From contig JABAQJ010000007.1 in assembly GCA_019186945.1 (NCBI GenBank), positions 496,001 through 560,000 on the forward strand: a stretch of 64,000 bases of DNA, written 5' to 3'. This document shows, piece after piece, positions 1-64,000 of this stretch; within the stretch, counting starts at the first letter, position 1; every line of letters begins with the position of its first letter. The DNA comes from Gemmatimonadaceae bacterium. Its GTDB lineage: Bacteria; Gemmatimonadota; Gemmatimonadetes; Gemmatimonadales; Gemmatimonadaceae. The notes under the pieces are model-generated. The model saw only the letters and a program-made list of their open reading frames with translations. It was not told where the DNA came from and did not search any database. Position numbers and translations under genes: made by a program.

Positions 1-812
1 AATAGCTGCGCCAACACTACTGGTGCCTCCTCGGGCACCAGGCGTCCCGCTTCCGGGATCTCGGTAACCGCACCACCTGGTAGCGATGTCCTCAGGGCAA
101 CGGCCGCCGCAGCATCGAAAAACCGGTCGCGCGTCCCCCTGATGATCAAAGCGGGCTGTCGCACTTCGCTCAGGACGAGGTCGTCCAGATCGTCATCCTC
201 GATCGCGCGAGCGAGCGTCTGCAAATGGTCCAGACCGTCCCTCCCTATGTAGGGAGCGAGATACCGACCGACGAGCGCTGGCGCCACGTGGTTCCGCTGA
301 CCGACCTGCGCCGCAAGGAAATCCCGAAACAGGGGATACGCGCCAAGGAGCGAGCGGTTGAGCCGGAGCGCATACTTCGCGGACGAACGCTGCAACTCAC
401 GGATCTCCGGCCCGGGGAGATCCTGCAACGAGGATGGACTGATCAGGACCAACCTCTCGACTCTCTCTGGGCGATCGTATGCCAGACGAAGCGCCGCGAC
501 GGCGCCGATATCCACGCCGACGACTGTCGCCTTTCGCACGCGTAGGGCGGTAAGAGCAAGCTCGAGGTACTCGGCTTGTGCTGTGACCCCAAAGTCCGCC
601 GCGAACGGTCGGTCGGACTCTCCGTACCCGAGGAGATCAGCAGCGAATGCCGTGCACCTGCCCAAGGCAAGCGAAGGCGCCACGTGTCGCCAGAGAAACG
701 CGGATGTACCGAATCCGTGAAGCAACAGAAAAGCGGGGCCGCCGTAACCGTAGCGCTCAACGTGCAGCGTGCCAGCTCCCACCGGAACCCTGAAGTTGTC
801 GGCGTCGTTCAT
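1..812 (-). CDS. alpha/beta-fold hydrolase, C-terminus cut by window edge
   Basis: The reverse strand reads open from an ATG at 810-812 to the window edge, about 270 codons, so the C-terminus is missing. The N-terminal half has the oxyanion loop LLLHGFG (residues 29-35) followed by a conserved Trp, and the nucleophile elbow GVDIGA at residues 99-104. The elbow carries Asp101 where lipases and esterases have Ser, as in haloalkane dehalogenases and epoxide hydrolases. A later GTRDRFFD segment matches the usual position of the acid residue. The catalytic His would lie near or beyond the edge. The specific substrate cannot be told. A possible promoter (TTGACC, 15 nt, TATCGT) lies directly upstream and would give a nearly leaderless message, which is speculative. 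The gene is divergent from the DsbA-like gene at 964. Confidence 0.8.
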   Translation of the reverse strand, partial: MNDADNFRVPVGAGTLHVERYGYGGPAFLLLHGFGTSAFLWRHVAPSLALGRCTAFAADLLGYGESDRPFAADFGVTAQAEYLELALTALRVRKATVVGVDIGAVAALRLAYDRPERVERLVLISPSSLQDLPGPEIRELQRSSAKYALRLNRSLLGAYPLFRDFLAAQVGQRNHVAPALVGRYLAPYIGRDGLDHLQTLARAIEDDDLDDLVLSEVRQPALIIRGTRDRFFDAAAAVALRTSLPGGAVTEIPEAGRLVPEEAPVVLAQL

Positions 813-963
813 GGCAACACGATACACTCCGGTCGTAACGGTCAAGAGGACGTGACACGTGCAGCTCGGCCCCTTCTGAGCCTCGATACGACATTCTAAG
901 TTGTGGAGCGCTGCCAACCAGGCGAAAATCGCCGCGGCGAACGCGGACAAAGAGAGAGGAAGA

Positions 964-1782
964 ATGGCCAAGGAACGCAAGGAAACCGGCAAGTCGGGCA
1001 AGAGCGCTGGGAGCGACCGTCCGAAGGGTTCGGCTCGGGCCACTCCTGTTCCGGCGGGGAAACCGCCGGCCGCCAAGCCATCGAAGCAGAACACCCAGCG
1101 GTTTTATGGATCGCTTGGCTTGGTTGCGCTCGTGGGCGCCGTCTTCATTGCCTACCAGATGAACCGGCCCAAGGCGGGGCCCACGACGATCGATCCGAAC
1201 ACCCCTCTCCCGAAAGCCGAGGGCTACGTGGTTGGGAATCCGGCCGCGCCGGTCCAGGTAATCGAGTTCGCCGACTTCGAGTGTCCGGCTTGTGCGAACT
1301 TCGTGACGATTACGGAGCCGGATGTTCGCAAGCGACTGGTGGAGACGGGCCAGATCTCGCTTCGGTTCATCGACTTTCCTCTCCCGATCCACCGTAATAC
1401 CTGGGAAGCCTCGAATGCGGCGGCATGCGCCAACGAGCAGGGCAAGTTTTGGGAAATGCACGACGCGATCTTCGCCAATCAGGATCGCTGGAGTGGGGTG
1501 ACCACCACGCGTCCCAAGCCTGAACTCCAGCGGTTGGCGAAGGAAGTGGGGCTGGACGAGGGGAAATGGGAGGACTGCTACGATGAGAAGAAGTACAACC
1601 TGAACATCGTTGCGAACCAGAAGGAAGGCGAGCGCCGTCTGGTGAGCCAGACGCCGACCTTCATTATCGGGTCGAAGATGCTTCCTGGCAGCCTGTCGTA
1701 CGACACCTTCAAGGCGTATGTGGACACCGCACTTGCTGCGGTCAAACCCGCGGCCGACAGTGCACAGCCCGCTTCCAAGTGA
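964..1782 (+). CDS. DsbA-like thioredoxin-fold protein, membrane-anchored
   Basis: This encodes 272 residues. An Ala/Lys/Pro-rich cytoplasmic tail (1-45) leads into one membrane segment (about 49-66) and an exported DsbA/Thioredoxin_4 domain. The active site FECPACANF places the redox Cys pair at 107 and 110, and the cis-Pro loop SQTPTF is near the C-terminus. In this family the protein donates or shuffles disulfides in extracytoplasmic substrates. I chose the ATG at 964 because GAGAGGAAG precedes it closely; an in-frame ATG at 901 would add 21 residues. The next gene encodes a VKOR-type membrane protein, the classic partner that reoxidises DsbA-like proteins, so the two probably form an oxidative folding pair. 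Confidence 0.88.
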   Translation: MAKERKETGKSGKSAGSDRPKGSARATPVPAGKPPAAKPSKQNTQRFYGSLGLVALVGAVFIAYQMNRPKAGPTTIDPNTPLPKAEGYVVGNPAAPVQVIEFADFECPACANFVTITEPDVRKRLVETGQISLRFIDFPLPIHRNTWEASNAAACANEQGKFWEMHDAIFANQDRWSGVTTTRPKPELQRLAKEVGLDEGKWEDCYDEKKYNLNIVANQKEGERRLVSQTPTFIIGSKMLPGSLSYDTFKAYVDTALAAVKPAADSAQPASK

Positions 1783-1831
1783 CGTCATCCGCTGAGGGAA
1801 CTGGCGTTCAGTCGTTCGCAGGGGAGTGTTT

Positions 1832-2263
1832 GTGACCAAGCGGATGCTGCTCGCTCTCCTGGCGATGGCGGGCGTTGCGATCGCGGCCTACCTGACCTTA
1901 TACAAGACAGGCGCGATTGGCGAACTGGCGTGCACGGTGGGTTCCTGCGAGACCGTTAACACCAGCAAGTGGTCGATGCTCGCGGGCATGCCGGTCGCAG
2001 CGTGGGGTCTGGCATACTACGTGTTGCTCCTGGCGGTGGCCCTTGCCGGTGTTCAGGAGCGTTGGAGTGAGTCGCTGGCGGTGTCCCGGGCGTTGTTGGT
2101 GCTGACGGTATGGGGGGTGCTTTTTTCGGGCTGGCTGACGTACCTCGAGTTGTTCGTGATCCATGCGATCTGCGTCTGGTGCGTGACCAGCGCTGTGCTG
2201 GTGACCGTCATGTGCGTCGTGAGTGCGATCGAGTACAGAGAACAGGTCGCCGTGCACCGGTAG
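1832..2263 (+). CDS. vitamin K epoxide reductase (VKOR) family protein
   Basis: A small integral membrane protein of about 143 residues with four to five hydrophobic helices. It carries both VKOR cysteine sites: a loop pair in CTVGSCETVN shortly after the first helix, and the membrane-embedded CVWC near the C-terminus. The Ser/Trp loop (SKWSM) between them is also typical. Bacterial VKORs oxidise DsbA-like thiol proteins and pass electrons to quinone. It follows the DsbA-like gene by about 50 bp, which supports that pairing. The GTG at 1832 is preferred because AGGGGAG at 1820-1826 is well spaced from it; an in-frame GTG at 1826 is the alternative. It has no fused thioredoxin domain, unlike cyanobacterial VKORs. 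Confidence 0.87.
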   Translation: MTKRMLLALLAMAGVAIAAYLTLYKTGAIGELACTVGSCETVNTSKWSMLAGMPVAAWGLAYYVLLLAVALAGVQERWSESLAVSRALLVLTVWGVLFSGWLTYLELFVIHAICVWCVTSAVLVTVMCVVSAIEYREQVAVHR

Positions 2264-2279
2264 GCGACAAGGAGACTGC

Positions 2280-4577
2280 GTGGTGGCGACCGACCCCGCC
2301 GAATCCAGCCTGCAGCAGGCGTTTTCGTTCTTCTTCGAGCATAGCGACCAGGCGTACTACGTGTTCGATACGGAGTCGCTGGCCTTTCTGGTCGTCAACG
2401 AAGCTGCGGTGCGGCGATACGGATACTCGCGCGAGGAGTTTCTCCGTATGACGCTCGCCGATATCCGGCCGCCGGAAGACATGGCGGCACTGGCGAGCGC
2501 GTACACGCCGCCCGGGCGCGGCGTCAAGCACATGGGTCGGTTCCGGCATGTGACTCGCGAGGGGCGCATCATCCCGGTCGAGATCACGACGTACGACATT
2601 TACGTCGACGGTCGATACCGGCGCCTCGTGGAAGCCATCGACCTGGGAGAGAGCGCCCGTTCAGGCGCCGAAATGCGTCTTTGGGAGGAACGATTTCCAC
2701 CTGTCGCGGAGAGTCTGAGCGAAGGACTGCTGCTCCTGGATCTCGCTGGCATCATTCGGTACGGCAATCCGATGATGAAGCACTTCGTGGGCATGAAGCG
2801 CGACGACATCATCGGCCGCGACATTCGCGAGTTCGTGCGGCCGGAGCGGCGTTCGGTAGTCGACGAACACCTTCGCGATCGAGCTGAGGGACGCTCGGCG
2901 GTGATCGAGGACGCGCTGGTACGTGTCGATGGGTCGCTTCTCTGGGTGGAAATCCATTCGACCCCGTTCTTTGGCCCAGACGGTTCGATCGTGGGTGCGC
3001 TCAGCACTCTGAACGACATCACTGGCCGACGGAAGGCACAGGAAGAACTCGAGCACTCGCTGTCGCTGTTGAAGGCCACGTTGGAGTCGACCGCAGACGG
3101 CATCCTGGTCGTCGACCGCGCGGGCCGTATCACCAATTGGAACGAGAGCTTTCGCGAGATGTGGCGTATCCCGCCGGGCGCGGTGGAGAGTGGGTCCGAC
3201 ATCACCGAGATGCCGCATTTTCTCGAGCAGCTGAGGGAGCCCCGGCCATTCGTCGACAATGTCCGTCGTCTGCACACGGAGTCTCCCGACGAGGAGAGCT
3301 TCGACGTGATCGAGTGCACCGATGGCCGGGTGTTCGAGCGCTATTCGCTCCCGCAGCGTGTGGGGAACGAGACCGTGGGTCGCGTGTGGTCCTTTCGCGA
3401 TGTCACGGAGCGAAGGCGTTCTGAAGCGCGCCTCATGCAGGCGCAGAAAGTGGAAGCGATCGGCATGCTGGCCGGCGGCGTCGCCCACGACTTCAACAAC
3501 GTGCTGACGGCGATTCTCGGAAGTGCCGAACTGGCGCTCCTGGAGACTGTGGGGAACGATGGCGCGAGGGTCGAGCTGGAGGAAATCCGGCGCGCCGCCA
3601 TGAATGCGTCCGCGCTGACCCGCCAGCTTCTCCTGTTCAGCAGGCGACGCGAGAGGAAGGCGGAGCGTCTGGGACTCAATGCGGCGGTACGATCTGCCGA
3701 GCGGCTCCTCCGTCGCCTCATTCCCGAGGACTTCACGCTCTCTTTCAGGTATGAGCAGGGCCTTGGAGATGTCCTGGTGGATCCGGGCGAGCTCGAACAG
3801 GTCATGATGAACCTGGCGGTGAACTCCCGCGATGCCTGCGATCGTGGCGGGTCGATTACCGTGTCGACAGGGCGCCGAGAGAACGACACCCGTGCGTCGG
3901 ATGACGAGCCGGAATGGTTCGCCGTGCTGCGTGTGTCGGACGACGGTGCCGGCATGACGCCGGAGGTGCGGTCACGGATCTTCGAACCGTTCTTCACCAC
4001 GAAGGCAGCGGGGAAGGGGACCGGCCTCGGCATGTCCGCCGTCCTGGCGATCGTGGAACGGTCAGGGGCGCGGATCGAGGTGACGTCCGCCCCCGGCGAG
4101 GGGACGACGGTGGAGGTACGGTTCCCCGAGCTGTCGAGCATAACCCCTGGTTTGGTGACGCCGACGGAAGCGGTCGCGGTTCGCGCCGGCGTGGAACGGA
4201 TCCTCATCGTCGAGGACGCCCCGGCGTTGCGGCGATCGACGCGAAGGATGCTCGAGCAACACGGTTACGAAGTACGCGATGCGGCCAACGGCGCCGAAGC
4301 GTTGGACGTGCTGGCAGCCGAAGGGGTGGAAGCGTTTTCGATGGTGCTGACCGACGTCGTCATGCCGCGGATGGGAGGGCGTGAACTGGCGGGCCATATC
4401 GTTCGCCGCTGGCCGGCTCTCAGAGTGATGCTGATGACGGGTTACGACGATGGGGGCGTGGCGGACGACATTACGCGTCAGCTGCCCCTGCTGGAGAAAC
4501 CATTCTCGATGAATGACCTTCTCCACGCGGTGCGAAAAACGATCGACGCGCCGATGCGCCGGGCGCGCCGCGTCTAG
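2280..4577 (+). CDS. hybrid sensor histidine kinase (PAS-PAS-PAS-HK-REC)
   Basis: About 765 residues with no evident membrane segment. Three PAS-like modules occupy about 10-390. The first has the YVFDTESLAFL and GYSREEFL signatures, the second has GIIRYGNP, and the third has GILVVDRAGRITNWN. The kinase core follows: phospho-acceptor His403 in VAHDFNN, an N box NLAVNSRDA, then DDGAGM and GKGTGLGMS of the ATP-binding domain. A C-terminal receiver domain carries the phospho-acceptor Asp692 in VLTDVVMP and the lysine in LLEKPF. GTG at 2280 follows AGGAG with 7-nt spacing. No separate response regulator or output gene is adjacent, so the signal and target are unknown. Its stop codon overlaps that of the convergent small gene, sharing CTAG. 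Confidence 0.93.
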   Translation: MVATDPAESSLQQAFSFFFEHSDQAYYVFDTESLAFLVVNEAAVRRYGYSREEFLRMTLADIRPPEDMAALASAYTPPGRGVKHMGRFRHVTREGRIIPVEITTYDIYVDGRYRRLVEAIDLGESARSGAEMRLWEERFPPVAESLSEGLLLLDLAGIIRYGNPMMKHFVGMKRDDIIGRDIREFVRPERRSVVDEHLRDRAEGRSAVIEDALVRVDGSLLWVEIHSTPFFGPDGSIVGALSTLNDITGRRKAQEELEHSLSLLKATLESTADGILVVDRAGRITNWNESFREMWRIPPGAVESGSDITEMPHFLEQLREPRPFVDNVRRLHTESPDEESFDVIECTDGRVFERYSLPQRVGNETVGRVWSFRDVTERRRSEARLMQAQKVEAIGMLAGGVAHDFNNVLTAILGSAELALLETVGNDGARVELEEIRRAAMNASALTRQLLLFSRRRERKAERLGLNAAVRSAERLLRRLIPEDFTLSFRYEQGLGDVLVDPGELEQVMMNLAVNSRDACDRGGSITVSTGRRENDTRASDDEPEWFAVLRVSDDGAGMTPEVRSRIFEPFFTTKAAGKGTGLGMSAVLAIVERSGARIEVTSAPGEGTTVEVRFPELSSITPGLVTPTEAVAVRAGVERILIVEDAPALRRSTRRMLEQHGYEVRDAANGAEALDVLAAEGVEAFSMVLTDVVMPRMGGRELAGHIVRRWPALRVMLMTGYDDGGVADDITRQLPLLEKPFSMNDLLHAVRKTIDAPMRRARRV

Positions 4578-4918
4578 GGCGTGTCGTCTCGCCGGATGCG
4601 GATGGCCGGTCGTCCGTCTTCGGACGCGGCCGAGTCGCGCTGAGGCATGAGGTCCTGCCCAAGGACCACGAGGACACGCGTTGCAACCGTGCTGGCTAGC
4701 GGTTCCGGAACGTTCATGACGCGGATGTAGGCGTCGATAGCCCTGTCGAACGACATCTCGTCGGCAAGGGCATCCACGAAGAGCAGCGCGTTCTGGACGT
4801 GCGTTTCCACCAGAGCTTCTTCGGCACGCGCCTGCGCCAGCTTGAGTCGCCTCTCTGACGCCTCATCCAGTCTTCGCGGGAACAGCGTCTCTGGGAAAAT
4901 CGATCTCAGAAAGGACAC
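4574..4918 (-). CDS. small protein coupled to acetyl-CoA synthetase
   Basis: A 114-residue protein I do not recognise. It is Ala/Arg/Glu-rich, predicted mainly helical, with no signal peptide or membrane segment. The GTG start lies one base after the TGA of the upstream acs gene (TGACGTG), so it is probably co-translated with acs. The middle carries ALADEMSFDRAIDAYIRVM. A role in regulating or accompanying acetate activation can only be inferred from position. The frame uses G/C in third positions like its neighbours, which supports coding. Confidence 0.6.
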   Translation of the reverse strand: MSFLRSIFPETLFPRRLDEASERRLKLAQARAEEALVETHVQNALLFVDALADEMSFDRAIDAYIRVMNVPEPLASTVATRVLVVLGQDLMPQRDSAASEDGRPAIRIRRDDTP

Positions 4919-4919
4919 G

Positions 4920-6884
4920 TCAGCCTTCCTGGTCCTCGTATTGGGCTTTCAGGCTGGCGACCACGTTGGGATCGGCGAGTGTCGTGGTATCGCCTAACGC
5001 TCGTCCTTCGGCTATGTCCCGCAGCAGGCGACGCATGATCTTCCCTGAGCGCGTCTTGGGCAGATCGGCGGAAAACAGGATGTCGTCCGGGCGCGCCAGC
5101 GCACCGATCTTCTGGGCTACGAACTCGCGCAACTCGTCGCGCAGAGCCGGCGACGCATGGAAGCCAGTGCGCAGGGTGACGAATGCCGCCAGCGCCTGTC
5201 CCTTGAGTTCGTGCGTGCGTCCGACGACCGCCGCCTCGGCGACCGTCGGATGTTCGACGAGCGCCGATTCGACCTCCATCGTCCCGATGCGATGTCCGGC
5301 GACGTTCAGGACGTCGTCGACGCGACCCAGGATCCAGAAGTAGTCGTCGTCGTCGCGCTTCGCGCCATCTCCCGGGAAATAGAGGTCCGGACGGGCGGGC
5401 CACTTGGAGAAGTAGGTGCTCACGTACCGCTCATCGTCACCCCAAATCGTTCGCAGCATCGCTGGCGATGGCCTGGTCAGTGCGAGAAGTCCGCCGCCAC
5501 GCGCGATCACGTTCGCCCTCGAGTCGAGCAGTTCCGCCGCGAAACCCGGTAGCGGTCGGGTTGCGGACCCCGGCTTGGTCGGCGTTACCCCGGGGACCGG
5601 CGAAATCACGATCGCTCCGGTCTCCGTCTGCCACCAGGTGTCGACTATCGGACACCGCTCGCCGCCTATCGCCTTGTGGTACCAGATCCAGGCTTCCGGG
5701 TTGATGGGTTCGCCGACGCTGCCTAACAAACGCAGCCTGGAGAGATCGTGACGGGCCGGGTACTCGTCGCCCCACTTCATGAAGGCGCGAATGGCCGTTG
5801 GCGCCGTGTAAAAGATCGTGACGCCATGGCGTTCGCAGATCTCCCAGAAGCGGTCCTTCTCGGGCCAGTCGGGCGCCCCTTCGTAGAGCACACAGGTCGC
5901 GCCGTTGGCCAGCGGCCCGTATACGACGTACGAGTGGCCGGTTACCCAGCCGACGTCCGCGGTGCACCAGAATACATCGTCCTCCTTGAGGTCGAAGACC
6001 GTCCGCATCGTGGACGTGACCCCAGTCAGGTATCCGCCCGTCGTGTGCACGATCCCTTTCGGCTTCCCGGTCGTCCCGGATGTGTACAGGATGAAGAGGA
6101 CGTCTTCTGCCTCCATCGGGGTTGGCTCGCATTCCAGTGGCGCGTGCGCCATCAGGCGGTGCCACCAGTGGTCGCGTCCGTCCGTCATTTCCGCGAACGA
6201 CTCGTCACCCATGCCACCGGGACGGCGCTGCACGACCACGACGTGCTTGACGCTGGGCGCACCTTCCAGCGCTTTATCCGTATTGCGCTTAAGCGGGACG
6301 ATCTGGCCGCGTCGGTATCCGCCATCGGCCGTGACGACGAGCTTTGCCTGGGCATCGTTCATCCGGTCGCGGAGGGATTCCGGCGAGAAGCCTCCGAAGA
6401 CCACCGAGTGAATCGCCCCGATGCGCGCGCAGGCCAGCATCGCGATGGCCGCCTCGGGTACCATCGGCAGGTAGATGCCGACGCGATCGCCCTTCGCGAT
6501 GCCGAACGACTTCAGGACGTTCGCGAACTTGCGCACCTCGACGTAGAGATCCCAATACGTGAGGGTGCGGCGATCCCCGGGCTCTCCTTCGAAGATCAAG
6601 GCCGCCTTGTTGCGTCTGGCGGTTCCAACGTGCCGATCCACGCAATTCGCAGCGGCGTTGATCAGGCCACCGGTGAACCACTTGGCGCGCGGCGGCTCCC
6701 ATTCCAGTACGCGATCCCAGGGTCTGATCCAATCGAGCGACTGTGCCTCTCCCGCCCAGAACGCCTCGAAGTCCCTGTCGGCGCGCTCATGGAGCGACCA
6801 GTCGCGCACGTCGGCGCGCCGCTGAAAATCCGCCGGGGGAGCGAACTTGCGATTTTCCTGAAGAAGGACGTCGATGTCAGTCAT
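4920..6884 (-). CDS. acsA: acetyl-CoA synthetase (AMP-forming)
   Basis: It activates acetate to acetyl-CoA through an acetyl-adenylate. The 654-residue length is normal for the family. Visible motifs are the phosphate-binding loop [11 protein letters not shown] (267-277), the family block [14 protein letters not shown], the adenine-binding TWWQTETG, the hinge and C-terminal block [11 protein letters not shown], and the acetylatable lysine region [10 protein letters not shown] near the end. The start at 6884 gives the canonical N-terminal ACS domain. The frame is open far upstream but that sequence is not ACS-like. One Leu codon near the end (GRALGD) is the rare TTA within a CGTTAGG heptamer. 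Confidence 0.96.
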
Positions 6885-7188
6885 GAGGGATGGACGGGCG
6901 AAGGCGCGAACGACTGCATGAGCAGGCCGGCCGCCGCATTCTGCAAAGCGCGCGGGGAAACTGCAACCAGTGGTGCAGTCACGTACCGGGCCGCGATGCC
7001 GTGCCCGGTCAGGAGTCGCATTCGACGCCACTCGCGGCGATTCACGGCAGGCGACACAGGTGACGAAGGGCTTCGATCCGGCTGGAAGCCGAGCAATTGC
7101 AACGTCTTTCGCGCTGCCGCCGGGTCTGGCATGCAGTTCGCATGACACGTTCGTCGAGACGCACGATCCCCGTGCCAAGGAGTTCGCC

Positions 7189-7491
7189 TTGACCGCAGAT
7201 TCGCTCGTTGTCGCGGCGCCGGAATCGCTGAACGCGGAGAGCCGTGCGCCGTTTCGATGCGCTGCCCTCGAGTGTCTGGAGCGCGTGTCCCAGCTCGGAC
7301 GTAGCGCGCTCACGATCGACATGTCGGCCACGCAGGTGGTAGATGCCTGCGGCCTGGGCATCCTGGTTCTGGTGACCAAGCGCGCTCGCGAGCGCGGGAT
7401 TGTCACGCGACTGCTGTGTGCGCACGAAGACGTGCGATCGTTGCTGACGATCACGCACCTCGAGCCGCTTTTCCAGTTCCGAAGCGATTAG
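7189..7491 (+). CDS. STAS-domain protein (anti-anti-sigma factor type)
   Basis: A 100-residue protein that is essentially one STAS domain. After a predicted beta-strand-rich start, the core [20 protein letters not shown] matches the central strand and loop of SpoIIAA/RsbV-like antagonists. The usual phosphorylatable Ser/Thr of the DSSG loop is replaced here by DACG, so switching by a kinase is doubtful. The start is a TTG at 7189 with an excellent AAGGAG six bases upstream. No anti-sigma kinase or sigma factor lies nearby. It could alternatively be an MlaB-like subunit of a lipid transporter; mlaE/mlaD are 29 kb away. Confidence 0.7.
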
Positions 7492-7553
7492 TCCGGCGCT
7501 TCAAGCTGGCTCCGCGCGGGATTACGTTAGGTCACATTCCACCCGCGCATCGC

Positions 7554-8096
7554 ATGATTCATCCCTGGCACGACCTGCCCGCCGGCGAGCATCCGCCGGA
7601 TGAAGTCACGGCCATCATCGAGATCCCGCGGGGGAGTCGCAACAAGTACGAACTGGACAAGAAGTCCGGGCTACTGAAGCTCGACCGCGTCCTGTACTCG
7701 GCCGTGCACTATCCCAGCGACTATGGTTTCATTCCGCGGACGCTGCACGAGGATGGGGATCCGCTGGACATCCTCGTCCGCATCAACGAGCCGACTTTCC
7801 CGGGATGTCAGGTGTCCGCCCGGCCGATCGGCATACTGAAGATGCTCGATCGCGGTGAACCTGACGACAAGATTCTCGCCGTACCATCGAAGGATCCCTT
7901 TCACCAGGAGTACTTCGACATCGCCGACATCCCCGAGCACCTGCTCAAGGAGATCGAGCACTTCTTCCTGATCTACAAGGATCTCGAGGGGAAGCGCATG
8001 CAGATCAAGGGGTGGGAGAAGAGCGAGTCGGCGATGCGGGTGATTCAGGAGTCGATGGCGCGCTACGATGCGAAGTTCCTTGCCGAGGGGCCGTAG
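7554..8096 (+). CDS. ppa: inorganic pyrophosphatase (family I)
   Basis: It hydrolyses pyrophosphate to phosphate in the cytoplasm and so pulls biosynthetic reactions forward. It is a 180-residue soluble protein, the usual length for bacterial family I enzymes. The metal-binding signature is clear in GDPLDILV, and the conserved lysine/tyrosine blocks NKYELDKKSG and YPSDYGFIPRT precede it; KDLEGK and GWE close the active site. The ATG at 7554 gives the canonical start (HPWHDLPAG). No strong SD is visible. A CGTTAGG heptamer lies 23 bases upstream in the spacer. It sits near acs, whose reaction produces pyrophosphate. Confidence 0.96.
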   Translation: MIHPWHDLPAGEHPPDEVTAIIEIPRGSRNKYELDKKSGLLKLDRVLYSAVHYPSDYGFIPRTLHEDGDPLDILVRINEPTFPGCQVSARPIGILKMLDRGEPDDKILAVPSKDPFHQEYFDIADIPEHLLKEIEHFFLIYKDLEGKRMQIKGWEKSESAMRVIQESMARYDAKFLAEGP

Positions 8097-8117
8097 CCGG
8101 TTCCGGCCGGTACGGGC

Positions 8118-8918
8118 ATGGCGGTGAGGCCGCTGCGTGTGCCGCCGTGTCGGGCGAACGTTGCTCCCTGGCGGTTCCTTCGGGCGCGGACGATCCGGGT
8201 CGCTTCGAGAGCGATCGTGATGGCGATCGCAGCGACCCTTGCCGGTACGCTCCCGGCGCAGGACTCGACGGCGGCAAGCAAGGTTCGCGCACAGCCGCAA
8301 CTCACGACCGCTCAACGGCGGGCGCTCCTGCATGCTCCCACACGCGCGTTCTGGTCGTCGCGCGCGCCAGACACGGTCGTGGTCGACGTCGAAACATCCC
8401 GGGGATCGATCGTACTCGAGCTCGTTCGTGCATGGGCGCCCGCCGGGGTCGATCGCTTCTACAACCTCGCTCGAGCAGGCTACTTCGACGACTCCCGCTT
8501 TTACCGCGTCGTGTACCGCTTTGTCGCGCAGTTCGGGATCGCGGGCGACGCGGCGGTGGCTCGTCTGTGGAGCCGGCGCACCTTGCCGGCCGACTCCGTG
8601 CGCAGCTCGAACACGCGGGGCACCGTCGCATATGCGCAGTACAAGCCCACCGATCGCACGACCAATGTGTTCATCAATCTCGCCGACAACGTCAACCTCG
8701 ATTCGCTGGGTTTCGCACCGATCGGACGCGTGATCCAAGGCATGGAGGTGGCCGACAGCCTCTATTCGCTGTATGGGGAGTTCCCGATGTCCGAGCCGCC
8801 ACTCGGCGACGTGAAGCGGCTGTATCGCGAATCGAATCGGTACCTGGACGCAACCTACCCGAAGCTGGACCGCATCGTTCGCGTCGTCGTTCGCCCGAGC
8901 CATCCCGGCAGGGAGTGA
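8118..8918 (+). CDS. secreted cyclophilin-type peptidyl-prolyl isomerase
   Basis: Up to 266 residues. A basic N-terminal region and a hydrophobic stretch ending GTLPAQD look like a signal peptide (about residues 20-48), so the protein should act in the periplasm. The cyclophilin domain follows: the strand TSRGSIVLEL, the FYRVVYRFVAQFGIAGD block and TNVFINLADN, then GRVIQGMEVAD. Family members isomerise Xaa-Pro bonds of folding proteins. The start is uncertain: the ATG at 8118 gives a long basic n-region, while one at 8220 would leave a very short signal. It lies 21 bp after ppa. Confidence 0.85.
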   Translation: MAVRPLRVPPCRANVAPWRFLRARTIRVASRAIVMAIAATLAGTLPAQDSTAASKVRAQPQLTTAQRRALLHAPTRAFWSSRAPDTVVVDVETSRGSIVLELVRAWAPAGVDRFYNLARAGYFDDSRFYRVVYRFVAQFGIAGDAAVARLWSRRTLPADSVRSSNTRGTVAYAQYKPTDRTTNVFINLADNVNLDSLGFAPIGRVIQGMEVADSLYSLYGEFPMSEPPLGDVKRLYRESNRYLDATYPKLDRIVRVVVRPSHPGRE

Positions 8919-8965
8919 CCGATGGCTATCCTTGCGCGGCCAACGTCGGCCGGCGTGTAGCTCGG

Positions 8966-9151
8966 TCAGCTGCGCGACGGCAGCTCGACGGCAAGCCGGA
9001 GACTGTCGAGTCGCTGGAGGCTTACGTCGACACCCGCGCTCAGAAGCCGGGTCTCGACGACCCGACACATTTCGCCGACGCCACCGACGCGTACGTCGAA
9101 GAGTGAGCGCACTGTTGCGCGCACGATGAGTTCGAGAAGGTCGGTCTGCAT
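8966..9151 (-). CDS. small hypothetical protein coupled to CocE-type hydrolase
   Basis: A 61-codon frame whose ATG overlaps the hydrolase stop as TGATG, the arrangement seen for coupled gene pairs throughout this window. The product is Val/Leu/Arg-rich (begins MQTDLLELIV) with no signal peptide or recognised domain. The only evidence is position and an open frame, so it may be spurious. Confidence 0.35.
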   Translation of the reverse strand: MQTDLLELIVRATVRSLFDVRVGGVGEMCRVVETRLLSAGVDVSLQRLDSLRLAVELPSRS

Positions 9152-11013
9152 CAACTAAGCACTGGCAGCGTCAGGTGCGAAGGGTAACGCGATGTGTGCC
9201 AGACCCGATGCGTCTGTGCCCTGAAGTCAGCCACGTTGGCGAGGAAGATGTTAGGCACGAACGTTTGCGGATTGCGATCGTAAAGCGGGAACCACGTACT
9301 CTGCACCTGCACCATCAGGCGGTGTCCCTTGCGGAACCGGTAGAGCTGCCCGTGCAGGTCGATCGTGAAGGGCGTGATAGTGTTCGCCGGGATAGGTGTC
9401 GCTCGATCGAACTGCTTCCAGTATCGCCCCCGGAGAATGTCGGCGTTGACGATGAGCTGGTATCCGCGAAGTCCTGGGCGATCGGCCGCGCTATCCGGAT
9501 AGACGTCGATCAGCTTGACCACCCAGTCGGCATCGCCGCCGGTCGTTGACGCAAACAGTCGTGCGATCACCTCGCCCGCGATCGTCAGGTCCTCCTCAAG
9601 CGGTTCCGATCGCCAGGTCAGGACATCGGGTCGGTTGTCGACAAAGCGCTGGTCCTGCACCAGCCACGTGCCCCATCCCCCGCCGTCATCCGGGCGAGGA
9701 ATGTATGGAACAGGGTGTGCCGGATCGGAGACGAAGGCATCGTACGCGCGCGTGTGCATGGCGTCGAGCGTCGTCGCGCCAGCTGCGTCACTGGCGGTAT
9801 CCGCTGTCGTGGGCGGCGCGTCGAACGACAGGCGTCCGTCTTCTCGCAGGTACAACGCCGTCGGACGGGCGCCGCGTGGTGGCCATGCGTCGAAACGACG
9901 CCATTCATTTGCGCCGGTCTCGAAGACCAGCGCTTCTGGGAACGCACTGTGTCCCTTGCCATGCAGATACCAGGCGAACCAGGGCCGCTGCACCTGAGTG
10001 CGAAAGAAGTCGCTGGTGTTCGTACCGAGCCTCATGGGGCCGAGTGAGTCTCCCCCCTGCTGGGACCAGCCGCGGTGTGACCAGGGACCCATCACGAGGA
10101 AATTGTGTCCGACGGAGTCCGCGCTCTCCAGTGTGCTGTAGGTGATCTGCGGGCCGAGCAGGTCTTCCTCATCCCACCATCCGCCGACGTTCAGGATCGG
10201 CACTTCAGGTTTCGTGAGCACGCGCTGCAGCGCTCGCGCCTGCCACCATGCGTCGTATGCCGGGTGCGAACGAAACCCGATCCAGGACGGGAGGTCTCCA
10301 ACGCCCGTTGCCTTCGCCAACGCATCGAGGGTTGGCTGTCTGAGGTAGAACTCGAACTGGTCGTACTCCGGGATCGAGAGTCCCTTCGTTCCTTCGATGA
10401 ACGCCGCGTAGGCTACGCCTTGCGTCTGCCGGAACGCTCCCTGATGGAAGAAGTCGTCTCCCAGCCAGGTATCGGCCATGGATCCCTGTGGCGAAATGGC
10501 TTTGAGGGCGGGATGGGCGCCAACACCGGCTAGAGCAGCGAGCCATCCGCGATAGGAGTTGCCAAGGACTCCGACCTTCCCGCTGTTGCCTGGCACGTTC
10601 GCGACCAACCAGTCGATCGTGTCGTAGGCATCGGTCGATTCATCGACTCCTCGTGGATCGCTCGGGTCGCGTTGTGGCCGGACTGAGACGAACTCGCCAC
10701 CGGAGCCGAACCGGCCACGGATATCCTCGCAGACAAAGATGTACCCGTCTTCGCCGAGCTCTTGCAGCGCAGCAGGCAGCGCCGGAGTCGCGAACTCTCT
10801 GGCGGCGCTGAATGGCGTGCGAATGAGCAGGATGGGAAGCGGTGCGCTCGCAGCCTTGGGAATGAGCGCAACCGCGAACAGGCGCACCCCGTCGCGCATC
10901 GGGATCTGGAGTTCGCGTCGTTCGTACCGATGACTGTCCTGCGCTGGGCCAGGGCGGGTGGCGAGCATCAGACCGACCAGCACGGACCGCGAACGAAACC
11001 AGGGTGTTGGCAT
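9151..11013 (-). CDS. CocE/NonD family hydrolase (X-Pro dipeptidyl-peptidase-like)
   Basis: A 620-residue secreted serine hydrolase. An N-terminal signal (about 1-25, ending GPAQD) precedes the S15-type alpha/beta-hydrolase core. The core includes the block MRDGVRLFAVALIP, the oxyanion segment RTPFSA, and EDIRGRFGSGGEF. The nucleophile is Ser153 in GNSYRGW, the family G-x-S-Y-x-G elbow. The C-terminal third forms the jelly-roll domain typical of cocaine esterase, cephalosporin esterase and Xaa-Pro dipeptidyl peptidase relatives (FRKGHRLMVQV block). The natural substrate cannot be predicted. The ATG at 11013 was chosen because it gives the signal peptide; the frame is open further upstream without family similarity. 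Confidence 0.9.
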   Translation of the reverse strand: MPTPWFRSRSVLVGLMLATRPGPAQDSHRYERRELQIPMRDGVRLFAVALIPKAASAPLPILLIRTPFSAAREFATPALPAALQELGEDGYIFVCEDIRGRFGSGGEFVSVRPQRDPSDPRGVDESTDAYDTIDWLVANVPGNSGKVGVLGNSYRGWLAALAGVGAHPALKAISPQGSMADTWLGDDFFHQGAFRQTQGVAYAAFIEGTKGLSIPEYDQFEFYLRQPTLDALAKATGVGDLPSWIGFRSHPAYDAWWQARALQRVLTKPEVPILNVGGWWDEEDLLGPQITYSTLESADSVGHNFLVMGPWSHRGWSQQGGDSLGPMRLGTNTSDFFRTQVQRPWFAWYLHGKGHSAFPEALVFETGANEWRRFDAWPPRGARPTALYLREDGRLSFDAPPTTADTASDAAGATTLDAMHTRAYDAFVSDPAHPVPYIPRPDDGGGWGTWLVQDQRFVDNRPDVLTWRSEPLEEDLTIAGEVIARLFASTTGGDADWVVKLIDVYPDSAADRPGLRGYQLIVNADILRGRYWKQFDRATPIPANTITPFTIDLHGQLYRFRKGHRLMVQVQSTWFPLYDRNPQTFVPNIFLANVADFRAQTHRVWHTSRYPSHLTLPVLS

Positions 11014-11199
11014 GGATGAGTCGATGAATGGTCCCCGCGATCCGCGGTCGGCCACCAAAGTAGCGGCCAGCGCGCGGTGTTGCGACCGCGATACCCGACA
11101 CGCGTGTGTAACCGCTCGACGCGGGAAGCGAAGACACACGTGCAGCCTACCGCTCAGGCGTTCACCCGCGCACGTTTCGCGATCGCGAACTGGAACCGC

Positions 11200-11751
11200 A
11201 TGACAGTGGATCCCGGGCGGAGGCAGCCGCCGCACCCATGGCCATCGACCGTGGCGCCTGAACGCAGGAAGGACACGTCGAGCGAGGCGGCAACGACACC
11301 GCTGGTGAAGTCGATCGCGTTAGGCTCGGCGGTCGCTTCGCTGGCACTGGTCGCGCTGGCGTATGCCGCGACGATGGTTCGCGGGACTGCGCCGACGTGG
11401 GCGGCGTGGTTCATGGCGATCGGAACAGGGTGCCTGTTCGGAGCCCTCACCGTCCTTGGCGCTGCCCGTGCGGATCGACCGCGCCGGAGCATCTTGCGGT
11501 CGGCGACGCTGATCGTGCTCATGCTGCTGGTGCCGTTCGGCGTGGCGCTGTGGCTTCCGGCGGAGCAGGCCTCGTCTCCCCTCGTGCTCGGGCTTCCGCT
11601 GCGTGCGGCGATCGTGATCTACGGTGTCGGAATCGTTCCGGCACTCGTGCTTCCTTTCGTTTACGCACGGACCTTCGATTCGCTTACGCTGAGTGCGGAG
11701 GATCTGGCGGCAGTACGCGAGGCCGCACGGCAAGCGCGCGAAACGTCGTGA
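11200..11751 (+). CDS. four-helix membrane protein coupled to the symporter
   Basis: 183 residues. A Pro/Arg-rich cytoplasmic tail of about 40 residues is followed by four predicted transmembrane segments (about 44-62, 70-87, 105-122, 135-155) and a short acidic tail. I do not recognise a named family. Its TGA overlaps the GTG of the downstream sodium:solute symporter (GTGA), and small membrane proteins commonly precede members of that family (the YjcH-ActP arrangement is the textbook case). I therefore infer an accessory subunit of the transporter, without direct sequence evidence. Confidence 0.72.
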   Translation: MTVDPGRRQPPHPWPSTVAPERRKDTSSEAATTPLVKSIALGSAVASLALVALAYAATMVRGTAPTWAAWFMAIGTGCLFGALTVLGAARADRPRRSILRSATLIVLMLLVPFGVALWLPAEQASSPLVLGLPLRAAIVIYGVGIVPALVLPFVYARTFDSLTLSAEDLAAVREAARQARETS

Positions 11752-13262
11752 CGGGCGCCGCCCCGTTGTTGCAGGTGGCGGAGCTGCCGACGCTGACGCA
11801 ACCGGTGGTCACGGGTGTCGCGATCGCATACTTCGCGGTGGTGGCAGCGATAGGTGCCTGGGCTGCCCGTCGCACGCGGAGCGCGCGGGACTTCTTCGTT
11901 GCCGGTCAGGGAATCGGTCTCTGGACCCTGGCGATCGCGTCGATGGCGGCTACGATCTCCGGGTTCGCGTTCATTGGCGGGCCGGGATTGACCTACTCGA
12001 TCGGCCTGACCGCCGTGTACATAGTCCTGCCGGCGTCGATCACCGGATCGGTCAGTACGTGGGTACTGGGCAAGCGCCTCCGCCTCCTCGCGGAGATCCG
12101 CCCGATGATCACGGTGCCGGACGCCATCGGCGCGCGCTTCCGGTCACCGGCGGCACAGGGCCTCGCTGGTCTGGCAATCGCGATCGCCGTGATCGGATAC
12201 ACGGCGACGAACCTCCTGGCGCTCGGCGTCGTGATCAAGGCCGTATTCGGCACGAGCCTGACGATCGGCATCGTTTTCGGCACCGTCATCACGTTGGCCT
12301 ACTCGGCGTCTGGTGGCATCCTCGCCGGTGTTTACACGGACCTGTTTCAGGGCATGGTGATGGCGGTGGCGTCGGTTCTGGTTTTCTTGTACGTGTTGAT
12401 GGTGGCTGGAGGGCTCGGCGGGATCACGGAACGCATTCTTCCGGTCGACCCGACGTTTCTGAGCCCCTGGGGGAAGCTCGGGCCGATGGCGGCACTGTCG
12501 TTTTTCTTCGTTTTCGGCATCGGAACACTCGGGCAGCCGCACGTCCTGCACAAGCTCTTCATGCTGAGGGATCCGCGGCGCCTCAAGTGGACGCCATTGC
12601 TGACAACGGGGGCGTTGATGCTGACGCTGTTGCTCTACTTCGGCGTCGGGCTTGCGACCAAGGGGCTCGTCGCCAACGGGCAGATGGCGGCGCTGGCGTC
12701 GCCTGACGATGCCACGCCGATGTTCCTCCTCCGGTTCACGCCGGTGTTGCTGTCCGCGATCGTGTTCGCCGGGGTGGCGGCGGCGATCATGAGCACCGTC
12801 AACTCGTTTCTCAGCATTGGCGCAGCGGCGCTGACGCACGACCTGCCGCACGCTCTCGGGCGACGCCTCCCCGACGAACTCCGCATCGGGCGCCTCACGA
12901 CCGCGGCAATCGCGCTCGTGGCTGCCGGCGTGGCAACGCTTTCCGGGACGCTGGTCGCGTTCCTCGGCATTTTCGGGTTTGGACTGTTCGCCTCGACGCT
13001 GGTGCCGTCGCTTGCCGTCGGGTTGAACTGGGCGGGTGCCACGCGGGCGGGGGCGGTGGCTTCGATCGCGACCGGGCTCGTGGCGACGTTGCTATGCGAG
13101 ACGCTCGGTTACCTGAAGGTGTTCACGCTGCCGACTGGGGTAAGCGTGTCCGGATTGTCGTTGGTGCTGTCGTTGCTGGTGTTCGTCGTCGTTTCATGGT
13201 TCACGCGATCGGAGGCGGCCCGCGACCTCGATCCCGATGTGCGTGTCGTTCTGGACGCGTGA
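11748..13262 (+). CDS. sodium:solute symporter family transporter
   Basis: A 504-residue integral membrane protein with about 13 hydrophobic segments. It has the SSS-family start: a first helix followed by ARRTRSARDFFVAGQGIG, and then a glycine-rich helix with SGFAFIGGPG. A GGILAGVYTDLFQG block matches the conserved sixth-helix region of sodium symporters such as PanF and PutP, and GQPHVLHKLFM follows. It should import an organic solute with Na+; the substrate is not identifiable. The GTG at 11748 overlaps the stop of the upstream 4-TM protein, indicating coupled expression. Confidence 0.9.
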   Translation: MTGAAPLLQVAELPTLTQPVVTGVAIAYFAVVAAIGAWAARRTRSARDFFVAGQGIGLWTLAIASMAATISGFAFIGGPGLTYSIGLTAVYIVLPASITGSVSTWVLGKRLRLLAEIRPMITVPDAIGARFRSPAAQGLAGLAIAIAVIGYTATNLLALGVVIKAVFGTSLTIGIVFGTVITLAYSASGGILAGVYTDLFQGMVMAVASVLVFLYVLMVAGGLGGITERILPVDPTFLSPWGKLGPMAALSFFFVFGIGTLGQPHVLHKLFMLRDPRRLKWTPLLTTGALMLTLLLYFGVGLATKGLVANGQMAALASPDDATPMFLLRFTPVLLSAIVFAGVAAAIMSTVNSFLSIGAAALTHDLPHALGRRLPDELRIGRLTTAAIALVAAGVATLSGTLVAFLGIFGFGLFASTLVPSLAVGLNWAGATRAGAVASIATGLVATLLCETLGYLKVFTLPTGVSVSGLSLVLSLLVFVVVSWFTRSEAARDLDPDVRVVLDA

Positions 13263-13292
13263 GTCGCACCCGGACGGTACGTTCGCGAACGG

Positions 13293-14114
13293 CTACTCGA
13301 CCGGGAAGGCCCCGTCGATCTCTGCGAACGGTATCGCGTCGCCGAACGCCGTGAAAGTTCCGTGTGTCGCGATCTCTCGTGCGGCCCGCAGGAATCCGGC
13401 CCAGGCAGAGCGCGCCAGTGCTCCTCCCACACTGATGCGCCGCACGCCTAACGCGCGCAGCGCCTCGACAGTCGTGAACGGCGCGCCCACCAGTACGTTC
13501 ACCGGATGGGGCGCGAGCGCCGTCACCACCGCGGCTATGTCCGCTGATGATCGCAGGCCAGGGGCGTAAAGGCAATCGGCGCCAGCTTGAGCATACGCCG
13601 TCAGGCGTCGAATCGTCTCCCGCAGGTCCGGCCGCCCCACGATGAACCCTTCCGAGCGGCCAGTGAGCAGAATATCGCGCCCGCTTTCGGCGATCGCCTC
13701 CCTGGCCGCGTGGACACGCTCGACGGCGAGCGAGAAGTCGAACAGCGGTGACGCCGGGTCACCGGTGGAGTCCTCGATCGACAGACCACAGACGCCCGTA
13801 TCGGTGGCGGCGGCGACGTTCGTTTTCACCCGTTGCGGCTCGACGGCAAAGCCTCGCTCGAAGTCGGCGTTTACTGGAATCCGCACGGCATCGGCCACTG
13901 CCTTGAGGTGCGCGAGCGCTGTGGACAGGGAGACATGATTGTCCGGCAGGCCCAACGACCAAGCGAACCCCGAGCTGGTGGTTGCCAGCGCGGCGAAGCC
14001 GAGCTGTTCCAGCAGCCGGGCGCTCCCCACATCCCATGGGTTCGGGATGACAAAACAGCCCGCTTGATGCAACTGGCGGAAGCGCGCGTAGCGATCGATG
14101 GGCGTCTCGGGCAT
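13293..14114 (-). CDS. isocitrate lyase / PEP mutase family enzyme
   Basis: A soluble 273-residue TIM-barrel protein of the ICL/PEPM superfamily. It contains CFVIPNPWDVGSARLLEQ near the N-terminus, a PVNADFERG block where the family has its metal-binding acidic residues, CGLSIEDSTG, and LTGRSEG. The superfamily includes carboxy-PEP mutase, 2-methylisocitrate lyase and oxaloacetate hydrolases. The catalytic KKCGH motif of true isocitrate lyases is absent, so it is one of the PEP-mutase-like members, often annotated only as phosphonomutase-like. It ends convergently with the symporter gene and starts 34 bp after the aquaporin gene, so those two may be one unit. Confidence 0.87.
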   Translation of the reverse strand: MPETPIDRYARFRQLHQAGCFVIPNPWDVGSARLLEQLGFAALATTSSGFAWSLGLPDNHVSLSTALAHLKAVADAVRIPVNADFERGFAVEPQRVKTNVAAATDTGVCGLSIEDSTGDPASPLFDFSLAVERVHAAREAIAESGRDILLTGRSEGFIVGRPDLRETIRRLTAYAQAGADCLYAPGLRSSADIAAVVTALAPHPVNVLVGAPFTTVEALRALGVRRISVGGALARSAWAGFLRAAREIATHGTFTAFGDAIPFAEIDGAFPVE

Positions 14115-14148
14115 CGGTGTCCGGGTGGCGATCGCGAAGCGCTCGACG

Positions 14149-14832
14149 TCAGGACGTGCGCGCTGTCTTGTCCACGATGACGTATTCCCAAATGACTGCC
14201 GCCAGAACGGCACCCACGATAGGGCCGATCCAGTAGATCATCTGACCTTCCCAGACGCCGCTTACCATTGCTGGCCCGAACGATCGTGCCGGGTTCATGG
14301 ATCCTCCGGTGAGCGGGCCGATCGCAAGAATTCCGCCGGACACTGTCAGACCGACGAGCAGGCCAGCCACGCCCGGCGCCTTCCCCGTGACAGCTGTGCC
14401 GTACACGACGAACATGAGGAAGAACGTGGCTATCGCCTCCAGGAGGATGGCGTGTCCGGTCGTGGTATCCGACGCGACTGCCTGCCCTCCAATACGCGTC
14501 GCTTCCACGACAGCCGCGGGGAAGGCCGTCTTGAGGAGATACGCTGCCACGACCGCTCCCAGAACTTGCGCGACGAGATGGATCGAGCCGAGTGTGGGAG
14601 CCAGACGGCGCGTGGCCATCAGGCCGATCGTGATCGAAGGATTGAGCTGTCCACCGGATACCGGGATTGTCGCGGCCACCATGACGCCGAGCGCGATCCC
14701 GTGGGCGAGCGCGACGGTGAGTAGCGAGGCGTGGTTCGACTCGCCCGCCATCATGATCGCGCCGCCGCCAATGAATACGAGCGTGAACGTGCCAACGAAC
14801 TCGGCCACGAAGTTTCGAGTGGACGGGGGCAT
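14149..14832 (-). CDS. aquaporin / MIP family channel
   Basis: A 227-residue six-helix channel. The two half-helix signatures are SGGQLNPSITIG (NPS instead of the usual NPA) and GGSMNPARSFGP, with an AEFVGTF first-helix motif. MIP channels conduct water or small neutral solutes such as glycerol. The NPS variant and an Arg after the second NPA favour a water-selective type, but this is an inference. The AHGIALGVMV segment of helix 2 is standard. Confidence 0.92.
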   Translation of the reverse strand: MPPSTRNFVAEFVGTFTLVFIGGGAIMMAGESNHASLLTVALAHGIALGVMVAATIPVSGGQLNPSITIGLMATRRLAPTLGSIHLVAQVLGAVVAAYLLKTAFPAAVVEATRIGGQAVASDTTTGHAILLEAIATFFLMFVVYGTAVTGKAPGVAGLLVGLTVSGGILAIGPLTGGSMNPARSFGPAMVSGVWEGQMIYWIGPIVGAVLAAVIWEYVIVDKTARTS

Positions 14833-15007
14833 GCGGGTCTCCGGCGGAAGCGAAAGGGGAGGGCGAAGGTAGGCAAGGCCGGCCCCGACAGCAAGTGCGG
14901 AGAGGCTTTGGAACTGCTGCGGGAGCCTGGGCGGTCGCCCCGCTTCGTGGCTTCGCTCGAAGTCGGGCAGCCAGCAGTGACGCGGAACAACGTACCCTGC
15001 CCGTCAG

Positions 15008-16246
15008 CTACGACGCGCGCCGCATCACGAGTGCAGCATTGATCCCGCCAAAGCCGAAGGAATTGGACATCAGGTGCTCCACTCGAGTGCTTCTGCCATC
15101 GCCGGGAACGTAGTCGAGATCGCATCCGGGACCGGGGCACTCGAGGTTGATCGTTGGCGGTACCCACTCGCGGGCGAGGGCGAGCGCGCAGATGGCGGCC
15201 TCGATCGCCCCTGACGCACCCAGAGCGTGCCCGTAGTATCCCTTGGTCCCGCTCACGGGCAAGCGGCCCGCATGGTCGCCGAAAACTCTCCTGATCGCGA
15301 CGGTTTCCGTCGGATCGTTGAGCGGCGTCGAGCTGCCGTGGGCGTTGATGTACCCGATCTCTCCTGGTTGCAGCTTTGCGTCCCTCAGGGCAAGGCGCAT
15401 GGCGCGGGCTGCCTGAGCACCGTCGGGTCGCGGGGCCGTCATATGATGCGCGTCGTTGGTGACGCCGAATCCGAGGAGTTCGGCGTACATGCGCGCCCCG
15501 CGAGCGACGGCGCGTGAGCGCTCCTCGAGGATCAGCGTCGCTGCTCCCTCGCCCATGACGAAACCGTCGCGATCTCGGTCGAAGGGTCGCGATGCAGTCG
15601 CCGGATCGTCGTTGCGCGTCGACATCGCGCGAATGAGCGCGAACGCACCGAAGCAGAGCGGCGCCAGCGGCGCCTCCGCTCCACCACAGATCATGATGTC
15701 CGCATGCCCGTCCCGGATCTGCCGGAAGCCATCGCCGATCGCGATCGTTCCCGACGCACAGCTCATGGCGTTCGTGGAGTTCGGACCGGTCACGCCACAC
15801 TCGATTGCGATGTTGCAACTGGCGGCACCGCCGAAGACGGCCAGCGCCAGGGTGGCGTCGACGGCGCGAAGCCCGTCACGATGGAACAGGACGTTCTGTG
15901 CCTCGCCATAAGCCACGCCGCCCAGGGCCGTGCCCATCATCGTCCCCGCCCGATCGCGATCCTCGCTCGCCAGTTCCAACTCGGCGTCCGCCAGTGCCAG
16001 GCGCGCGGCCGCCACGGAAAACGCGCCGAACCGATCGAGTCGCTTCGCCCGACGGAGCTCGATATGATCCGACGCCACGAAGTCCCGGACTTCGGCGGCG
16101 TTGCGGGACCGGAACGGCGAGGGATCGAAACGGGTCACGGGTCCGACAGCGGAGCGACGCCGTTGCAGCCCATCCCAAAGTGCCTCCCGACCAATCCCGA
16201 TCGGTGAGATAACGCCGATCCCGGTAACGACGACGCGACGACGCAT
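15008..16246 (-). CDS. beta-ketoacyl-[acyl-carrier-protein] synthase (KAS I/II type)
   Basis: 412 residues with the thiolase fold of condensing enzymes and the FabF-like start VVVTGIGVISPIG. The catalytic triad is visible: Cys163 in AMSCASGT, His303 in NAHGSSTPLND and His340 in KGYYGHALGASG, with Lys335 nearby. The nucleophile context is MSCASGT rather than the usual TACATG or TACSS, and no acyl-carrier protein or other fatty-acid gene is adjacent. I therefore think this is not the housekeeping FabF but a specialised synthase belonging to the leftward block upstream. A 110-bp gap separates it from the SRPBCC gene, so co-transcription is likely but not proven. Confidence 0.88.
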   Translation of the reverse strand: MRRRVVVTGIGVISPIGIGREALWDGLQRRRSAVGPVTRFDPSPFRSRNAAEVRDFVASDHIELRRAKRLDRFGAFSVAAARLALADAELELASEDRDRAGTMMGTALGGVAYGEAQNVLFHRDGLRAVDATLALAVFGGAASCNIAIECGVTGPNSTNAMSCASGTIAIGDGFRQIRDGHADIMICGGAEAPLAPLCFGAFALIRAMSTRNDDPATASRPFDRDRDGFVMGEGAATLILEERSRAVARGARMYAELLGFGVTNDAHHMTAPRPDGAQAARAMRLALRDAKLQPGEIGYINAHGSSTPLNDPTETVAIRRVFGDHAGRLPVSGTKGYYGHALGASGAIEAAICALALAREWVPPTINLECPGPGCDLDYVPGDGRSTRVEHLMSNSFGFGGINAALVMRRAS

Positions 16247-16356
16247 GACAGGCGGATCGATGAGTACGTCGCGTCACGCACGTCCCCCCCGGGATGTCGC
16301 AAGGACGCCTGACGCGCACGAACGGTGCCTCCCGACGAAATGTAGCGGACCGCGGG

Positions 16357-16911
16357 TTACCGTGCCGTCCGGTCCCGCAGGCGCTCGGCGGTCCGAGCCA
16401 GACCCTCCAGCGTCCGTGACGCGATCCCGTGGATGAAAACCGGCCCGATGATCTCCGTGGCCGCGAAGACGCCAATGATAGGCCAGCGCGGTCCGCCCCA
16501 GGCGTGCACGAGCCTAACGCGTGTGGTTCCGTCAGGAAGACCGTCGAAGCGCCATTCCACCTCCATTCCCTTGGTGATGCCGCCCACGTGACGAAACCGT
16601 ATCGCCGGCGTGTCGCTGCTTATCTGCATCTCCGACAACCACCACGTTGGCCAGTCGAGCGGGCCGAACGGGCGATTTGCCGACATTTCGACCAGTCCGC
16701 CGCCATCGCGCCGCCGCGTTCGCATGCGGACGAAACGGTAGTGCGCCAGATGTGCGGGCCACTCCTCTACCGCGGCGACAACCGAGAAAACGGTCGCCAC
16801 ATCCGCGCCGACGACGCGTTCGTCGACGGTTTCCATCGCACGGCCCACCGGCATCGCGCCGAGATCGTAAGGCACACCGTCGGTCACGCCTGGCTTGGTG
16901 TTCGCCGTCAC
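16357..16911 (-). CDS. SRPBCC (START/polyketide-cyclase-like) protein
   Basis: About 184 residues. From residue about 28 it shows the SRPBCC helix-grip pattern: an ERVVGADVATVFSVVAAVEEWP opening compatible with family members, then antiparallel strands with WEVEWRF-like and GTTRVRLVHAW segments and a long C-terminal helix ending LARTAERLRDR. Such proteins bind hydrophobic ligands and in biosynthetic clusters act as cyclases, aromatases or lipid carriers. The GTG at 16911 overlaps the methyltransferase stop (GTGA), so it is translated with that gene. A short non-conserved N-terminal extension is possible if translation starts further in. Its specific role here is unknown. Confidence 0.8.
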   Translation of the reverse strand: MTANTKPGVTDGVPYDLGAMPVGRAMETVDERVVGADVATVFSVVAAVEEWPAHLAHYRFVRMRTRRRDGGGLVEMSANRPFGPLDWPTWWLSEMQISSDTPAIRFRHVGGITKGMEVEWRFDGLPDGTTRVRLVHAWGGPRWPIIGVFAATEIIGPVFIHGIASRTLEGLARTAERLRDRTAR

Positions 16912-17609
16912 GACGTCACTGCCGCCCACGTTGCCGTGATCCGGAAGCCCAGCCGGGCGCGCACGTCAGCGTCGACGCCAACGGCCCGACGAACGAGCGC
17001 ACGCAACTCCTCGATCGTGAATCCGCGCAGGATCGAGACGACACCGTCGTGTCGGCTAACCGGATGAAACCCGAGCGGGAACGACGCCCCCCAGAGTCCA
17101 GCGACTGCGAGCCAGTTGCGTCGCAAGTCCGACACGATCACGTACCGTCGAGCGACCCGATGCAATTCGCCGAGCGCAATGAGCGCATTGGCGTCATCGA
17201 AATGGTGCAGCAGTTGCGAGCAGCACACCACGTCGATCGATCGGGCAGCGAACGGCAGGGCCAACGCATGCGCGCACACGCCCAATGGAATGCGGCGAGT
17301 CGTGGACACGACTAGGGCTGGGACGGCATCGAGTCCGATCGCGGTCAGTTCGATTCCGTGCCGTCGTGCGAGCTGTACGGACTGCGCGGGCATGTCGCCA
17401 GCCCCCGTTCCGATGTCGAGCAAGGTGGCCCGTTGCGGGAGGTCGGGGACGATACGTTCGAACTCGAGCAGGAACGCGCGCAGGCCACCGAACAGCGTGT
17501 TCGACAGCCGGATATCGCGGTGCGATCGCTGCCGGAGGGCGGGATCGACGTCCGGCGAATCGAGGTATTCGATGCCGCGTTGGCGCGACGGCGTCAGCAG
17601 ACCCGGCAC
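16908..17609 (-). CDS. class I SAM-dependent methyltransferase
   Basis: 233 residues with a Rossmann-like methyltransferase core. The SAM-binding motif I is LLDIGTGAGDMP (about 63-74), followed by the acidic end of strand 2 (IGLDAVP), a motif near CCSQLLHHFDD and a hydrophobic strand RRYVIVSDL. The C-terminal extension with FPLGFHPVSRHDGVVS resembles enzymes found with type III PKS and geranylgeranyl-reductase-like flavoproteins. The GTG start touches the TAG stop of the flavin-reductase-like gene (TAGGTG), and its own stop overlaps the SRPBCC start. The methyl acceptor is unknown; a lipid or phenolic polyketide is plausible from context. Confidence 0.85.
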   Translation of the reverse strand: MPGLLTPSRQRGIEYLDSPDVDPALRQRSHRDIRLSNTLFGGLRAFLLEFERIVPDLPQRATLLDIGTGAGDMPAQSVQLARRHGIELTAIGLDAVPALVVSTTRRIPLGVCAHALALPFAARSIDVVCCSQLLHHFDDANALIALGELHRVARRYVIVSDLRRNWLAVAGLWGASFPLGFHPVSRHDGVVSILRGFTIEELRALVRRAVGVDADVRARLGFRITATWAAVTS

Positions 17610-18089
17610 CTAACGCTCCAACTGGGCATACCCGCCGCGGTAGTACAGCAGCGGTCGCAATTCGTCGATGCGTGCCGTCTCCACTTGGCCGATGAAGAGG
17701 CTGTGGTCGCCGCCGTCGAAGCGCTGCACGAGGGTACACTCGAGCATCGCCAGGACATCGTCGAGGATCGGCGCGCCCCGACGGCCGCGCGTGAAGCCGA
17801 TACCGTCGAAACGTTGCGACGCGTCGAGGTCGGAGAAGCGACGAGAGAGCGCTTCCTGTGGCGACGCCAGGATGTTCACGGTGAAGAACCCGGTTTGCTC
17901 GAGCACGTCGTGCATCGTGGCCGCGCGATCAATGCAGGCCACGACCAGAGGTGGCGCCAGGCTCAGCGCGGCAAACGCATTCACGGTCATGCCATGGTCC
18001 CGACCGCCTGCATCGCGCGTCGTCAGGACAGTTACGCCGGATGCAAATCGCCCCAGGACACTGCGGTAGAGGTCAGGATCGATGATCAT
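17610..18089 (-). CDS. flavin reductase-like domain protein (FMN-binding split barrel)
   Basis: A 159-residue single-domain protein. It opens with LYRSVLGRFASGVTVLTTRD, the signature of HpaC-like short-chain flavin reductases, followed by GMTVNAFAALSLAPPLV, then FTVNILA and GRRGAPILDDVLAMLEC. These proteins reduce FMN or FAD with NAD(P)H for partner monooxygenases. Its ATG overlaps the stop of the FAD-dependent oxidoreductase gene (ATGA), so a functional partnership with that flavoprotein is reasonable but inferred. Its stop codon TAG lies inside a CGTTAGG heptamer. Confidence 0.88.
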   Translation of the reverse strand: MIIDPDLYRSVLGRFASGVTVLTTRDAGGRDHGMTVNAFAALSLAPPLVVACIDRAATMHDVLEQTGFFTVNILASPQEALSRRFSDLDASQRFDGIGFTRGRRGAPILDDVLAMLECTLVQRFDGGDHSLFIGQVETARIDELRPLLYYRGGYAQLER

Positions 18090-19408
18090 GAATGGCGGTG
18101 CTCGGATGACAGTCGTGTGGCGGGAGTCGAGACGATGGGCGCGCCTGCGGCCGGTGCGCGTTGCCACCGCGCCGGACGTATCAGGCGCAACAGAAAGCTC
18201 GGGCGCAAGACCACGCGGGGCGGGACGAAGTCGCCGGTCACGCCAATGAGCGCGTCGGCCATGGCGCGGTCGGCCTCGAGACGGCGCGCCATCCAGTCGA
18301 ATACCGCCGGGCACTCGATCGCTGTGCCGATCAGCCGCTCGATTCGCCACTTCGGGCCGAACTCGCGGCGGCGGGCCCGGTCATAGGCCGCGAGCGCCGC
18401 ATCCGCGCGCGTGCGCGATGGCGTGCGAACGGCCTCCAGGGCATGTGCGGCGAGCAGTTCGCCGCCGCGCATGGCTGAATAGATCCCCTCGCCGGTAAAC
18501 GGATCGAAGAAGTCAGCGGCATCTCCGACCAGCGCGACGCCAGGTCGCCATGCAACACGGGCCCGCGAGTTGAACGGCCCCACCGCCGCGCCCGCGTCGA
18601 TGCGTTCCGCGCGCTCGAAACGGACAGCCAGGTCGGGAAGCGCGCGAACCCATTCGTCCACGAACTCCCCGACGCCGCCACGCGCTTCCTCCGCACGAGC
18701 TGCCGGAACGACGACCGCAACGTTCGTTACCCCACCGCCAACGGCCGCAAGCCCGGCGTACCCCACTCGTCCCGCTCCTACGTACATCTCGCCGAAGGCG
18801 CTCATTCCCTGGACGCCCCGAAAATGGGCGACGGCTGCGTAACGTCTGGGCCAGGAACCCACCCGGACGAGGTCCGCGTGCCGGCCCACCATGCTGTGCA
18901 AGCCGTCAGCACCAACGGTTAGAGGCGCATCCAGCGATACCGCCGAACCGTCCGCAGTCAGCGCCAGCGCCCCTTGCACGCGGCCGCCGGCGTTGCGGAC
19001 GAGCTTCCGAACGGAGACACGCTCCATCACGCGCGCGCCGGCTATCCGGGCGGCGTCGAGGAGGATCGCATCGAGTACCGTGCGCCGAATGGCGAGTCCC
19101 CAATCCCGAAAGCCGCGGTAGCCGTGCTTCGCGACGAACTCCCCGTGGACGACGGCACCGCCCGGTGCGTGCACTTCCATCCCGTTAAGCTGCTCGCCGC
19201 CGGCGCTCTCGAGCGCACGGAGCACGCCCATGGCGTCGAGGAGTCGCGATCCCTCCGGGCTGATGTACTCGGCGCACGGCTTGTCGCGCGGGAATCGCTG
19301 GCGATCAACGATCAGCACGTCGACGCCGGCGCGGGCGAGGAAGCAGGCGGTCGCACTCCCTGCCGGTCCGCCACCGACCACCAGCACCTCGCTGCGGATC
19401 GCGGTCAT
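18086..19408 (-). CDS. FAD-dependent oxidoreductase, geranylgeranyl reductase-like
   Basis: 440 residues with the dinucleotide-binding start VLVVGGGPAGSATACFLARAG and the KPCAEYISPEG segment characteristic of the geranylgeranyl reductase/halogenase-related flavoproteins. A second FAD motif, GVALVGDAADFFDPFTGEGI, lies in the middle, and the RRREFGPKWRIERLI helical region follows. Family members saturate isoprenoid double bonds or hydroxylate/halogenate aromatic substrates. Neighbouring DUF92 (VTE6-like) and methyltransferase genes favour an isoprenoid or lipid-quinone substrate. Its start overlaps the stop of the lipoprotein gene (ATGA) and its end overlaps the flavin-reductase-like gene, so all three are coupled. 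Confidence 0.88.
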   Translation of the reverse strand: MTAIRSEVLVVGGGPAGSATACFLARAGVDVLIVDRQRFPRDKPCAEYISPEGSRLLDAMGVLRALESAGGEQLNGMEVHAPGGAVVHGEFVAKHGYRGFRDWGLAIRRTVLDAILLDAARIAGARVMERVSVRKLVRNAGGRVQGALALTADGSAVSLDAPLTVGADGLHSMVGRHADLVRVGSWPRRYAAVAHFRGVQGMSAFGEMYVGAGRVGYAGLAAVGGGVTNVAVVVPAARAEEARGGVGEFVDEWVRALPDLAVRFERAERIDAGAAVGPFNSRARVAWRPGVALVGDAADFFDPFTGEGIYSAMRGGELLAAHALEAVRTPSRTRADAALAAYDRARRREFGPKWRIERLIGTAIECPAVFDWMARRLEADRAMADALIGVTGDFVPPRVVLRPSFLLRLIRPARWQRAPAAGAPIVSTPATRLSSEHRHS

Positions 19409-19830
19409 CGCGACTGCCGCGCAAACGGCTGCCCCGCCAGATACAACGTGTCGCCCTGCACTCGCGCGGCGAACAGGGCAGTACCCGACGACGGCGTGAG
19501 GAAAGCGATGCGGATGGCGGCCCCTTCGACCTGCCAGCGTGCGGTCGACAACAGGACGTCCGCGACAGCGGTCGTGAGATTCCGCGAGTAGACGGCCCGC
19601 ACGGCCGTGCCGTCGCTCGCGAACTGCCAGAGCGTCTCGCTCGAGCGGACGAACCCAAGATCGTCGATGAAGTACAGAACGCGCTGCCACGAGCCGACGA
19701 TCGCGTCCGCGAGAGTCGCAGGGCCGCTGACGCCCACCATCGGACCGCCGGGTCGAACGACGCCGGGGCCGTCGCACGAAACCAGCAGCACCGCAAACAA
19801 CATGGCACCGGCGCGCATCGCTCGTCTCAT
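19405..19830 (-). CDS. small putative lipoprotein
   Basis: 141 residues. A signal sequence with lipobox LVSC (Cys at about 19) predicts lipid anchoring. The mature part is short: a hydrophilic segment, the region ATLADAIVGSWQRV, then alternating strands with SSETLWQFASDG and DTLYLAGQPF. This layout recalls small lipocalin-like lipoproteins that begin with a GxW motif (GSW here). I cannot name it more closely. ATGA overlaps on both sides place it between the DUF92 protein and the flavoprotein in a single translational chain. Lipocalin-like binding of a hydrophobic intermediate would fit but is speculation. Confidence 0.72.
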   Translation of the reverse strand: MRRAMRAGAMLFAVLLVSCDGPGVVRPGGPMVGVSGPATLADAIVGSWQRVLYFIDDLGFVRSSETLWQFASDGTAVRAVYSRNLTTAVADVLLSTARWQVEGAAIRIAFLTPSSGTALFAARVQGDTLYLAGQPFARQSR

Positions 19831-20648
19831 CGCACGGCGCTCCACGCCAGGACGGAGACGATGCCACCGACGGCGCCACTCGCCACATTCACCGCGTCGT
19901 TGCGGAACCCCGCGATCCCTCCCGAGCGGTGCGTCGTGGTTCCGCAGTCGTGAATCAGGCGCTCGCTCGGCGAGTTGCAGCGGGGGCAGTGCCGTCGCTC
20001 CTGCACGGTTGCACCCAAGAGCGTGTCCGCAAACGCGCCTGCCACGCCACCAGCGCCGGCCGCCGTCGCCGCGAGCGGGGGAAATCCCACAACCAGTGCC
20101 GCTCCGGCGATCGTGGCGGCGCCGACCACGGACGCCAGTGTGCCGACAGCGCTGATCGCTCCCGAGGTTCCGGATGCAACACTGCGGCCGCTGAGGATCA
20201 TGCGGGCCGTGGGGCGGACGGCCGTGCCCACTTCCGTGGCGAAGGTGTCTGCCGCCGCGGTGGCCAACGACCCCAGCCCGATCGTTTGCAAGGACATTGA
20301 ACCGGACCACACACCGCAGGCGCCCGAAAGCGCGAACAGCGCACCGTTTGCCAGAACCTGCGCAGCGTCGCGCTTGCCCCCCTTCTCCACGATGCCGTGC
20401 GTGCGAGCGGCCTTCACGAGACCGCGCCAGCGCGTCAGCGCGCTGGAGGTGACGAAGAACCAGATCAGGAGGAAGCCCCACGACCAGCTTGCGGCCACCG
20501 CGAGAGTGCCGACCATCGCCGCCGCCACCGCGCCCGATCGCGACAGCGATCCCGCATACCAAGCGAGGCTCGCGATCGCGATCGCGAGCGACGCGCCCGC
20601 AACCGCTTGCGACATCATCAGCAGAACTCCCGCGGACGTACCATCCAT
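19827..20648 (-). CDS. DUF92 family membrane protein (VTE6/TMEM19-like)
   Basis: 273 residues with six or so hydrophobic helices. It begins a few residues after the ATG with a long hydrophobic helix and has the DUF92 features LSRSGAVAAAMVGTL, FFVTSSALTRW, and GKRDAAQVLANG followed by AAADTFATEVG. In plants this family includes VTE6, phytyl-phosphate kinase of tocopherol synthesis; most bacterial members are uncharacterised. An isoprenyl-phosphate kinase role would fit the adjacent geranylgeranyl-reductase-like gene. It is the first gene of the coupled six-gene chain that ends with the SRPBCC gene. A zinc-ribbon-like CPRC and a further Cys (HDCG) occur late in the sequence. Confidence 0.82.
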   Translation of the reverse strand: MDGTSAGVLLMMSQAVAGASLAIAIASLAWYAGSLSRSGAVAAAMVGTLAVAASWSWGFLLIWFFVTSSALTRWRGLVKAARTHGIVEKGGKRDAAQVLANGALFALSGACGVWSGSMSLQTIGLGSLATAAADTFATEVGTAVRPTARMILSGRSVASGTSGAISAVGTLASVVGAATIAGAALVVGFPPLAATAAGAGGVAGAFADTLLGATVQERRHCPRCNSPSERLIHDCGTTTHRSGGIAGFRNDAVNVASGAVGGIVSVLAWSAVR

Positions 20649-20742
20649 CACGTGCTCGAACTTGCCCGCTCGTGCTGTGCACGCGCAAGCGCGGGCTCGC
20701 GCTTGAAGGGCATCGCGGGCACGGTTAGCTTCGCAGCCGACA

Positions 20743-21378
20743 ATGAACTCCGCTTCCGTCGATTCGCTCGTCCCGCTCTCCCTGCTCGAAGCCGTCCGCA
20801 ACGTCGACTCTCCCATCGAGGACTTCGAAGCCGAGTTGGTTGGAGACCTGCGCAACAAGCGCCTAGGCCTGAGCGAGACCGTGTACATGCAGATCCGGCG
20901 GTTCTCGGAAGCCGTGCGTCGAAGCCAGCGGTCGTCGCACGAGGAGGCTGCGGCGATTGCGAAACTGATCGGTCGCCGCCCGGACGCAGAAGCTGTCTTC
21001 CGGGCCGCAGGGCGCTATCTGGCGGCCGAGGCCTACCGGACGATCTCGCCGATTTCGCGCCGACTGATGCTTGTGCTGCCGTCTCTGATGTCGCGTCCGA
21101 TCACCTTGCGCCACATGCGACGGCTATCGCGGCGCTACTGCAACGGCCACGTGTCGCGCGTTGGGACGTCGGTGTACCTGGAAGTGCCGCAGTCGGTCAC
21201 GCTGGATTCGGCGCCGAGGTCGGTGGGCTGCACATATTACGAGTCGGGCCTGAAGGAGCTGCTTCGTCTGCTGGTCAACAGCGTGGGGGCGGTCGAGCAC
21301 TATCGATGTGCAGCGAGGTCGGAGGGTACATGCTCGTGGCGCGCGGAGTGGCGACCGTCGCACAACCCATCGGAGTAG
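20743..21378 (+). CDS. hypothetical protein, V4R-like C-terminal half possible
   Basis: A soluble 211-residue protein that I cannot assign. The N-terminal half is helical (SLLEAVRNVDSP, then LGLSETVYMQIRRF). The C-terminal part ends in CAARSEGTCSWRAEW, which resembles the terminal Cys-x-G-x-Cys strand of small-molecule-binding V4R/heme-NO-binding-related domains. That resemblance is weak. It starts 95 bp from the divergent DUF92 gene and ends 6 bp before the M24 peptidase gene, with which it is probably co-transcribed. Confidence 0.65.
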   Translation: MNSASVDSLVPLSLLEAVRNVDSPIEDFEAELVGDLRNKRLGLSETVYMQIRRFSEAVRRSQRSSHEEAAAIAKLIGRRPDAEAVFRAAGRYLAAEAYRTISPISRRLMLVLPSLMSRPITLRHMRRLSRRYCNGHVSRVGTSVYLEVPQSVTLDSAPRSVGCTYYESGLKELLRLLVNSVGAVEHYRCAARSEGTCSWRAEWRPSHNPSE

Positions 21379-21384
21379 TCCGTC

Positions 21385-22563
21385 ATGCTCAACCCCGACA
21401 CATTGCCCGATTTCCAGCGCGCCATTGCCGACGCTGGCCTGGATGGCTGGCTCCTCTACGACTTCCGGAACTGCAACCCGATCGCGCAGTCCGTTGCCGG
21501 CGTTGGCGGACACATCACACGACGCTTCCTGGTTTGGATCCCGCGCGAGGGGATGCCAACCGCGGTGACGCATGCCATCGAGCAGACGATCTGGAACGGC
21601 TGGTCTGAGGAGTTCGCCCGCGTGATCTATGCGTCATGGAGCGGCTTGGAGGAGCAGGTGGCCGCGCTGGTCGGTGGCAAGCGAATAGCGATGGAGTACT
21701 CGCCGGGCGATGCTGTCCCGGTTGTTGATCGCGTGCCGGCGGGCGTGTTGGAGATGGTGCGAGGCAAGGGCGCGACAGTGGTGTCGTCGGGCGATCTGGT
21801 AACGAGATTCTACGCGATGTGGTCGCCATCAGGGCTAGCATCGCACCGCCGTGCCGCCGAACACGTGGCGCGGATAGCGCGCGAGGCGATGCAGGTGGCG
21901 GGAACGCGCGTCCGTGCCGGCGAGTCGGTTACGGAGTACGACCTTCAGCGGTGGATCGTCGACGCGTTCACGCGCGCCGGCCTGGAAACGGACCACCCGC
22001 CTAACGTGTCGATCGGCGCCAACGCCGCCAATCCGCACTACCAACCGTCGGCCAGCAGTTCGAGTCCCCTGGTAAACGGTGAGACGCTGCTGATCGACCT
22101 GTGGGCGACGGAACCCGACGGTATCTATGCCGATCAGACCTACATGGGTGCGCTCGGTACGCCGTCCGATCGCGCCGTCGACATCTGGCAAGCGGTACGA
22201 GACGCGCGAGATGCCGCCATCGCGACGGCGCGCGCTCTGGCGGAAACGCGGAGCCGCCCTAGCGGCGCAGTCATCGACGACGCCGCCCGTGAAGTCGTTC
22301 GCGCCCGAGGGTACGCGGACTGGTTCTTTCACCGCACCGGTCACTCGATCGACGCGCGCGACCTGCACGGCGCCGGCCCGAATCTCGACAACCTCGAAAC
22401 GCGCGAGGAAAGGTTGCTGCTGCCGGGCGTCGGTTTCTCGATCGAACCCGGCGTGTACATCGCCGGCGAGATTGGCGTGCGAAGCGAGGTGAACGCGTAC
22501 TACGGCGACGGCGAATTGATCGTCACTCCCATGGCCTATCAGACAGACCTGTTCCTGTTGTGA
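21385..22563 (+). CDS. M24 family metallopeptidase (Xaa-Pro peptidase-like)
   Basis: A 392-residue pita-bread-fold protein. The N-terminal creatinase-like domain (about 1-145) precedes the catalytic domain. The five metal ligands of M24 enzymes are visible: Asp238 (LLIDLW), Asp250 (YADQTY), His320 (RTGHSID), Glu354 (FSIEPG) and Glu368 (RSEVN). Family members remove N-terminal residues adjoining proline; some are creatinases. No signal peptide is seen, so it is cytoplasmic. The stop overlaps the start of the APC permease gene (GTGA), suggesting a linked peptide or amino-acid utilisation pair. Confidence 0.9.
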   Translation: MLNPDTLPDFQRAIADAGLDGWLLYDFRNCNPIAQSVAGVGGHITRRFLVWIPREGMPTAVTHAIEQTIWNGWSEEFARVIYASWSGLEEQVAALVGGKRIAMEYSPGDAVPVVDRVPAGVLEMVRGKGATVVSSGDLVTRFYAMWSPSGLASHRRAAEHVARIAREAMQVAGTRVRAGESVTEYDLQRWIVDAFTRAGLETDHPPNVSIGANAANPHYQPSASSSSPLVNGETLLIDLWATEPDGIYADQTYMGALGTPSDRAVDIWQAVRDARDAAIATARALAETRSRPSGAVIDDAAREVVRARGYADWFFHRTGHSIDARDLHGAGPNLDNLETREERLLLPGVGFSIEPGVYIAGEIGVRSEVNAYYGDGELIVTPMAYQTDLFLL

Positions 22564-23915
22564 TCGCTGGGCATCCCGCCGCGCCGATGCCTGCGCCGTC
22601 CTCGGCCTCGCTGCGCCGCGAGCTTGGAGTGTTCTCGGCAAGTCTCATGGTTGTTGGCGGCATCATCGGGAGCGGGATCTTCTTCACGCCGGCCGAAGTA
22701 GCCAGGGCACTGCCTCACGGATCCTCGATTCTGGCTGTGTGGGCTATCGGCGGCGTCGTGGCGCTCGCGGGCGCGCTGACGTATGCCGAGCTGGGGGCGA
22801 TGTTCCCGGACGCCGGTGGCGCCTACGTGTACATCCGCCATGCGTTCGGACCGCTGGCGTCGTTCCTCTATGGCTGGATGGCGATGTTGAGCATTGCTAC
22901 CGGTGCGCTGGCAGCGGTAGCAATGGGTTTCGCGGGATACGTCGAGAGGTTCATGCCCCTCGACGTCGTCGGAGGGCGCATCGGACTGGCAGCGGGAACG
23001 CTCACCGTACTTGCGGCCACGAACTACGTCGGTGTTCGACCGGGAACGATCATCCAGAACGTGCTGACTCTTGCCAAGATTCTTGCTCTGACGGCGCTCA
23101 TCGCGGGCGGACTCGCGCTCTGGCAGTCGCTTGGCAGTCCGCCTGTTCCCGATTCGGTGCCGGAGGCGCGCGAGTCCCTCGTCACCGGCTTCGCGACCGC
23201 CTTCGTGGCCGTGCTGTTCACCATTGGCGGCTGGCAGCAGATGAACATGATCGCCGGGGAGATTCGTGATCCGGACCGCTCCATACCGCGAGCGTTGGGG
23301 ATCGGGATCGGGATCGTGATCGCGATCTATCTGGGCGTGAATGCCGTGTACCTGCGGGCGTTGGGCCGCGATGGGCTGGCGGCGAGCGCCGCTGTGGCGG
23401 CGGATACCGCGTCGCTGATGATCGGCTCGACCGGCGCGACACTGATTACCGTTAGCGCAATGCTGTCGATCCTCGGGTTCATCAACGTTGCGCTCCTGGG
23501 TAATTCACGCCTCCCGTACGCGATGGCCCGGGACAAGCACTTCATCGCGGCGGCCGGCGCCGTGCACAGGCGTTTCGGCACGCCGCACGTGGCGATCTCG
23601 ATCCTGTGTGTCTGGTCGATCTTTTTGTTGCTGGTGACGCGTGGAGAAATCGGCGCGTTGCTCTCCGGCGTGGTGTTCGCGGACTGGATTTTCTTCGGGT
23701 TGGGCGCGGCCTCCGTGTTCGTCCTTCGCCGTCGCATGCCGGACGCGCGGCGACCGTATCGGGCGCTCGGCTACCCGTTGATCCCGGCACTGTTCGTCGT
23801 GGCCGCCGCGGTCGGTGTGGTCAGCGCGATCCTCAGCGCGCCGGGGACGTCCGCGTTCGGTGCCGCACTGCTCGCTGCCGGCGTGGTCTGGTATCGCGTC
23901 GTAACGCGACGTTAG
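22560..23915 (+). CDS. APC family amino acid permease (first copy)
   Basis: 451 residues with about 12 transmembrane helices. The first helix carries VVGGIIGSGIFFTPAEVA, the APC unwound-helix substrate motif, and the second begins WAIGGVVALAGALTYAELG. A later GGWQQMNMIAGEIRDPDRSIPRA block is typical of the LAT/cationic amino acid branch. It exchanges or imports amino acids across the inner membrane; specificity is unknown. The GTG at 22560 overlaps the M24 peptidase stop. The stop codon TAG lies within a CGTTAGG heptamer. Confidence 0.92.
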   Translation: MIAGHPAAPMPAPSSASLRRELGVFSASLMVVGGIIGSGIFFTPAEVARALPHGSSILAVWAIGGVVALAGALTYAELGAMFPDAGGAYVYIRHAFGPLASFLYGWMAMLSIATGALAAVAMGFAGYVERFMPLDVVGGRIGLAAGTLTVLAATNYVGVRPGTIIQNVLTLAKILALTALIAGGLALWQSLGSPPVPDSVPEARESLVTGFATAFVAVLFTIGGWQQMNMIAGEIRDPDRSIPRALGIGIGIVIAIYLGVNAVYLRALGRDGLAASAAVAADTASLMIGSTGATLITVSAMLSILGFINVALLGNSRLPYAMARDKHFIAAAGAVHRRFGTPHVAISILCVWSIFLLLVTRGEIGALLSGVVFADWIFFGLGAASVFVLRRRMPDARRPYRALGYPLIPALFVVAAAVGVVSAILSAPGTSAFGAALLAAGVVWYRVVTRR

Positions 23916-23999
23916 GCGCCGAGCATCGACGCGGCGGAGGGCCGTGGTTCCAGGGTGAATCGACCCGGCTTTTCCAGAGACTCAGTTATTTGAGTGCCC

Positions 24000-24036
24000 G
24001 GGGTCAGAGTCCTTTCGGTCCTTTCGGGGTCAGAGT
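24000..24036. repeat. two GGGGTCAGAGT repeats between convergent genes
   Basis: GGGGTCAGAGT occurs twice (24000-24010 and 24026-24036) separated by a CCTTTCGGT-type spacer. The GGGGTCAGA core recurs, in opposite orientation, in the decayed transposase region near 34.8 kb. Repeats of this kind are associated with REP-associated tyrosine transposases in other bacteria, so these may be a mobilised REP-like unit. They adjoin the subtilase terminator. Confidence 0.55.
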
Positions 24037-24039
24037 GCA

Positions 24040-24080
24040 CGAAAAAATGGAGCCGCCCGGTTTCCCGAGCGGCTCCATTT
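24040..24080 (-). terminator. Rho-independent terminator of the subtilase gene
   Basis: AAATGGAGCCGC and GCGGCTCCATTT form a stem (24045-24080) with one internal mismatch, CGG/CCG pairs and a TTTC loop. Read on the minus strand the stem is followed by a run of six T, as expected for a terminator. It lies about 20 bp beyond the subtilase stop codon and may also stop rightward transcripts from the APC gene. Confidence 0.88.
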
Positions 24081-24101
24081 CGTCTTCGATGCCGGTAAGG
24101 A

Positions 24102-25364
24102 CTATGGATCGAAGTTGACGGACGGACGAGAGTTGTGAAGCAACTTGTTTGGCGACCCCGGGCCGATGAGCTGCACCACGCCGTTCGTCGCGTAGTTCCA
24201 GATCGCATTGCGAACCTGAGTGGGCGTCTTTCCAGGGAAATTTCCCAGGTAAACCGCTGCGACTCCCGCGAAATGAGGGGCTGCCATCGACGTACCGGAA
24301 ATGATCACGGCGGCAGTGTTGCTGGTGTACCAGGCGCCAAGGATGTTGGTCCCCGGGGCATAGCCGTCCAGGCACGTACCGTGGTTCGAGTAGTAGGCTT
24401 CCTCGTCCGGTGCTGCCGGCGGAGTGGCGAAGCCCGGGTCATTGCCGGTCGCACCGATGGTGTTGGCACTGGGCTCGCTGGCCGGCGAATAGAAGCAAGC
24501 GTCATCGTCGCTGTTTCCAGCCGCCACCGCGTAGACAACGCCGTCGGCGACCGATGCCGCGACCGCGGCGTTCATCGCCGCGCTGTAACCACCGCCCAGG
24601 CTCATGTTGGCGACCGCACCCTGTCCCGCAAGGTGATCCGTCGTCACGCGGTTGATCCCATCGATCACGTCGGTCGTGGTGCCGTTGCCGGAGCAGTCGA
24701 GTACGCGTGACGCGTAGATGGTCGCATCCTCGGCGAAGCCATAGTTGATGCCGGCGGCCATGCTGGCTACCGATGTCCCGTGGCCGTGGCAGTCAGCGGC
24801 TACCGGATCGTTTCCGACTTCGTCGTACAGGTAGTAGGCGCGACCGGTGAATTCCGTGTGCGTTGGATTGATCCCGGTGTCGATGACGTAAATCTTCACG
24901 CCCGTACCTGCGTTCGGATAAAACGCTTTGAGGTTGTTCAGCGGGAGCGTGCGGTCACTGACACGATCCCAGCCCCACGAACAGCCGAAGAGCGCGCCCG
25001 GATTCAGGCAGGGCTTCTGGGCGTTCGTATGGTACATCTGGCTCTGTTCGACGTAGGCCACGTTCGGGTTGCGGCGGACGGCATCCAGCTTCGACGCGGG
25101 GATGCGGATGGCGAGCCCGATGAGGCCTTCCGTCCACTCCGAGAGGACGACGCCTCCCAGCCTCCGGACTTTGGCCGCTTCGGAGGCAACGCTTCCCCCA
25201 TCCGACTTCAGGACGACCACGTACTCGTTAGGGACCAACTCGGCGTTCACCGACGCGCTGTTGCTCACCAGACGCGCGAGCGGCTCGCCAGTACTGCCCG
25301 TGGAATCGGCGCACGCCGCGACCAGCGCGCCCAGGGCGGTAATACCAAGGACCTTCCGAAGCAT
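24102..25364 (-). CDS. subtilisin-like (S8) serine protease, lipoprotein
   Basis: 420 residues. The ATG at 25364 follows GGAGGAG closely. The signal ends at a lipobox VAAC (Cys18), so the protease should be lipid-anchored. An inhibitor I9-type propeptide (about 45-110, VPNEYVVVLKS) precedes the catalytic domain. The triad is Asp162 (VIDTG), His195 (GHGTSVAS) and Ser359 (SGTSMAAPH), with oxyanion Asn284 (AAGNS). This is the proteinase K-like arrangement, and several Cys in the catalytic domain may form disulfides. Roles in nutrition or protein turnover outside the cell are typical. A strong promoter lies upstream and a terminator downstream, so it is monocistronic. Confidence 0.95.
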   Translation of the reverse strand: MLRKVLGITALGALVAACADSTGSTGEPLARLVSNSASVNAELVPNEYVVVLKSDGGSVASEAAKVRRLGGVVLSEWTEGLIGLAIRIPASKLDAVRRNPNVAYVEQSQMYHTNAQKPCLNPGALFGCSWGWDRVSDRTLPLNNLKAFYPNAGTGVKIYVIDTGINPTHTEFTGRAYYLYDEVGNDPVAADCHGHGTSVASMAAGINYGFAEDATIYASRVLDCSGNGTTTDVIDGINRVTTDHLAGQGAVANMSLGGGYSAAMNAAVAASVADGVVYAVAAGNSDDDACFYSPASEPSANTIGATGNDPGFATPPAAPDEEAYYSNHGTCLDGYAPGTNILGAWYTSNTAAVIISGTSMAAPHFAGVAAVYLGNFPGKTPTQVRNAIWNYATNGVVQLIGPGSPNKLLHNSRPSVNFDP

Positions 25365-25462
25365 GGGGGTGCTCCTCCAGGGATGATGTGGCATGGCACT
25401 GGCAGATCCGGCTGCCCGCCCTGCCTAACGAAACGATGCGGGCAGCCAGCGCCATGCCGTCC

Positions 25463-25490
25463 ATCATACTGTCCGGCTGCAACCTGTCAA
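25463..25490 (-). promoter_or_regulatory. sigma70-type promoter of the subtilase gene
   Basis: On the minus strand TTGACA (25490-25485) is followed after 16 bases by TATGAT (25468-25463). The expected start near 25456 gives a leader of about 90 nt before the ATG at 25364; it contains one CCTAACG heptamer (25424-25430) and the GGAGGAG site. Beyond this promoter, 25491-25669 holds no gene I can see. Confidence 0.75.
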
Positions 25491-25669
25491 TGCTCTCTCC
25501 ATCTCTGGTCGTTCCTGCCGCCCACCTGTTGCGGCGATGCCTCACGGATCCGTCGAACAGGCCCCCGGTGCTCGGCCGCGTCCCGAAGTCTGCCGGCCCG
25601 GGATCTGGGCCGACGAAGCCCACGAAGTGCTGTGGTTGAGCGTGGCTGGCCCGTCCGTGCAACCGTGCC

Positions 25670-25996
25670 TCAATGCTCGCCTGGACGACCGGACACCGTG
25701 GTGCCCGGGCCTGACTCCGGGAGGCCGCGCAACCAGAGGTGCACCCGGTACAGTTCCGCACCTAACGAACTTCCCGACGCGGCAGCCTCATCGAGCGAGA
25801 CCGCGAGCACGGCGGCGTCGACATCGTATTCCCGTCCCGGAGAGTTCAGGGTATCGGTCGTCCACTCGCGCACGCGAACCTGCCCGTCTCGCGGTCGCCC
25901 GATCAGCAGGAGACGCTCCGAACCGCCAGGGCCGCCGATAATGCGCAATGTGAGGAACGCGTCGTCTCCGGCAGCCGCCGTCGGAGTGCCCGTCAC
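25670..25996 (-). CDS. small hypothetical protein at the end of the heme A operon
   Basis: 108 residues. Its GTG overlaps the ctaB stop (GTGA). The sequence looks soluble and mostly beta (FLTLRIIGG, RLLLIGRPRDGQVRVREW, YDVDAAVLAVSLDEA). It has no signal peptide, Cys pair or recognised domain, so a copper or heme role is not evident from sequence. Its coupling to ctaB is the only hint that it belongs to cytochrome oxidase assembly. Confidence 0.6.
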   Translation of the reverse strand: MTGTPTAAAGDDAFLTLRIIGGPGGSERLLLIGRPRDGQVRVREWTTDTLNSPGREYDVDAAVLAVSLDEAAASGSSLGAELYRVHLWLRGLPESGPGTTVSGRPGEH

Positions 25997-26883
25997 AGTG
26001 TGGCTCTCCGGTCCACCACCATGGCGACGAACAGGAGCGCGAGGTAGAGCAGCGAGTACTTGTAGGTTGCCCACGCGGGCTGGGTGAACGACTCCGCGCT
26101 CCGGACCTTCAGGACTCCGCGGAGCAGAATGGCACCAAGGACGATCGCTGCGACGAGGTAAATCGGTCCGAATGCGCCGAATGCGACTGGCAATACGGTG
26201 ACCGCAACCAGGATCAACGTATACCACAGCATCTGATCCATCGTTTCCCTGGCTCCCCAAACGAGCGGAGCCATGGGGATGCCGGCGCGCCCGTAGTCGC
26301 TTTGCTTGAGCAGAGCCAAGGCCCAGAAATGCGGCGGAGTCCAGTAGAAGACCATCAGGAACAGGAAGACAGCGGTGAGGTCCAGGGAACCGGTCATCGC
26401 TGCCCAGCCGACCAGTGGCGGGAATGCACCGGCCGCACCGCCGATCACGATGTTCTGCGGCGATGTGCGCTTGAGCCAGCGCGTGTAGATGAAGACGTAG
26501 AAGTAGAAGCCGCCCAACGCCAGGGCCGCGGTCAGCACATTGACGAACTGGGCCAGCAGCCAGGTAGCAGCCACGGCCAGGGCGACCCCGAAGGCGAGTA
26601 CGGCTAGTGCCTCCATTCGTCCGCTCGGGATCGGGCGAAGGCGGGTCCGGGCCATGACGTCATCGATGTCGCGGTCCAGGTACATGTTGACCGCATTTGC
26701 GCCGCCCGCCATCAGGTAGCCGCCGATGCTGACCAGCAACAAGAGACTGAGCGATGGCGTTCCGGCGACGTACATGGGTGCGATGGTCGTGACCAGCAGC
26801 AGCGAGATGATGCGCGGCTTCGTAAGTGCGACCAGGTCGCGCAGAAGACCAGCGCTCGAGCGCGGCACCGCGACTCCAGTCAC
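25993..26883 (-). CDS. ctaB: heme o synthase (protoheme IX farnesyltransferase)
   Basis: A 296-residue UbiA-type prenyltransferase that converts heme b to heme o in the membrane. It has about nine helices, an LVALTKPRIISLLLVTT opening, and the two Asp-rich motifs: NMYLDRDIDDVMARTRLRP (first) and the KQSDYGRAGIPM loop region (second). YTRWLKRTSPQNIVIGG and FYWTPPHFWALAL are conserved CtaB blocks. The GTG overlaps the ctaA stop, so heme o and heme a synthases are made together for heme-copper oxidase. Confidence 0.96.
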   Translation of the reverse strand: MTGVAVPRSSAGLLRDLVALTKPRIISLLLVTTIAPMYVAGTPSLSLLLLVSIGGYLMAGGANAVNMYLDRDIDDVMARTRLRPIPSGRMEALAVLAFGVALAVAATWLLAQFVNVLTAALALGGFYFYVFIYTRWLKRTSPQNIVIGGAAGAFPPLVGWAAMTGSLDLTAVFLFLMVFYWTPPHFWALALLKQSDYGRAGIPMAPLVWGARETMDQMLWYTLILVAVTVLPVAFGAFGPIYLVAAIVLGAILLRGVLKVRSAESFTQPAWATYKYSLLYLALLFVAMVVDRRATL

Positions 26884-27911
26884 GCGCTTACCCCACTGGT
26901 GGCCGGTTCCGACGGAGAGCGGTCGGATGCGGCTTCGGCGCGTGGTTCGACCCTGCTGATGTGTGCGACGTAGGCCATGAAGCAAACTGCCACCCACGCC
27001 AGCGTGCCCACGGCTTCATGAAGCGAGCGCCAGATGGCCGGGAGAGACAGTTCTACCATGACAGCAGCGACAGCCACCTGAGCGAGCGTTGTGGTAGTGG
27101 CGAGCAACGCCATCGGCGCGACGATGCGTTCGCCGCGTCGACGGGTACCGACGGCGAGTCCGGCAAGGTGAAACGTCAGCAGAAACGCCAGCACGCGATG
27201 GGTGAACTGCAGGTGCTGTGACGGATCCGTGGGGAGCAGGCCGCCTGCGCACAGGGGGAACCCGGTGCAGCTCGAATTGGCGCCTGGAACATGCGCTGTC
27301 AGGGCGCCGAGAACGAGCGTGAGAAACGCAATCGCGGCGGCGCCGTACGCCGACCTGGCGGTTCGACGGCTGGTCGGCACCGATGCGGCGTGCGGATTGG
27401 CAGCGCGATCCAACGATGATGCACCCGATGACCGTGCGTCGTATTCTCTTTCTTTGATTCGGGGGCGGGGGCCCGCGCGTACGATCGCCACCACCATCGC
27501 TCCCAGGAGCGACATGGCAATCGCCAGGTGCGTCACAATGACCGCCTTGTTCGCCAAGGCAAGGATTACCGTCACAGCGCCGAACAGCGCCGCTGCAACC
27601 ACCAGTCCAGCCGCGACCAGCAACGGCCACAGCACCCCACCGCTTCCTCCGACGCCGGGCTCTCGCCGCCTGCGCCACGCCCAGGCCACGCAAACCAGAA
27701 TCGCCGCCGTAAGCGTCGCCGCGAAGTACCGGTGCGAGACCTCGATGATCAGGTCCGGGCGGGAGAACGGCGGAAACCAGTAGCCGTGACATCGCGGCCA
27801 ATGCTCCCCGCACCCCATTCCCGAACCAGTGATGCGCACGATGGCACCGAAAACGATATGGCCGACGGCGAAGACGAGCGTCGCCCACGACAATCGCCGC
27901 AGCCCCGTCAT
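26880..27911 (-). CDS. ctaA: heme A synthase (COX15/CtaA family)
   Basis: 343 residues with about eight helices in two similar halves. The first half carries GAIVRITGSGMGCGEHWPRC, the family hallmark with a Cys pair, followed by EVSHRYFA with a heme-ligand His. NKAVIVTHLAIAM has a second His. In the second half, CTGFPLCAGG and QFTHRVLAF, then WRSLHEAVGT, mirror these sites. It oxidises heme o to heme a. An Arg/Ser-rich cytosolic linker (about 180-215) separates the halves. ATGA overlap with the upstream small membrane protein and GTGA overlap with ctaB define one operon. Confidence 0.94.
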   Translation of the reverse strand: MTGLRRLSWATLVFAVGHIVFGAIVRITGSGMGCGEHWPRCHGYWFPPFSRPDLIIEVSHRYFAATLTAAILVCVAWAWRRRREPGVGGSGGVLWPLLVAAGLVVAAALFGAVTVILALANKAVIVTHLAIAMSLLGAMVVAIVRAGPRPRIKEREYDARSSGASSLDRAANPHAASVPTSRRTARSAYGAAAIAFLTLVLGALTAHVPGANSSCTGFPLCAGGLLPTDPSQHLQFTHRVLAFLLTFHLAGLAVGTRRRGERIVAPMALLATTTTLAQVAVAAVMVELSLPAIWRSLHEAVGTLAWVAVCFMAYVAHISRVEPRAEAASDRSPSEPATSGVSA

Positions 27912-28165
27912 CGCTCGACCACCTGCGCGCTGGGCGTTGCGGTGCGAGGTGACCAACTCCGCACGCGCGACCAGGTCAACACGAGCGTAGCCAAAAGCAT
28001 CAGCGCCGGAAGCAACACCCACGCGGTCTCGCGGATCGCTGCCGCCCGCGACTTCTCGGCGCCGGGTGTGCGGCCGAGCAGCAACGAGCGCACCAACATC
28101 GCCTGTGCGACCAGCGCGAGGATCGCGGCGCACCAATACAAGAGGAAGGAAAACCCGTGCGACAT
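27908..28165 (-). CDS. small two-helix membrane protein, COX2-hairpin-like
   Basis: 85 residues with two membrane helices (about 7-27 and 49-66) joined by a polar loop and followed by a short polar tail. The second helix reads IRETAWVLLPALMLLATLVL, which matches the pattern of the second helix of cytochrome c oxidase subunit II (family consensus LEIxWTxxPxxIL). The Cu-A domain that should follow is absent. It may be a truncated COX2 relative, or an assembly protein. No SD precedes the ATG at 28165; an in-frame ATG at 28252 would add 29 residues. Its stop overlaps the ctaA start. Confidence 0.66.
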   Translation of the reverse strand: MSHGFSFLLYWCAAILALVAQAMLVRSLLLGRTPGAEKSRAAAIRETAWVLLPALMLLATLVLTWSRVRSWSPRTATPSAQVVER

Positions 28166-28349
28166 GAACTTGGAGGGATGACGACTCGTGCGTACCCAAC
28201 CTGCGTACCGCGCACTCAAATCAATGCGCGTCCCCACCCTGGCGAAAGTCACCGCAACGCCGTCAAGTCACGGGAATGCCGTGTGGGGCCAACCACCGGA
28301 ATCACACGCACCTAGCCGGAGCCCGATCACGCACCTACCATAAGCGGCC

Positions 28350-29738
28350 ATGAGTACACCTGATCGCCTTGCCCTCGCCACCCCCCCGGCGTCAGCCAGA
28401 TCCGGTTCGCCACTGCCTCGTCGCATCGGGTTGTGGAGCGCCATAGCCGTCGTCATTGGCTCGACCATCGGCTCAGGCATCTTCCGGACGCCGGCGGGTA
28501 TCGCGGATCGCGTTCCCGGAACGTTCCCGATGTTGACGATCTGGGTGCTGGGCGGCGCGGTGGCGCTTTGTGGCGCGCTGACGTTGGCCGAGGTAGCGAC
28601 AGCAATCCCTGCCACGGGTGGCTTCTACGCTTTTCTGCGCGATGCCTGGGGACGTCTCCCGGCGTTCCTGTTCGGGTGGTCTCAGCTTACGATCGTCCGG
28701 GCGGCCGCCTTGGGGGCCATCGCCATCACGTTCAGCGAGTACTTCCTGCGCGTGCTGGGTTACGATCCGACCATCGCGCCGTACAACCAGTATGCCCACT
28801 ACCTGGCGGCGGTTGCAATTGCGGTGACCGCCGTCTTCAACATCGTCGGGGTACGCTGGGGCACTACGGTGACGAACCTGACCACCATGGCGAAGTTTGG
28901 CGGGCTCGTCTTCATCGTGCTCGTGGCGGTGACCGTCGGACTACCGCGAACAGGCGGTTACTTCGCTCCAGCGATGCCGGTTGAGCCGCTCGCCGCCAGT
29001 TCGTATGGATTGGCGCTGGTGTCGGTTCTCTGGGCATACGACGGCTGGGGGGACGTCAGCTATGTGGCCGGCGAGGTGACCGACCCCACGAAGAACCTGC
29101 CTCGCGCACTCATCGGCGGAACGCTGGCGGTGATCGCGATCTACCTGCTGGCCAACGTTGCCTATCTCTCGGTGCTCACGATCGAGGAGATGCGGGTTTC
29201 CAAGCTGGTGGCGGCCGACGTTGCCGAGCGCTTGATGGGGCGACCCGGCGTCGTCCTCGTCTCGACGACGGTGACACTCTCGACGTTCGGTACGATGAGT
29301 GTCGTCCTCCTCACCAGTCCCCGCGTCCTGTTCGCCATGGCCGACGACGGTCTTCTCTTTCGCCGGGTAGCCGCCGTACACCCACGATTCCAGACGCCGC
29401 ACGTGGCGATCTCGCTGGTGGCGGTCCTGGGTGTGAGTTTCGTCCTCCTGAACACGTTCGAGAAGCTTGCCGACACGTTCGTGATTGCCATGTTGCCGTT
29501 TTATGCTGGCGGCGTGGGCGCGATCTATCGGTTGCGAGCGCGCCCGGGATATGTCCCGAAGTTCCGCGCGTTAGGCTACCCGGTCGTGCCAGCCATCTTC
29601 CTCGCGGCGGTGGCTTACCTTCTCGTCAACCAGATCGTCGACCCTGGCACGAGGATGTGGGCACTTGGCATTTTCATCGTGATCCTGGCCGGCATCCCGG
29701 TCTATCGGCTGACTGTCGGCCGAGCGGCACCGAGGTAG
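28350..29738 (+). CDS. APC family amino acid permease (second copy)
   Basis: 462 residues, about 12 helices. The first helix contains VVIGSTIGSGIFRTPAGIA and the second region VALCGALTLAEVATAIPATGG. The WAYDGWGDVSYVAGEVTDP block resembles the serine/threonine-exchanger and LAT-type branch. It differs clearly from the permease at 22.5 kb, so it is not a recent duplication. It is followed 3 bp later by the creatininase-family gene, suggesting uptake of the compound that enzyme hydrolyses. Substrate unknown. Confidence 0.92.
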   Translation: MSTPDRLALATPPASARSGSPLPRRIGLWSAIAVVIGSTIGSGIFRTPAGIADRVPGTFPMLTIWVLGGAVALCGALTLAEVATAIPATGGFYAFLRDAWGRLPAFLFGWSQLTIVRAAALGAIAITFSEYFLRVLGYDPTIAPYNQYAHYLAAVAIAVTAVFNIVGVRWGTTVTNLTTMAKFGGLVFIVLVAVTVGLPRTGGYFAPAMPVEPLAASSYGLALVSVLWAYDGWGDVSYVAGEVTDPTKNLPRALIGGTLAVIAIYLLANVAYLSVLTIEEMRVSKLVAADVAERLMGRPGVVLVSTTVTLSTFGTMSVVLLTSPRVLFAMADDGLLFRRVAAVHPRFQTPHVAISLVAVLGVSFVLLNTFEKLADTFVIAMLPFYAGGVGAIYRLRARPGYVPKFRALGYPVVPAIFLAAVAYLLVNQIVDPGTRMWALGIFIVILAGIPVYRLTVGRAAPR

Positions 29739-29741
29739 CGC

Positions 29742-30521
29742 ATGAACGGTCGTCTCACGAACGGTCGTCCATGGATCCTGGGTGAGTGCCTGTGGCCAGA
29801 GGTACGCAGTGCTGAGTACGAAGTCGCCATCCTGCCGTGGGGCGCTACGGAGGCACACAATACGCACCTGCCTTACGCCACCGACACCATCGAAAGCACG
29901 TGGGTGGCGGAGGAGAGCGCGCGTCTGGCTTGGGAGGCCGGCGCGCGGGTCGTGGTGCTGCCGGCCATCGCCTACGGTGTGCAGACCGGTCAGCGGGATA
30001 TCCCGTTCTGCATCAATATGAACCCGTCGACGCAGGCGATGGTGTTGCGCGACATCGTCAGGTCACTCGAAGTGCACAGCCCTCGCAAGCTGATAGTACT
30101 GAATGGGCACGGCGGCAACGATTTCAAGCAGATGATCCGGGAGTTGCAAGCGGAGACCTCGATCTTTCTTGGCACTATCAACTGGTGGTCGTGCGTTTCG
30201 GCCGCGCCTTTCTTCGACGAACCCGGCGATCACGCTGGAGAACTGGAAACCAGCGTGATGCAGAAGTTGTCGCCGCATCTGGTTGCGCTGCTGGATCGCG
30301 CTGGCAAGGGACGCGCTCGACGCTCGACGATCGCCGGATTTCGCGAGGGATGGGCCTGGGCGCCACGCGATTGGAGTCAGGTTACCGACGATACGGGCGT
30401 TGGCGACCCGTCCGGGGCTTCCGACGTCAAGGGCGCACGCTTCCTGGAGACTGTTACGAGGCGGATCGCCGGATTCTTCGTCGAGCTGGCCGCCGCGGAT
30501 TCGGCACGGATGTACGAATAG
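29742..30521 (+). CDS. creatininase family protein (cyclic amide hydrolase type)
   Basis: A 259-residue soluble protein. Conserved metal-binding segments are visible: LPWGATEAHNTHLPYATDT (Glu and His, Asp), LNGHGGND, and DHAGELETS (His and Glu). Creatininase relatives hydrolyse cyclic or linear amides (creatinine, mycofactocin intermediates, formamidopyrimidines). Which one applies here is not clear. Adjacent transport (APC permease, 3 bp upstream) suggests a catabolic role. The ATG immediately follows the permease stop. Confidence 0.88.
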   Translation: MNGRLTNGRPWILGECLWPEVRSAEYEVAILPWGATEAHNTHLPYATDTIESTWVAEESARLAWEAGARVVVLPAIAYGVQTGQRDIPFCINMNPSTQAMVLRDIVRSLEVHSPRKLIVLNGHGGNDFKQMIRELQAETSIFLGTINWWSCVSAAPFFDEPGDHAGELETSVMQKLSPHLVALLDRAGKGRARRSTIAGFREGWAWAPRDWSQVTDDTGVGDPSGASDVKGARFLETVTRRIAGFFVELAAADSARMYE

Positions 30522-30705
30522 CATCCGCCCGACGGCGCATGCTTTCCCGGCGAGGCGCGCCAGGCACGAAGCGAGGACGCGACACGACGGTGGTGTTGCG
30601 GCCGAGTCAAGTCGCTTGACCGTCATTCCGGTTGCGGCCAGCTTTGTGCACGCCTTCCCCCATTCGTTTCGTGGGGAAGCCGCGTTCTCCCTCCAGGAAT
30701 CGCCT

Positions 30706-33700
30706 ATGAAACTGCACCGTGTTTTTCTCGTCGGCGCCGCGCTGTTCATGGCCCTGACGAGCCTTGTGCCGTCGCGAACGTCAGCACAGGGCGTAACGAC
30801 CGGCGGCATTGGCGGCGTTGTGGCTGACGAAAACGGCCAGCCTCTCGGCAACGTCCAGATCCGTGTGGTCAACAAGAAGACAGGATTTGCCACGGGTGCG
30901 CTGACGCGCGAAAGCGGTCGCTATCTGGTGGCGGGTCTCGAAGTTGGCGGACCGTATGAAGTGACGGCGCGACGCATCGGGTTCGAGCCTCAGGTCAGGA
31001 CGGACCAGTATGTGCCGCTCAGTCAGATTCTGAAGCTGGACTTCGTCCTCTCGCAGCAGGCTGCGCAGATCCAGGGCGTGCAGATCGTCGGCACGACGAC
31101 GGCGGCCGAGACGTTCACAGCCTCGAACACAGGCGTCAAGACTGTCGTCACCGACACGGCGTTGCGGCGGATACCGACGCTCTCCCGCAACCTGGTCGAC
31201 TTCATCAAGCTCGTCCCACAGGCATCGTCGTCCGGTCCGGGTTATTCCGGGGGCGGCATGTCGAACCGCATGAACAACGTACAGATCGACGGTTCCACGG
31301 AGCGTGACGTCTTCGGACTCGGTTCCACGGGCCAGCCCGGCGCGCAGGCGAACGCCAAGTCCGTGTCTCTGGAAGCCGTCAAGGAGTTCCAGGTTCTGCT
31401 GGCGCCGTTCGACGTACGGCAAGGGAACTTCGGCGGGTTGCTGCTGAACGCCGTCACCAAGAGCGGAACGAACGACTTGTCCGGTTCCGCGTTCTACCAG
31501 TATCGAAACCAGGACTATGGCCGCAACGTTCCGGTGCTCCGTTCGACCGCCTTCGACCGGACGATGTACGGTTTCTCGTTAGGTGGCCCGATCGTCAAGG
31601 ATCGGCTGCATTTCTTCGTGGTACCGGAGTTCCAGACGGAGCACGCGCCGCTCAGCGGGCCGTTCCAGGGTCAGCCATCCAGTGCGGCGATCGCGTTCCC
31701 GGTTCGCGACGCCGACCTGACGAGGTTCGGCCAACTGATGACCGCCATGGGCGAGAAGTCCCTGGGAACGGTGGGCGCGGTGGAAGTACCCAATCCACTG
31801 ACCAACTTCTTCGGTCGGGTGGACTGGCGCCTCAACGACACGCACCGCCTCGTCCTGCGCTACAACTACGGAAAATCCGAACTGCTGCGTTCGCAGAACT
31901 CGCGTAACTCGACGCGCGTGGTCTATACGGCCAATCTGCACGATTTCGTCTCCACCAAGCATGCCCCGGTGGTGCAGTTGTATTCCCATTTCCAGAACGG
32001 CACGTTCAACGAACTGTTCCTCGGCTATAACGTGGTCGAGGACCGACGTAATCCACGGACGACGTTCCCCCAGATCACGGTCTCGCGCGTTACGCAGGTC
32101 GACAAGAACGGCAGCGTCGTCGGCGACAACGCGACCATCCTCGGCGGATCCGACCAGTTCTCGCAAGGGAACGAACTGGACACCAAGACCTACGAACTGA
32201 CGGACAACTACACGATCCCGCGAGGCAACCACACCTTCGTGATCGGCACGCGCAACGAGCTGGTGAAGCTGCGAAATCTGTTCACGCAGAGTTCGTTCGG
32301 AGTGTGGTCGTTCCGCGGACTCGACTCGCTGGCCGCCGGAAACGCCAACTCGTTCCGCAAGGCGATCATCCTCAGCCAGGGCGGGAACGTCTACTTCGAC
32401 GCGCTCCAGAGCGGATGGTACGTGCAGGACCTGTGGCAGTATTCGCCACGTCTCGCCATCACGCTGGGTGTCCGACTCGACTACTCGAAGTTCCTCACGG
32501 ACCTGCCCTATAACGCGGCGATCGACAGTGCCTACGGACGCCGCACGGACGACATCCCGCGCAATTCCGTGCAGTTCTCTCCACGTGTCGGCTTCAACTG
32601 GGACATCACTGGCGACCAGAAGAACCAGCTGCGCGGTGGCGCCGGACTCTTCGTCGGTACGCCGCCGTACGTCTGGCTGGAGAACGCCTACGTCAACTCG
32701 GGGAACATCATCACGTTCCTCAACTGCTCGACCTCCAGCACGCCGGCGCCGTCGTTCACGCTCAACATCGCCAATATCAATGTCTGCCGGAACGGGCAGG
32801 GATCGAAGCCGATCGGCGACGTCAACTTCCTCGATGGGAGTCTCAAGTTCCCGCAGCCCCTGCGCGTCGCGTTAGGCTACGATCGACAGCTCAAGAGCGA
32901 CGTGGTCTTCTCGATCGACGCGTTGCTCTCGAAAAACCTGAACCAGTTCTTCTTCGTCAATCGCAACCTCGCCGGACCGCAGCTAACGGATCGTTACGGA
33001 CGGGTCGTGTATGCGCAGACGATCGGGCTCAACGGATCGCCGAGCATGGTGCTGCCACCGAAGGTCGTGGCTAACGGCGGCTCCGCCCGCTTCAGTACGG
33101 CGATCGACGTCGAGAACCAGAACAGGGACTACGCCTGGAGCTTCACCCCTCAGCTCAGGAAGCGCTTCTCCAACCACTGGGAAGGCGGAGTCGCTTACAC
33201 CTACGCGAGGGCGCGCGACGTGCAGAGCTTCACCTCGTCAACGCACATCTCGAACTGGCAGTTCGGACGGACGCTGTCCACCCGCCAGGAGGATCCACTG
33301 CTGGGCGTTTCATTGTTCGACCAGACGCACAAGATCGCGACGAACGGCACGTACACCTGGGAGTGGAAGAAGAACTGGGCTACCGACGTCTCGCTCTTCT
33401 ACCAGGGCTTCTCCGGCTCACCGCACGACTACGTCTACGCGGGCGCGTCGAGTACGCAGGGCGACCTGAATGCCGACGGGCGCAACGGCAACGACCTGAT
33501 CTATGTGCCGATGAACGCTCACAACACAAACGAGATCGTCTTCCAGAACATCGGATCCGGGGCAAACGCCGTGACGGCGCAGAAGCAGGCGGATGCGTTC
33601 GAGAAGTTCATCCAGAGCTCGGACTGCCTGAGTCGCTACCGCGGGCAGATTCTCAAGCGCAATGTTTGCAAGCAACCGTTCACGAATCAGGTGGACCTGG

Positions 33701-33990
33701 CCGTCCGCCAGAATGTCCCGCTGATTCGAAACCAGCGCGTCTCGGTCCAGATGGACATCTTCAACTTCGGCAACCTGCTGAACAAGAAGTGGGGCCAGCA
33801 AAAGGTCGCGGAAGCCAATTCGGGTGCGAACGCCAATGTGCCAATCCTGACGCACGTCGGCCAGACGACGACCAGCCCGCTCACGGCGGTCAACATCGTG
33901 CAGTTCAACACCAACCTGCACGAGTACAGCGTCGGGAACTTCGCATCGAACTACTGGCGAACGCAGATCTCCCTGCGCTACAGCTTCTGA
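30706..33990 (+). CDS. TonB-dependent receptor, Oar-like with CarboxypepD_reg domain
   Basis: 1,094 residues in the outer membrane. A signal peptide (about 1-28, ending TSAQG) is followed by a carboxypeptidase-regulatory-like beta-sandwich (about 30-115, GGVVADENGQPLGNVQIRV), a plug domain (about 130-250, with LVDFIKLVPQAS and the NNVQIDGSTERDVFGL loop) and a large 22-strand barrel that closes with TQISLRYSF, ending in the aromatic Phe used for barrel insertion. This layout matches Oar/SusC-related receptors that move oligomeric nutrients or participate in protein export. No SusD partner lies beside it. A hairpin terminator follows. Confidence 0.92.
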   Translation: MKLHRVFLVGAALFMALTSLVPSRTSAQGVTTGGIGGVVADENGQPLGNVQIRVVNKKTGFATGALTRESGRYLVAGLEVGGPYEVTARRIGFEPQVRTDQYVPLSQILKLDFVLSQQAAQIQGVQIVGTTTAAETFTASNTGVKTVVTDTALRRIPTLSRNLVDFIKLVPQASSSGPGYSGGGMSNRMNNVQIDGSTERDVFGLGSTGQPGAQANAKSVSLEAVKEFQVLLAPFDVRQGNFGGLLLNAVTKSGTNDLSGSAFYQYRNQDYGRNVPVLRSTAFDRTMYGFSLGGPIVKDRLHFFVVPEFQTEHAPLSGPFQGQPSSAAIAFPVRDADLTRFGQLMTAMGEKSLGTVGAVEVPNPLTNFFGRVDWRLNDTHRLVLRYNYGKSELLRSQNSRNSTRVVYTANLHDFVSTKHAPVVQLYSHFQNGTFNELFLGYNVVEDRRNPRTTFPQITVSRVTQVDKNGSVVGDNATILGGSDQFSQGNELDTKTYELTDNYTIPRGNHTFVIGTRNELVKLRNLFTQSSFGVWSFRGLDSLAAGNANSFRKAIILSQGGNVYFDALQSGWYVQDLWQYSPRLAITLGVRLDYSKFLTDLPYNAAIDSAYGRRTDDIPRNSVQFSPRVGFNWDITGDQKNQLRGGAGLFVGTPPYVWLENAYVNSGNIITFLNCSTSSTPAPSFTLNIANINVCRNGQGSKPIGDVNFLDGSLKFPQPLRVALGYDRQLKSDVVFSIDALLSKNLNQFFFVNRNLAGPQLTDRYGRVVYAQTIGLNGSPSMVLPPKVVANGGSARFSTAIDVENQNRDYAWSFTPQLRKRFSNHWEGGVAYTYARARDVQSFTSSTHISNWQFGRTLSTRQEDPLLGVSLFDQTHKIATNGTYTWEWKKNWATDVSLFYQGFSGSPHDYVYAGASSTQGDLNADGRNGNDLIYVPMNAHNTNEIVFQNIGSGANAVTAQKQADAFEKFIQSSDCLSRYRGQILKRNVCKQPFTNQVDLAVRQNVPLIRNQRVSVQMDIFNFGNLLNKKWGQQKVAEANSGANANVPILTHVGQTTTSPLTAVNIVQFNTNLHEYSVGNFASNYWRTQISLRYSF

Positions 33991-34025
33991 ACGACGTCTC
34001 CGCAGTCCGACACACGAGGTTGGCG

Positions 34026-34057
34026 CGGCCCCGGGAAGTACTCCCCCGGGGCCGTTT
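34026..34057 (+). terminator. terminator after the TonB-dependent receptor
   Basis: CGGCCCCGGG (34026-34035) and CCCGGGGCCG (34045-34054) form a perfect 10-bp stem followed by TTT. It begins 36 bp after the receptor stop. Confidence 0.8.
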
Positions 34058-34104
34058 GTCTCCCCAACACGTCGGCAGCGCGGTCGTATCCAGGGCCGGC
34101 CTGC

Positions 34105-34635
34105 CTAACGTGAAGGTCGAATCGAGCGGTCGTTGGGCATCGACCGGCCCTTCACGGATCCGGATGAGTTGATCGCCGTCGCTTCCGCGCGCGCCATGAT
34201 CGCCGCGGCAAGCTGCCCCCAATCCGAGTCCGGGACTTCTACCGCAAGCAGGATCGACCCGTCCTCGACGCGCGCTTCGTAAAGGGCGACTGATCCCGGT
34301 TCGATCCCGATCGCCAGCAACGCCGAGGAAAGGCTGTTGCCTTCAGCCAGTCGATCGATCGCCGCCCCAATCGGCCCGGCGACGATGAAACGTCCGGAGC
34401 GCGGAATCGCAACCACGGCCACATCCGACAGCCATTCCAGCGTGCCGCCAAGGAGCGCGTCCGCTCTGGCGCCGATGACGCCCGACGCCTCCACTGGCCC
34501 TCCGCTCCGGGTACCGATGTTGTCGGGAAACAGGACGGAGATCCGAGCGCTGGAGAAACCGTTCTCCCTCAGCTCTTCAACGGCCGCGGCGACCTGATCC
34601 CTTGTTCGAAAGACGCCAACCGAAGTACCACGCAT
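34105..34635 (-). CDS. YflT/general stress 17M-like domain protein
   Basis: 176 residues. The first 40 residues (VGVFRTRDQVAAAVEELRENGFSSARISVLFPDN, here summarised) follow the pattern of the YflT/DUF1269 stress-protein domain: a short strand, a helix carrying paired acidic and basic residues, then a strand. A Gly/Ala-rich middle (GARADALLGG, then VAGPIGAAIDRLAEG) resembles the membrane-insertable hairpin of such proteins, and the end contains VEVPDSDWGQLAAAI. The function in stress response is known only by analogy. The TAG stop falls within a CGTTAGG heptamer. Confidence 0.6.
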   Translation of the reverse strand: MRGTSVGVFRTRDQVAAAVEELRENGFSSARISVLFPDNIGTRSGGPVEASGVIGARADALLGGTLEWLSDVAVVAIPRSGRFIVAGPIGAAIDRLAEGNSLSSALLAIGIEPGSVALYEARVEDGSILLAVEVPDSDWGQLAAAIMARAEATAINSSGSVKGRSMPNDRSIRPSR

Positions 34636-34734
34636 GGGATGCTCTCCCCTGCATCCGTCCGCTTTTCGAACGACCATCCTTGAGACAGGCTCGGCCGAAA
34701 GGACGGCCTCTCGTCAGCACCCGATGTGGTGCTC

Positions 34735-34819
34735 GTTGGGAAGGAAAATACTATGTGACTTTCGTCACATGCAGGAGGTTGTCTTCAACAATTGGTTGAC
34801 AGATCAATCGTTCCGCTAG
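34735..34819 (+). pseudogene. decayed RAYT (REP-associated tyrosine transposase) fragment
   Basis: One frame reads GKYYVTFVTCRR (from 34740) and then runs into a stop at 34797-34799, while the neighbouring frame continues as EVVFNNWLTDQSFR to a stop at 34817. Joined, these resemble the N-terminus of Y1/TnpA_REP transposases (YxVTFxTxxR then VFxN). The remainder, including the catalytic Tyr, is missing. Directly downstream come GAGTCTGACCCC repeats of the kind that flank RAYT genes. Short and frameshifted, so this call is moderately confident. Confidence 0.5.
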
Positions 34820-34821
34820 AC

Positions 34822-34907
34822 GAAATGGAGTCTGGAAATGGAGTCTGACCCCAAAATGACCCCCAAATGAGTTGCTGCTAGCCGAAATAGAGTCTGACCC
34901 CAAACAA
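34822..34907. repeat. REP-like GAGTCTGACCCC repeats beside the RAYT remnant
   Basis: GAAATGGAGTCTG occurs at 34822-34834, AAATGGAGTCTGACCCCAAA at 34836-34855 and GAAATAGAGTCTGACCCCAAA at 34883-34903. These are near-copies of one unit in the same orientation, separated by unrelated bases. Together with the transposase fragment they fill most of the 330-bp gap between 34636 and 34965, which otherwise holds no gene that I can see. Confidence 0.72.
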
Positions 34908-34965
34908 GCAGTCCGGGAAAATCGGAAAGCCTGGTTCGGTGTGCTCACGACGGAACCACGCGGTG

Positions 34966-35502
34966 TTAACCAGAAGTTCGTTCGGCAGCGCTGAGCAGCG
35001 CGCGCGCTTTCTCGATGATCTGATACTCGAGTACGCCTCGCGTCGGGCAGCGCACCGGATCCCAGGCGTTGCCAGAAACGTTCGTACCTCCGGCCGCCAG
35101 GGCGATCGCCACCCGGGTGCGGTTGTCCGCCATGGGCGTCATTCGCGCGACGATGGCAAAGTGGATCCTGTACGCATCCGCGTTAGGCCCTGTGATGCCG
35201 TCGCCGCAGTCGATGAACCGGGAGATCTGGCCGCCGGCGACGGTGCGCTCGCGCATGAACTTGAGCGTTCCGAAGGCCCCACCAGTGGAGTCCTGTATCT
35301 CAGCCGATATCCTGAGTGACTGGAATACGGCCTTGACGGCGGAATAGGTCTGCCCGTACGAGTGCGCGATTTCGACCGGCTTGCCGATCGTATCCATCGT
35401 GACCAGGCCCAGATAGCCGGGAACGCGGGCGATCGTGACCGTGGTCTGCGCGCCGGCGCTCGTGGCGAAAGCCAAGGCGATCGCTGTCCATACTGTTCGC
35501 AT
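34966..35502 (-). CDS. secreted hypothetical protein
   Basis: 178 residues with a signal peptide (about 1-19, AFATSAGAQT). The mature part is predicted to be mixed alpha/beta. It contains two Cys (CGDG, RCPT) that could pair and no recognised domain. It is the last gene of the mlaE/mlaD operon, 20 bp after mlaD, so a role in envelope lipid transport or sensing is suggested only by position. Confidence 0.72.
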   Translation of the reverse strand: MRTVWTAIALAFATSAGAQTTVTIARVPGYLGLVTMDTIGKPVEIAHSYGQTYSAVKAVFQSLRISAEIQDSTGGAFGTLKFMRERTVAGGQISRFIDCGDGITGPNADAYRIHFAIVARMTPMADNRTRVAIALAAGGTNVSGNAWDPVRCPTRGVLEYQIIEKARALLSAAERTSG

Positions 35503-35522
35503 TCGCGGTATCCGTGATATCG

Positions 35523-36404
35523 CTAGAAGATACGGAGATCGATGTACCGTCGCGGGTTCTTCCTGAAGTCGGCGGTCAGCGAGTCCACGCGGGCGAGTAC
35601 GGCTCGGAGGTCCGTGTAGAGTCCCGGGTCGTTCAACAGCTTGCCGACGCTGCCGTCCGCCCTATTGGCCTTCGCCAGGATGGTATCGAGCCTGGCGGCA
35701 GTCATCCGCAGATCTGCCGTCAGTCCGGCTGCGCTGGCGCTGGCGGCGCGCAGCGACCGGAGAGTCGAATCCACCACCGCCGAGTCGATCGCGTTGACGC
35801 TGCTGCGGACGGACGCCAACGTCAGTTGCAACTCGCGCGACTGGACGGCGGCGATTTCGCTCAGATCCTCGGTCAGCTTGGCGGATCGTGCGAACATCCG
35901 TCGCAACTCGGCCAAACCGCCGGAATCCACCATCTGGGCGCGGGTGGACGTCAGGAGCGCGGAAAGCACGTTCGTCATCGAATCCGCGCGAGCCATAAGT
36001 GCCGTTACGCCCACGGCAGACTTGCCAACGGGTACTGTGTCGCCCGGCGCGAATGAGGAGTCGCCAGGCGCGGTTGGCGTGAGGGCGATCGCCTGGTCGC
36101 CAAAGAAGCCGTTAGGTACGACCTGCGAGGTTGTCCCCTTCGGCACCGCATACTGCTTCTGGATTCGATACGTCGCAATCAGCGTCCCGCGCCGGTCGAG
36201 TTCCACCTTGTCCACAAACCCCACGGTGACACCGGATAGCCAAACCGGCTGCCCCTGCTTCAATCCCGCGCCCCATGGGAAGCGCGAATACAGCGGGTAT
36301 CCCTTCGCCAGGCCGCCGCGCACCAGCCAGATGGAGCCCAGGACCGCCACGATCAGCGCAGCGGTGGTGAAAACACCCACGAGGACTTCGTCGCGTCGTT
36401 TCAT
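35523..36404 (-). CDS. mlaD: MlaD/MCE family substrate-binding protein
   Basis: 293 residues. One N-terminal transmembrane anchor (about 9-28) precedes an MCE domain (about 38-115; YPLYSRFPWGAGLKQGQPVWLSG in part, then VPNGFFGDQAIALTP). A long Ala/Ser/Asp-rich helical tail follows (about 125-293) as in MCE proteins that form periplasmic rings or needles. It would bind phospholipids between the membranes as part of an MlaFEDB-type ABC system. The ATG overlaps the mlaE stop (ATGA). The MlaF-type ATPase is not encoded beside it. Confidence 0.9.
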   Translation of the reverse strand: MKRRDEVLVGVFTTAALIVAVLGSIWLVRGGLAKGYPLYSRFPWGAGLKQGQPVWLSGVTVGFVDKVELDRRGTLIATYRIQKQYAVPKGTTSQVVPNGFFGDQAIALTPTAPGDSSFAPGDTVPVGKSAVGVTALMARADSMTNVLSALLTSTRAQMVDSGGLAELRRMFARSAKLTEDLSEIAAVQSRELQLTLASVRSSVNAIDSAVVDSTLRSLRAASASAAGLTADLRMTAARLDTILAKANRADGSVGKLLNDPGLYTDLRAVLARVDSLTADFRKNPRRYIDLRIF

Positions 36405-37258
36405 CCTTGCAGTTGCGGTGCGAGAAGAACCGCCGTCAACGCGTCCAGCACCAGAATGTTGACAGAGGTGAGCACGACAGCCTTGGCCGTCGACCTACCC
36501 ACGCCCTCGGCGCCTACGTCAGTCACGTAGCCCTCGTACGAACAGAGGATCGCGATCGCGATGCCGAAGACCGTCGCCTTGATCAGCGAGTAGGCAATCT
36601 GAAAGAGGTTGAACGAGAGCCGCAACCCTTCCGAGAACTGCTGCCAGGTCACGTCCGTCGCGTAAACGGATGTCAGGAACGCCACGCTCACGCCGACGAA
36701 GTTCGCGAAGATCACCAGCAGCGGCAGCATGAACATGCCGGCGAGCACGCGCGGCACGACCAGGTAGGCCACCGGGTCGTAGGACAGCGTCTCCAGGGCG
36801 TCGATCTGTTCCGTGACGCGCATCGTCCCGATCTCTGCGGTCATGCGCGCTCCCACACGTCCTGTGAGCACCAGACCGGTGAGCAACGGCCCGAGCTCGA
36901 GGATGATCATCTGCCGCGAGATCAATCCGACGACCGAAAGCTGGACGCCTGGGAACAACTGGTAGCGCGTCTGCAACGCGATCACCGAGCCTATGAATGC
37001 CGACACGATCACGGTCAGCGGCAGCGATTCGACGCCTATGGCCCGCATCTGCTTGAAGGTCAGCGGTCCATATGTCCGCCACTCTGCGAACAGCGCCCGG
37101 ACCATGTCTCGCATGAAATAGACCCGGGCGCCGATGCCACCGAACACTCCCACGCCCAATTGCGCCATCTGCCGGAAGAACACCAGCCCGGTGCGCTGAA
37201 CGACCGGAAACTCGGATGTCGGCCGGTGGGAACCGAAGAGCGGGGAAGACGTGCTCAC
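36401..37258 (-). CDS. mlaE: MlaE family lipid ABC transporter permease
   Basis: 285 residues with five or six hydrophobic helices. Diagnostic blocks are LTVIVSAFIGSVIALQ, LGPLLTGLVLTGRVGARMTAEIGTM and TEQIDALETLSYDPVAYLVVPR, which match MlaE/YrbE permeases that couple to an ATPase through the EQIDAL coupling helix. It moves phospholipids across the inner membrane in the Mla or Mce-type route. The GTG overlaps the lptG stop and its own stop overlaps the mlaD start, so LPS-type and phospholipid-type transporters are translated as one chain. Confidence 0.93.
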   Translation of the reverse strand: MSTSSPLFGSHRPTSEFPVVQRTGLVFFRQMAQLGVGVFGGIGARVYFMRDMVRALFAEWRTYGPLTFKQMRAIGVESLPLTVIVSAFIGSVIALQTRYQLFPGVQLSVVGLISRQMIILELGPLLTGLVLTGRVGARMTAEIGTMRVTEQIDALETLSYDPVAYLVVPRVLAGMFMLPLLVIFANFVGVSVAFLTSVYATDVTWQQFSEGLRLSFNLFQIAYSLIKATVFGIAIAILCSYEGYVTDVGAEGVGRSTAKAVVLTSVNILVLDALTAVLLAPQLQG

Positions 37259-38349
37259 GTGCGCACGCGGGCCAGCAGGATGAGTCCCGCGATACCGAAC
37301 AGCGCGTTCGGTATCCACGCAGCGATGTCCGGATCGAGCAGCCCCTTGGCGCCGACGGCTTTCGTCAGCTGGATGAGGATCAGGAACACAATGGTAGTAG
37401 CCAGGGAGACGGCGATCCCGTAGGCCGTGCCGCCGCGTTGCGTGCTCGTGGCGAGCGGTGCGCCGAACAAGGCGATGATGATGCAGGTGACCGGAATCGC
37501 CAGCTTCAAGGCTCTCTCGACTCGCAATTCATCCGCGTCCCCGCCCGAGCGTTCGAGCGCGGAAATGTACTTGCCCAGTTCGCGGTACCGCATTTCCTGC
37601 GGTGCCGTGGACGAGCCCAGCATCGCCTTCGGAGTTTCCTGCAACCGACTGTCCCGGAGCGAGTCGAACTTGAACGTGACGTCGGTCGTTCTCGATGGGA
37701 TCACGTGGAGAGTGCCGTCGTGGAGACTCCAGCCGTCCGCCGGCGCCCACTTCGCCGATGTCGCCGTGAGGAGGTACGTCGGATAGCCGGGATCCTGTTC
37801 GCGACCCTTCCGCTCGATCTGGATGTCGTTGATCGTTCCCTGTTCGACGCGCAACGTGGCCACCTTGTACACGCGGCCATGCTCGGCGGCGTACGCGAAA
37901 TTGAACCGCTCGGTGCCGGAAGTGAACTTCACCTCCTGGAGCAGTTCGGAGTGTCGCCGATTGGTGAGCGGCGACAGTTCGCTCATACCTAACGTCAACA
38001 GCCCGGCGAACACCGACGCAACCAGGATCGGGCGGATCACACGGTGAAACGACAGGCCGGATGCCTTGGCCGCGGTTATTTCCGAGTGCCGTGTCAATTG
38101 GCCGATGGTGAACACGGCGGCGAACAGCGTCGCCGCCGGCAGCACCATCGACATGTTGTCCGGGATCCAGTAGAGGTAGCTCTTCGCGATATCGAGACGC
38201 GGCAGGTTCCGGTTGAGGTACTTGTCCAGATTGTCCGTCAGATCGAATACCGTGACGAGGAGCGGGAATCCGATCGCGGTAGCGAAGAAGATCTTCGAGA
38301 ACTCCCGCAGGACATACCGGTCCAGCGGACGGAGGAGATGGCGCCTCAC
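37255..38349 (-). CDS. lptG: LptG-like LPS export permease (YjgP/YjgQ family)
   Basis: 364 residues. Three N-terminal membrane helices (with SMVLPAATLFAAVFTIGQL and RHSEITAAKASGLS), a periplasmic jelly-roll domain (about 130-265) and three C-terminal helices (LAIPVTCIIIALFGAPLA, then two more). This is the LptF/LptG fold that extracts lipopolysaccharide from the inner membrane with the LptB ATPase, which is not nearby. GTG start overlaps the lptF stop (GTGA). A CGTTAGG heptamer supplies a TTA Leu codon in LTLGMS. Confidence 0.9.
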   Translation of the reverse strand: MRRHLLRPLDRYVLREFSKIFFATAIGFPLLVTVFDLTDNLDKYLNRNLPRLDIAKSYLYWIPDNMSMVLPAATLFAAVFTIGQLTRHSEITAAKASGLSFHRVIRPILVASVFAGLLTLGMSELSPLTNRRHSELLQEVKFTSGTERFNFAYAAEHGRVYKVATLRVEQGTINDIQIERKGREQDPGYPTYLLTATSAKWAPADGWSLHDGTLHVIPSRTTDVTFKFDSLRDSRLQETPKAMLGSSTAPQEMRYRELGKYISALERSGGDADELRVERALKLAIPVTCIIIALFGAPLATSTQRGGTAYGIAVSLATTIVFLILIQLTKAVGAKGLLDPDIAAWIPNALFGIAGLILLARVRT

Positions 38350-40181
38350 GCGATCCCCCTCGTGCGCCGGGGAATCCCGAAGCGCAGCAGTCCCTTCAGG
38401 GCGTCCATCAGTTCGTGCATGTCTCCGCCACGGGCGGTCGCACCTTCGCGGCCGATGCGGGACAACATCACCAGGCCCACGATCGTGAACACGATGTTGG
38501 CGGCCCACATGGCCAGCGATGGCGGGACGATGCCGCGGTCGGCGAGTGCCTCGCCGGCAATCAGCCCCACGTAGTAAATCGCGAACACGGCCAGCGAGAC
38601 GCCGATCACCAGACCCACACCGCCACGCGGAAAACGCAACGCGATTGGTGCGCCGATCAGGACGAACACTACGCAGGCGACGGATATCGCGAACTTCTTG
38701 TGCAGCTCCACCGCATTCTGATTGACCTGGCGGCCACTCTCTTCCATTCGCGATCGGGCACCCTCGATCGCGGCAGTGGCGATGTACGGCTGCCCGGGAA
38801 TTGTCCCGGGTAACGGCACCATGCGGTTGATCTGTGGCAGCGACGCCGTGTCCTGTGCTGTCAACTCGCGGATGGTAGCGCCTGTCGACGGTGCAATGCC
38901 CGGCGGCACGACGGGGATCGCTCCCTGCTGCCCTGGAAGCGGTACCGGAACCTGCGGATTGACGTTGGGCGCGATGCGCGACGGATCGATCGCCGGGTTA
39001 GGCCTGGCAGTGTCGGCACGTCCCCGAGTCGATTCGGCTCGGGCAATCGAATCCCGTCTGGCCTTCGCCGTATCCTGTTTCGCGCGCGTCGTGTCCTGTG
39101 TCCGCTCGGCGGCGAACGCGGTGTTGACGAAGAGAGCCACTGCCGAGGGCCGCCGAATCCGCATCCACCGCCGCACAGCTGCAGACAGATCGCAATAGGC
39201 GCGCCCCAGCGAGGCATGGCGCGAGCGCGGCGCAAGCGCCCCCGGCACATTGGGAACGGCAGAGCCCTGATCGATGGTCATTGTGGCCTGCTGTCCAGTC
39301 GCGGCCTCGCGCGCGGCGCCGGCCAGCGCCTCGCGCAGTTCTCCTCGTGCCCGATCGTATTCCATCTCGTTCCGCGACACCTCGTTCTGCAGCTCGCACA
39401 CAGACATCTCCCGATCGCTCTTGAAGTTGTCTTCTCCCGCGGTCAGGTCCAGCTGGTTGGCGACGTCGGGGGCTCGCACGTAGTCAGTGTTGAAGTAGAG
39501 ACGCTGCAACTGCAATGGATCCTGCTTCGAGACCTCGAGCAGATGACCGGAATTGAGTGTCAGGATCAGATCCTTGCCGTTCGGCGCGAACGCCATCTCG
39601 CCGCTGTCCGCATAGATGGTCCGACGTCGCAGAGGATCCCCGAGGTCGTAGATCGTGACTTCGCGCATGCGATTGCTGAACTCGTCCAGGTGACCGGCGC
39701 GAAGGAACAACTTCCCCGGAGAGACTTCGTTGAGTACTTGCTCACGGAGCGCGAACGTGGGCTTCTTGCGCGCGATGTCACCCTGCAGCGTCCGAAGACG
39801 ATGGTTGGACCGGGGCAGTACCTGGTCGTTGAACAGAATCATCAGGATCGAAAGCACAGACGCCGCGATCAGCACCGGGACGGTCAGCCGCGCGAGACTG
39901 ATCCCGGAGGCCTTAAGTGCCGTGATCTCGTTTTCCGCTGCCAGCCGGCTGAAGGCATAGAGCGTGGAGACGAGCACGGCCATCGGCATGGTCATCGCAA
40001 GCGTGAACGGTACGGAGAGCGCGAAAAACTCGCCGATTACGGTCCACGGCAGCCCCTTTCCGACCAGATTGCCGAACTGCTTGGCTATGTAGTTCAGGAG
40101 AAGCAGAGACGTCAGGGCGGAGAGCGCGAAGAAGAGCGGTCCGGCGTGCTCTCGCAGCACATACTTGTGGATTATCTTCAC
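38346..40181 (-). CDS. lptF: LptF-like LPS export permease with long disordered insertion
   Basis: 611 residues, far longer than the usual 360-400. N-terminal helices with KYVLREHAG and SRLAAENEITALKASGISL, then a periplasmic jelly-roll, are standard. Between about residues 280 and 500 lies an extra low-complexity region rich in Ala, Arg, Pro and Gln (repeated RAESTRGRADT and PVPLPGQQG types), before the three C-terminal helices (KKFAISVACVVFVLIGAPIALRFPRGG in part). The GTG at 40181 starts the recognisable protein. It is the first gene of the lptF-lptG-mlaE-mlaD chain and is divergent from sprA. Confidence 0.9.
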   Translation of the reverse strand: MKIIHKYVLREHAGPLFFALSALTSLLLLNYIAKQFGNLVGKGLPWTVIGEFFALSVPFTLAMTMPMAVLVSTLYAFSRLAAENEITALKASGISLARLTVPVLIAASVLSILMILFNDQVLPRSNHRLRTLQGDIARKKPTFALREQVLNEVSPGKLFLRAGHLDEFSNRMREVTIYDLGDPLRRRTIYADSGEMAFAPNGKDLILTLNSGHLLEVSKQDPLQLQRLYFNTDYVRAPDVANQLDLTAGEDNFKSDREMSVCELQNEVSRNEMEYDRARGELREALAGAAREAATGQQATMTIDQGSAVPNVPGALAPRSRHASLGRAYCDLSAAVRRWMRIRRPSAVALFVNTAFAAERTQDTTRAKQDTAKARRDSIARAESTRGRADTARPNPAIDPSRIAPNVNPQVPVPLPGQQGAIPVVPPGIAPSTGATIRELTAQDTASLPQINRMVPLPGTIPGQPYIATAAIEGARSRMEESGRQVNQNAVELHKKFAISVACVVFVLIGAPIALRFPRGGVGLVIGVSLAVFAIYYVGLIAGEALADRGIVPPSLAMWAANIVFTIVGLVMLSRIGREGATARGGDMHELMDALKGLLRFGIPRRTRGIA

Positions 40182-40259
40182 GCGCGAAGGTCTGGTCGAC
40201 GTCAACGAGCCGGAATTGGAGGCTGCGCTCGCCACGTGAAAGGCGCGCCGCCGCCAGCC

Positions 40260-40288
40260 TTGTCCAGCCAAACGGGTGGGAATATAAG
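40260..40288 (+). promoter_or_regulatory. sigma70-type promoter of sprA
   Basis: TTGTCC (40260-40265), a 17-base spacer, then TATAAG (40283-40288). The predicted start near 40295 gives a leader of about 65 nt before the GTG at 40359. It lies in the 177-bp spacer between divergent lptF and sprA; no lptF promoter was obvious. Confidence 0.7.
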
Positions 40289-40358
40289 GACTGCCGGGAC
40301 CGCTGGTCGGTCTCCCGTCTCGAACGAGAGCTCGCTGCTACCCTGCCACCGCGGTTTC

Positions 40359-43300
40359 GTGCGTCCAACTTTCCTGATCGCGATCCTGCTAACGGTCAGC
40401 CGGGGTGCCGCGGCCAGTGCTGGGGAAAGGGCGAGCCGGATCGATCTGCCTGCGTCAGGCACGATGCCATTGCTCCGCTCTGGGCAGGACACGGTTCGCA
40501 TACGTCGCGACTCGGCCAGTGCGGACTCGACCGGTCGCGACACGTCCGTTGTCCGCGATTCGGTGGCGCGGGATCTCACGGTCGACCTGCTGACCAGGCT
40601 CGAAGCCCGCGGCGAGCGCGCCAAGAACAGCCGATGCTTTGCGAGCCAGCTGTCCAACTCCACGTTCTCCTGCCGGGCGCGCTTTGCCCCGACGCTGAAC
40701 TTCCAGTACACGCTGCGCTCTTCTGGCACGGTTGCCGATCGGTTTCACGTTGACGTCGACTATGACTCGCAGCGCGAGTTCGACGGCTCCAACAATATCT
40801 CGCTCCACTACCAGGGACGGCCCGGGCAGTTTCTTCAGCGAGTGGACGTCGGCAACGTATCCTTCGCACCGCCCAACTCCCGCTTTCTGACTTCCGGTAT
40901 CCCCAGCGGGAACTACGGCGTGCAACTGGTCGCGCAACGCTCACGCCTCACGACGAGGCTGATCGTGGCACAACAGAAAGGCAACGTGGTGAAGGATCAG
41001 GTATTCCACGTCGGCGCACGCACCTCGCAGCGCATCGAGCGGGACATCGACGACTATCAGATAGAGCCGCGGCGCTTCTTCTTCACCGTGGATCCGGCAC
41101 TGTTCGGAGCGGCCTACCCGAACCTCGACCTGCTCGATGCCAGACAGATGGCCGCGGTCGCCAACGCTCTGCCGGACACGGTGCGCCCCGCTCGGGTGTT
41201 TCTCTACCGACTGATCCTGGGCGGGCAACCGCCCAACCCGAACGGCCCCCGGTTCCAGCTGATTGGCGACCCCGACTCGCATCGCGGGCAGGTATACGAA
41301 CTGCTGCGGGAGAACGTCGACTACTACGTTGACCCATCGCAATTGTGGGTTGCGCTGGTGCGTCCGCTGGCGCTGGCCAACGAGCGCCTGGTCGTGGCGT
41401 ACACGGTGCGTACGAATGGCGTGGAGCGGACGATTCCGTTCGTTGGCGGGACACCAGACCTCGAATACGTTCCCGACCGCGATCAACTGGCACAACTGAT
41501 CTGGGATCCGCAGGTCACGCCCGATCACGCGGCGTTTCGCCGCGAGATCCGCTCCATCTATCGGTTGGGTGGCGAAGACCTCCGCCGCGAATCGGTGACC
41601 CTCCGGATCGTCGCGGGAGCGGGTCTTGACCAGGAGAAGCCGCCCGGTGGAGCGGGCGTCAGCTATCTCGCGATGTTCGGCGTTGCCCAGGTCACTAACC
41701 CGGTTGCCTTCGACGTCGAGAACCGCGTTTGGCCACGGCCCTCGGATCCGAACTTCGCCGCGTCGGGCGCAGCAGGAGCGCGGATCATACGCGACCGCTT
41801 TCTCGTCTTCCCGTCGCTCGAACCGTTCGCGCGGCGTGGGCTGGCGCAGTCGCCCACGGTGCCGGCCAACGACACACTGTATCGCACGCCGAGCGAGTAC
41901 TTGTACTCGACACAGCATCCGCAGGCGCTGTACCGCATCCACGCGACCTACGAAGTCGAGGCTACGGCGGGCACTGGGACGATCGCCCTCAACTCGATCC
42001 AGTTACGACCGGGATCGGAACGCATCTCGATGGACGGGCGACCGCTCGTCCGGGAAGTCGACTATACGATCGACTACGACCTTGGCCGCGTGACTCTCCT
42101 GCGGCCGGATACCCTGGGCATCCAGGCAAAGCGGGTGGTGGTGCGTTATGAGGAGAACCCGCTGTTCGCCGCGGTTCCGACATCGATCATCGGACTCAGT
42201 TCGGAGTACGCGTTAGGCCCCGGCACCATCGGGATCATGGCCTTGTCGCAGTCGCAACGATCGAACCTCACGCGGCCGACCCTCGGGTTCGAACCACAGG
42301 CGTCGCTCACGGCCGGAGTCACGGCGGATCTCCAGTGGCGGCTCCCAGGCCTGGCCAAGGCCCTCGGCAGAGTCGCACCGCGCGCCGACAGCGTCACGAC
42401 TCCGCGCCTTCACCTTCGCGCTGAGCTGGCCGTGAGCCAGCCGCGCCAGCGAGGCGCGCAGCAGGCGTATCTGGAGAGTTTCGAGAGCGATGGCGGGGTC
42501 GCCATCCCACTTTCCGACCAGCGATGGGAATATTCGTCGCAGCCGTCGCTGGGACGCGCCCTGGCGTCCCGTCTCGGCAGCGTCCTCGACCTGTCGCGGG
42601 CGGCGACGCTGGCCTTCCAGGCAAACGGCACCGATCGCGGCGGTCGCGCAGTCGTATTTCGAGTGAACGACGTCGACACGCTGGCGACGCTCGTCGGTTC
42701 GGGTCTTGCGCCCCCGGAACAGATGTTGTGGCTGACTCTATACCCGCTCGGCATCGGCGGATTGCGCGATCCCGCGTCCGGACGCTATCGCTGGACCGCT
42801 GCGCACCAGCCGGCCGGTCGCCGATGGCGATCGATCAGGACGGCGTTAGGTACCGGCGGGTCCGGCGTCGATCTCTCGCGCGTCGAACAGATCGAGTTCT
42901 GGACGCTCGTGGAGACCGATCCCGCCCGCCGCCGCCAAAATCCACTCGTGGTGCTCGATTTTGGCGATGTCTCGGAGAACTCCGTACTCATTCAGCCGGA
43001 TACTCTTTCCGTCGCCGGCGCGGACTCGAGCTATACCGGGCGCCGAGTCGTAGGCATGGACCGGCTCGACTCCGAGCGCGACCAGTTCTCCCGCGCGTTC
43101 GCTGCCGACGTGAACGACCTCGGCCTCCCCGGCGATCGGGCTGATTCAATGACGGTCTTCGGCTCGAATCCGTCGGTCGTTCGCGGTCTCGCGGTCTGCA
43201 CGTCACCAGGAGGACAGATCCAGCGCCTCGGCGACTCGCGCGCGAACTGCACGGTTGGCAACAACCGGTTGGACGAGGAGGACATCGACCTGGATGGCGC

Positions 43301-46300
43301 GCTGAATCTCACAACGGCTCAGCGCGAGCAGGAGCGCATCCGCCGCTACGTGATCGACCTTGCCGATCCCGCGGCAATCGGGCGGATCGGCAAGTGCGGA
43401 ACCGTCGTGCGCGACATCAACGACGCCCTCCAGCCCTCGCCGACGCGCTGCTGGGTTCAGGTTCGCATCCCGTTCGTCGCCGCCACGGACACTATAGCAG
43501 GCGGCCCCCCGCTGCGGCGTGTCCGCGCCGTGCGAGTCACGGTCGTCTCTCCGGCGTCCGCAGCCGACGACGAGTTCGTGACCATCCCGCTGGCGCGGTT
43601 TCGCCTGACGGGCGCAGCGTGGCTCAAGCGCTCCTCGCAGCCGCTCCGCGGGATCGCCGGCACGGAACAATCCATCGGCGGCTATGTACTCGCGGCGTCG
43701 ATCGGCACACAGGACCGCGACTCCCTGCGCGGACTGGTCTACGAGCCACCGCCGGGCGTAAGCGACGAAGCAGAGCAGCAGCAAGTCTTCGGCTCCTCCA
43801 TGATCCAGATCAACGAGCGGTCGATGCGTCTGCTGGCAGGCGGCATGTCCCGGTACGATCGCGCCGAAGCGTTTACGCGGTTCGCCGAGGGGCAACGAAG
43901 CGTGATGACGTACCGCGAACTTCGGCTGTGGGCGAGAGGACGCGGACGCGGCTGGGGAGCACAGGGTGACCTGCAGTTCTACGTCAAGCTCGGCAGGGAT
44001 GCCAACAACTTCTACGCCTACCGCACTCCCATCAACACCGGACCGGGTCGAAGCGCCTGGGAGCCGGAAATTCGTGTCAGATTCGACAAGTTCTACGCAC
44101 TCCGATCCCGGCTGCAGGACGCCTGGCTCAAAGGGCAACGGGACTCGTTAGGATGCTCGGCCGCCGACTCGGCGCTGGTTGCGGCATCCGGGCTGCCCCA
44201 GAACACCAGGCTGGATCGGTACGTCGCCTGCGACGATGGATACATGGTCTATACGATCGATCCCGCGATCGCACCGCCGAACCTCGCCTCCGTGCAGGAA
44301 ATGGCCGTCGGTATCGTGCGCGTCGACTCACTTGCCGGCGCCGACCCGCCGCTCCCGAGCGATACGGCCGAAGTGTGGGTCGACGATATCCGCCTTGCCA
44401 GCGTCGTGAGCGAAACCGGATACGCAGCGGAAATCGGAGCGACGCTCGATGCCGGCGCGTTCGGCACTCTCCGAGTCCGCGCGTCCCGCCGCGATCCGCA
44501 TTTCCGCCAGTTGGGCGAGCAGGCGAATTACCTGACGAGCAACGATCTGGAGATCGCCGGCACCCTGCAGCTCGAACGATTCCTGCCTCACGACGTAGGG
44601 ATCAGCATCCCGTTGACCGTACTGCACACGACCGCTGGTGCCACACCGCTCTTTCTCTCGAGATCGGATATCCGGGGCGCGGACATTACGGACCTCCGAT
44701 CGCCGCGATCGTCGTTGACGACTTTCACTCTCGGACTCAGACGTCGCACGCCGATGACCGGCCCACTCGCTCCGCTGGCCAACAACCTCGGCGTAAACGC
44801 TGTGTGGAACAGCAACGGCAACCGTAGCGAATTCCAGACAGGGAGGGTGCGCGATTTCAACGTCGGCATCGAGTACCTCGGTGTGAGTGAGACGCCGCAG
44901 GGCGGCGCCGGCGTCGGCCAGTTTGTCGCCGCTATCCTCGGTGGGGCCAAGCCACCCGGCACGGCGCTATGGCCGACGAGCGCGCACGTCAGCAGCAACC
45001 TCGAACGAGGTACCGATCGACGCGAATCGTTCCTCAAGCCGGCGTCGGCGTTCGACGACACGGCACGTGTCGCCACCGGCGAAACCTACGTCTGGCGCAC
45101 GAGCACCAACATCGAGTTCCGTCCGCTGGCGGGAGTCAGTGCCCGCTGGGATGCGCTGACACTGCGCGACTTGCGCAACTACGCCGCGTCGCCGTCTGCC
45201 GGGCTTCCCAGCGGGCTGGAGCAGAGCCGGGTCGCTGGCCTCGACCTGGGATTCGAGCGCGAACGCCGCATGTCGGCATCGCTCGTCTACGCCCCCGTCC
45301 CAGCTGGCTGGTTCCGCCCGCGACTCGACCTTGGATCCAGCTACAACATGCTTCGCGATCCCAACAACCGATCGTTCGACACCACCGGTTCGGTGCCGAC
45401 ACTGGCCCGACGCTTCGGCAACACACAGCGCATCAGCGCCACTGCCGTGATTGACCTTCAGACTTATGCCGAGTCGCTGATGAACGCGAGTCCCCTGACC
45501 GGACGATTGCTGCGGGCGATCACGCCGATCGATGTGTCCGTTACCCGCGATCTCCTCACAGCGTACGACGGGGCCCGGCTTTCTCCCTCCTTCGGTTTCC
45601 AGTTCGGCCTCGGAGGCATCGATGCCTTCCGGGCGTTCGACGGCGTCATGGCGGCGAGCGCCGGTTCAGCCACGACCTGGACGCTGAGCAACAGCGTCGC
45701 GCTGCCTTGGGGGACGGCGCTCACGGGCCGTGTGCAGCATGGCACTTCGCGCCAGTGGGCGCGCCAGCTTGCCGGTCGCCAGCTTCCGTTGGATGGCGAG
45801 CAGCAGCTTCTCCCCGACGTCACCCTGCGCTGGATGGGACGTCCGCAGTTGTTGAGCGGTATACTATCGAGAGTGGGTACGTCCCTGCGCTACGTCGACT
45901 CAAAGCAGGCGTTCATGGCGCCGCCGCCGTACAGCGGAGCAAGCGCGGAGCGTCGTACGACGCGCCTGCGAAGCTGGCCCCTGACGGCGAATGCCGTGAC
46001 CACCTGGGGGAACCTGACGCTGTCGGGCGCATTTGCGCGGTCCGAGCGCACGGACTCCCTGCCTGGGAGTGTCGGCGTGTCGTCGTCGTCGGACCTGACG
46101 ACAGAGGTCTCGCGCGCTTTCTCGCTTCCCGAATCGTGGGACTTCCAGAGCAACCTCAGGACGCGCCTGAGCTACCAGCGCTCGGAGTCCCAGAGCTACG
46201 TTTCCAACGTCGCGGCGGCAGCGTCGCGCAGCCGCCTCACGGACAACGGGAGGACATCGTTCTCGTTCAATGCAGATACCGACGTCGCGGACAACATGAC

Positions 46301-46418
46301 CTTCTCCGTACAGGGATCCAGAGTGGTGACGTTCGACCGGAACTTCAACCGGCGATTCACCCAGGTCATCGTGTCGGCCGTGCTGCAGATTCAGTTCTTC
46401 GGTGGAGCCCTGAGGTGA
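40359..46418 (+). CDS. sprA: SprA-family outer membrane protein (T9SS translocon homologue)
   Basis: 2,019 residues. A basic/hydrophobic signal segment (about 1-22) leads into an exported protein made of very long beta-barrel and repeat regions. Family features include the early block NFQYTLRSSGTVADRFHVDV and an FSFNADTDVADNMTFSVQG segment near the end. The protein ends in strands (VSAVLQIQFFGG). In Bacteroidetes, SprA is the huge outer-membrane channel of the type IX secretion system. Gemmatimonadota carry homologues, but no other T9SS gene lies in this window. The GTG at 40359 gives the signal; the frame is open for another 1.1 kb upstream through lptF, which is antisense read-through. Four TTA Leu codons lie in CGTTAGG heptamers. 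Confidence 0.86.
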   Translation: MRPTFLIAILLTVSRGAAASAGERASRIDLPASGTMPLLRSGQDTVRIRRDSASADSTGRDTSVVRDSVARDLTVDLLTRLEARGERAKNSRCFASQLSNSTFSCRARFAPTLNFQYTLRSSGTVADRFHVDVDYDSQREFDGSNNISLHYQGRPGQFLQRVDVGNVSFAPPNSRFLTSGIPSGNYGVQLVAQRSRLTTRLIVAQQKGNVVKDQVFHVGARTSQRIERDIDDYQIEPRRFFFTVDPALFGAAYPNLDLLDARQMAAVANALPDTVRPARVFLYRLILGGQPPNPNGPRFQLIGDPDSHRGQVYELLRENVDYYVDPSQLWVALVRPLALANERLVVAYTVRTNGVERTIPFVGGTPDLEYVPDRDQLAQLIWDPQVTPDHAAFRREIRSIYRLGGEDLRRESVTLRIVAGAGLDQEKPPGGAGVSYLAMFGVAQVTNPVAFDVENRVWPRPSDPNFAASGAAGARIIRDRFLVFPSLEPFARRGLAQSPTVPANDTLYRTPSEYLYSTQHPQALYRIHATYEVEATAGTGTIALNSIQLRPGSERISMDGRPLVREVDYTIDYDLGRVTLLRPDTLGIQAKRVVVRYEENPLFAAVPTSIIGLSSEYALGPGTIGIMALSQSQRSNLTRPTLGFEPQASLTAGVTADLQWRLPGLAKALGRVAPRADSVTTPRLHLRAELAVSQPRQRGAQQAYLESFESDGGVAIPLSDQRWEYSSQPSLGRALASRLGSVLDLSRAATLAFQANGTDRGGRAVVFRVNDVDTLATLVGSGLAPPEQMLWLTLYPLGIGGLRDPASGRYRWTAAHQPAGRRWRSIRTALGTGGSGVDLSRVEQIEFWTLVETDPARRRQNPLVVLDFGDVSENSVLIQPDTLSVAGADSSYTGRRVVGMDRLDSERDQFSRAFAADVNDLGLPGDRADSMTVFGSNPSVVRGLAVCTSPGGQIQRLGDSRANCTVGNNRLDEEDIDLDGALNLTTAQREQERIRRYVIDLADPAAIGRIGKCGTVVRDINDALQPSPTRCWVQVRIPFVAATDTIAGGPPLRRVRAVRVTVVSPASAADDEFVTIPLARFRLTGAAWLKRSSQPLRGIAGTEQSIGGYVLAASIGTQDRDSLRGLVYEPPPGVSDEAEQQQVFGSSMIQINERSMRLLAGGMSRYDRAEAFTRFAEGQRSVMTYRELRLWARGRGRGWGAQGDLQFYVKLGRDANNFYAYRTPINTGPGRSAWEPEIRVRFDKFYALRSRLQDAWLKGQRDSLGCSAADSALVAASGLPQNTRLDRYVACDDGYMVYTIDPAIAPPNLASVQEMAVGIVRVDSLAGADPPLPSDTAEVWVDDIRLASVVSETGYAAEIGATLDAGAFGTLRVRASRRDPHFRQLGEQANYLTSNDLEIAGTLQLERFLPHDVGISIPLTVLHTTAGATPLFLSRSDIRGADITDLRSPRSSLTTFTLGLRRRTPMTGPLAPLANNLGVNAVWNSNGNRSEFQTGRVRDFNVGIEYLGVSETPQGGAGVGQFVAAILGGAKPPGTALWPTSAHVSSNLERGTDRRESFLKPASAFDDTARVATGETYVWRTSTNIEFRPLAGVSARWDALTLRDLRNYAASPSAGLPSGLEQSRVAGLDLGFERERRMSASLVYAPVPAGWFRPRLDLGSSYNMLRDPNNRSFDTTGSVPTLARRFGNTQRISATAVIDLQTYAESLMNASPLTGRLLRAITPIDVSVTRDLLTAYDGARLSPSFGFQFGLGGIDAFRAFDGVMAASAGSATTWTLSNSVALPWGTALTGRVQHGTSRQWARQLAGRQLPLDGEQQLLPDVTLRWMGRPQLLSGILSRVGTSLRYVDSKQAFMAPPPYSGASAERRTTRLRSWPLTANAVTTWGNLTLSGAFARSERTDSLPGSVGVSSSSDLTTEVSRAFSLPESWDFQSNLRTRLSYQRSESQSYVSNVAAAASRSRLTDNGRTSFSFNADTDVADNMTFSVQGSRVVTFDRNFNRRFTQVIVSAVLQIQFFGGALR

Positions 46419-46420
46419 GA

Positions 46421-47320
46421 ATGCTTGCCTGGTGCTGCGCGCTCTGGACCCTGTTGGGCTGTGCCCGGAGCGAAGCAAGTGGCAGCCGCAGCGGACCGTT
46501 CAACGGGCAAGCCGCGCTCGGCTATGCGAAAGCTCAGGTGGATTTCGGGCCGCGCGTCCCGGGCACGGACGCGCATCGCCTGGCCGGAGACTGGATCGTG
46601 GCCCGGATGAGAGAGCGTGCGGACACCGTCATCGAACAGACGTGGACACATCGCACCGCCGCTGGAAGGGACCTGCCGATGCGAAACGTGCTGGCACGTT
46701 TCCGACCCGATGTGGCCGAACGAATCCTGTACGTCACACACTGGGACTCCCGCCCGACGTCGGACTCGGAAACGAACGATGCCTTGCGAATGCAGGCCGT
46801 CCCCGGGGCGAACGATGGCGCATCCGGCGTTGGTCTGTTCGTCGCGTTAGGTGACGTGTTGAAGAAGACGCCACCGTCTGTCGGTGTGGACCTGCTGTTC
46901 GTCGACGGCGAAGACTACGGTAACTTCGACAAGAACGAGGACGTCCTCATCGGTTCGCGTTACTTCGCCGAGCACCTGCCCGCAGCGAACTACCAGATCC
47001 TGTTCGGCGTGTTGTGGGACATGATTGGCGATGCCGACTTGCAAGTCTACCAGGAAACGCATTCGCTGGAACGCGCACCGGAAGTGGTTTCCCGGGTCTG
47101 GCAGACGGCGGCGGATCTCGGCTACTCTCGGTGGTTCATTCCCGAGTCGCGCTATACGGTCACCGACGACCACCTTCCCCTGCTCGACAAGGGTCTGCGC
47201 GTCATCGACGTAATCGACCTCGATTATCCGGCGCACCACACGACGCGGGATACGATCGATCGCGTTTCGGCCAACTCCCTGAAGATCGTCGGGGACGTCG
47301 CCTACGCGCTCGTCCGCTGA
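46421..47320 (+). CDS. M28-family glutaminyl cyclase-like lipoprotein
   Basis: 299 residues. The ATG at 46421 has GAGGTGA just upstream; a GTG at 46415 overlapping the sprA stop is the alternative. The lipobox LLGC predicts a lipoprotein. The single-zinc alpha/beta domain carries VTHWDSR (His), GANDGASG (Asp), DGEDYG (Glu), MIGDAD (Asp) and DYPAHHTT (His), the pattern of glutaminyl-peptide cyclotransferases and related M28 enzymes. In Bacteroidetes, T9SS cargo is commonly cyclised at N-terminal Gln by such a protein, so pairing with sprA is striking. That functional link is an inference. Confidence 0.88.
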   Translation: MLAWCCALWTLLGCARSEASGSRSGPFNGQAALGYAKAQVDFGPRVPGTDAHRLAGDWIVARMRERADTVIEQTWTHRTAAGRDLPMRNVLARFRPDVAERILYVTHWDSRPTSDSETNDALRMQAVPGANDGASGVGLFVALGDVLKKTPPSVGVDLLFVDGEDYGNFDKNEDVLIGSRYFAEHLPAANYQILFGVLWDMIGDADLQVYQETHSLERAPEVVSRVWQTAADLGYSRWFIPESRYTVTDDHLPLLDKGLRVIDVIDLDYPAHHTTRDTIDRVSANSLKIVGDVAYALVR

Positions 47321-47452
47321 CGTTGGACGCCTGAGGGATCGCGCGGACGACCAGCGCGTCCCAGTGCCCGGTAAAGCGATCGGCAATGCCATGATGCGGC
47401 TGGCGACGATCCGGTAACGGTTCGAGCCGTCGCCGGTGACAGTCTTCGGCAC

Positions 47453-48160
47453 ATGGCGACTCCTGCCGAACGACGAGCCCTTGGCGCATGCTGTGCTATC
47501 CTCGTATGCGGTCTGACACTCCGCGCATGGAGTGCATCGCGAACGCCCGCCGCTCCGGCCACCGCAGGACTGGATGCGCACATCGCGGCCATCGAGAGCT
47601 TGCGGCAGAAAGGCCCGCGGGGATCTCCGCGACGAGCGAAGAAGACCAAGGCCAGCCGCGGCGGGAGCGCGGATACGATGATTGCGACCCCAAGAACGCC
47701 CGCAGTTGGCGACACGATCGTTGACGTCGATGTGGCGTCCGCGGCCGAACTGGAACGGCTCCCGGGAATCGGTCCATCGCTTGCCATGCGCATCGTGGCC
47801 AGGCGCGACTCCTGCGGCGCTTTCGGAGGGATGGATGGACTGGACCAGGTCCGGGGGGTGGGGCCGTCGTTGCTGCGTCAACTCGAACGTCGGATACGGT
47901 TCTCCCGGATTCCAGACGGGCGTTGTGTGCATCCAGAGCAACGACCGGCGCGCGATGCCGGCGAGTCCGGTCAAAGTGACCTTTGGGGCCGCGATGCGTC
48001 CCTCAGGTGCGGTTTCGGGGTGGATCGAACGCTCCGTCCGCCACACATCGACGCAGTACCTCGAACTTCCCGATCTCGGTCCGCCCGCGGTCAGCGGTGC
48101 GAACGAGTCACGCGCGTAAGTCGCGCACACAACTCCACTTTCCTTCGCCCTTCGAATCTC
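47453..48160 (+). CDS. ComEA-like helix-hairpin-helix segment in frame with pilB
   Basis: From an ATG at 47453 an N-terminal membrane segment (about 10-28), an Ala/Lys/Arg-rich linker, and one HhH DNA-binding module (about 95-155: VASAAELERLPGIGPSLA, then VRGVGPSLLRQLERRI) resemble ComEA, the DNA receptor of natural transformation. No in-frame stop separates it from pilB: the frame continues through about 75 unconserved residues into the PilB ATG at 48161. Either the ComEA part and PilB form one 852-residue protein, or a frameshift hides the ComEA stop (the next frame ends at 48119). Confidence 0.55.
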
Positions 48161-50011
48161 ATGGCCGCGACGGCCTCGGCAGGTCCCGAGCGCATCACGG
48201 AGCAACTGATACGCGAGGGCATTGTCGCCAAAGACGCCGTCGACAAGGCGCAGCGTGAGTCCAAGTCGAACGGCCTTTCGCTCCATTACAATCTCATCAA
48301 GCTTGGGCTGATCGACGAGGTGGCGCTGACGAAAGCCATCGCCCGTACGTCGCGCATGCCCGCGGTTGACCTCACCAGATTCGAGGTCGATCCACGCATC
48401 CTCAAGCTGGTCCCGGCGGAACTCGCCGTGAAGCACCAGGTTCTGCCGCTCAAGCGCGACGGTCGAACGCTCACTGTCGCGATCGCCGACGCGTCGAACC
48501 TTGGCGTACTGGAGGATCTGAAGTTCATAACGCGGTATGACATCTTCCCGGTGCTCGCCGGCGAGGTCACACTCCGGAGCGTAATCGAGAAGAACTACGA
48601 TTCCACGGATACCGCGATGACGTCGCTGCTCGCGGACATCGCGGGCCTCGAGGGCGACGTCGAAGTCGTGGAGGAGCACGAGGAGGACGTCAGCGCGGCC
48701 GCGCTCGCCGCGCAGGTGGACGATGCTCCGGTGGTGAAGCTGATCAACGCGATCCTGACGGATGCGGTGAAGCGAGGTGCCAGCGACATCCACTTCGAAT
48801 GTTTCGAACACGAACTGCGGGTTCGCTATCGCATCGACGGGGCGCTTCAGGAAGTGATGAAGCCCCCGCCGAAGCTGAAGGCTGCCCTCATCTCCCGCTT
48901 CAAGATCATGGCGCAGCTTAACATCGCCGAGCGCCGCGTCCCGCAGGACGGGCGCATCAAGTTGAAGATGGGGAACAAGGTCATCGACTATCGCGTTTCC
49001 ACGCTGCCAACGCTCTTTGGCGAGAAGGTGGTGCTGCGAATCCTCGACAAGGGCAACCTGACTCTCGAACTCGAGAAGTTCGGTATCGAGCCGCGCGCCG
49101 AGCGTGAACTGATGGAAGCCGTCTCGAACCCGTATGGCATGGTGCTCGTGACTGGCCCCACCGGTTCGGGCAAGACGACGACGCTCTACTCGGCGCTCTC
49201 CAAGATCAACAACATCGACGTCAACATCATGACGTCGGAAGATCCCGTCGAATACAACCTGTTCGGCATCAATCAGGTCCAGGTTCGCAGCGATATCGGC
49301 ATGACGTTTGCCGCGGCGCTCAAGGCGTTCCTGCGCCAGGATCCGAACATCATCATGGTTGGCGAGATTCGAGATCTGGAGACTGGTGGAATCGCCATCA
49401 AGGCCGCGCTCACCGGTCACCTCGTTCTTTCCACCCTGCATACCAACTCGGCACCGGAGACGGTAACGCGTCTGCTGGACATGGGGCTGGAGCCGTTCAA
49501 CGTTGCGTCGGCGTTGAACCTTGTGCTGGCGCAGCGACTGGTCAGGAGGATCTGCAAGCACTGTAAGACCAAGTACCAGCCTGACGAGTTGGAACTGGGT
49601 GGCGCGAAGGTCACCACCGGGACGCGACTCCGGGATCTGCGATTCACGGAGGAAGCGATCGCGTCGGCCCGGGAGACGGCAACAGTCGAAGCGAAGCCGT
49701 ACATGGAGCAGGTGACGCTCGATTCGTGCGTGGGCGACTTGCCGTTCTTCAAAGGGCGCGGATGCGACGAGTGCGCCGATACCGGTCTCAAGGGACGTCA
49801 GGGTCTCTACGAGGTGATGCTGATGGGGCCGGAACTGCGCAAGCTGATTCTTCAGAACGTCGGCGCCCAGGAGATCAAGGACACTGCAATCCAGCTGGGG
49901 ATGCTCACACTTCGCATGGACGGCTGGCTCAAGGTCATGAAGGGGATCACGACCCTGGAGCAGGTCATTCGCGAGACGAGCGCTGACACGCAGTCGCGCG
50001 ACGTCGAGTGA
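48161..50011 (+). CDS. pilB: type IV pilus assembly ATPase PilB
   Basis: 616 residues from the ATG at 48161. An N-terminal T2SSE_N domain (about 8-145; ITEQLIREGIVAKDAVDKAQ in part) leads to the ATPase core: Walker A GPTGSGKTTTL, Asp box, Walker B IIMVGEIRDLETGGIA and the His box LSTLHTNSAP. A tetra-Cys zinc site (CKHCKTKY and GRGCDECADTG) is the usual PilB/GspE feature. It powers pilus extension. The gene order pilB-pilT-pilC is classical for type IV pili, and the ComEA-like segment upstream supports use in DNA uptake. Confidence 0.95.
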   Translation: MAATASAGPERITEQLIREGIVAKDAVDKAQRESKSNGLSLHYNLIKLGLIDEVALTKAIARTSRMPAVDLTRFEVDPRILKLVPAELAVKHQVLPLKRDGRTLTVAIADASNLGVLEDLKFITRYDIFPVLAGEVTLRSVIEKNYDSTDTAMTSLLADIAGLEGDVEVVEEHEEDVSAAALAAQVDDAPVVKLINAILTDAVKRGASDIHFECFEHELRVRYRIDGALQEVMKPPPKLKAALISRFKIMAQLNIAERRVPQDGRIKLKMGNKVIDYRVSTLPTLFGEKVVLRILDKGNLTLELEKFGIEPRAERELMEAVSNPYGMVLVTGPTGSGKTTTLYSALSKINNIDVNIMTSEDPVEYNLFGINQVQVRSDIGMTFAAALKAFLRQDPNIIMVGEIRDLETGGIAIKAALTGHLVLSTLHTNSAPETVTRLLDMGLEPFNVASALNLVLAQRLVRRICKHCKTKYQPDELELGGAKVTTGTRLRDLRFTEEAIASARETATVEAKPYMEQVTLDSCVGDLPFFKGRGCDECADTGLKGRQGLYEVMLMGPELRKLILQNVGAQEIKDTAIQLGMLTLRMDGWLKVMKGITTLEQVIRETSADTQSRDVE

Positions 50012-50168
50012 CGGCCGTCGGCGCCGGTGACGCGGCTCACGGCCGCCTGCGCCGCGTCGTGACCCAAGCGACCGCTGGCAAGTCGATATGGTGGCTCGCG
50101 CTCCGGAAGCGCGGGAACTGTCCCATGGCAGATCGATGCAATCACCCGTCGGGCCTTCCGCGGTACCC

Positions 50169-51323
50169 ATGAACCGAACGACCGCGCCAACCAGCGTGAA
50201 TCTGCGCGCGCTCCTCGAGGAGATGATCGAGCGAGACGCCTCCGACCTCCACATTACCGCTGGCGAGCGCGCCAAGCTTCGGGTGGATGGGGACATCACC
50301 AACAGCAACCAGGACTACATCCTCACGCCGAAGGATTCGTTGCAGCTGGCATATTCCGTCCTGACCGAGAACCAGAAGAAGCGCTTCGAGATGGAGGACG
50401 AGCTCGACTTCTCGTTCGGAATACAGAATCTGGCGCGGTTCCGTGGCAACGTCTTCAAGCAGCGCGGCTGCGTCTCGATGGTCATCCGGCAGATTCCCTT
50501 CACGATCCGCACTTTCCAGGATCTGAACTTGCCGCCAGTCATCTCGCGTATGGCCGAAAAGCCGCGCGGCCTCGTGCTGGTGACGGGTCCCACGGGATCC
50601 GGAAAGTCGACCACGCTGGCCGCTATGATCGACAAGATCAATCGCGAACGGCAAGGTCACATCATCACCGTGGAGGACCCAATCGAGTTCATCCACCGAC
50701 ACCAGCAGTGCATCGTGAACCAGCGGGAGGTCGGGACGGACACGAAGAGTTTCGCCAACGCGTTGAAATACGCGTTACGCGAGGATCCTGACGTTATCCT
50801 CGTCGGAGAAATGCGGGATCTGGAGACGATCCAGGCCGCGCTGACGATCGCCGAAACCGGGCATCTGGTGTTCGCGACGTTGCACACCAATTCGGCGGCG
50901 GAGGGGATCAACCGCATTATCGACGTATTCCCGAGCCATCAGCAGCCGCAGGTGCGTGCACAGCTGGCGTTCGTGCTGGAGGGCATCGTGACGCAGTGCC
51001 TGGTTCAGAAGGCACGAGGACGCGGCCGGGCAATGGCCGCCGAGATCCTGGTGATCACACCGGCGATCCGCGCCTTGATCCGTGACGACAAGATCCACCA
51101 GGTCTACTCGATGATGCAGTCGGGCAAGAAGTTCGGCATGCAGACGCTGAACGACGCCCTGTATCAGCTGTACGTGGCGCGCGAAGTGAGCGAGGAAGAG
51201 TGTCTCCGGGTCACGTCGGACCAGGTCGAATTTCTGCGGATGATCGGCCGCCATGTCGTCGACGAGGACGAGACCGGGACAATGAAGGGGGCCCGCGCTG
51301 CAGGCGCCCTTGGCCGCCGCTGA
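50169..51323 (+). CDS. pilT: type IV pilus retraction ATPase PilT
   Basis: 384 residues. It retracts pili for twitching and DNA uptake. Signatures: ASDLHITAGE, Walker A GPTGSGKSTTLAAMID, Asp box EDPIEF, Walker B DVILVGEMRDLETI, His box FATLHTNSA, and the PilT-specific AIRALIRDDKIHQVYSMMQ region. It has an acidic, disordered C-terminal tail (DEDETGTMKG onwards) longer than in E. coli-type PilT. The ATG at 50169 is preferred; the frame extends upstream without similarity. Confidence 0.96.
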   Translation: MNRTTAPTSVNLRALLEEMIERDASDLHITAGERAKLRVDGDITNSNQDYILTPKDSLQLAYSVLTENQKKRFEMEDELDFSFGIQNLARFRGNVFKQRGCVSMVIRQIPFTIRTFQDLNLPPVISRMAEKPRGLVLVTGPTGSGKSTTLAAMIDKINRERQGHIITVEDPIEFIHRHQQCIVNQREVGTDTKSFANALKYALREDPDVILVGEMRDLETIQAALTIAETGHLVFATLHTNSAAEGINRIIDVFPSHQQPQVRAQLAFVLEGIVTQCLVQKARGRGRAMAAEILVITPAIRALIRDDKIHQVYSMMQSGKKFGMQTLNDALYQLYVAREVSEEECLRVTSDQVEFLRMIGRHVVDEDETGTMKGARAAGALGRR

Positions 51324-51369
51324 CATCCAGCGTCGACCGAGCCTAACGACTTTCTCAGGGTAGTGACCG

Positions 51370-52566
51370 ATGCCGGCATTCACTTACACCGCACGTACCG
51401 CCCAGGGCGACCTCCGCACCGCGACGATCGACGCGCCGTCCCGCGAGGACGTGGTCGCTCAGCTGCGTCGCCAACGCATGAGCGTCGTCAAGGTCGATGA
51501 AGACGCGAAGAAGAAGCGTGCCAGAAAGGGCGGCATCAAGATGCGTGACATCGTCATCTTCACGCGTCAATTCTCGACGATGATCAACGCCGGCCTCCCG
51601 CTGGTACAGGCGCTGGACATCCTGGCGAAGCAGTCGGAGAACAAGGTGCTGGCGGACGTGACCCGAGCCGTCGTGTTCGACGTCGAGTCGGGCCTCACGG
51701 TGGCCGATGCGCTGGCCAAGCACCCTAACGCCTTCAGCGAACTCTATGTGAACATGGTCGCCGCCGGTGAAGCCGGCGGTATCCTCGACACGATCCTCAT
51801 GCGCCTGGCGACGTTCATGGAAAAGAACGATGCCCTCGTGCGGAAGGTGAAAGGGGCCATGATCTACCCAGCGGTCATCATGAGCGTCGCCGCGATCGCC
51901 ATCGCCGTCCTGCTGATCTTCGTGATCCCCGTATTCGAGTCGATGTTCGCATCGGTGGGACTGGCCCTTCCGCTGCCCACACGCGTGGTGATCGGCATGT
52001 CGCGGTTCCTGAAAGGGTATTGGTACGTGCTTGGCGCGGCCACAGGGGTCTTCGTGTATCTGCTCCGACGCTATCACGCGACGCCCAACGGAAAGCTTAC
52101 CATCGACCGCGCCCTGCTGCGCTTTCCGGTATTGGGCGACGTGCTCCGAAAGTCGGCCGTGTCCCGCTTCACCCGCACGTTAGGCACGCTGATTTCGTCC
52201 GGCGTGAGCATCCTCGACGGACTCGAAATCACCGCCAAGACGGCTGGAAACCGCGTCATCCAGGACGCTATCATGGCATCTCGCGCCAGCATCGCCGGCG
52301 GCGAAACGATCGCCACTCCGCTTGCCAAGTCCAATGTCTTTCCACCGATGGTCATCTCCATGATCGCCGTCGGCGAGCAAACTGGCGGACTGGACGAAAT
52401 GTTGTCCAAGATCGCGGACTTCTACGACGAAGAAGTGGATGCGGCGGTCAGCGGACTGCTGTCCCTGCTCGAGCCGGTCATGATCGTCTTCCTGGGAGTC
52501 GTCGTCGGCGGCATGGTGGTCGCCATGTACCTTCCGATTTTCGACATGATCAACGCGGTGCAGTAA
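51370..52566 (+). CDS. pilC: type IV pilus inner membrane platform protein PilC
   Basis: 398 residues, two GspF/PilC domains (about 60-185 and 262-385) each ending in membrane helices, and a basic N-terminal tail. Key segments are FTRQFSTMINAGLPLVQALDIL, YVNMVAAGEAGG, and FTRTLGTLISSGVSILDGLEI with VISMIAVGEQTGGLDEML. It anchors the pilus machine for PilB and PilT. Start at 51370 follows AGGGTAGTGACCG; a CCTAACG heptamer lies 22 bases upstream. One TTA Leu codon is in a CGTTAGG heptamer at 52178. Confidence 0.96.
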   Translation: MPAFTYTARTAQGDLRTATIDAPSREDVVAQLRRQRMSVVKVDEDAKKKRARKGGIKMRDIVIFTRQFSTMINAGLPLVQALDILAKQSENKVLADVTRAVVFDVESGLTVADALAKHPNAFSELYVNMVAAGEAGGILDTILMRLATFMEKNDALVRKVKGAMIYPAVIMSVAAIAIAVLLIFVIPVFESMFASVGLALPLPTRVVIGMSRFLKGYWYVLGAATGVFVYLLRRYHATPNGKLTIDRALLRFPVLGDVLRKSAVSRFTRTLGTLISSGVSILDGLEITAKTAGNRVIQDAIMASRASIAGGETIATPLAKSNVFPPMVISMIAVGEQTGGLDEMLSKIADFYDEEVDAAVSGLLSLLEPVMIVFLGVVVGGMVVAMYLPIFDMINAVQ

Positions 52567-52751
52567 GTCCTCGCGCCGTGCGTCCACCGACGCCGGCCTT
52601 GTCTCAACGAAAGTGCAGGAGCGCACGAAAAGTGTTTGATTTTTCGGCGCCGATGACTCAAGTTAGAGTCTGCAAATGTCGATACGGGAAAGTGTAGACG
52701 CTCATTCGCACGCTTCCGCCCTCGTGCTGGCTGCGAATCGACGTCGAAAAG

Positions 52752-52782
52752 CCTCCGGGGCTCACCCCCCGGGGGTTTTTTT
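52752..52782 (+). terminator. strong rho-independent terminator after pilC
   Basis: CCTCCGGGG (52752-52760) pairs with CCCCGGGGG (52767-52775) with one G-T wobble, followed by seven T. It lies 185 bp after pilC. The intervening 52567-52751 shows no convincing gene; an AUG-started 36-codon stretch (52676) overlaps it and could be a leader peptide, but there is no downstream plus-strand gene. Confidence 0.85.
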
Positions 52783-52887
52783 CTGCCCGACCAGTGGCTC
52801 CGGCTCCTCCAGTGCGGCTGGAATCCGTGAAGCTCCGTTGAGCTTTGGGAGCCGCTACCGCCTGCCGCGACAACGAATCGATGTTCT

Positions 52888-55026
52888 TCAGGTGCCGGGT
52901 TTCCCGACCATTCGCAACATGAAATCGAGATCCTTGGCCGCCAGTTCCACGTTGCCGCTCATCCCCCGCCCACCGGCGTGCCCCTGCCGCAAGTCGTTGT
53001 AAAGAATGACTGGAAGCCCGGACGTCGATGACGCCTGCACTCGAGCCGTGAACTTCCGCGCCGCCCACGGTGGCACACGCGTGTCGTTCTGCCCGGTTGT
53101 TATGAACATCGCCGGATAGCGCGTCTTCTTCTTCACGTTCTGGTAGGGCGAGAACGACGCGATAACCTTCGCCTCATCAGGCTTGGAAGCATCGCCGTAC
53201 TCCAGAAGCGCCGGTGCATTGTTCGCCGTGGGGAACCAGGGGAACCGCAGGATGTCCAGGTCAGGGTTACCGATGTATGCGACCCTGAACAGATCGGGGC
53301 GCTTGGTAACAGCCACTCCCATCAGCAGCCCACCGTTGCTGGTCCCGCGGATCGCCAGCCGCTCCGGCTTCGTGAAGCCGGAGTCGACCAGCGTTTGCGC
53401 AGCAGCGATGAAATCGTTGAACACGTTCGGCTTGTTGGCCAGCATGCCATCTCGATGCCACGCTTCGCCGAACTCGTTGCCGCCGCGCAGCGTCGCCTGT
53501 GCGAATACGCCACCGTGTTCCACCCACACCGCTGCCCGCGCGTCGAATCTCGGCAACAGGCTCGCCGTGAAGCCGCCGTAGCCGGTGAGCATCGCTGGTG
53601 CGCTGCCGTCGCGCGGGATCCCTCGCTTGAACATCAGGTACATCGGCGCCTTCTTCCCATCGAGCGTTGGATACCAGATCTGTTGCACCTCGATGCCAGA
53701 CGTATCGAACGGGACGACGCTCTTCTCCCATACCTCGCGCTTCCCGGTCGTCAGGTTCATCGAGTAGGTGATCGCCGGCTGCGTGAAACTGGTGATCGTC
53801 AGCGCAGTCTTGCCTGCGCCGAGCCCGCGAATCGTTGCCGAGGAGTGCGCCGGCAACGCCAGTTCGCCTTCGTGCTTTCCGTCGAGCGAAAAGACGGCGA
53901 TTCGGTTGGCGACATCGTGGATGTAGGTCACGTACAACTTGCCGCCGATGATGTTGAAGTCGTCGATTACGCCTTCGCCTTCCGCGATGACTGTCTTCCA
54001 GGCATCAGGGGCCGGCGATGCGAGGTCGACGGTCACCAGCCGTCCCTTCGGTGCGTCCAGATCCGTTCGCATCCACAGCGTGCCGTCGATGTATTTCGGC
54101 GAAAAATGCGCAGGAAGATCCCTCGCGATCGCGATCAACCGGCCGCCGCGCGCAAGATCCTGGATCAGGATGTCGTTGCGCGCCCAGCCATGCCCGATCG
54201 TGAACATTCGCATCCGTCCGCCGTCCAGCAGCGACACGTTCATGAATGCGGTTGGTCCATAGCCGTCGCCGAACAGCACGCTGTCACTGCCTACGTTCGT
54301 GCCTAACCGGTGATACTTGAACCGCGGTCCGATCTCGCGGGAGCGAAGGACATAGTAGATCCCCTTGGCATCCCGGTCGAAGCTGACGCTGGCATAGAGG
54401 GCCCTCGGCAGGCTGTCGGAGACGTCGATCTTCTTCACCAGGTCGCGAACGTGAATCGAGACTTCGTCCGGACCGCCGTCGCGGATGCTGTAGAGCATCA
54501 GCCTTCCGTCTGCGGAGAAGCCCTGAATGTCCACGCTAGTCGTGCCATCGGAACTGAGAGCCATCGGATCCAGCACCTTCTCGTACGCCCCGCTGGGATC
54601 GATCGGCCCTGGTGTCGCGTTCGGCCTTCGCCGGTAGATGGCACTAACCTCGTCACCTCTTCGGCGCATCGAGAAGTACTCCCATGCGCCAGCCTTCCGT
54701 AGCGCTCCCACGCTCGGCACGTCCATTAGTTCGGTGAGGCGCTTGGCAAGGGCAACATGCCGTGCCGAGGATCCAACTACGGAGTCGGCATAAACGCGCT
54801 GGGCCTCGATCCACCGACCAACTTCGTCGCTCGACTGGTCCTCGAGCCACTTGTACGGGTCGGTAACAACAATTCCGTTCATTGTATCGGCGGCGGTCAC
54901 CGTCCGCGTGGCCGGGGCCCCCGCCCGTGGGCCGCTGCCGCAACCCAGAAAGAGCAATGCCAGAGCGCCGACAACCGGGACTCGTCCCCGTCTTGCGAAG
55001 TAGAGGTTGGGTGCGTGGGCTATCAT
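52888..55026 (-). CDS. prolyl oligopeptidase family serine peptidase (S9A), lipoprotein
   Basis: 712 residues. The ATG at 55026 gives a signal with lipobox FLGC. The N-terminal arm and seven-bladed propeller (about 80-410) are followed by the alpha/beta-hydrolase domain. Catalytic residues are Ser563 in RGTSNGG, Asp648 in GQNDTRV and His683 in RQGHAGG. Typical start block: DPYKWLEDQSSDEV. S9A enzymes cut short peptides after proline; some members are specific for other residues. It is divergent from the DDAH-like gene by about 100 bp. Confidence 0.94.
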   Translation of the reverse strand: MIAHAPNLYFARRGRVPVVGALALLFLGCGSGPRAGAPATRTVTAADTMNGIVVTDPYKWLEDQSSDEVGRWIEAQRVYADSVVGSSARHVALAKRLTELMDVPSVGALRKAGAWEYFSMRRRGDEVSAIYRRRPNATPGPIDPSGAYEKVLDPMALSSDGTTSVDIQGFSADGRLMLYSIRDGGPDEVSIHVRDLVKKIDVSDSLPRALYASVSFDRDAKGIYYVLRSREIGPRFKYHRLGTNVGSDSVLFGDGYGPTAFMNVSLLDGGRMRMFTIGHGWARNDILIQDLARGGRLIAIARDLPAHFSPKYIDGTLWMRTDLDAPKGRLVTVDLASPAPDAWKTVIAEGEGVIDDFNIIGGKLYVTYIHDVANRIAVFSLDGKHEGELALPAHSSATIRGLGAGKTALTITSFTQPAITYSMNLTTGKREVWEKSVVPFDTSGIEVQQIWYPTLDGKKAPMYLMFKRGIPRDGSAPAMLTGYGGFTASLLPRFDARAAVWVEHGGVFAQATLRGGNEFGEAWHRDGMLANKPNVFNDFIAAAQTLVDSGFTKPERLAIRGTSNGGLLMGVAVTKRPDLFRVAYIGNPDLDILRFPWFPTANNAPALLEYGDASKPDEAKVIASFSPYQNVKKKTRYPAMFITTGQNDTRVPPWAARKFTARVQASSTSGLPVILYNDLRQGHAGGRGMSGNVELAAKDLDFMLRMVGKPGT

Positions 55027-55129
55027 GCTCAACGGATTCCTGAGAAGTTCGCAGGGAACGTACGATATTCAGGACGCGCGCGCCTCCCTGACCGTTCGGA
55101 GCCCTCAACGTCATTCGACCATCGTTCTT

Positions 55130-55900
55130 GTGCCAATCGCCATCACCCGCGCCGTATCGCGCGCCATCGCCAGATGTGAATTGACGCACATCGATCGCGT
55201 CTCGATCGATGTCGCTTCGGCGCGGGCGCAGCATGCCGCGTACGAGGCGGCACTGGCCTCGTCAGGCTACGAGATCCGCTGCCTTCCCGAGGAAGCGGAT
55301 CTGCCAGACTCTGTTTTCGTGGAGGACACAGCCGTAATCCTGCCGGACGCAGCCATAATCACCCGTCCTGGCGCCGAGTCACGCCGGCGTGAAACCGCGT
55401 CGGTCGCGGCGGCGTTGGAAGGACTCCGACCGTTGCTGCACGTCGAGGAACCGGGGACGCTCGATGGCGGCGATGTACTGTTGCTCGATCGTGAGATTGC
55501 CGTCGGCCGAACCGGCAGATCCAACGCCGAGGGTATCGCGCAGTTGCGGCGCATGGTTGCGCCGTTTGGCTTTGCTGTCCGGGAGATACCTGTTGCCGGC
55601 GCGCTCCACCTGAAGACGGCGGTCACGAGAGTGGCCGAACGCGTACTGCTGGTGAATCCCAGGTGGGTCGACCATCGCGTGCACTTCGCGGACTGGATCG
55701 TCATTCACGTGGATGAAGCCGAGCCGTTCGCCGCCAACGCGCTGTGGATCGAGCGCGCCGGCGAGGTGATTCATTCGGCGAGCTTCCCGCTGACCGCCGC
55801 GCGTTTGTCGTGCGCCGGTATCCGAGTCCATCCGGTCGTCGCGGACGAGCTTGGCAAAGCCGAGGGCGGCGTGACCTGTTGCAGCTTGCTGTTGGAGTGA
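55130..55900 (+). CDS. dimethylarginine dimethylaminohydrolase (DDAH)-like hydrolase
   Basis: 256 residues of the amidinotransferase/pentein fold. DDAH signatures: ITRAVSRAIARCELTH at the start, the acidic substrate loop DSVFVEDTA with Glu65 and Asp66, His160 in GALHLKTAVT, and the nucleophile Cys250 in GGVTCCSLL near the C-terminus. It hydrolyses methylated arginines to citrulline and methylamines, or related guanidines. The GTG at 55130 matches the expected family start. The gene stands alone between the S9 peptidase and the cytochrome. Confidence 0.9.
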   Translation: MPIAITRAVSRAIARCELTHIDRVSIDVASARAQHAAYEAALASSGYEIRCLPEEADLPDSVFVEDTAVILPDAAIITRPGAESRRRETASVAAALEGLRPLLHVEEPGTLDGGDVLLLDREIAVGRTGRSNAEGIAQLRRMVAPFGFAVREIPVAGALHLKTAVTRVAERVLLVNPRWVDHRVHFADWIVIHVDEAEPFAANALWIERAGEVIHSASFPLTAARLSCAGIRVHPVVADELGKAEGGVTCCSLLLE

Positions 55901-56126
55901 GGCGATTGTATCGGGCTGGCCCGGTTCGTTAAACGGACTATCAACCGAAATGGTCGAGGCAATCGCGACCGATTGAGCGATCGTGAGCCGGCGGTTTCTG
56001 GCGGTGCCAGTTCCCATCTGTGAGGCGACTACTCGGCCGGGGCTGGGTTCGCTACATTCATGTGCTTCGAAAGATCGTGGCTGACCCACTTCGCAAACCC
56101 ATCTACTGACACAAGGCGCTGAGTAC

Positions 56127-56669
56127 ATGTCCTACTTCACTTCCGGGCTCGCTGCTACGCTGATCGGTGTTGTTACGTTCACCGCAGCCTGCGGAGGCCG
56201 CACCGAGACTCCTGCCACCGATACGGCCTCGGCCGTGGCGACCACGCCAACTGCCGCAGCAGCTGCATCGGGCGGCTGGACGTACGACCAGAACAAGGCC
56301 TTGGAAGGGTATGTGGTGTGCACCACGTGCCATCAGGTGTCCGGCCTCGGGACAGAGGGGACGTATCCGCCGTTGGCGGGCTCGGACATCGTGCAGGGCG
56401 ATCCTGCTCGCGTCGTCGCGATCATCCTGCATGGTCTGCAGGGCGAGCTCAACGTTGGTGGCAAGAAGTACAACAACGTGATGACTCCGTGGGGTGGCGT
56501 GTTCGACGATACGCAGATCGCCAACATCGCGACCTACATCCGGTCGCAATGGGGCAACTCGGCGAGCCAGGTGACGCCGGACCTGGTGGCGAAGGTTCGT
56601 GCGGCCACGTCGTCACGCACTGCGGCCTGGACCTGGCCGGAAGTGGAGAAGTTTACCGTTCAGCCGTAG
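56127..56669 (+). CDS. monoheme cytochrome c lipoprotein
   Basis: 180 residues. A signal with lipobox TAAC (Cys22) and a Thr/Ala/Pro-rich linker lead to one class I cytochrome c domain with the heme-binding CTTCH motif (around residue 65) and axial Met in NNVMTPWG. It is a plausible electron donor to nosZ or an oxidase. It faces the nos operon convergently and shares a bidirectional hairpin with it. The C-terminal extension after the cytochrome domain (TWPEVEKFTV) is short. Confidence 0.88.
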   Translation: MSYFTSGLAATLIGVVTFTAACGGRTETPATDTASAVATTPTAAAAASGGWTYDQNKALEGYVVCTTCHQVSGLGTEGTYPPLAGSDIVQGDPARVVAIILHGLQGELNVGGKKYNNVMTPWGGVFDDTQIANIATYIRSQWGNSASQVTPDLVAKVRAATSSRTAAWTWPEVEKFTVQP

Positions 56670-56677
56670 TGGCAATG

Positions 56678-56724
56678 TCGGGTGCGCGCGTCGGATTCGG
56701 GACGGGACCGACGCGCGCACCCGA
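56678..56724. terminator. 17-bp perfect inverted repeat between cytochrome c and nosY
   Basis: TCGGGTGCGCGCGTCGG (56678-56694) is exactly complementary to the reverse of CCGACGCGCGCACCCGA (56708-56724), with a 13-base loop. It sits between two convergent stops and probably serves both as a terminator, although neither side carries a clear T run. Confidence 0.65.
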
Positions 56725-56766
56725 CTTGGCGGAGCGCAGCGCGGCACCAGCCGGACGATTCCAGCG

Positions 56767-57558
56767 CTAGAAGTCTTTCCGCTTGAACGCCCGCAGCGCC
56801 AGCAAGCCGGGGACGAGCGTCCACGCAAGGAGGCCAGCTGCGGCGAGTACGGTCCCGCGCACGCCGCCTAGCCACTGCAGGAAGACGGCGCCCGTGTATC
56901 CCATCAGCGCCGCGATATCGAAACGCAGTACCAGCAGCACGCGCGCGAGGTCGATCGGGTTGAGAAACGTGAGCGCGAGCATCGGCCCTTCCAGAGGGTA
57001 GTCGGCGAACATTACGCTCGCGGCCATGACGAGTCCGTCGTAGGCCACCGTCAGTAGCAACCAGGTGCCGAGGGCGATGCCGAGTCCGCGCAGGCGATCG
57101 TCCACCAGCCCGCCGATCAGCACCGCGATGGCGCCGAAGATGGCGGTAAGCGCCACTCCCGACCCCAGCATCAACAACAGCGGCGTCACCGTCTGCGCGT
57201 CGATCGCCCGGTGCAGTACCAGGGGAACGGACACGCCCAGGACGAAGGCCGCCGACAGCGGCACGACGAGACCCGCGAACAGTCCATGGAAGATTGCGCG
57301 CCGCTCGACCGGTTGAGTCAGCAGCAACTCGGTAAACTCGCGCGAACTGTGCCAGTAGATCGTGCCGAATACGATCGTTACCAGCGGAATCAGCAGGATC
57401 ACCACGTTCAGCAGCGAAAGCAGAGCGCGCGGCGCGTCTCCGCCCAGTCGCAACAGCACGTCGCTGACCACGAAGAAGAAGACGGCATAGGCGATGACCC
57501 AGCGATTACGGGCGACGTTGGCCAATTCGTAACGCACGATCTTGAGGATGTCCTTCAC
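56767..57558 (-). CDS. nosY: NosY-type ABC transporter permease
   Basis: 263 residues with six membrane helices and the ABC-2 signature EFTELLLTQPVERRAIFHG followed by a glycine-rich helix. NosY works with NosF and NosD to supply a sulfur species for the CuZ centre of nitrous-oxide reductase. GTG overlaps the nosF stop. It is the last gene of the operon. Confidence 0.92.
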   Translation of the reverse strand: MKDILKIVRYELANVARNRWVIAYAVFFFVVSDVLLRLGGDAPRALLSLLNVVILLIPLVTIVFGTIYWHSSREFTELLLTQPVERRAIFHGLFAGLVVPLSAAFVLGVSVPLVLHRAIDAQTVTPLLLMLGSGVALTAIFGAIAVLIGGLVDDRLRGLGIALGTWLLLTVAYDGLVMAASVMFADYPLEGPMLALTFLNPIDLARVLLVLRFDIAALMGYTGAVFLQWLGGVRGTVLAAAGLLAWTLVPGLLALRAFKRKDF

Positions 57559-58304
57559 GGGATTATCCCCAGCCTGCCGGCCGCCGGTCGCTCGGCCTGC
57601 GGTGAACCCAGCATGAGGTGCGCGATCGCGCGCTCCAGGGTTGGCTCACCCGTCGTGTCCTTGAGAGCGCGCTGCGTCCCCGTGAAGCGGATGCATCCAT
57701 CGAGGAGGAATACGATCCGGTCGGCCAGTTCCTGCAGTTCGCTCAGCACGTGCGACGTCAGGATGAACGTGCGGCCGCGGGCCTTTTCCTGCAGGATCTT
57801 GTCCTTGAGTGTGGAACTGGAGATCGGATCCAGACCGGCCGTCGGTTCGTCGAGAATCAGCAGGTCGGGCGAGAACAGGAACGCAAGGGCGGCGTTCACC
57901 CGCTGCCGCATCCCGCCCGACAGCGTCCGGAGCGGCGCTCGCATGATGGCATCGAGCTGAAACAGCTGGATGAGTTCCTCGTCGCGAGCCGTTTCCGATC
58001 CGCGCAAGTCGGTCAGCATAGCCAGCACGTCGCGGGCGCACAGGTTCTCCGGATACCGAGCGGCTTGCGGCATGTAACCGATACGGCGCCGGTAGTCCGA
58101 TGTGCCGCCGATCGGCCTGCCATCGAACCTGACCGATCCCGCATCCGGCCTGACGAGCCCGAGCACGATCTTGTTGATCGTCGTCTTGCCGGATGCGTTC
58201 GGTCCGACGATCGCGGTGATCTGCCCCGGGACGATGTCCAGGTCCACTCCCTGGAGCACGCTCAAGGCGCCGTACGACTTCGTCACGCCACGGGCCTCGA
58301 TCAT
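57555..58304 (-). CDS. nosF: NosF-type ABC transporter ATPase
   Basis: 249 residues. Walker A GPNASGKTTINK, signature LSGGMRQRVN, Walker B LLILDEPTAGLDP and H loop LTSHVLSE are all intact. The LTDLRG, PEN and QAARYPENL regions match the nos-associated group rather than drug exporters. It energises NosY. ATGA overlap with nosD and GTGA overlap with nosY. Confidence 0.95.
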   Translation of the reverse strand: MIEARGVTKSYGALSVLQGVDLDIVPGQITAIVGPNASGKTTINKIVLGLVRPDAGSVRFDGRPIGGTSDYRRRIGYMPQAARYPENLCARDVLAMLTDLRGSETARDEELIQLFQLDAIMRAPLRTLSGGMRQRVNAALAFLFSPDLLILDEPTAGLDPISSSTLKDKILQEKARGRTFILTSHVLSELQELADRIVFLLDGCIRFTGTQRALKDTTGEPTLERAIAHLMLGSPQAERPAAGRLGIIP

Positions 58305-59566
58305 CGGGACGCCCCGCCAACGGGAGGGCGCATCAACGGGCTCCGGTCGACCATCTCCGCCGGCGTCAACACCGGCAACACCCGCTCCACCAGATCCAGC
58401 GCGTCCACCAGCGGGCTGCGCAACATCATCAGCGACGCCGGAGACTGCTCCACGATCAACGCGAACAACCGTACCGGCGCGAACGGCACGTCGCCCGTCC
58501 CGTTCCGATCCAGATCGTAGCCGCGGTAACGGTCCCAGTAGTTGTTCTCGAAAGTGCTGAAGCTGTGTCGCGAGTTCGTGCTCACGTCAAACGTGTTTCC
58601 GGCGAATGCGTTGTGCGCCATGCGATTGTCCTGCGCGCTGGCGAGGAGCTTGAGCGCCCAGCCATTGCCGGTGAACTCGTTCCCCGTGACCTGATTCCGA
58701 TTCGAGTCCTCCAGGTACAGCCCGGTGGAATTGGACAGAAAGCGGTTGTCGCGAATCTCGCTGTCGCTGATGTCCTTCAGCAGCAACCCATACGCGGCGC
58801 TGCCCCAGTTTCGCTCGAACGTGTTCGCGATCATGGCCACACGGTGCGAGTACATCACCGCCACGCCACTGCCGTTCGCTCGGAATACATTGCGTTCGTA
58901 CCGGCAATCGTTGGAGAACATGAAGTGCATGCCGTAACGCTCGTTCCCACGACTCTCGTTCGCGGCAACGGTCGCATTGGTCACGAACTCGAAGTAGATC
59001 CCGTCCCGGTGCCCAGTCACCACGTTGCTACTGACGGTAATACGTTCGCTCTGCCACACCTGGATGCCGTTGCCCTGGAGCGTCTGCGACGTGCCGCTCC
59101 CGATCACGGTATTGCCGTCGATGACGCAATCCGCGCTGTTCGCCAGATAGATCCCGAACAGGTTGCGTTCCGAACGGATCTGCTCGATACGGCACCAGCG
59201 TGCACCGGAGGCGAGGATGCCGGCACGATCCTCCGTCTGGCTCATCCCGGTATTCCGCACCACGAGCCCGCGAACCGTGATACTGTCGCCGCCGATCTCG
59301 AGCACGGTGTGCTGCCCTTCGCCGTCGAGGATGGCGCCGGGTTCGCCCGCCAGGGTCACCGACTTGTCGATCCGTAGCCGACCTTCGCGATAGATCCCGG
59401 CACCAACGATGATCGTCGTACGGGGACGCGCCGTTGCCAACGCCGCGCGAATACTCCGAACGGGCCCGGCTGGATCGACGCGCACCACCTGGGCTTCCGC
59501 GCACCACGTCGAGAAACAGGCCAGAAAAGCTGCGGCCAGGCAGGGAAGACCCTGACGCACGCGCAT
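58301..59566 (-). CDS. nosD: NosD periplasmic accessory protein
   Basis: 421 residues. A signal peptide (about 1-25, CAEAQVV) is followed by a right-handed parallel beta-helix built of repeats with NxVxGN-type turns (SNVVTGHRDG, DNRFLSNSTG, GNEFTGNG). The NNYWDRYRGYDLDRNGTGDV motif near residue 350 is the NosD hallmark. It delivers sulfur from NosFY to the CuZ site in NosZ. The ATG lies one base after the nosL stop (TGACATG). Confidence 0.94.
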   Translation of the reverse strand: MRVRQGLPCLAAAFLACFSTWCAEAQVVRVDPAGPVRSIRAALATARPRTTIIVGAGIYREGRLRIDKSVTLAGEPGAILDGEGQHTVLEIGGDSITVRGLVVRNTGMSQTEDRAGILASGARWCRIEQIRSERNLFGIYLANSADCVIDGNTVIGSGTSQTLQGNGIQVWQSERITVSSNVVTGHRDGIYFEFVTNATVAANESRGNERYGMHFMFSNDCRYERNVFRANGSGVAVMYSHRVAMIANTFERNWGSAAYGLLLKDISDSEIRDNRFLSNSTGLYLEDSNRNQVTGNEFTGNGWALKLLASAQDNRMAHNAFAGNTFDVSTNSRHSFSTFENNYWDRYRGYDLDRNGTGDVPFAPVRLFALIVEQSPASLMMLRSPLVDALDLVERVLPVLTPAEMVDRSPLMRPPVGGASR

Positions 59567-59567
59567 G

Positions 59568-60065
59568 TCAGTGTGTGTCGTGCGCTGCTGGTGCGGATTG
59601 CCGGGCGGCTGCTCCTGGAAGCCCCTGCGCGCGCATGAAGGCAACGACGTCCGTCCAGCCGATAACGTCGCCACCGTATCGCTCCACCAGGGCAGCCCTG
59701 CCTATCGATCCATCGAATGCTGCCAGTGCCCGACCCATTGGGGAACGCAGCGATCCGTCCTTGACAAATAGAGCGCTGTCAGCGGGAATCAGCGCCCCGG
59801 TCGAATAGTCAGCCACCCATACGCCGCGTGGCGCGCCCCCCTGTGGTGCGCTCGCCAACCACGATGCGGCACACTCGATAGAATCGAAGGTATACACCCG
59901 CCCGGTCCTGGAGACGGCTTCCGCGCCGAAGCGCACGTCGGACACGGTCATCCGACAATACTCGCACGCATCCGTCCCGGCCACCAGCGGTCGTATCCCG
60001 CCGCCACACGCGGCCAGCATCGCGGCAACGATGAAGCCGACGGCGGGCCACGCGGCGACGCGCAC
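59568..60065 (-). CDS. nosL: NosL copper chaperone lipoprotein
   Basis: 165 residues. The lipobox AAC (Cys20) anchors it in the membrane; CEYCRM (Cys34, Cys37, Met39) is the NosL copper site. It transfers Cu(I) for assembly of NosZ. The GTG at 60065 follows the stop of the 211-residue membrane protein by one base (TGACGTG). Its C-terminal half, with YGGDVIGWTDVVAFM, is typical of the family. Confidence 0.93.
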   Translation of the reverse strand: MRVAAWPAVGFIVAAMLAACGGGIRPLVAGTDACEYCRMTVSDVRFGAEAVSRTGRVYTFDSIECAASWLASAPQGGAPRGVWVADYSTGALIPADSALFVKDGSLRSPMGRALAAFDGSIGRAALVERYGGDVIGWTDVVAFMRAQGLPGAAARQSAPAAHDTH

Positions 60066-60066
60066 G

Positions 60067-60702
60067 TCAGGCCACCGACGTGACCGGACTGGTATTAGGC
60101 GCCTTCGCCTCGACAGCCTGCGACTCCCTGCTGCGGTCCATGTAGAGCGCGAACACCCCTAGCGCCAGGGAGAACGCGATCAGGTAGCCGCCGGCGGCAG
60201 GGAGCGACGTGGCCGTGAAGTTGAGCAGCTGTTTCGAACCGATCAACGGTGGCTGGTAATTCATCCCCGGCACCTTGATGATGGCGTTCTCCATATCGAG
60301 GTTGTGCCCGTAGTCGTACTCCCAGCGGTAGAAGTCCACCAGCCCAGCCACGCCAAGCACGAGGAATGCGCCGACCCAGACGCGTGCCAGCCAGCGGCGT
60401 CCCACCGCGGCCGCGACGAGGCCTAACGCCAGCAGCCCACCAACGAGAATCGGCATCAGCCGCAATTCCGGAATCGACTCCGGCTCGATGCGCTTCATGC
60501 CGATGTAGTGGTTCAGGTTGTTGATACTATCCAGATCGTTCGGTTTGAGACCGGCGATCGTATTGATCCAGATCCGCATTCCCAGCCCCTCCGGATACTG
60601 AGGCGCCACCAGCGCGACGTTCCACAGCGGAAGGAAAAAGGCGCCCGCCAGCAGCAGTGCCGCGACCGCCAGCAGGGAACGGGATCGAACGGACATCGAC
60701 AT
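60067..60702 (-). CDS. conserved clade II nos-cluster membrane protein
   Basis: 211 residues with about four helices. Between helices 1 and 2 is a periplasmic stretch containing APQYPEGLGMRIW and NNLNHYIGMKRI, and between helices 3 and 4 FYRWEYDYGHNLD with NYQPPLIG. A protein with these same blocks occurs in nos clusters of Bacteroidetes and relatives; it has no established function and is often only called a nos-associated membrane protein. The invariant His/Tyr/Trp residues would suit heme or copper handling, which is a guess. It lies 82 bp after nosZ. Confidence 0.85.
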   Translation of the reverse strand: MSMSVRSRSLLAVAALLLAGAFFLPLWNVALVAPQYPEGLGMRIWINTIAGLKPNDLDSINNLNHYIGMKRIEPESIPELRLMPILVGGLLALGLVAAAVGRRWLARVWVGAFLVLGVAGLVDFYRWEYDYGHNLDMENAIIKVPGMNYQPPLIGSKQLLNFTATSLPAAGGYLIAFSLALGVFALYMDRSRESQAVEAKAPNTSPVTSVA

Positions 60703-60784
60703 GAAAAAGCCTCGGAAGGACTGACCTGGAGCGCCGAATCGGCGGGAGCGACGCTGCAGCGCATCGCCCCGCCGAAACCCGAAT

Positions 60785-62773
60785 CTACTTGTTCGCGACT
60801 GCTGCTGGCGTTCCGATCGAGAAGGAAATCGGGGTGGAACTGCCCGCGGGGCTCACCCGCACATACCCCTGCATCTCCTGGTGCAACGCCGAGCAGAAGT
60901 CGGTGCAGTAGAACGGATAGACGCCCGGGGCATTCGCGACCCACCGCAACGTCCGGGTCTGGCCCGGCATGACCAGCAGTTCGGAATCGTGCGCACTTCC
61001 CATGGCCGCGAAACCGTGTGGCACGTCCCAGTCCTGCTCGAGGTTGGTGACATGGAAGAGCACGGTGTCGCCCACCTGCACTCCAGCGATGTTGTCCGGT
61101 GCAAAGTGACTGCGGATCGCGGTCATCTTCACGTGCACCGTCTTCCCCTTTCGCGTGACGTCCATCTCGCCTTCCGTCCTCGCGACGTACGGATGCTTGT
61201 TGTCCGCCAGCTTGAAGAACTTCACCTGCTTGTCCTTGATCAGCTTGGCGTCGATCGCCTGTGCGTAGTGCGGCTCGCCGATCGTCGGGAAGTCCAGCAA
61301 CAGCTTCATCTTCGCGCCGGTAATGTCATACATCTGCGCCGACTGCGTCAGCTCCGGCCCGGTTCCCAGGAAGCGGTCCTTGGTGATCTTGTTCATCGCG
61401 ATCACATACTTGCCGTACGGCTTCTTCGTGTCGCCGCCGGGAACCATCAGGTGACCAACCGAATAGTAGGTCGGCACGCGATCCACCACCTCGCATCCTG
61501 GGAGCGTGTATTTCACGATCTCCGACGTGATGAACACCGATGTGTACGCGTGGCCGTTACCGTCGAACTCGGTGTGCAGGGGCCCAAGACCCGGGTTCTG
61601 CACCTCGCAGAACATCGTGGCTTCGTAGTTGATGACCGGGATGTCATCGATGGTCTTGTCGAACTTCTTCTCGGCGATCGCCTTCGTCAGTTTGCTGAAC
61701 GAGTGCACCGGGATGACGGTAGCCAGCTTGCCACCACCGACGATGTACTCACCCGTCGGATCGACGTCGACTCCGTGGGGCGACTTCGGCGTGGGCAGGT
61801 AGTAGACGCTATTCGGACACGTTCCGGGCGTCAGCACCTTCACAGACGTCTTGCGCTCGGACTTCGCGCTGTGCGTCGCTTCGTCGTAGTAGTTGTGGTA
61901 GTAGTTGGCCGACATCGTCTGCGCCTTGCCCGCGGCAACGCACTTCTCCAACTCCTTCCAGTTGAGCGCGATGATGTAGTCCTTGTCGTTCTTCGACGCG
62001 TTCACCTCGAGCTTGGTGTACGCCTGCTCGGTGTTATACGAGGTGAAGAACACCCACCCGTGCGACGGTCCCTTGCCCGGGCGTCCCAAGTCGTAGTCGT
62101 AGCCAGGCACCAGTACCTGGAAGGCAATGTCCATCTTCCCTGGCGCATCCGACCGCACGAACGAGACCGTGCCCTTGAACTCCTTTGCGTAGTCGGCGAT
62201 TGCCACGTCCTTCTGTGGAATCGGCACGCTGAAACGAGTGGCTGCGACGACGTACTCGGTGTTCTCCGTGGTGTACGGCGCACCGTGGTTACCACCCGTA
62301 TTCGGAACCTCGAGCGTCTCCGTCGTCTCGAACGTCGTCAGGTCGATACGGGCAAACCTGGGCGTGTTGTTGCCGTTGATGAACAACCAACGCCCATCGT
62401 GTTCGCCGCTCGTCATCGACAGCGACGGGTGGTGCGTGTCATCCCATGGCACCATTCCGTGAGACGTCATCAGCATCGGACGCGTCTCGTCGTTGTAGCC
62501 GTAACCATTCTCCGCGTTCTGGGAGAACACCGGAACGACCTTCAGCAGTCGGCCGGACGGAAGGCCATAGACGCCCACCTGACCGGAAAAGCCGCCCGAC
62601 ATGAACGCATAGAACTCGTCGTACGTGCCGGGTGGAACATACACCCGGCTCGGCGCGTCACTCGCGCCCGCGCCACTGGTCTTCGTCGTGGGTGCGCAGG
62701 CGAACATGTACCCTGCGGCCGCGAGTACCGCTCCTGCGCCGGCCAGAACTCCAGCTCTGCGAGTGAGCGTCAT
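60785..62773 (-). CDS. nosZ: nitrous-oxide reductase, clade II type
   Basis: 662 residues. It reduces N2O to N2 in the periplasm. The N-terminal seven-bladed propeller has the His-rich CuZ ligands (TSHGMVPWDDTHHPSLS in part, GGNHGAP, PSHGW, SPHGVDVD, PLHTEFDGNGHAYTS in part). The C-terminal cupredoxin domain has the CuA site CTDFCSALHQEM. The N-terminus shows a twin Arg (TRRAG) but lacks the Tat FLK part, and ends in a lipobox-like FACAPT with Cys26, so Sec-type lipoprotein export is my preference. No C-terminal cytochrome domain is fused. It opens the nos operon and is divergent from nsrR. Confidence 0.96.
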   Translation of the reverse strand: MTLTRRAGVLAGAGAVLAAAGYMFACAPTTKTSGAGASDAPSRVYVPPGTYDEFYAFMSGGFSGQVGVYGLPSGRLLKVVPVFSQNAENGYGYNDETRPMLMTSHGMVPWDDTHHPSLSMTSGEHDGRWLFINGNNTPRFARIDLTTFETTETLEVPNTGGNHGAPYTTENTEYVVAATRFSVPIPQKDVAIADYAKEFKGTVSFVRSDAPGKMDIAFQVLVPGYDYDLGRPGKGPSHGWVFFTSYNTEQAYTKLEVNASKNDKDYIIALNWKELEKCVAAGKAQTMSANYYHNYYDEATHSAKSERKTSVKVLTPGTCPNSVYYLPTPKSPHGVDVDPTGEYIVGGGKLATVIPVHSFSKLTKAIAEKKFDKTIDDIPVINYEATMFCEVQNPGLGPLHTEFDGNGHAYTSVFITSEIVKYTLPGCEVVDRVPTYYSVGHLMVPGGDTKKPYGKYVIAMNKITKDRFLGTGPELTQSAQMYDITGAKMKLLLDFPTIGEPHYAQAIDAKLIKDKQVKFFKLADNKHPYVARTEGEMDVTRKGKTVHVKMTAIRSHFAPDNIAGVQVGDTVLFHVTNLEQDWDVPHGFAAMGSAHDSELLVMPGQTRTLRWVANAPGVYPFYCTDFCSALHQEMQGYVRVSPAGSSTPISFSIGTPAAVANK

Positions 62774-62962
62774 GGTGGTAATCCTCGTGTCTGTTAGATG
62801 TCGATTCACAAATGGGCAAAGATCCGCGGCGCGGACCCCTCCCGCGCCCATAGCTTCGCCGAGCATTAGGGATTCATCTGTACGGGATGCCGCGATTCTT
62901 TGTGCGCGTTTCTAGGGTGAAAGGTCGGGGAAGACCCGACGGTGCTTCGCCCTTTACTGCGC

Positions 62963-62996
62963 GAGAATTACCCCCGCGACGCCGGCAGGTATTCTC
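62963..62996. promoter_or_regulatory. inverted repeat upstream of the NsrR-like gene (candidate operator)
   Basis: GAGAATTAC (62963-62971) and GTATTCTC (62989-62996) are inverted copies with an 18-base centre, 30 bp upstream of nsrR. The nsrR-nosZ intergenic region (62774-63026) also contains a short hairpin GTCGGG/CCCGAC at 62924-62940. No experimental site is known for comparison; the operator call rests on symmetry and position only. Confidence 0.35.
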
Positions 62997-63026
62997 AACC
63001 CATCAGCGCGTCGAAGGGAGCTTCCT

Positions 63027-63509
63027 GTGCGCTTGACCAGATTCTCAGACAACGCGTTGCGGTGCTTGATGTTCCTCGGCCATTCCGACCGCGAAATTTC
63101 GACCGTGGGCGAGGTCGCTCGCCGCATGTCGATGTCCGAAGACCACCTACTAAAGGTCGTCAAACGCCTGTCGCAGCTTGGCTACGTAAAGACGATCCGT
63201 GGCCGCAAGGGCGGACTTCGCTTGGCGCGATCCCCCGAAGACATCAACATCGCTGAGGTTCTGAGAGCCACGGAAGACAACGTCGCTGTCGTACCGTGCT
63301 TCGATTCCAGCCATGAGGGGTGTTCGATTTCCTCGGTATGCCAGCTGGCCCCTGCGGTCGAACTCGCTCTAGCGGCGTTCTTCGCTACGCTCCAGCGCTA
63401 CACCTTGGCGGATCTGATAAAGGAGAGACGGACCGCACTCAATGCGCTTGCGACTGCGCCCAGCCCAGGGCTTGCGCCATCGCGCCCACAGTTAGCCGTT
63501 CACGCCTGA
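63027..63509 (+). CDS. nsrR: Rrf2-family transcriptional regulator, NsrR-like
   Basis: 160 residues. The N-terminal winged helix (MRLTRFSDNALRCLMFL in part; SEDHLLKVVKRL recognition helix, RGRKGGLRLA wing) matches NsrR/IscR-type regulators. The Fe-S ligands are Cys91, Cys99 and Cys105, the spacing of NsrR. NsrR loses DNA binding when its cluster reacts with NO. Divergent orientation from nosZ suggests it controls the nos operon in response to NO. The start GTG is preceded by AAGGGAG. A long Ala/Pro tail follows the conserved region. Confidence 0.85.
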   Translation: MRLTRFSDNALRCLMFLGHSDREISTVGEVARRMSMSEDHLLKVVKRLSQLGYVKTIRGRKGGLRLARSPEDINIAEVLRATEDNVAVVPCFDSSHEGCSISSVCQLAPAVELALAAFFATLQRYTLADLIKERRTALNALATAPSPGLAPSRPQLAVHA

Positions 63510-63529
63510 CGCGCAGGCAGGCAGCGGCG

Positions 63530-63570
63530 CTCGGCCGGTCGCTACTGGTACTGGATGTAGACCGGCCGAG
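63530..63570. terminator. inverted repeat at the convergent 3' ends
   Basis: CTCGGCCGGTC (63530-63540) and GACCGGCCGAG (63560-63570) are perfectly complementary with a 19-base loop. It overlaps the last codons of the edge gene, has no T run, and may be a bidirectional terminator or chance. Confidence 0.4.
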
Positions 63571-64000
63571 GAAAGAGGGCGAGAACGTCCGCAGGACTCA
63601 TCAAGGCGTCTCCCTTCTTCGTGTCATTGCGATAGAACAGCTTGAAGCCCGTAAACTGGACGGGTTCACTGTACACGTAGTTGACGTACGACCCTCGCTT
63701 CAGGTGAGGCGGTCCCCACCCGTCCATGTTGATTACTACCTGGACGCGAGGGTCGAGCTTGATCTGCTTCGAATTAGTAAGCATCGGGCGCGTGAAGCGG
63801 TGCACCACCAGCACCTTTGGCGGCAGGCGGTATTTGTCGACCATCGTCGCCAGGAAGTCGATCGCGTAGTTCACGTCCCGCGCGTCGTACGAGCCGATGC
63901 GTTTGCCCGGTGCGTGCCCCGTCTTCATCGAGAACTCGGGGTCGATACCCAGGTGAACATCCGGCCTCGACAGGTACTTCTCCAGCCGCGGCAGTTCCGC
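63542..64000 (-). CDS. uncharacterised protein, N-terminus beyond the window
   Basis: The last 152 residues of a gene that continues past the right edge. Recognisable pattern: HLGIDPEFSMK, GYxD-like GSYDARDVNYAIDFLA, then LPPKVLVVHRFTRPMLTN, VVINMDGWGPP and LFPRPVYIQYQ. This series (a histidine-rich beta strand followed by repeated beta-alpha units) recalls a TIM-barrel-like family of secreted bacterial proteins with no known function; I am recalling a resemblance rather than proving it. The tail VYIQYQ is the family end. Substrate and role unknown. Confidence 0.7.
   Translation of the reverse strand, partial: AELPRLEKYLSRPDVHLGIDPEFSMKTGHAPGKRIGSYDARDVNYAIDFLATMVDKYRLPPKVLVVHRFTRPMLTNSKQIKLDPRVQVVINMDGWGPPHLKRGSYVNYVYSEPVQFTGFKLFYRNDTKKGDALMSPADVLALFPRPVYIQYQ

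What the first reader, a model, noticed from the sequence alone, without database searches (positions are those of the whole stretch)
40359..47320. SprA homologue paired with a glutaminyl-cyclase-like lipoprotein
SprA is the channel of type IX secretion. The gene directly after it encodes an M28 QC-like lipoprotein, and Gln cyclisation of T9SS cargo is known in Bacteroidetes. No other T9SS gene is in the window. Either a reduced T9SS exists in this phylum, or SprA has another job.
Basis: partly seen in the sequence, partly recalled or inferred. Interest (0 to 1): 0.55.

Follow-up and report, generated by a model that had tools for sequence, protein, structure and literature searches.

The report
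Motor-less type IX secretion translocon gene
The window carries a genuine gene for the outer-membrane channel of type IX protein secretion, in a bacterial phylum where that system is hardly described; partner and cargo-type genes are there but the known motor was not found, and the enzyme gene beside it appears to serve exported proteins in general rather than this channel.

Summary
Both genes are real. 40359-46418 (+) is SprA (TIGR04189, 616 bits, cut-off 200). 46421-47320 (+) is a type II glutaminyl cyclase (QC) lipoprotein starting two bases after the sprA stop.

(1) A reduced T9SS is supported. In 150 genomes of the phylum SprA occurs in 106. It travels with PorV-family genes (E <= 1e-15: 97 of 106 SprA+, 3 of 44 SprA- genomes; at E <= 1e-3: 105 and 23). 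CTD-type proteins exist: two candidates in the own genome, one a CTD-only protein whose profile matches 110 of 144 genomes outside family f9. GldL, GldM, GldN: 0 of 150 each; whole-genome control for GldM only.

(2) A functional SprA-QC pair is not supported. QC lies near sprA in 51 of 72 genomes, but occurs in 75 of 106 SprA+ and 31 of 44 SprA- genomes (odds ratio 1.0). Of 9 tested genomes without this QC, 8 carry the unrelated propeller QC; 0 of 5 with it do. Exported proteins show Gln after the predicted signal-peptide cut at 5.9 times background, so QC probably serves a phylum-wide Q-rule.

How such a translocon is powered is the open question.

The parts
40359..46418 (+). sprA: T9SS outer-membrane translocon homologue, 2019 aa
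   Evidence: TIGR04189 616 bits; PDB 6h3i 4.9e-24; SprA_N
40359..40421 (+). predicted SprA signal peptide (MRPTFLIAILLTVSRGAAASA|GERA); no Gln at +1 here
   Evidence: heuristic candidate site
46421..47320 (+). QC: type II (M28) glutaminyl cyclase lipoprotein, 299 aa, starting two bases after the sprA stop
   Evidence: start from DNA printed; zinc ligands and catalytic residues kept
46460..46462 (+). lipobox cysteine codon of QC (TLLG|C)
   Evidence: direct reading of the sequence
38346..40271 (-). LptF/LptG-family gene, called lptF here (context: divergent neighbour of sprA in most loci read)
   Evidence: PF03739; synteny
37255..38508 (-). LptF/LptG-family gene, called lptG here (context)
   Evidence: PF03739
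47453..50011 (+). one open frame holding a ComEA-like HHH domain and PilB (context)
   Evidence: HHH_3, MshEN, T2SSE
50088..52566 (+). pilT (50088-51323) and pilC (51370-52566) (context)
   Evidence: T2SSE, T2SSF

Best explanation
The gene is the outer-membrane translocon (SprA) of a reduced type IX-like secretion module in what I take to be the phylum Gemmatimonadota. Inferred working: Sec exports a protein whose signal peptide is cut before a Gln; the QC lipoprotein cyclises that Gln, as it does for exported proteins in general; the C-terminal Ig-like CTD is recognised in the SprA pore by a PorV-family barrel, and the protein leaves sideways with the shuttle. In the window's genome the PorV-family match is G000:C8:234987-235622 (gene L052 9733-10722, -) and the best cargo candidates are a CTD-only protein (G000:C6:77069-77407) and a 344-aa protein with a CTD-like tail (L285 4887-5921). 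The known GldL/GldM motor and GldN ring protein were not found, so energy comes from unrelated proteins, from homologues too diverged to see, or release is passive. Shown: gene identities, co-occurrence, locus structure, Gln enrichment. Inferred: secretion, direction of transport, cyclisation, absence of a motor.
For: SprA identity. SprA in 106/150, PorV family at E <= 1e-3 in 128/150. With PorV counted at E <= 1e-15: 97 both, 9 SprA only, 3 PorV only, 41 neither (OR 147); in family f1 37/0/1/15, and the one exception, G040, has its QC hit at base 4 of its contig, so sprA may lie in a gap. Within genus g9 one of 5 genomes (G057) and within g7 one of 2 (G071) lacks SprA, strong PorV and the CTD-only protein together (G057 keeps a weak PorV hit, 4.0e-7); sprA absence is seen directly in the G057 locus (L206). 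Giant CTD proteins (1272-1464 aa in seven complete frames) lie directly before a PorV gene in f1 and f2 genomes. Six f9 genomes have 11-33 TIGR04183 hits and 5-14 PorV hits each. The CTD-only profile matches 110 of 144 non-f9 genomes and is tied to SprA, 92/8/18/26. GldM, GldL, GldN 0/150 each; GldM control 4 of 4 Flavobacterium genomes; all three models ring on Flavobacterium proteins.
Against: No secretion data. The own CTD-only protein scores 20.7 bits, under the TIGR04183 cut-off of 23; two orthologues score 26.7 and 23.9, and the second of these (L288) is from G033, a genome without SprA. The own genome has no TIGR04183 hit at E <= 1e-3. CTD and FlgD Ig folds are related, and the 344-aa protein passes the FlgD_ig cut-off (29.6 against 27). 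The CTD-only profile still matches 18 of 44 SprA- genomes. Nine SprA+ genomes lack a strong PorV hit, and at E <= 1e-3 23 SprA- genomes have some PorV hit. The own PorV-family protein is far below the PorV equivalog cut-off (48.8 against 250). The Gld models are equivalogs controlled on Flavobacterium only; GldL and GldN had no whole-genome control. Statistics are not corrected for shared ancestry.
Confidence: 0.7

Rival explanations
1. A complete T9SS is present, with GldK-N homologues too diverged for the NCBIfam models.
For: f9 genomes look like rich T9SS users; energy is needed for substrate release in Flavobacterium (passages of PMC10994853); controls used Flavobacterium only.
Against: SprA itself is found over the cut-off in 103 of 150 genomes by a model of the same library, yet GldL, GldM and GldN give 0 of 150 each at E <= 1e-3.
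Confidence: 0.35
2. SprA and QC are a dedicated pair: QC modifies T9SS cargo and was selected to stay beside sprA.
For: Two-base spacing; QC within 8 kb of the listed SprA match in 51 of 72 genomes with both placed.
Against: Presence uncorrelated (OR 1.01); in 12 SprA-less loci QC lies in the same place; propeller QC in 8 of 9 tested genomes lacking this QC, all 8 of them SprA+; Gln enrichment is general; none of the 80 Flavobacteriaceae sprA loci held (up to 10 kb either side of the match) has a QC match.
Confidence: 0.08
3. SprA here has another job, e.g. with the neighbouring Lpt or type IV pilus genes.
For: sprA sits between lptFG and an HHH/pil run in most loci read with enough flank.
Against: The Lpt and Pil genes are in place in the 12 SprA-less loci read, whereas strong PorV hits go with SprA; the three f9 sprA loci show no pil match beside sprA.
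Confidence: 0.12
4. The M28 protein is an aminopeptidase, not a QC.
For: Pfam names only M28, and NCBIfam gives only sub-cut-off aminopeptidase and desuccinylase matches; the position of PgQC Trp298 is His here.
Against: PDB matches named glutamine cyclotransferase at 7e-60; the Asp zinc ligand that PMC7948796 calls bacteroidal-QC-specific is kept in all 11 sequences of the phylum aligned; mutually exclusive occurrence with an unrelated QC in 13 of 14 genomes tested.
Confidence: 0.05

Closest known systems
Type IX secretion system of Flavobacterium johnsoniae / Porphyromonas gingivalis
   Same: SprA translocon, PorV-family shuttle, type A-like CTD with Sec signal peptide
   Different: No GldL, GldM or GldN detected; sprA sits between lptFG and an HHH/pil run; outside f9 few CTD proteins were found per genome, one of them CTD-only; giant CTD protein next to a PorV gene
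Type B CTD / SprF cognate pairs of F. johnsoniae (PMC12618676, abstract and passages)
   Same: Cargo gene next to its shuttle gene
   Different: Here the shuttle is PorV-family and the CTD type A-like; in F. johnsoniae all type A CTDs are handled by PorV
Bacteroidetes type II glutaminyl cyclase, PgQC/TfQC (PMC7948796, passages)
   Same: M28 by sequence, zinc ligands Asp/Asp/His, catalytic Glu and Asp, lipoprotein
   Different: Trp298 position is His in the three f1 sequences aligned; starts two bases after sprA; in other genomes of the phylum the type I propeller QC occurs instead
Bacteroidetes Q-rule (PMC5837995, PMC10653852, passages)
   Same: Gln enriched right after the signal peptide
   Different: PMC5837995 calls it Bacteroidetes-specific but reports single high values elsewhere (Ignavibacterium album 77%, three Chlorobi outliers); neither main text contains 'Gemmatimonad'. 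Weaker here, by a cruder method

Membership tests
SprA/Sov translocon family | Over the curated cut-off of the equivalog TIGR04189 | tested here: met
   616 bits against 200
SprA/Sov translocon family | 36-strand barrel with lateral opening | not testable with these tools
   2019 aa exceeds the 1200-aa folding limit
Canonical type IX secretion system | SprA translocon | tested here: met
Canonical type IX secretion system | PorV shuttle | tested here: inconclusive
   own protein over the PorV/PorQ subfamily NF033709 (112 bits, cut-off 90) but below the PorV equivalog NF033710 (48.8 against 250); co-occurs with SprA
Canonical type IX secretion system | CTD-bearing cargo | tested here: inconclusive
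   own genome: two CTD-type proteins below the TIGR04183 cut-off; over cut-off in 35 of 150 genomes; no secretion shown
Canonical type IX secretion system | GldL/GldM motor | tested here: not met
   0/150 each; GldM control 4/4 genomes, GldL model control only
Canonical type IX secretion system | GldN ring protein | tested here: not met
   0/150; model control only
Canonical type IX secretion system | GldK, SprE/PorW, SprT, SkpA, PorP/SprF, PorU sortase | not tested
   not among the 12 genome searches made
Type II glutaminyl cyclase | M28 domain with Asp, Asp, His zinc ligands and catalytic Glu/Asp | tested here: met
   residues named in PMC7948796, mapped by my alignment to 6qql
Type II glutaminyl cyclase | Active-site Trp298 (PgQC numbering) | tested here: not met
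   His in the window protein and the two other f1 sequences; Trp in the other 8 of the phylum
Type II glutaminyl cyclase | Cyclisation activity | not testable with these tools
   needs enzyme assay
Q-rule | Gln enriched at +1 after signal peptidase I cleavage | tested here: met
   5.9x in genomes with M28 QC, 8.8x in the own genome, heuristic predictor; most proteins in the Bacteroidetes sense was not shown

The most novel reading that the evidence does not exclude
A type IX translocon that works without the Gld motor and ring, exporting very few proteins, among them a CTD with no passenger that is found in 92 of 100 SprA+ genomes outside f9 and may be a component of the machine rather than cargo; and a Q-rule kept up by two unrelated glutaminyl cyclases that replace each other.
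Probability: 0.4. Interest if true: 0.78.

Novelty: new variant of a known kind. Interest (0 to 1): 0.58.

Why it matters
The genome survey I could read found T9SS in 60 of 97 Bacteroidetes genomes and none elsewhere (PMC4793230, passages). [quoted passage not shown] A phylum with SprA, PorV-family and CTD proteins but no detectable GldL/M/N would be a natural test of which parts are essential and what powers release. The exchange of two unrelated QCs with the Gln signature retained is a natural argument that N-terminal pyroglutamate matters for the cell envelope in general, apart from T9SS.

Tried and rejected
Considered and rejected: a dedicated SprA-QC pair. The CTD protein before PorV in f2 as PorU: Pfam gave no domain, NCBIfam only tail matches, all below cut-off, and no PDB sequence matched. 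Own-genome cargo by TIGR04183: nothing at E <= 1e-3; a CTD profile built from the phylum found it. A first Q-rule count with a single-site rule gave Gln in 8 of 27 (own), 3 of 19, 2 of 12, 1 of 15, 0 of 13 (G075) in genomes with the M28 QC and 4 of 11, 5 of 15, 4 of 13, 0 of 17 (G058) in genomes without; membrane proteins diluted it and it was replaced. The Gln sites printed were looked for by pattern, so that listing is illustration, not a test. The scan of named genomes kept 80 loci, nearly all named Flavobacterium, the rest Flavobacteriaceae or [Flexibacter], so other phyla were not compared.

Full report
What is there. The window lies at G000:C2:496001-560000. The gene at 40359-46418 (+) is SprA by every sequence test used: TIGR04189 616 bits, cut-off 200, Pfam SprA_N, and the Flavobacterium SprA structures. 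The next gene, ATG 46421 to 47320, is an M28 protein whose best PDB matches are named glutamine cyclotransferase. Its zinc ligands and catalytic residues, as named in PMC7948796 (passages) and mapped by my alignment, are kept in all 11 sequences of the phylum that I aligned; the Trp298 position is His in the three f1 sequences and Trp in the other eight. Two bases separate the genes.

Which phylum. The tools name no organism. Contig lengths of G019 (4,636,964) and G080:C2 (5,311,527), seen, match what I recall for Gemmatimonas aurantiaca T-27 and Gemmatirosa kalamazoonensis; I therefore speak of Gemmatimonadota, from recall.

The locus. In most loci read with enough flank, sprA lies between divergent lptF/lptG and an HHH-pilB-pilT-pilC run; some f5 loci match only part of the pil genes, the three f9 loci show HHH and lptFG but no pil match, and the f7 locus L079 shows no lpt match. 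QC follows sprA directly in 5 of 5 f2 loci with downstream sequence, the one f3 and one f8 locus, 2 of 3 f4 loci and 11 f1 loci; it does not in the 8 f1 loci L002-L009 (seven of genus g4 and G144), 9 f5 loci, one f7 and three f9 loci (the other f1 loci are too short downstream to tell). For 72 of the 75 genomes with both genes both positions were listed: 51 have QC within 8 kb of the SprA match on the same contig, 2 over 1 Mb away, 19 on another contig.

sprA comes and goes, QC stays in place. I read 12 of the 31 genomes that have QC but no SprA match (L192-L201, L206, L207; chosen because they have QC, so this shows position, not retention). In all 12 QC lies between lptF and pilB and no SprA match is found (HHH gave no match in L196 and L197, and L197 ends inside pilB). 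Over 150 genomes SprA and this QC are independent: 75 both, 31 SprA only, 31 QC only, 13 neither, odds ratio 1.01. Of 14 genomes tested for the unrelated beta-propeller QC (PF05096), 8 of 9 lacking the M28 QC have it and 0 of 5 with the M28 QC have it; by hand, Fisher one-sided p = 9/3003, about 0.003. The exception, G034, has neither.

Q-rule. With a simple signal-peptide rule that does not look at +1, Gln is the most enriched +1 residue in every group: 5.9-fold in genomes with the M28 QC (78 of 207 proteins have a Gln at some candidate site), 5.6-fold in genomes without it (46 of 120), 8.8-fold in the own genome (13 of 28), 8.2-fold in Flavobacterium (121 of 142, from closely related loci). 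By family and QC class the any-site share ran from 17% to 56% (lowest: f9 2 of 12, f4/7/8 without QC 1 of 6, then f5 without QC 10 of 40). Counting only the first candidate site gives far less: 14 of 101 in f1 with QC, 14 of 74 in f1 without, 10 of 70 in f2/f3, against 108 of 142 in Flavobacterium. An earlier, stricter count gave none in two genomes, G058 (17 proteins) and G075 (13). So enrichment is clear, the true share is not known. The Q-rule papers (passages) call it Bacteroidetes-specific while reporting single high values elsewhere, and argue that cyclisation does not direct T9SS targeting. My data fit that: QC is for exported proteins at large.

SprA and PorV. NF033709 rings in 128 of 150 genomes, 93 over its cut-off. 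Counting E <= 1e-15: 97 both, 9 SprA only, 3 PorV only, 41 neither; at E <= 1e-3 it is 105/1/23/21. In f1, 53 genomes of 21 genera, it is 37/0/1/15. Within g9 one of 5 genomes (G057) and within g7 one of 2 (G071) lacks SprA, strong PorV and the CTD-only protein together; G057 keeps a weak PorV hit of 4.0e-7, and G071 also lacks the M28 QC. In f1 I saw two PorV settings: an era-PorV-(partner)-GGDEF-Zn-ribbon run, which is the own genome's (L052), and directly after a giant CTD protein (L084, L085, L089-L091).

CTD proteins. TIGR04183 rings in 40 of 150 genomes, 11-33 times in each of six f9 genomes, not in the own genome. In f2/f3 a giant CTD protein, PorV, a GWxTD protein and often a lipoprotein-like gene lie 12-22 kb from sprA in the six genomes whose listed coordinates put PorV and SprA on one contig near each other (G030, G036, G043, G044, G050, G077). 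Complete giant frames are 1272-1464 aa (seven; L085's open frame runs to 1904, three others are cut). A profile of such tails rang in 41 of 59 f1 genomes at E <= 0.01 and gave two weak hits in the own genome, 3.1e-4 and 6.1e-4. One is a 158-residue frame: predicted signal peptide with Gln after the cut, then only a CTD ending LRKMIVQK, near genes that look like selB and clpB by eye. It scores 20.7 bits with TIGR04183, below the cut-off of 23; two orthologues score 26.7 and 23.9, the latter from the SprA-less G033. I read six such proteins; a profile of them matches once in each of 110 of 144 non-f9 genomes at E <= 1e-6, in open frames of 144-315 aa where listed: 92 of 100 SprA+ and 18 of 44 SprA-. 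The other own hit is a 344-aa protein beside an smc-like gene (by eye) whose tail passes FlgD_ig.

Motor. GldM 0/150 with 4 of 4 Flavobacterium control genomes; GldL 0/150 and GldN 0/150, with the models ringing on Flavobacterium proteins but no whole-genome control. This does not prove absence. In Flavobacterium, energy is needed to release substrate from SprA (PMC10994853, passages).

Literature. See Why it matters for PMC4793230, PMC11205867 and PMC11285876. My searches for SprA, T9SS, type IX secretion or Por secretion with Gemmatimonad-type terms and for glutaminyl cyclase with Gemmatimon (no paper) turned up no description of the points above in the listings and the passages opened; most listed papers were seen as listings only, and papers outside the held open library were not searched.

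Verdict. SprA and QC confirmed; a reduced T9SS-like module is likely; the QC link is positional rather than functional; not filed as a canonical T9SS because the motor test was not met.

Noticed in passing
G000:C6:77069-77407 (L284 7067-7540, -): CTD-only exported protein; its profile matches once in each of 110 of 144 non-f9 genomes, 18 of them without SprA. Why it persists without SprA is unexplained.
   Followed up: partly
L052 8858-9733 (-): A 291-aa protein directly after the own PorV-family gene, with similar proteins beside that PorV in several f1 loci; no Pfam or NCBIfam match at E <= 0.01.
   Followed up: no
L053 7351-8796 (+); similar genes in L055, L056, L057, L058, L103: GWxTD-domain protein directly or closely after the PorV gene in f2/f3 loci.
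   Followed up: no
window 47453-50011 (+): HHH (ComEA-like) and PilB regions share one open frame of 852 aa here, whereas they were called as separate genes in most relatives.
   Followed up: no
L285 4887-5921 (+): 344-aa protein beside an smc-like gene with a CTD/FlgD-like tail; similar smc-linked proteins in L294 and L295.
   Followed up: partly
f9 genomes G001, G003, G005, G007, G009, G011: Rich in T9SS CTD hits (11-33) and PorV hits (5-14) with no GldL/GldM/GldN match: a good place to look for another motor.
   Followed up: partly
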